Shown here piece by piece: positions 1-9,905 of a stretch of DNA of 9,905 nucleotides. Position numbers and translations under genes: made by a program. The DNA lies in contig JACVQG010000025.1 of NCBI GenBank assembly GCA_015661045.1, positions 1 through 9,905 of the forward strand. The letters run 5' to 3'. Every line of letters starts with the position of its first letter. Within the stretch, counting starts at the first letter, position 1. Source of the DNA: Dehalococcoidia bacterium (GTDB lineage Bacteria; Chloroflexota; Dehalococcoidia; JACVQG01). The notes beneath the pieces were generated by a model that worked only from the letters and a program-made list of their open reading frames with translations, was not told the origin of the DNA and searched no databases.

Positions 1-509
1 CCGGGAAGATTATAGATAAGGTCAATATTTATGTTTTCAAAACCAGCTTGCCTTGCGAAAGTGAATGCTTCAACAGCCTGCGTGACTGAGTGTATCCTGC
101 CCAGAATTTTGAGATCAATATCATCCAGACTCTGGAAACCCAGACTCAAGCGGTTAAATCCCAGAACATGTAATGAATTAAGCCATTTATGAGTGACAGT
201 GCCGGGGTTGGCCTCCAGAGTAATCTCTGTAGCCTTATCCACTTTATAATATTTATTACAAGCGCCTATGATTTTATCTATTTGCGATATGCTAAGTAAA
301 CTGGGCGTGCCACCACCAAAATAGATTGTAGATATCTGTCTATTGTTATCCCGAGCCCGGAACTGGATTTCTTTAGTCAACGCTTCTACATAGCCTGGGA
401 CAAGCGCCTCCAATCCTCCAAAGGAATTAAAGTCACAATACCCGCACTTCGACCTGCAAAAAGGAATATGGATATAAAGACTAAGAGATGAAATTCCGCT
501 GTGAGCCAT
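1..509 (-). CDS. hemW: HemW-like radical SAM protein (heme chaperone / coproporphyrinogen oxidase-like), N-terminal 169 residues, 3' end cut by the window
   Basis: The N-terminal half of a radical SAM protein of the HemN/HemW family. Seen: an SLYIHIPFC opening, then the cluster motif C18-x3-C22-x2-C25 followed by DF, the glycine-rich YFGGGTPSLL segment (SAM binding), EANPGTV, RLSLGFQS and a final INIDLIYNLP. True HemN carries a fourth cysteine right after the third; here it is Asp, which points to HemW. HemW proteins bind heme and are thought to deliver it to respiratory proteins, and many are misannotated as oxygen-independent coproporphyrinogen III oxidase. The ATG at 507-509 is the only reasonable start, because an in-frame TAA lies at 519-521 and none of the intervening codons is a start. 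The AGGAG at 528-532 is rather far away (18 bases), so translation may be weak. The gene is divergent from the PHP gene. Heme chaperone versus another radical SAM role cannot be settled from this fragment. Confidence 0.88.
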   Translation of the reverse strand, partial: MAHSGISSLSLYIHIPFCRSKCGYCDFNSFGGLEALVPGYVEALTKEIQFRARDNNRQISTIYFGGGTPSLLSISQIDKIIGACNKYYKVDKATEITLEANPGTVTHKWLNSLHVLGFNRLSLGFQSLDDIDLKILGRIHSVTQAVEAFTFARQAGFENINIDLIYNLP

Positions 510-577
510 AGTTGGATGTTAGCATATCTCCTGCCTTTGGAGCAAAAATAATAACGGCGCCCAAATACATCCGAATA

Positions 578-606
578 TTGAAATCCCCCTGTCAGGCTGT
601 TATAAT
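578..606 (+). promoter_or_regulatory. Strong sigma70-type promoter for the PHP gene, producing a near-leaderless mRNA
   Basis: TTGAAA (578-583), a 17-base spacer, then a perfect TATAAT (601-606). Transcription should begin near 613-614, only about five bases before the ATG at 619. No Shine-Dalgarno-like sequence lies between the -10 box and the start codon, which fits leaderless translation. The match is by eye and the start site is predicted. Confidence 0.75.
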
Positions 607-618
607 CCTTTCTAGCCA

Positions 619-1377
619 ATGTTTAGAAAGCTTGATTTTCACATTCATTCACCAGCCTCTGATTGTTACGCTGATAACATGAGCCCCGAGTCCAACATTC
701 ATACCTCCCCGCAGGAAATTGTGGATGCTGCCATTACGGCTGGTCTTCACGGGATAGCTATTGTTGACCATAATAGCGCTATATGGATAGATAGAATGCA
801 AAAAGCGATCCGGGGCGCCCCGGTAGTCCTTTTCCCGGGCATAGAGATCTCTTCTAAAGGCGGGCACGTTCTGGCTATTTTTGAGCCGGAGACCCCATCG
901 ACAGAACTCACCAGGTTGGTTCAGGACATTGGATTCGCTCCTGCTCAGTTCGGACTAGGCTACCTTGAGGCAGACAAATGGATGGACGAGGTCTTTAATC
1001 TGATAACGGAACGAGGCGGATTGGCAATCTCGGCCCACGTTGACCGCCGACCGCGCGGTTTTATCGCTGCCTCTGAGATTGCCACCGACGTAAAAAAGCG
1101 TATTTTCAATAATCCTAATCTGCAAGCTCTGGAAATTACCATTCCTCAAAATAAACAACTCTGGAATGACGGACAAATGCCGGGTTTCCCGCAAGGCAAG
1201 GCTTGTGTCCAGGGTTCCGATGCTCATGCGCCTGCAGAGATGGGACGGCGGCCTATTTATGTCGATATACCTGAACTTAATCTCGATGGCCTCCGGCTGG
1301 CTTTCCTGGAATACAAATCCAGAATCAAATTCCCAAACGAGATCGAATCTGAGGCGGCTCCAAAAGCCCTGGCTTAG
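619..1377 (+). CDS. PHP-domain metal-dependent phosphoesterase
   Basis: A 252-residue stand-alone PHP protein (polymerase and histidinol phosphatase superfamily, the metal-dependent TIM-like barrel also found in DNA polymerase III alpha and HisK). Visible metal-ligand motifs in order: H8-I-H10 with SPASDC after it; IVDH (D50, H51); PGIEIS (E76) with GGH (H83); ISAHVD (H140); and GSDAH (D201, H203). All expected ligands are present, so it should be an active hydrolase, probably of a phosphomonoester or phosphodiester. The substrate cannot be read from sequence; relatives include 3',5'-nucleoside bisphosphate phosphatases. The segment around 85-170 is longer than in minimal PHP proteins. It is soluble, with no signal peptide. 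The start is supported by the LDFHIHSPASD opening, which is normally within ten residues of the N-terminus. It is first in a plus-strand group with the small membrane protein and the PlsY-like gene. Confidence 0.88.
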   Translation: MFRKLDFHIHSPASDCYADNMSPESNIHTSPQEIVDAAITAGLHGIAIVDHNSAIWIDRMQKAIRGAPVVLFPGIEISSKGGHVLAIFEPETPSTELTRLVQDIGFAPAQFGLGYLEADKWMDEVFNLITERGGLAISAHVDRRPRGFIAASEIATDVKKRIFNNPNLQALEITIPQNKQLWNDGQMPGFPQGKACVQGSDAHAPAEMGRRPIYVDIPELNLDGLRLAFLEYKSRIKFPNEIESEAAPKALA

Positions 1378-1429
1378 CAATCGCTGAGCTATATAACAAC
1401 CGGATAAAATATAAGGGAGGTATGATTCA

Positions 1430-1585
1430 ATGATACAAATCGCCGGCGCTATAGCTATGATAGGTATCTGGATAATTCTTTACCCATTCACTACCAAAGA
1501 TGTAACCCGCGCTCCATGGCTTCATGTGCTATTGGGAGCAGTAACTGCTCTTTTAGGAGTATGGGCTTCATTTACTGTCCGTTAG
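1430..1585 (+). CDS. Small two-helix membrane protein, 51 residues, function unknown
   Basis: This short gene has a strong ribosome binding site, AGGGAGG at 1414-1420, nine bases before the ATG. The 51-residue product has a hydrophobic helix at about 2-20 (ending IILYPF), a short polar loop TTKDVTRAP, and a second helix at about 30-48 (WLHVLLGAVTALLGVWASF). The WLHVLLGA...LLGVW pattern recalls one unit of SPW-repeat membrane proteins, but I would not assign it to that family on this evidence. It lies 52 bases after the PHP gene and 52 bases before the PlsY-like gene, all on the plus strand, so the three are probably cotranscribed. An earlier ATG at 1422 gives only a three-codon frame (MIQ-stop) and is too close to the ribosome binding site to be used. 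No function is assigned. Confidence 0.72.
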   Translation: MIQIAGAIAMIGIWIILYPFTTKDVTRAPWLHVLLGAVTALLGVWASFTVR

Positions 1586-1637
1586 CGGCTAAACAACACC
1601 TGTAAAACTTCTCAGCCTTTAAATAGATGGATACTTT

Positions 1638-2282
1638 ATGGCTTCGATAGCCTTCATTATTAGCGCTTACCTGATTGGCTCCATGCCCCAGGTGTACTGG
1701 CTTATAAGACTCAAAGGCAGCGACATACATGGCAACGACTTGCATGAACATCTATGGAGTTTGAGCCATAAGCTGGGGGCTATCGGGTTTATAATCGATT
1801 TAGCCAAAGGGGCGGTTGTTATTTTGTTGGGCAGGTGGCTTAATTTCCCCGTGGAAACAATCGCTATGGCTGGACTGTTGGTCGTAGTGGGGCAAATGTG
1901 GCCGGTTTACCTCCTTCGTTCAGGAGGCGGAGGCAATAGCGCAGCATCAACCGTGGCGCTAACATTAGCGGTTTACCCATTTTTAATTGCGCTTATTCCA
2001 GTTTTGATTGGCTTAAGCTGGAGAATTGTTACCCATATTAAGAAAGGGCAACATCCACTCGGTCATCCACATAGTAAAAGTATGCCCATCGGGGTATTTA
2101 CCGCGTTGGCCACCCTGCCACTGTCCAGTTGGTTATTGAGTGAACCGATAGCAATAACTCTTTCATTTCTGGGACTGTTCGTAACCATAATCGGGCGCAG
2201 GTTAATAAAAGGGTTGATTGAAGAATCCCGCGTTAAACCGCTCACAGCAAAGATAGTTTTAAAGCACTTTATTTTAGATTAA
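1638..2282 (+). CDS. PlsY-like integral membrane protein with degenerate acyltransferase motifs
   Basis: A 214-residue polytopic protein with about six hydrophobic segments (roughly 3-24, 46-66, 74-94, 107-130, 150-167, 169-187). The opening ISAYLIGSMPQVYWLIRLKG and the IIDLAKGA segment match the glycerol-3-phosphate acyltransferase PlsY (acyl-phosphate dependent, first step of phospholipid synthesis). The catalytic signatures are altered, however. Motif 1, usually GSGNIGATN, reads HGNDLHEHLW here. Motif 2, usually GHxFPxF...GGKG, reads GQMWPVY...GGGG (His to Gln at 86, Lys to Gly at 98). The C-terminal arginine-rich HREN motif is not recognisable. A His-rich loop (GQHPLGHPHS, 137-146) is unusual. 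It is therefore a PlsY-fold protein that either uses another substrate or is inactive. The start has only a weak AGATGGA upstream. Its 3' end converges with hisS, 15 bases away. Confidence 0.75.
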   Translation: MASIAFIISAYLIGSMPQVYWLIRLKGSDIHGNDLHEHLWSLSHKLGAIGFIIDLAKGAVVILLGRWLNFPVETIAMAGLLVVVGQMWPVYLLRSGGGGNSAASTVALTLAVYPFLIALIPVLIGLSWRIVTHIKKGQHPLGHPHSKSMPIGVFTALATLPLSSWLLSEPIAITLSFLGLFVTIIGRRLIKGLIEESRVKPLTAKIVLKHFILD

Positions 2283-2297
2283 TTCTAAATCATCTAT

Positions 2298-3551
2298 CTA
2301 TAACCGGTTTATTTCAGACACCAATTTATCCTGAGGAACCGGCCGTTGTTCACTGGTGGACATGTCCCTTAATATCGCGATGCCTTGCCGTAATTCATCA
2401 TCACCCAGAAGGAGAGTAAATTTCGCCCCCAGAGCATTAGCATGACGGAACTGTGCTTTCAGGCTTTTGTTTCCCAGAGCTTGCTCGGTTGAAACCCCCG
2501 CTCGTCTAAGCTGTGTCACTATCTCTTTAGACTTTAATCTGGCTGCTTCACCCACGAAGGCAACAAATACTTGCGGTTGCGGTACAGGTGGCACAGCAAC
2601 GTTCTGCCTTTTCAAATTGAGAACGATGCGCTCGATTCCGGTCGCCAGGCCCACTGCAGGAGTAGGCTGGCCGCCTAACTCTCCGATTAATCCATCATAA
2701 CGGCCGCCGCCGCCGATAGTGCTCTGAGCGCCCTCCTCTTTAGGCTGGACCTCGAATACCGTGCGGGTATAATAATCCAGGCCCCGCACCAGACGGTGGT
2801 TAATGTTGAATGGAATCTCCAGGATGCCTAAATATTTTTGGAGTGAAGCGAAGTGGCTGGCACAGTCAGCACAGAGATAATCGGAATTACGCGGCGCTGC
2901 CCCGGAGATTGGCTGGCAGCTTGCCTGTTTGCAGTCGAGTAACCGCAAAGGGTTCTTTTCATAGCGGATTTTGCAATCATTGCAGACACTGGATAATTGG
3001 CCTGAGTAATATTTTTTCAATAACTCCAGATATTTCGGACGGCATTCCCTGCACCCGATCGAATTAAGCTGCAAACTAAGTCCATTTATGCCAAGGGAGC
3101 TATATAGCTGCCAGGCCATGTCTATAACCTCGGCATCCAGAGCAGGATCGGATTCACCTATAGCCTCATAGCCAAACTGATGGTGCTCCCGGTACCTGCC
3201 GGACTGTGGCCGCTCATAGCGGAATATCGAAGAGAAATAGTACAGCTTTACCGGTTGGGGAAGAGTATGCATACCGTGTTCGATATATGCCCGGCATACC
3301 GGGGCTGTGCCCTCGGGACGCAGAGTCATCAAACTCTTGCCACGGTCTTCAAAGGTGTAAGTTTCCTTTTCAACTATATCGGTCCCCTGGCCTATAGTGC
3401 GGGTAAAAAGGCCGCCTTCTTCAAAAACCGGGGTATCTATGCGCTTATAACCATAAATATTGCATAAATGGATGGCCTTATTTTCAATATACCGCCAGTA
3501 TTGCTGTTCAGAGGGGAGAATATCGAATGTCCCACGCGGGGCCTTAAACAA
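2298..3551 (-). CDS. hisS: Histidyl-tRNA synthetase (class II), TTG start
   Basis: HisRS, 417 residues, normal length for bacteria; charges tRNA-His in the cytosol. Seen: the FKAPRGTFDILP opening; TLRPEGTAP; motif 2 with YYFSSIFRYERPQSGRYREHHQFG (103-127); the histidine-binding loop GLDYYTRTVFEV (257-268); GGGGRYDGL; motif 3 GLATGIERI (301-309); and the C-terminal anticodon-binding domain from about 325 to 417. The insertion at 166-233 holds eight cysteines (C167, C170, C190, C193, C207, C212, C227, C230), an arrangement found in a bacterial HisRS subgroup and suggestive of a metal-bound or structured insertion. The start codon is TTG at 3551; an AGGAGG precedes it by five bases and the next in-frame ATG would remove the conserved N-terminus. 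It lies 90 bases downstream of the protease gene on the same strand. Confidence 0.97.
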   Translation of the reverse strand: MFKAPRGTFDILPSEQQYWRYIENKAIHLCNIYGYKRIDTPVFEEGGLFTRTIGQGTDIVEKETYTFEDRGKSLMTLRPEGTAPVCRAYIEHGMHTLPQPVKLYYFSSIFRYERPQSGRYREHHQFGYEAIGESDPALDAEVIDMAWQLYSSLGINGLSLQLNSIGCRECRPKYLELLKKYYSGQLSSVCNDCKIRYEKNPLRLLDCKQASCQPISGAAPRNSDYLCADCASHFASLQKYLGILEIPFNINHRLVRGLDYYTRTVFEVQPKEEGAQSTIGGGGRYDGLIGELGGQPTPAVGLATGIERIVLNLKRQNVAVPPVPQPQVFVAFVGEAARLKSKEIVTQLRRAGVSTEQALGNKSLKAQFRHANALGAKFTLLLGDDELRQGIAILRDMSTSEQRPVPQDKLVSEINRL

Positions 3552-3556
3552 AAATT

Positions 3557-3562
3557 CCTCCT
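3557..3562 (-). promoter_or_regulatory. Consensus ribosome binding site that fixes the TTG start of hisS
   Basis: AGGAGG on the minus strand, five bases upstream of TTG at 3549-3551. A perfect Shine-Dalgarno at this spacing supports TTG as the real initiation codon, together with the conserved FKAPRGT residues right after it. Confidence 0.8.
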
Positions 3563-3573
3563 ATAAAAGACGT

Positions 3574-3617
3574 AGCTAGAGCGAGAGCTAGAGACCGCCA
3601 CACCCCCCTCTGTCTCT
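3574..3617 (-). repeat. Low-complexity hisS leader with short direct repeats
   Basis: The 90-base spacer between the protease gene and hisS is compositionally odd. AGCTAGAG occurs twice (3574-3581 and 3586-3593) separated by four bases. A CT-rich tract with TGTCTC repeats follows at 3608-3622. AGAGAC (3590-3595) can pair with GTCTCT (3612-3617) to give a weak six-base-pair hairpin. No T-run follows, so it is not a convincing terminator. No T-box element is recognisable; the spacer is short for one. Function unknown. Confidence 0.4.
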
Positions 3618-3641
3618 GTCTCAATTCTCTATCTAACCAGT

Positions 3642-4826
3642 TTAAATCCCTAACTCCGAGCGGGTGCGGATGAAACGGATCAGGTTTTCCTTAGTAACAA
3701 TCCCTACAAGGATGCCATTTTCTATTACGGGCAACTGGTTAATATCTTCCTGGTCCAGCCTGTCAAGTATCTCTGTGGCATCATCTTCCATGCGGGCAAT
3801 CTGTAGTTGGTCTATTGGGGTCATAGCCTGTTTTAAGAGAGTAGTATCCCATTGGGTCTGAGGGATAGCCTTGATATCCTTGAGGGTTATTATCCCGGAC
3901 AGACGGATGCCATCAGTGGCCAGAAAGCAGCTACGACCGGCTGGTATGATATGTTCCTGTGCCACCTGTTTGAGGGTGTTCTCCTGGGGAACGCTGACAC
4001 AATCCCTGGTTATCACGTCCCGGACCTTCAAGCCTTTCAAAGCTTCCCGGAGCATAGCTTGCTGATAGCTGGAGGAAGCGGCATTTTCCAGGAACCAGCC
4101 GATAAAAGCCAGCCAAAGACTGCCGATCCCGCCGAACTCCAATAACCCTATCCTGAAAGGTACAAAGAATCCGTAGATACCAGCAAATATGAATATATAG
4201 GCAACCCACCGTCCTATGCGAGATGCCCATAATGTAGCCCATTTGTAGTTGTCGCTGGCTTTCCATAGTATCGAACGCAGGACCCGTCCCCCATCTAGGG
4301 GAAAGCCGGGAATGAGATTGAACGCGGCTAAAGATATATTAATATAGATTAACCAGCCAGTCATTGCCCTTATAGGTTCACTGTAAGAGCCGACTAACCA
4401 CCAGATCAGACTGAATGCACCGGCCAAGACCAGGGAGGAGACTGGCCCGGCTGCTGCCATAACCAGTTCTTCCAACGGTTTTGGCGATTCCCGGCTAATA
4501 CGAGCTACACCACCGAAGATAAAAAGGGTAATGCTGCGTACCGGAATCCCCTGGCGTAGAGAGAACCAGCTATGAGCTAACTCGTGAGCGACGACTGATG
4601 CAAAAAACAATATGGATGTAACAATCCCAACTATCCAATAGAGGCTTCTATTCCAATTAGGAAACTCATGTGGGAATACAAAGAATGATAAAGACCATAT
4701 CACTAGAGCAAATATTATAAACCATGAAATATGTAGATATATGGGGATACCCATTATTTTCCCAAGACGGAAAGAGGTGTTTATTTTGCCTTGCTGTTGT
4801 TTAAGCAAAGTCGTAAAAGGTTTCAC
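3642..4826 (-). CDS. Site-2-protease-type membrane metalloprotease (peptidase M50) with C-terminal CBS pair
   Basis: A 394-residue intramembrane zinc protease of the S2P/M50 family. Order: an N-terminal cytoplasmic stretch and helix (about 28-50); the catalytic HELAH (H81, E82, H85) in a helix; further hydrophobic segments near 122-147 and 155-172; the third zinc ligand in NLIPGFPLDGG (170-180, D178); more helices to about 247; then two CBS domains (about 268-322 and 333-390). S2P proteases cut transmembrane segments, for example of anti-sigma factors. The CBS pair, typical of one S2P subgroup, may bind a nucleotide and gate activity. The start is GTG at 4826. The overlapping ATG at 4828 is out of frame and meets a stop at once (ATGTGA), and an in-frame TAA lies upstream at 4848-4850. 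The substrate is unknown, as no sigma/anti-sigma gene is adjacent. Confidence 0.93.
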   Translation of the reverse strand: MKPFTTLLKQQQGKINTSFRLGKIMGIPIYLHISWFIIFALVIWSLSFFVFPHEFPNWNRSLYWIVGIVTSILFFASVVAHELAHSWFSLRQGIPVRSITLFIFGGVARISRESPKPLEELVMAAAGPVSSLVLAGAFSLIWWLVGSYSEPIRAMTGWLIYINISLAAFNLIPGFPLDGGRVLRSILWKASDNYKWATLWASRIGRWVAYIFIFAGIYGFFVPFRIGLLEFGGIGSLWLAFIGWFLENAASSSYQQAMLREALKGLKVRDVITRDCVSVPQENTLKQVAQEHIIPAGRSCFLATDGIRLSGIITLKDIKAIPQTQWDTTLLKQAMTPIDQLQIARMEDDATEILDRLDQEDINQLPVIENGILVGIVTKENLIRFIRTRSELGI

Positions 4827-4855
4827 ATTAATCTCGCAATTACTCTCTTAATATT

Positions 4856-4884
4856 ACTCTACATTAATATGCTAATTCTTTCAA
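4856..4884 (-). promoter_or_regulatory. Possible promoter for the M50 protease gene
   Basis: On the minus strand, TTGAAA (4879-4884), a 17-base spacer and TAGAGT (4856-4861, four of six matches to TATAAT). The predicted start is near 4849, about 23 bases before the GTG. It lies between the palindrome that ends the preceding gene and the start codon, the right place for a promoter, but the -10 box is weak. Confidence 0.4.
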
Positions 4885-4889
4885 CGAAG

Positions 4890-4917
4890 GTAAGGGCACG
4901 GCATGCCGTGCCCCTAC
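4890..4917. repeat. REP-like palindrome, 28 bases, overlapping the end of the AOR-family gene
   Basis: The core GGGCACGGCATGCCGTGCCC (4894-4913) is a perfect 20-base palindrome with no spacer. The flanks GTAA and CTAC extend pairing to 28 bases with one mismatch, which would be a G-U pair in the minus-strand transcript. It contains the TAG stop (4914-4916) of the oxidoreductase gene. Its GC richness and symmetry resemble dispersed palindromic repeats (REP-type) in bacterial intergenic regions. As RNA it would form a strong hairpin after the stop codon, but no U-run follows, so it is better called a repeat or mRNA 3'-end stabiliser than a canonical terminator. I saw only this one copy in the window. 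Confidence 0.7.
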
Positions 4918-6836
4918 GGAGATAAAAGATTATCTTTTTTTAGCCCCTCCGCCACTTCCGGCATCCCTAGCTCTGTGAGTTTCGTTTTAGTCTGGAGTCC
5001 GGTGGCCACATCCCATTCCCTCAGAGCATAATACTCGTCTTTCATCTTTTCGAATTTTTGCCTGTCCAGCACCTCGCCTTTGCGGCTTACTGGTTCGCCG
5101 TTTTTACCCGGCACCAAACACTCCGGCTGCACCAGATGATACCGTAATGGCGACGTGAACCAGGTGGCAGTAACAGTATCGGCATCCCGACCCCGGTGCC
5201 CTTCCCTTGTCATAATCGCCCGCTGTAAATTAAATATCCGCTCTCCGAATCTATTTAATCCGGCCTCGTCAACTTCCTGACCGGTAATGGCGGAGTACAC
5301 TTTACTTTCAAAACCCGGGTCTCCCACATGCTCTTCCTCGAACTCCACATCGGTGATAGGCCATAGCCAGTCACATAGGACCAGGCTCTCCTTAAGATGC
5401 TGCCTATCCTGGATTTTGAGGGCGCTTAATGCCTTGCCCTCATAGGTCGAGAAATCGGCTGCTATCTCGCTTCCCCAGAACTTCTTAGCTATAGCCCGGA
5501 CAAGGTCGCTGGAGACGAAAGCCCCAGGATCCTTGTGCACCCACTTCAGCCATCGCCCCACGAGCAAAACGATCTCGTGGAGTTGCTGGATAGGCTGGCG
5601 CGGCTCCATTGCCATGAGTAGGGCGGTGGTTATATATACACGAGGCTCGTAGTCGCTCCTCTGTCCAGAATTGGTAAAGTAATCCGTCAGTTGTTCCTGA
5701 GCCTTTGGTCCTAATTGGGCGGCCGCTTTGAAAGTCCCACCGGCCAGTATTTCACCGAATCCCTGTCTCAGAGCAATTGTCTTGATAAGGGACTCTATAA
5801 ACTCCAGGCTACCCGGCTTAGAAAGAGGAATACCGGTGCTTTCCTCGGTGATAACACCTGCCTGAAAGCAACGCCATAGCCAGAGAATCATAACATCCAG
5901 GGTATTAGTATCCACACCGTATTGGTCGCATAGCTTGGTAGCAAAAAATGGCACCTCGGTCTTCTTCCCGTAGAACTTCTCTGCCCGGGCTTGATAGAAG
6001 AGGCCGGCCTGGCACATGAATTTTCCTTTTTGCCCGTTCTCAGCCTGGTATGTGCGGCGGGAGCAGTTACCGATACAACCGTAACACACATCCTTTTTTA
6101 CATTCGGCCCTTCAAACACGCCCTGAATACCGACCGGGTTCCCCTTTCGTAGTATCCGAAATCTATCTAATAATTCTTTAAACCCCTGAGGATTAGCTAC
6201 AGGAAAATTCTTTTTCGTTCCTTTTACCACAACGGCTTTAAGATTTTTTGAACCCATAACTGCACCCAGCCCGCCCGAGCCACTGGCATCGTTATCAGCC
6301 AGGATAGTCGCCAGGGCTACCTGATTTTCACCCGCCGGGCCGGTAGTTACTACTTTAACCGAAGCCCCTAGCTCGCCTTTAAGCATCTCCCGCGCGTCCA
6401 TAGCGCCTTTGCCCCAGAGCGCCGATGCATCTTTTATTTCAACTTTTCCATCATGGATAAAAAGATATACAGGCTTATCAGACTTGCCGTGGACAACCAG
6501 GGCATCATAGCCCGCAAATTTAAGCTCTGCGCCCCAGTGGCCTCCAAAATTGGAATAGGTGAAATGCTCCGGATTGATTGCGGAGGATTTACCACAAACC
6601 ACCCACCGGCTGCCGCCGATAGATGGATAACACGATAAAGGACCGGTGGCAAAGGTCAAACGGTTGTCTGGGTCAAGAGCTTTTACATGCGGAGGAACCT
6701 CGTCCCAGTGGATTTTGGCAGCCAGGCCACGTCCCCCCAGGAACCGGTCGGCATAAACCGCAGTCGAAGACTCCGTACTTTTCCCTGCGGATAAGTCCAC
6801 CCGCAAAATTTTGCCCGTATATGGAGAGATAGCCAT
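4914..6836 (-). CDS. Aldehyde:ferredoxin oxidoreductase family protein (tungsten-type), divergent member
   Basis: 640 residues, typical of AOR enzymes, which oxidise aldehydes to acids at a tungsten-bispterin site and pass electrons to ferredoxin in the cytoplasm. Seen: the N-terminal pterin domain (KILRVDLSAG, FLGGRGLAAK, SNFGGHWGAELKFAGYDALVVHGK at 95-118, TGPAGEN, GAVMGSKNLKAVVVKG); the [4Fe-4S] motif C251-x2-C254-x3-C258; and the likely fourth ligand C488. The first pterin signature DxxGL(C/D) is present as DQYGVD (304-309). The second reads ESLVLC (483-488), with Asp to Glu and Gly to Val. The usual arginine-glycine-alanine-cysteine-histidine stretch after the PxYDPR-like segment is replaced around 396-420. 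This suggests a subfamily distinct from the classical aldehyde enzyme; the substrate is open. AGGGGG lies five bases before the ATG. An 87-base spacer separates it from hicA. Confidence 0.92.
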   Translation of the reverse strand: MAISPYTGKILRVDLSAGKSTESSTAVYADRFLGGRGLAAKIHWDEVPPHVKALDPDNRLTFATGPLSCYPSIGGSRWVVCGKSSAINPEHFTYSNFGGHWGAELKFAGYDALVVHGKSDKPVYLFIHDGKVEIKDASALWGKGAMDAREMLKGELGASVKVVTTGPAGENQVALATILADNDASGSGGLGAVMGSKNLKAVVVKGTKKNFPVANPQGFKELLDRFRILRKGNPVGIQGVFEGPNVKKDVCYGCIGNCSRRTYQAENGQKGKFMCQAGLFYQARAEKFYGKKTEVPFFATKLCDQYGVDTNTLDVMILWLWRCFQAGVITEESTGIPLSKPGSLEFIESLIKTIALRQGFGEILAGGTFKAAAQLGPKAQEQLTDYFTNSGQRSDYEPRVYITTALLMAMEPRQPIQQLHEIVLLVGRWLKWVHKDPGAFVSSDLVRAIAKKFWGSEIAADFSTYEGKALSALKIQDRQHLKESLVLCDWLWPITDVEFEEEHVGDPGFESKVYSAITGQEVDEAGLNRFGERIFNLQRAIMTREGHRGRDADTVTATWFTSPLRYHLVQPECLVPGKNGEPVSRKGEVLDRQKFEKMKDEYYALREWDVATGLQTKTKLTELGMPEVAEGLKKDNLLSP

Positions 6837-6892
6837 TTCAGCCCCCTTAGCCTTTATTGCACTTTTGTGAATAGGTTATTTTGAAGAGAGCA

Positions 6893-6917
6893 GTATTACG
6901 GGTTCACGCATTAATAC
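6893..6917. promoter_or_regulatory. Inverted repeat upstream of the AOR-family gene, possible operator
   Basis: GTATTA (6893-6898) and TAATAC (6912-6917) form a six-base inverted repeat with a 13-base spacer in the 87-base gap between hicA and the AOR-family gene. The spacing of about two helical turns centre to centre would suit a dimeric repressor. No clear -35/-10 pair could be placed beside it, so regulatory use is speculative. Confidence 0.3.
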
Positions 6918-6923
6918 AGATTA

Positions 6924-7151
6924 TCATTTGGCAAAGAACTCTTCTCCTGAAATACCACTTCCCTCTATAATGCTCTTTAGCGTGCCCAACGGCAATTGTT
7001 TACCTTTGTGGTAAGGTACAATTACCTGCTTTCCCCTGTCCGGATGGTGCCACTTCTGATGGCTGCCCCGCTGTGAGATTAGCACAAATCCATGTTGTTC
7101 AAGCACCCTGTTTACCTCAGTAGCTTTAAGCCTCGGTAGCTTTCGTGGCAT
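6924..7151 (-). CDS. hicA: HicA-family toxin (mRNA interferase)
   Basis: A 75-residue HicA/YcfA protein with a double-stranded-RNA-binding-like fold. Seen: the LPRLKATEVNRVLEQHGF opening; the catalytic segment QRGSHQKWHHP with the presumed active histidine H31 after Gly-Ser; the VIVPYHKGKQLPLGTLKSII segment; and the usual C-terminal helix. HicA toxins cleave mRNA independently of active translation and are blocked by HicB. The start overlaps the hicB stop by one base (TGATG), so the pair is translationally coupled. All expected residues are intact, so it should be active. It follows its antitoxin gene on the minus strand. Confidence 0.93.
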   Translation of the reverse strand: MPRKLPRLKATEVNRVLEQHGFVLISQRGSHQKWHHPDRGKQVIVPYHKGKQLPLGTLKSIIEGSGISGEEFFAK

Positions 7152-7357
7152 CAGGCTGGCACTTCCACCTCGTAAGCCTTTTCATTAGGCCCCAATTTCA
7201 ATGGAACTGGCTCTAAATAGAGCGCCAGCGCCTCTTTCATGTGTTCAAGAGTTTCTTCTTCTGTATCCCCAGCGCTGCAACAACCTGGCAATTCAGGACA
7301 ATAAGCGGCATAACTCTTTGTTTCAGTATCATATTCCACAATTATCCGGAATTTCAT
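7151..7357 (-). CDS. hicB: HicB-family antitoxin, short form without a DNA-binding domain
   Basis: 68 residues with the partial RNase H fold of HicB: FRIIVEYDTETKSYAAYCPELPGCCSAGDTEEETLEHMKEAL is represented at 3-44, with the family hallmark PELPGC (21-26). Longer HicB antitoxins carry a C-terminal helix-turn-helix or ribbon-helix-helix domain for autoregulation; this one ends after a VEVPA strand and has none. It presumably neutralises HicA but cannot bind DNA by itself. A strong GGAGG (7366-7370) lies eight bases before the ATG. Only 27 bases separate it from the glyS stop and I see no promoter there, so transcription probably comes through glyS. Confidence 0.92.
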   Translation of the reverse strand: MKFRIIVEYDTETKSYAAYCPELPGCCSAGDTEEETLEHMKEALALYLEPVPLKLGPNEKAYEVEVPA

Positions 7358-7384
7358 ATGTTTGCCCTCCCCATAATATCCCCA

Positions 7385-8767
7385 TCATGAGCCTGCCTTT
7401 TCCTCGCTCTTCCACATTACCCCGCCCACCGGTAATACCTCAATCGCCTCACCATCAAGTTTATTCTTCAAGGTGTCGCTTAACGTTGCAATAGGCACCC
7501 GTATCTGCGCCATGCTATCCCGGCTTCTGATAGTAACCATTTTGTCTTCCAGAGATTGGAAGTCTATGGTAACAGCAAAGGGAGTCCCGATTTCATCCTG
7601 GCGGCGGTACCTCCGTCCGATGCTCTGTGCATCATCGTACTGTACCATCCATGATTTTCTTAGCATAGAATATATATTCTTGGCCTGTTTATTCATTTCC
7701 TCGTTGTTGCGGCTGAGAGGCAATATAGCAACCTTTATCGGAGCTAGTGTTGGGTGTAGCCGGAGGATAGCCCTCTTTTCACCTTTTACCTCTTCCTCAT
7801 CATAGGCATCTATTAAAAATGCCAGGGCTGAGCGGTCTGCGCCTGCCGATGGTTCGATAACATATGGAAAATAATGTTGCTTGGCCTCTTCATCGAAATA
7901 GCTCAGGTCTTTGCCGCTGTGCTTAGAATGTTGCTTAAGGTCAAAGTCGCCCCGGTTAGCGATGCCCTCCAACTCCGACCATCCCATAGGGAAGAGATAT
8001 TCAACGTCGTAGCAATCCCTGGCATAATGTGCCAGTTCATCCTTACCATGCTGACGCAAACGCAGGTTCTCTTTTCTCATTCCCAGATTTAAATACCAGT
8101 TAAAACGTGCTTTTAGCCAGTCCTGAAATAATTTTTCATCTTCTCCCGGTTTGACGAAGTATTCGATCTCCATCTGCTCGAATTCGCGGGTACGGAAGAT
8201 AAAGTTGCCGGGTGTAATCTCATTTCGGAACGACTTTCCTATCTGGGCTATGCCGAAAGGCAACTTGCGGCGGGTAGTGGTCAGGACATTCTGGAAATTC
8301 AGGAAGATGCCCTGGGCCGTTTCCGGGCGCAGGTAAACAACAGATGCCGCTTCTTCTACAGGGCCTGCGAAGGTCTTGAACATGAGGTTGAACTGGCGAG
8401 GCTCCGTTACCTCACCTCCGCAAGACGGGCATTTTCCGTCTTTGATAGCGTCCAATCGCCAGCGCATATGACATGCTTTGCAATCCACCAAGGGATCAGA
8501 GAAGCCCTGTACGTGCCCGCTGGCCACCCATGCCTGAGGGTTCAGGATTATGGCCGAGTCTAACCCTACCACATCATCCCTCTCCTGGATATTAGCTTGC
8601 CACCAGGCATTTTTAATATTGCGTTTTAACTCTACACCCAACGGGCCGTAGTCCCAGGCAGAGCCAAGGCCACCGTAAATTTCACTGGATGGAAAAACAT
8701 AGCCCCTTCGTTTGCATAGGGAAACAATTGTATCCATGTCAACAGGTTTGGTAGATACTCTAGGCAC
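7385..8767 (-). CDS. glyS: Glycyl-tRNA synthetase, alpha2 type, GTG start
   Basis: A 460-residue class II GlyRS of the single-polypeptide (homodimeric) kind, as in Thermus, actinobacteria and eukaryotes, not the alpha2beta2 GlyQ/GlyS kind. Seen: [34 protein letters not shown]; a zinc-ribbon-like C96-x2-C99...C113-x2-C116; LRPETAQG (147-153); motif 2 around GKSFRNEI (177-184); [11 protein letters not shown]; motif 3 [11 protein letters not shown] (303-313); and a C-terminal anticodon-binding domain from about 335. The start is GTG at 8767. A TAA codon directly precedes it in frame and AGGAGG lies eight bases upstream, so nothing longer is possible. It sits between two toxin-antitoxin-type modules in the same orientation. 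Confidence 0.97.
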
Positions 8768-8775
8768 TTAAAAGA

Positions 8776-8781
8776 CCTCCT
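8776..8781 (-). promoter_or_regulatory. Consensus ribosome binding site for the GTG start of glyS
   Basis: AGGAGG on the minus strand, eight bases before the GTG at 8765-8767. With an in-frame TAA immediately upstream of the GTG, it sets the glyS start. The first downstream ATG would cost eleven residues. Confidence 0.8.
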
Positions 8782-8814
8782 GAGAAATTAAGGTAACAGC
8801 TTTCCATTAGAAAG

Positions 8815-9279
8815 TCAAAGGTAAAAATGAAGTTCGCCATTAAAATTTGCATGTATAGGGCCTATGGGAAAACACCTTAAATCAAAGGGACGCATTCCCT
8901 TTCCATAATCAAATATTTCGTCAACTATTCTCCTTAAGGACGGCTGCGGGGTAGGTTCAATCCTGTGAAGTCCTATGTGTTTATGATGAGGAAAGTGGGG
9001 TAGAGAATGATAATGTGGTGCATTATCAAATCTTATGATATTTTGTCCGTTAACATCAACAAATTGGAACGAGTACCGCTGCCATAAAGGGAAGCCGCTA
9101 GAAATATCAATATATAAAGACACGAATAATCTGTTTCCATTAGTAAACAGTAAAGAGACCTTTAAAAGTCCATTTTCACCATCTGACTCAATAGTGGGTT
9201 CCTCAATAAACGAAGAGGATGTGGCGTTCATCAAGATAACAACCACATCCTCTAACACATCTTCAACAGATAGAGTCAT
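8815..9279 (-). CDS. TumE/DUF6516-like protein, probable toxin of a two-gene module
   Basis: A 154-residue soluble protein. The central part matches the DUF6516 (TumE-type) pattern as I know it: RYSFQFVDVNGQNIIRFDNAPH (68-89), then a second segment with FPHHKH (96-101), giving a cluster of six histidines within residues 89-105 (H89, H91, H95, H98, H99, H101) plus H105. Family members are encoded with a small upstream antitoxin-like protein, as here. A hydrolase or nuclease role for the His-rich segment is inference. It starts inside the stop of the upstream gene (ATGA, four-base overlap), so the two are translationally coupled. A C-terminal extension (about 130-154, FDLRCFPIGPIHANFNGELHFYL) goes beyond the recognisable core. 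The gene ends 47 bases before glyS. Confidence 0.75.
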   Translation of the reverse strand: MTLSVEDVLEDVVVILMNATSSSFIEEPTIESDGENGLLKVSLLFTNGNRLFVSLYIDISSGFPLWQRYSFQFVDVNGQNIIRFDNAPHYHSLPHFPHHKHIGLHRIEPTPQPSLRRIVDEIFDYGKGMRPFDLRCFPIGPIHANFNGELHFYL

Positions 9280-9476
9280 GCCAGAGCTTTACGCTTAAGA
9301 CCTGCTTTCGCTGCCATATCATAGTACGAAGCCCATTCCACCATTTCATGTGTATCAGGAAACTCCCCTTTATTAAACTTGACATAAAATACTGTAGAAT
9401 CCATCTGATAGCGTTTCTCAAAATACTCTAAACGTTTTTCGAGGTATTCTAATGTCAGCTTAATTTTTTTTGTCAT
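9276..9476 (-). CDS. Small helical protein, probable antitoxin partner of the TumE-like protein
   Basis: 66 residues, highly charged and mainly helical. An N-terminal coiled segment (LTLEYLEKRLEYFEKRYQMDSTVFYVKF, 7-34) is followed by a GEFPDTHEMVEWASYYDMAAKA segment (38-59) and a basic tail. The order (short LEKR-LE-FEKRYQM helix, then EWASYYDM) is what I recall from the small proteins that sit before DUF6516 genes in many bacteria and archaea. No helix-turn-helix or ribbon-helix-helix is obvious, so direct DNA binding is unproven. It has AGGTGG at 9487-9492, ten bases before the ATG, and its stop overlaps the next start by four bases. The antitoxin role is inferred from context. Confidence 0.7.
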   Translation of the reverse strand: MTKKIKLTLEYLEKRLEYFEKRYQMDSTVFYVKFNKGEFPDTHEMVEWASYYDMAAKAGLKRKALA

Positions 9477-9511
9477 TGGTTTTCATCCACCTGCAACACC
9501 ATCATAGATAT

Positions 9512-9540
9512 AATATATACTTTCGATATATAAATATCAA
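9512..9540 (-). promoter_or_regulatory. Promoter of the antitoxin/TumE-like module
   Basis: On the minus strand, TTGATA (9535-9540), 17 bases, then TATATT (9512-9517) in a very AT-rich stretch. The predicted start is near 9505, about 28 bases before the antitoxin ATG, leaving room for the AGGTGG ribosome binding site. The AT-richness makes register shifts of the -10 box possible. Confidence 0.6.
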
Positions 9541-9553
9541 TGTTGTTTGATAT
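9534..9553. promoter_or_regulatory. Inverted repeat over the -35 box, candidate operator
   Basis: ATATCAA (9534-9540) and TTGATAT (9547-9553) are perfect seven-base arms separated by six bases. One arm contains the -35 box of the module promoter; the other abuts the stop codon of the GuaB3-like gene. This is the layout expected of an autoregulatory operator for a toxin-antitoxin module. A second, smaller symmetric element (GATAT-ATAA-ATATC, 9525-9538) overlaps the spacer. Confidence 0.5.
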
Positions 9554-9905
9554 TCAGCATTGCCCCTTGCTCATCTGGAAAACCTTGCCCTCTGTCTTGA
9601 TAGCTGGAGCTATCACAATCTCCGTTTTATGCATATCCCGGATAGTAAAAGCTCCGCAGACACCCAGGGCCGTTCTTATGGCGCCTACCAGGTTCTGGCT
9701 GCCGTCGGTAACTGTAGCCGGCCCCATAAGAGTCTGCTCAAGCCTGCCAGTCACACCTACTTTGATTCTGGTACCCCTGGGCAATGCAGTATGTGAAGTA
9801 GCCATTCCCCAATGATAGCCGTGTCCAGGCGATTCCTCAGTCTGAGCAAAAATTGAGCCTAACATTACCGCATCCGCCCCTGAAGCAAACGCTTTACAAA
9901 TATCG
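9554..9905 (-). CDS. GuaB3-type IMP dehydrogenase family protein, C-terminal 116 residues, 5' end outside the window
   Basis: The C-terminal part of an IMP dehydrogenase/GMP reductase barrel. Seen: DICKAFASGADAVMLGSIFAQTEESPG (phosphate-binding strand and loop) at the start of the fragment, then GYHWGMATSHTALPRGTR, a VGVTGRLEQTLMGPA segment, DGSQNLVGAIRTALGVCGAFTIRDM and a short tail ending GQC. The HWGMA and PRGTR segments with LMGP and NL-GA-R fit the GuaB3 subgroup known from actinobacteria and cyanobacteria rather than canonical GuaB, whose tail follows a different pattern. GuaB3 proteins lack the CBS insert; that and the catalytic cysteine cannot be checked because they lie outside the window. 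The likely role is purine nucleotide interconversion. TGA at 9554-9556 ends the gene right at the inverted repeat of the next promoter. Confidence 0.88.
   Translation of the reverse strand, partial: DICKAFASGADAVMLGSIFAQTEESPGHGYHWGMATSHTALPRGTRIKVGVTGRLEQTLMGPATVTDGSQNLVGAIRTALGVCGAFTIRDMHKTEIVIAPAIKTEGKVFQMSKGQC

Follow-up and report, generated by a model that had tools for sequence, protein, structure and literature searches.

The best account we can give of the gene at 1638..2282 (+), one that in our judgement has an about even chance of being right, is that it is a diverged plsY paralogue with a predicted PlsY fold, whose product likely still takes an acyl group from acyl-phosphate but would hand it to some acceptor that is not glycerol 3-phosphate (G3P). 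The gene lies in the window, that is, the whole 9,905-nucleotide stretch of Dehalococcoidia DNA analysed here. Its product is a PlsY-like membrane protein of 214 residues with a rewritten active site, as judged from the reading frame, Pfam, relatives, fold prediction and site counts. Given that the site for G3P has been taken apart, and that a canonical PlsY remains available for its ordinary reaction, the opening step of phospholipid synthesis, the simplest account is that the acceptor differs. Only one reaction is known for PlsY, whose active site is rigid; if the acceptor is indeed new, it would point to an undescribed lipid in the Dehalococcoidia. Members of this class are common in sediments and include the organohalide-respiring Dehalococcoides group.

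The gene, its relatives and the predicted fold

The frame is open throughout, and the five nearest distinct relatives, of 214 to 216 residues, show 81, 77, 63, 56 and 57% identity. Against Pfam G3P_acyltransf (PF02660) the window protein passes with 54.7 bits (cut-off 24.1), and against TIGR00023, the PlsY equivalog model, it fails with 30.4 bits (cut-off 137.2). Its best NCBIfam match is PRK14417 / NF010993, where 79.7 bits miss the 249-bit cut-off. The seven-helix PlsY fold is predicted to be retained. An earlier sequence-only reading of this DNA had proposed an open frame and a kept fold; the first holds, and the second is supported as a prediction. The name PlsY is attached to several family members in public sources, and PF02660 membership alone does not justify it.

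That reading also disfavoured decay, and we agree. The PlsY-like gene does change faster than its neighbours: between the window and the same-genus genome G001 identity is 54% for the PlsY-like protein, 71% for the PHP protein and 77% for hisS. One entry, P0006, has 143 residues, is 99% identical to the window protein and begins at residue 72, so that the first 71 residues are missing. However, full-length frames of 214–216 residues occur in P0002–P0005, P0007, P0008 and G001, the differences between the same-genus genes fall mostly on third codon positions (42, 20 and 67% at positions 1, 2 and 3), and identical site changes are fixed across the clade. Decay is thus rejected as highly improbable. 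The window and G001 are the sole pair with DNA, and dS of the PlsY-like gene is undefined between them, the synonymous sites being saturated.

Replacement of the active site

In PlsY, Ser35, Arg45, Lys104 and Asn180 clamp the phosphate of G3P, Ser142 and His177 contact its 2-OH, His92 and Thr41 contact the acyl-phosphate, and Asn37 assists the intermediate (PMC5700162). Alanine at residue 35, 41, 45, 104, 177 or 180 of the Aquifex enzyme abolishes more than 90% of activity, and the H92Q change alone leaves 16% (PMC5700162). In the alignment with Aquifex PlsY, all nine of these side chains are changed or deleted in the window protein. The Ser142 change is the least informative, since this residue is only 52.6% conserved across PlsY (PMC5700162). 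Both altered motifs claimed by the sequence-only reading are there: HGNDLHEHLW at residues 31–40, and GQMWP (85–89) followed by GGGG (96–99).

The site was counted over 56 rows, comprising 49 Asp-x-His rows and seven of the window clade, with L089, L091 and L097 left out. The codons of Asp34-x-His36 (1737..1745 (+), computed from residue numbers) align with Ser35-x-Asn37 of Aquifex PlsY, and the changes of Ser35 to Asp and Asn37 to His are found in all 49 and all seven rows. Residues 40–42 are absent from the same 49 and seven, which deletes Thr41, and His177 is replaced by Arg in all of them; in the window protein the latter is Arg188 of the pair Arg187-Arg188 (2196..2201 (+)). The stretch GQMWP...GGGGN, residues 85–100 (1890..1937 (+)), carries Gln86 for His92 and Gly98 for Lys104. 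Gln replaces His92 in 43/49 Asp-x-His rows (the remaining six have E in two, M in two, L in one and R in one) and in 7/7 of the window clade. With one contact changed to Gln and the other deleted, the window protein retains neither acyl-phosphate contact, His92 or Thr41.

Lys104 is Gly in all seven window-clade rows, which upholds the proposed Lys to Gly change for this clade, whereas the wider Asp-x-His group keeps K or R in 49/49. Asn180 becomes Val, Ile or Leu in 7/7 window-clade rows; together with the Arg at His177, this bears out the claimed loss of the C-terminal PlsY motif. The Arg45 column, which is less surely aligned owing to a gap, has R in 19/49 Asp-x-His rows and in one of the seven window-clade rows (S in five, G in one). 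None of these seven rows therefore has the full phosphate clamp, with that reservation on the Arg45 column. The glycine-rich phosphate-hole loop is recognizable in sequence, with G96 in 56/56 rows and G99 in 54/56.

The changes hit substrate-site positions, as had been proposed, and form a fixed replacement pattern. A set of polar residues is nearly invariant, D34, H36, R188 and D214 in every one of the 56 rows and N100 in 55. These data bear on a serious rival, to which we give a clear minority share of belief: a catalytically dead PlsY that now serves in the membrane to bind lipid or to regulate, perhaps as an acyl-phosphate sensor or a docking partner of a FakB-type protein. The change of all nine side chains speaks for it, as six of the nine are those at which alanine is so costly in the Aquifex enzyme. 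The polar residues fixed exactly at old catalytic positions are, however, not expected of a dead enzyme. Of the two outcomes that had been left side by side, a new substrate or a regulatory role, a new acceptor is favoured and partly supported, and the regulatory or binding role stays as this rival.

The sequence-only reading had also pointed to a His-rich loop. GQHPLGHPHSK is present in the window protein, but the 81% relative reads GQPPLGPPHSK, with two of the three His absent, and the loop was rejected as a functional mark.

Distribution and order of change

Among 294 genomes of the class, 67 match the family profile at E 1e-20. We count 59 of the 294 as having the family: 56 that score at least 148 bits, and G106, G010 and G094 with 88–94 bits, which also have GQMWP. 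The other eight of the 67 (74–83 bits) were left out; of their genes that of G267 was read, and it is of the His92 type. A contig scan with the pattern GQMWPV[FY]xx[FR] found 48 relatives, all assigned to Dehalococcoidia, a subgroup thereof, or Chloroflexi/Chloroflexota, though such a scan would miss relatives elsewhere with another motif. No description of the GQMWP/Asp-x-His family was found in the available parts of open-licence PubMed Central papers, a silence that weighs little as evidence that none exists.

Of the 83 rows in the tree, 67 belong to the family and 16 have His92, again without L089, L091 and L097; the labels require the minimum possible number of changes. The His92 rows form one side (support 99/98). 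A grade of 11 rows has Gln92 without Asp-x-His, its inner order weakly supported (83/54, 95/73). The Asp-x-His rows, including the window clade, make up a group of 56 (100/99), in which the seven window-clade rows (100/100) are nested beside G002 and G004 of the same order (nine rows, 100/96). When the motif columns are removed the numbers of changes are the same and support is lower (97 for the window clade, 52 for the His92 split). The family is thus one branch of PlsY relatives in which the site changed in stages. Gln replaced His92 first; Asp and His then took the places of Ser35 and Asn37, with residues 40–42 lost; and last, in the window clade, Gly replaced Lys104. With the fold kept, the site replaced stepwise and intermediates still living, the family lends itself to testing which residues set the acceptor.

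Canonical plsY in the same genomes

A search for a second plsY, suggested by the sequence-only reading, found a canonical copy in the window's own genome (assembly 67% complete). It lies on G000:C206 between der- and gpsA-like frames (identified by eye), and scores 166.8 bits against PF02660 and 171.3 bits against TIGR00023, which it passes. The window gene as the only plsY of its genome is thereby rejected. The best PF02660 match reaches E 1e-34 or better in 57/59 family genomes. The two others, G038 and G277, both 93% complete, have a single weak PF02660 match each and no canonical plsY; these two genomes may have no PlsY but the family protein, if a canonical gene is not simply hidden in an assembly gap.

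Might the protein still acylate glycerol phosphate with its unusual site, serving as an additional PlsY for other chains or conditions? We find this improbable. It draws on G038 and G277, on the K or R at position 104 outside the window clade, on the residual activity of H92Q, and on the report that both glycerol phosphates serve as substrates for the PlsY enzymes of B. subtilis and E. coli (PMC13400652). Against it stand the window clade, where S35, K104, H177 and N180 are gone from 7/7 rows and R45 from 6/7, and the canonical copy in the same genome.

Gene neighbourhood

The PlsY-like gene is preceded by a gene for a PHP-type phosphoesterase-like protein of 252 residues (619..1377 (+)) and one for a hydrophobic protein of 51 residues (1430..1585 (+)), presumably a membrane protein as read from its sequence. 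A sigma-70-like promoter match, TTGAAA-17-TATAAT (11/12), lies directly before the PHP gene at 578..606 (+); it is no more than a hint, as four such matches were found in the region and 3.6 are expected. The PHP protein scores 23.7 bits against Pfam PHP (cut-off 26.4), and a sequence search gave no solved relative at E 0.001. Residues H8, H10, D50, H51, E76, H83, H140, D201 and H203, which we take to be metal ligands, are invariant in 3/3 sequences.

Linkage of the three genes had been proposed, and the order recurs in G001, where the PHP protein is 71% identical and the small protein, at the same place, 78% over 46 residues. The further flank of hisS, M50 peptidase, aldehyde ferredoxin oxidoreductase and glyS genes (names by eye) is also common to the window and G001. 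Among 65 family loci, searched in six reading frames over 5 kb, PHP and the 51-residue protein are directly adjacent to the family gene in these two only. PHP relatives occur in 26/294 genomes at E 1e-25 and within 5 kb of a family gene in 3/65 loci, the third being G030, where a 51% identical PHP gene lies 2.3 kb upstream of the PlsY-like gene and upstream of a DegV cassette. This arrangement bridges the PHP and DegV cassette types. Across the 294 genomes the 51-residue protein has, besides itself, one strong match (G001) and one weak match (G272, E 3e-5). A module defined by these two neighbours is thus cut down to a genus-level arrangement.

In the window, G001, G002 and G004 the PlsY-like gene has an aldehyde ferredoxin oxidoreductase-like gene in its vicinity (by eye; window 4914–6836 (-), L081, L082, L083); in G002 and G004 the two share a strand. 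At 6924–7357 (-) of the window, adjacent frames of 75 and 68 residues resemble a HicA/HicB toxin-antitoxin pair (by eye).

The commonest neighbour among those counted is DegV, found within 5 kb in 27/65 loci; it lies on the same strand within 1 kb in 17 and on the opposite strand within 1 kb in five, all of family f15. An AAA_33 P-loop kinase gene follows, within 5 kb in 23 loci and within 1 kb on the same strand in 22. Others within 5 kb are HAAS (18 loci), PadR (16), leucyl-aminopeptidase-like (13), Prs (9), CBS (7), FAD protein (7) and PHP. The names DegV, AAA_33, CBS, FAD protein, Prs, HAAS and PHP are Pfam names from one representative each, and PadR and aminopeptidase were named by eye. 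The arrangement that recurs, in G002 of the window's order as well, is PadR - HAAS - DegV - PlsY-like - kinase. PadR and HAAS genes occur in regulated membrane cassettes, and their frequency here lends some weight to the dead, regulatory protein considered above. In G051:C50:1726-4434 another PlsY-like match (3191–3571) sits between DegV matches, of which G051 has 12.

DegV lies within 2 kb of 9/19 family genes and of 0/34 control plsY genes (Fisher test, kinship-blind); the controls are the strongest PF02660 matches among those listed for G000–G059, of which the copy of the window's own genome was read in sequence. A DegV (FakB-type) gene next door is therefore far commoner for family genes than for canonical plsY. 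One family-linked DegV, the single representative searched, matches FakB1 structures at E 1e-33, and the best solved matches of one representative of the small P-loop kinase are at E 3e-8 and 4e-8. FakB-type DegV proteins deliver fatty acids to FakA, and FakA turns them into acyl-phosphate, the donor of PlsY (PMC9136124). Dak2 (FakA-type) genes are present in 19/21 genomes, the window's own included, and PlsX in 17/21, with none found in the own incomplete assembly. This linkage and the presence of Dak2 and PlsX make it most likely that the family still deals with acyl-phosphate. The proposed "membrane-lipid or phosphate-ester module" thus leans to its fatty-acid side, which the wider linkage to DegV, the P-loop kinase and PadR/HAAS supports better than the phosphate-ester side.

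An acyl-phosphate hydrolase, in which water replaces G3P and acyl-phosphate is drained or recycled, would also suit the DegV linkage, the loss of G3P contacts and the kept donor loop, and the new Asp-x-His could activate the water. The kinase gene so often close by on the same strand hints instead that a small molecule is phosphorylated nearby, and we regard hydrolysis as unlikely.

Proposed mechanism and acceptor

For the preferred reading, transfer from acyl-phosphate to a new acceptor, the glycine-rich loop, whose backbone amides hold acyl-phosphate, would still work because its glycines are kept. In the window clade the phosphate clamp and the 2-OH contacts appear to be gone, so that G3P is probably not the acceptor. 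As the last basic clamp residue is lost there, the acceptor in this clade would carry no phosphate. Outside it, where K or R is kept at 104 and part of the rows have Arg45, a phosphate-bearing acceptor is still conceivable. The Asp34-x-His36 pair may be the base that activates the acceptor. The neighbouring PHP phosphoesterase-like gene could, speculatively, supply a dephosphorylated acceptor in the window's genus.

Several observations count against this reading. The donor site is altered too, through deletion of residues 40 and 41, which in PlsY bind the acyl carbonyl of acyl-phosphate. In the 5-kb count 38/65 loci lack DegV, those of the window and G001 among them; no DegV was found anywhere in the window's own assembly, and G001 has one elsewhere. 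The single weak PF02660 matches of G038 and G277 also weigh against it. A bolder version, which we advance tentatively, is a Dehalococcoidia family of PlsY-fold acyltransferases that would receive acyl-phosphate from a dedicated FakB, rely on the Asp-x-His dyad, where PlsY uses substrate-assisted chemistry, and build a membrane lipid on a backbone other than glycerol phosphate, phosphate-free in the window clade.

Relation to known systems and other paralogues

The window protein shares with PlsY, the acyl-phosphate:glycerol-3-phosphate acyltransferase (Aquifex aeolicus, 5xj5–5xj9; TIGR00023), the PF02660 match, the predicted fold and the positions D54, K57-G58, G85, W88, G96 and G99, but not one of the nine named side chains, and it falls far below the TIGR00023 cut-off. 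With the FakA/FakB fatty acid kinase system (DegV family) the likeness lies in the DegV gene neighbours, FakB-like in the representative tested; the protein itself is no Fak part, and the functional link would follow from gene order. PRK14417 / NF010993, a "membrane protein" and PlsY paralogue found in the single-contig genomes G017 and G052 (L025 and L021), likewise has Arg at His177 and has lost Asn180. Unlike the window protein, L025 keeps His92 and Ser35/Asn37, and in the tree it falls among the His92 rows.

The multiplication of PlsY paralogues in the Dehalococcoidia extends beyond the Asp-x-His/GQMWP family. Genomes of f15 (e.g. G017, G052, G096, G189 and G197) have four to six PF02660 genes each, and G202 has nine. 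L025 and L098 represent a second paralogue type (PRK14417 in L025), in which His92 and most of motif 1 are kept, His177 is Arg and Asn180 is gone; its acceptor is likewise uncertain.
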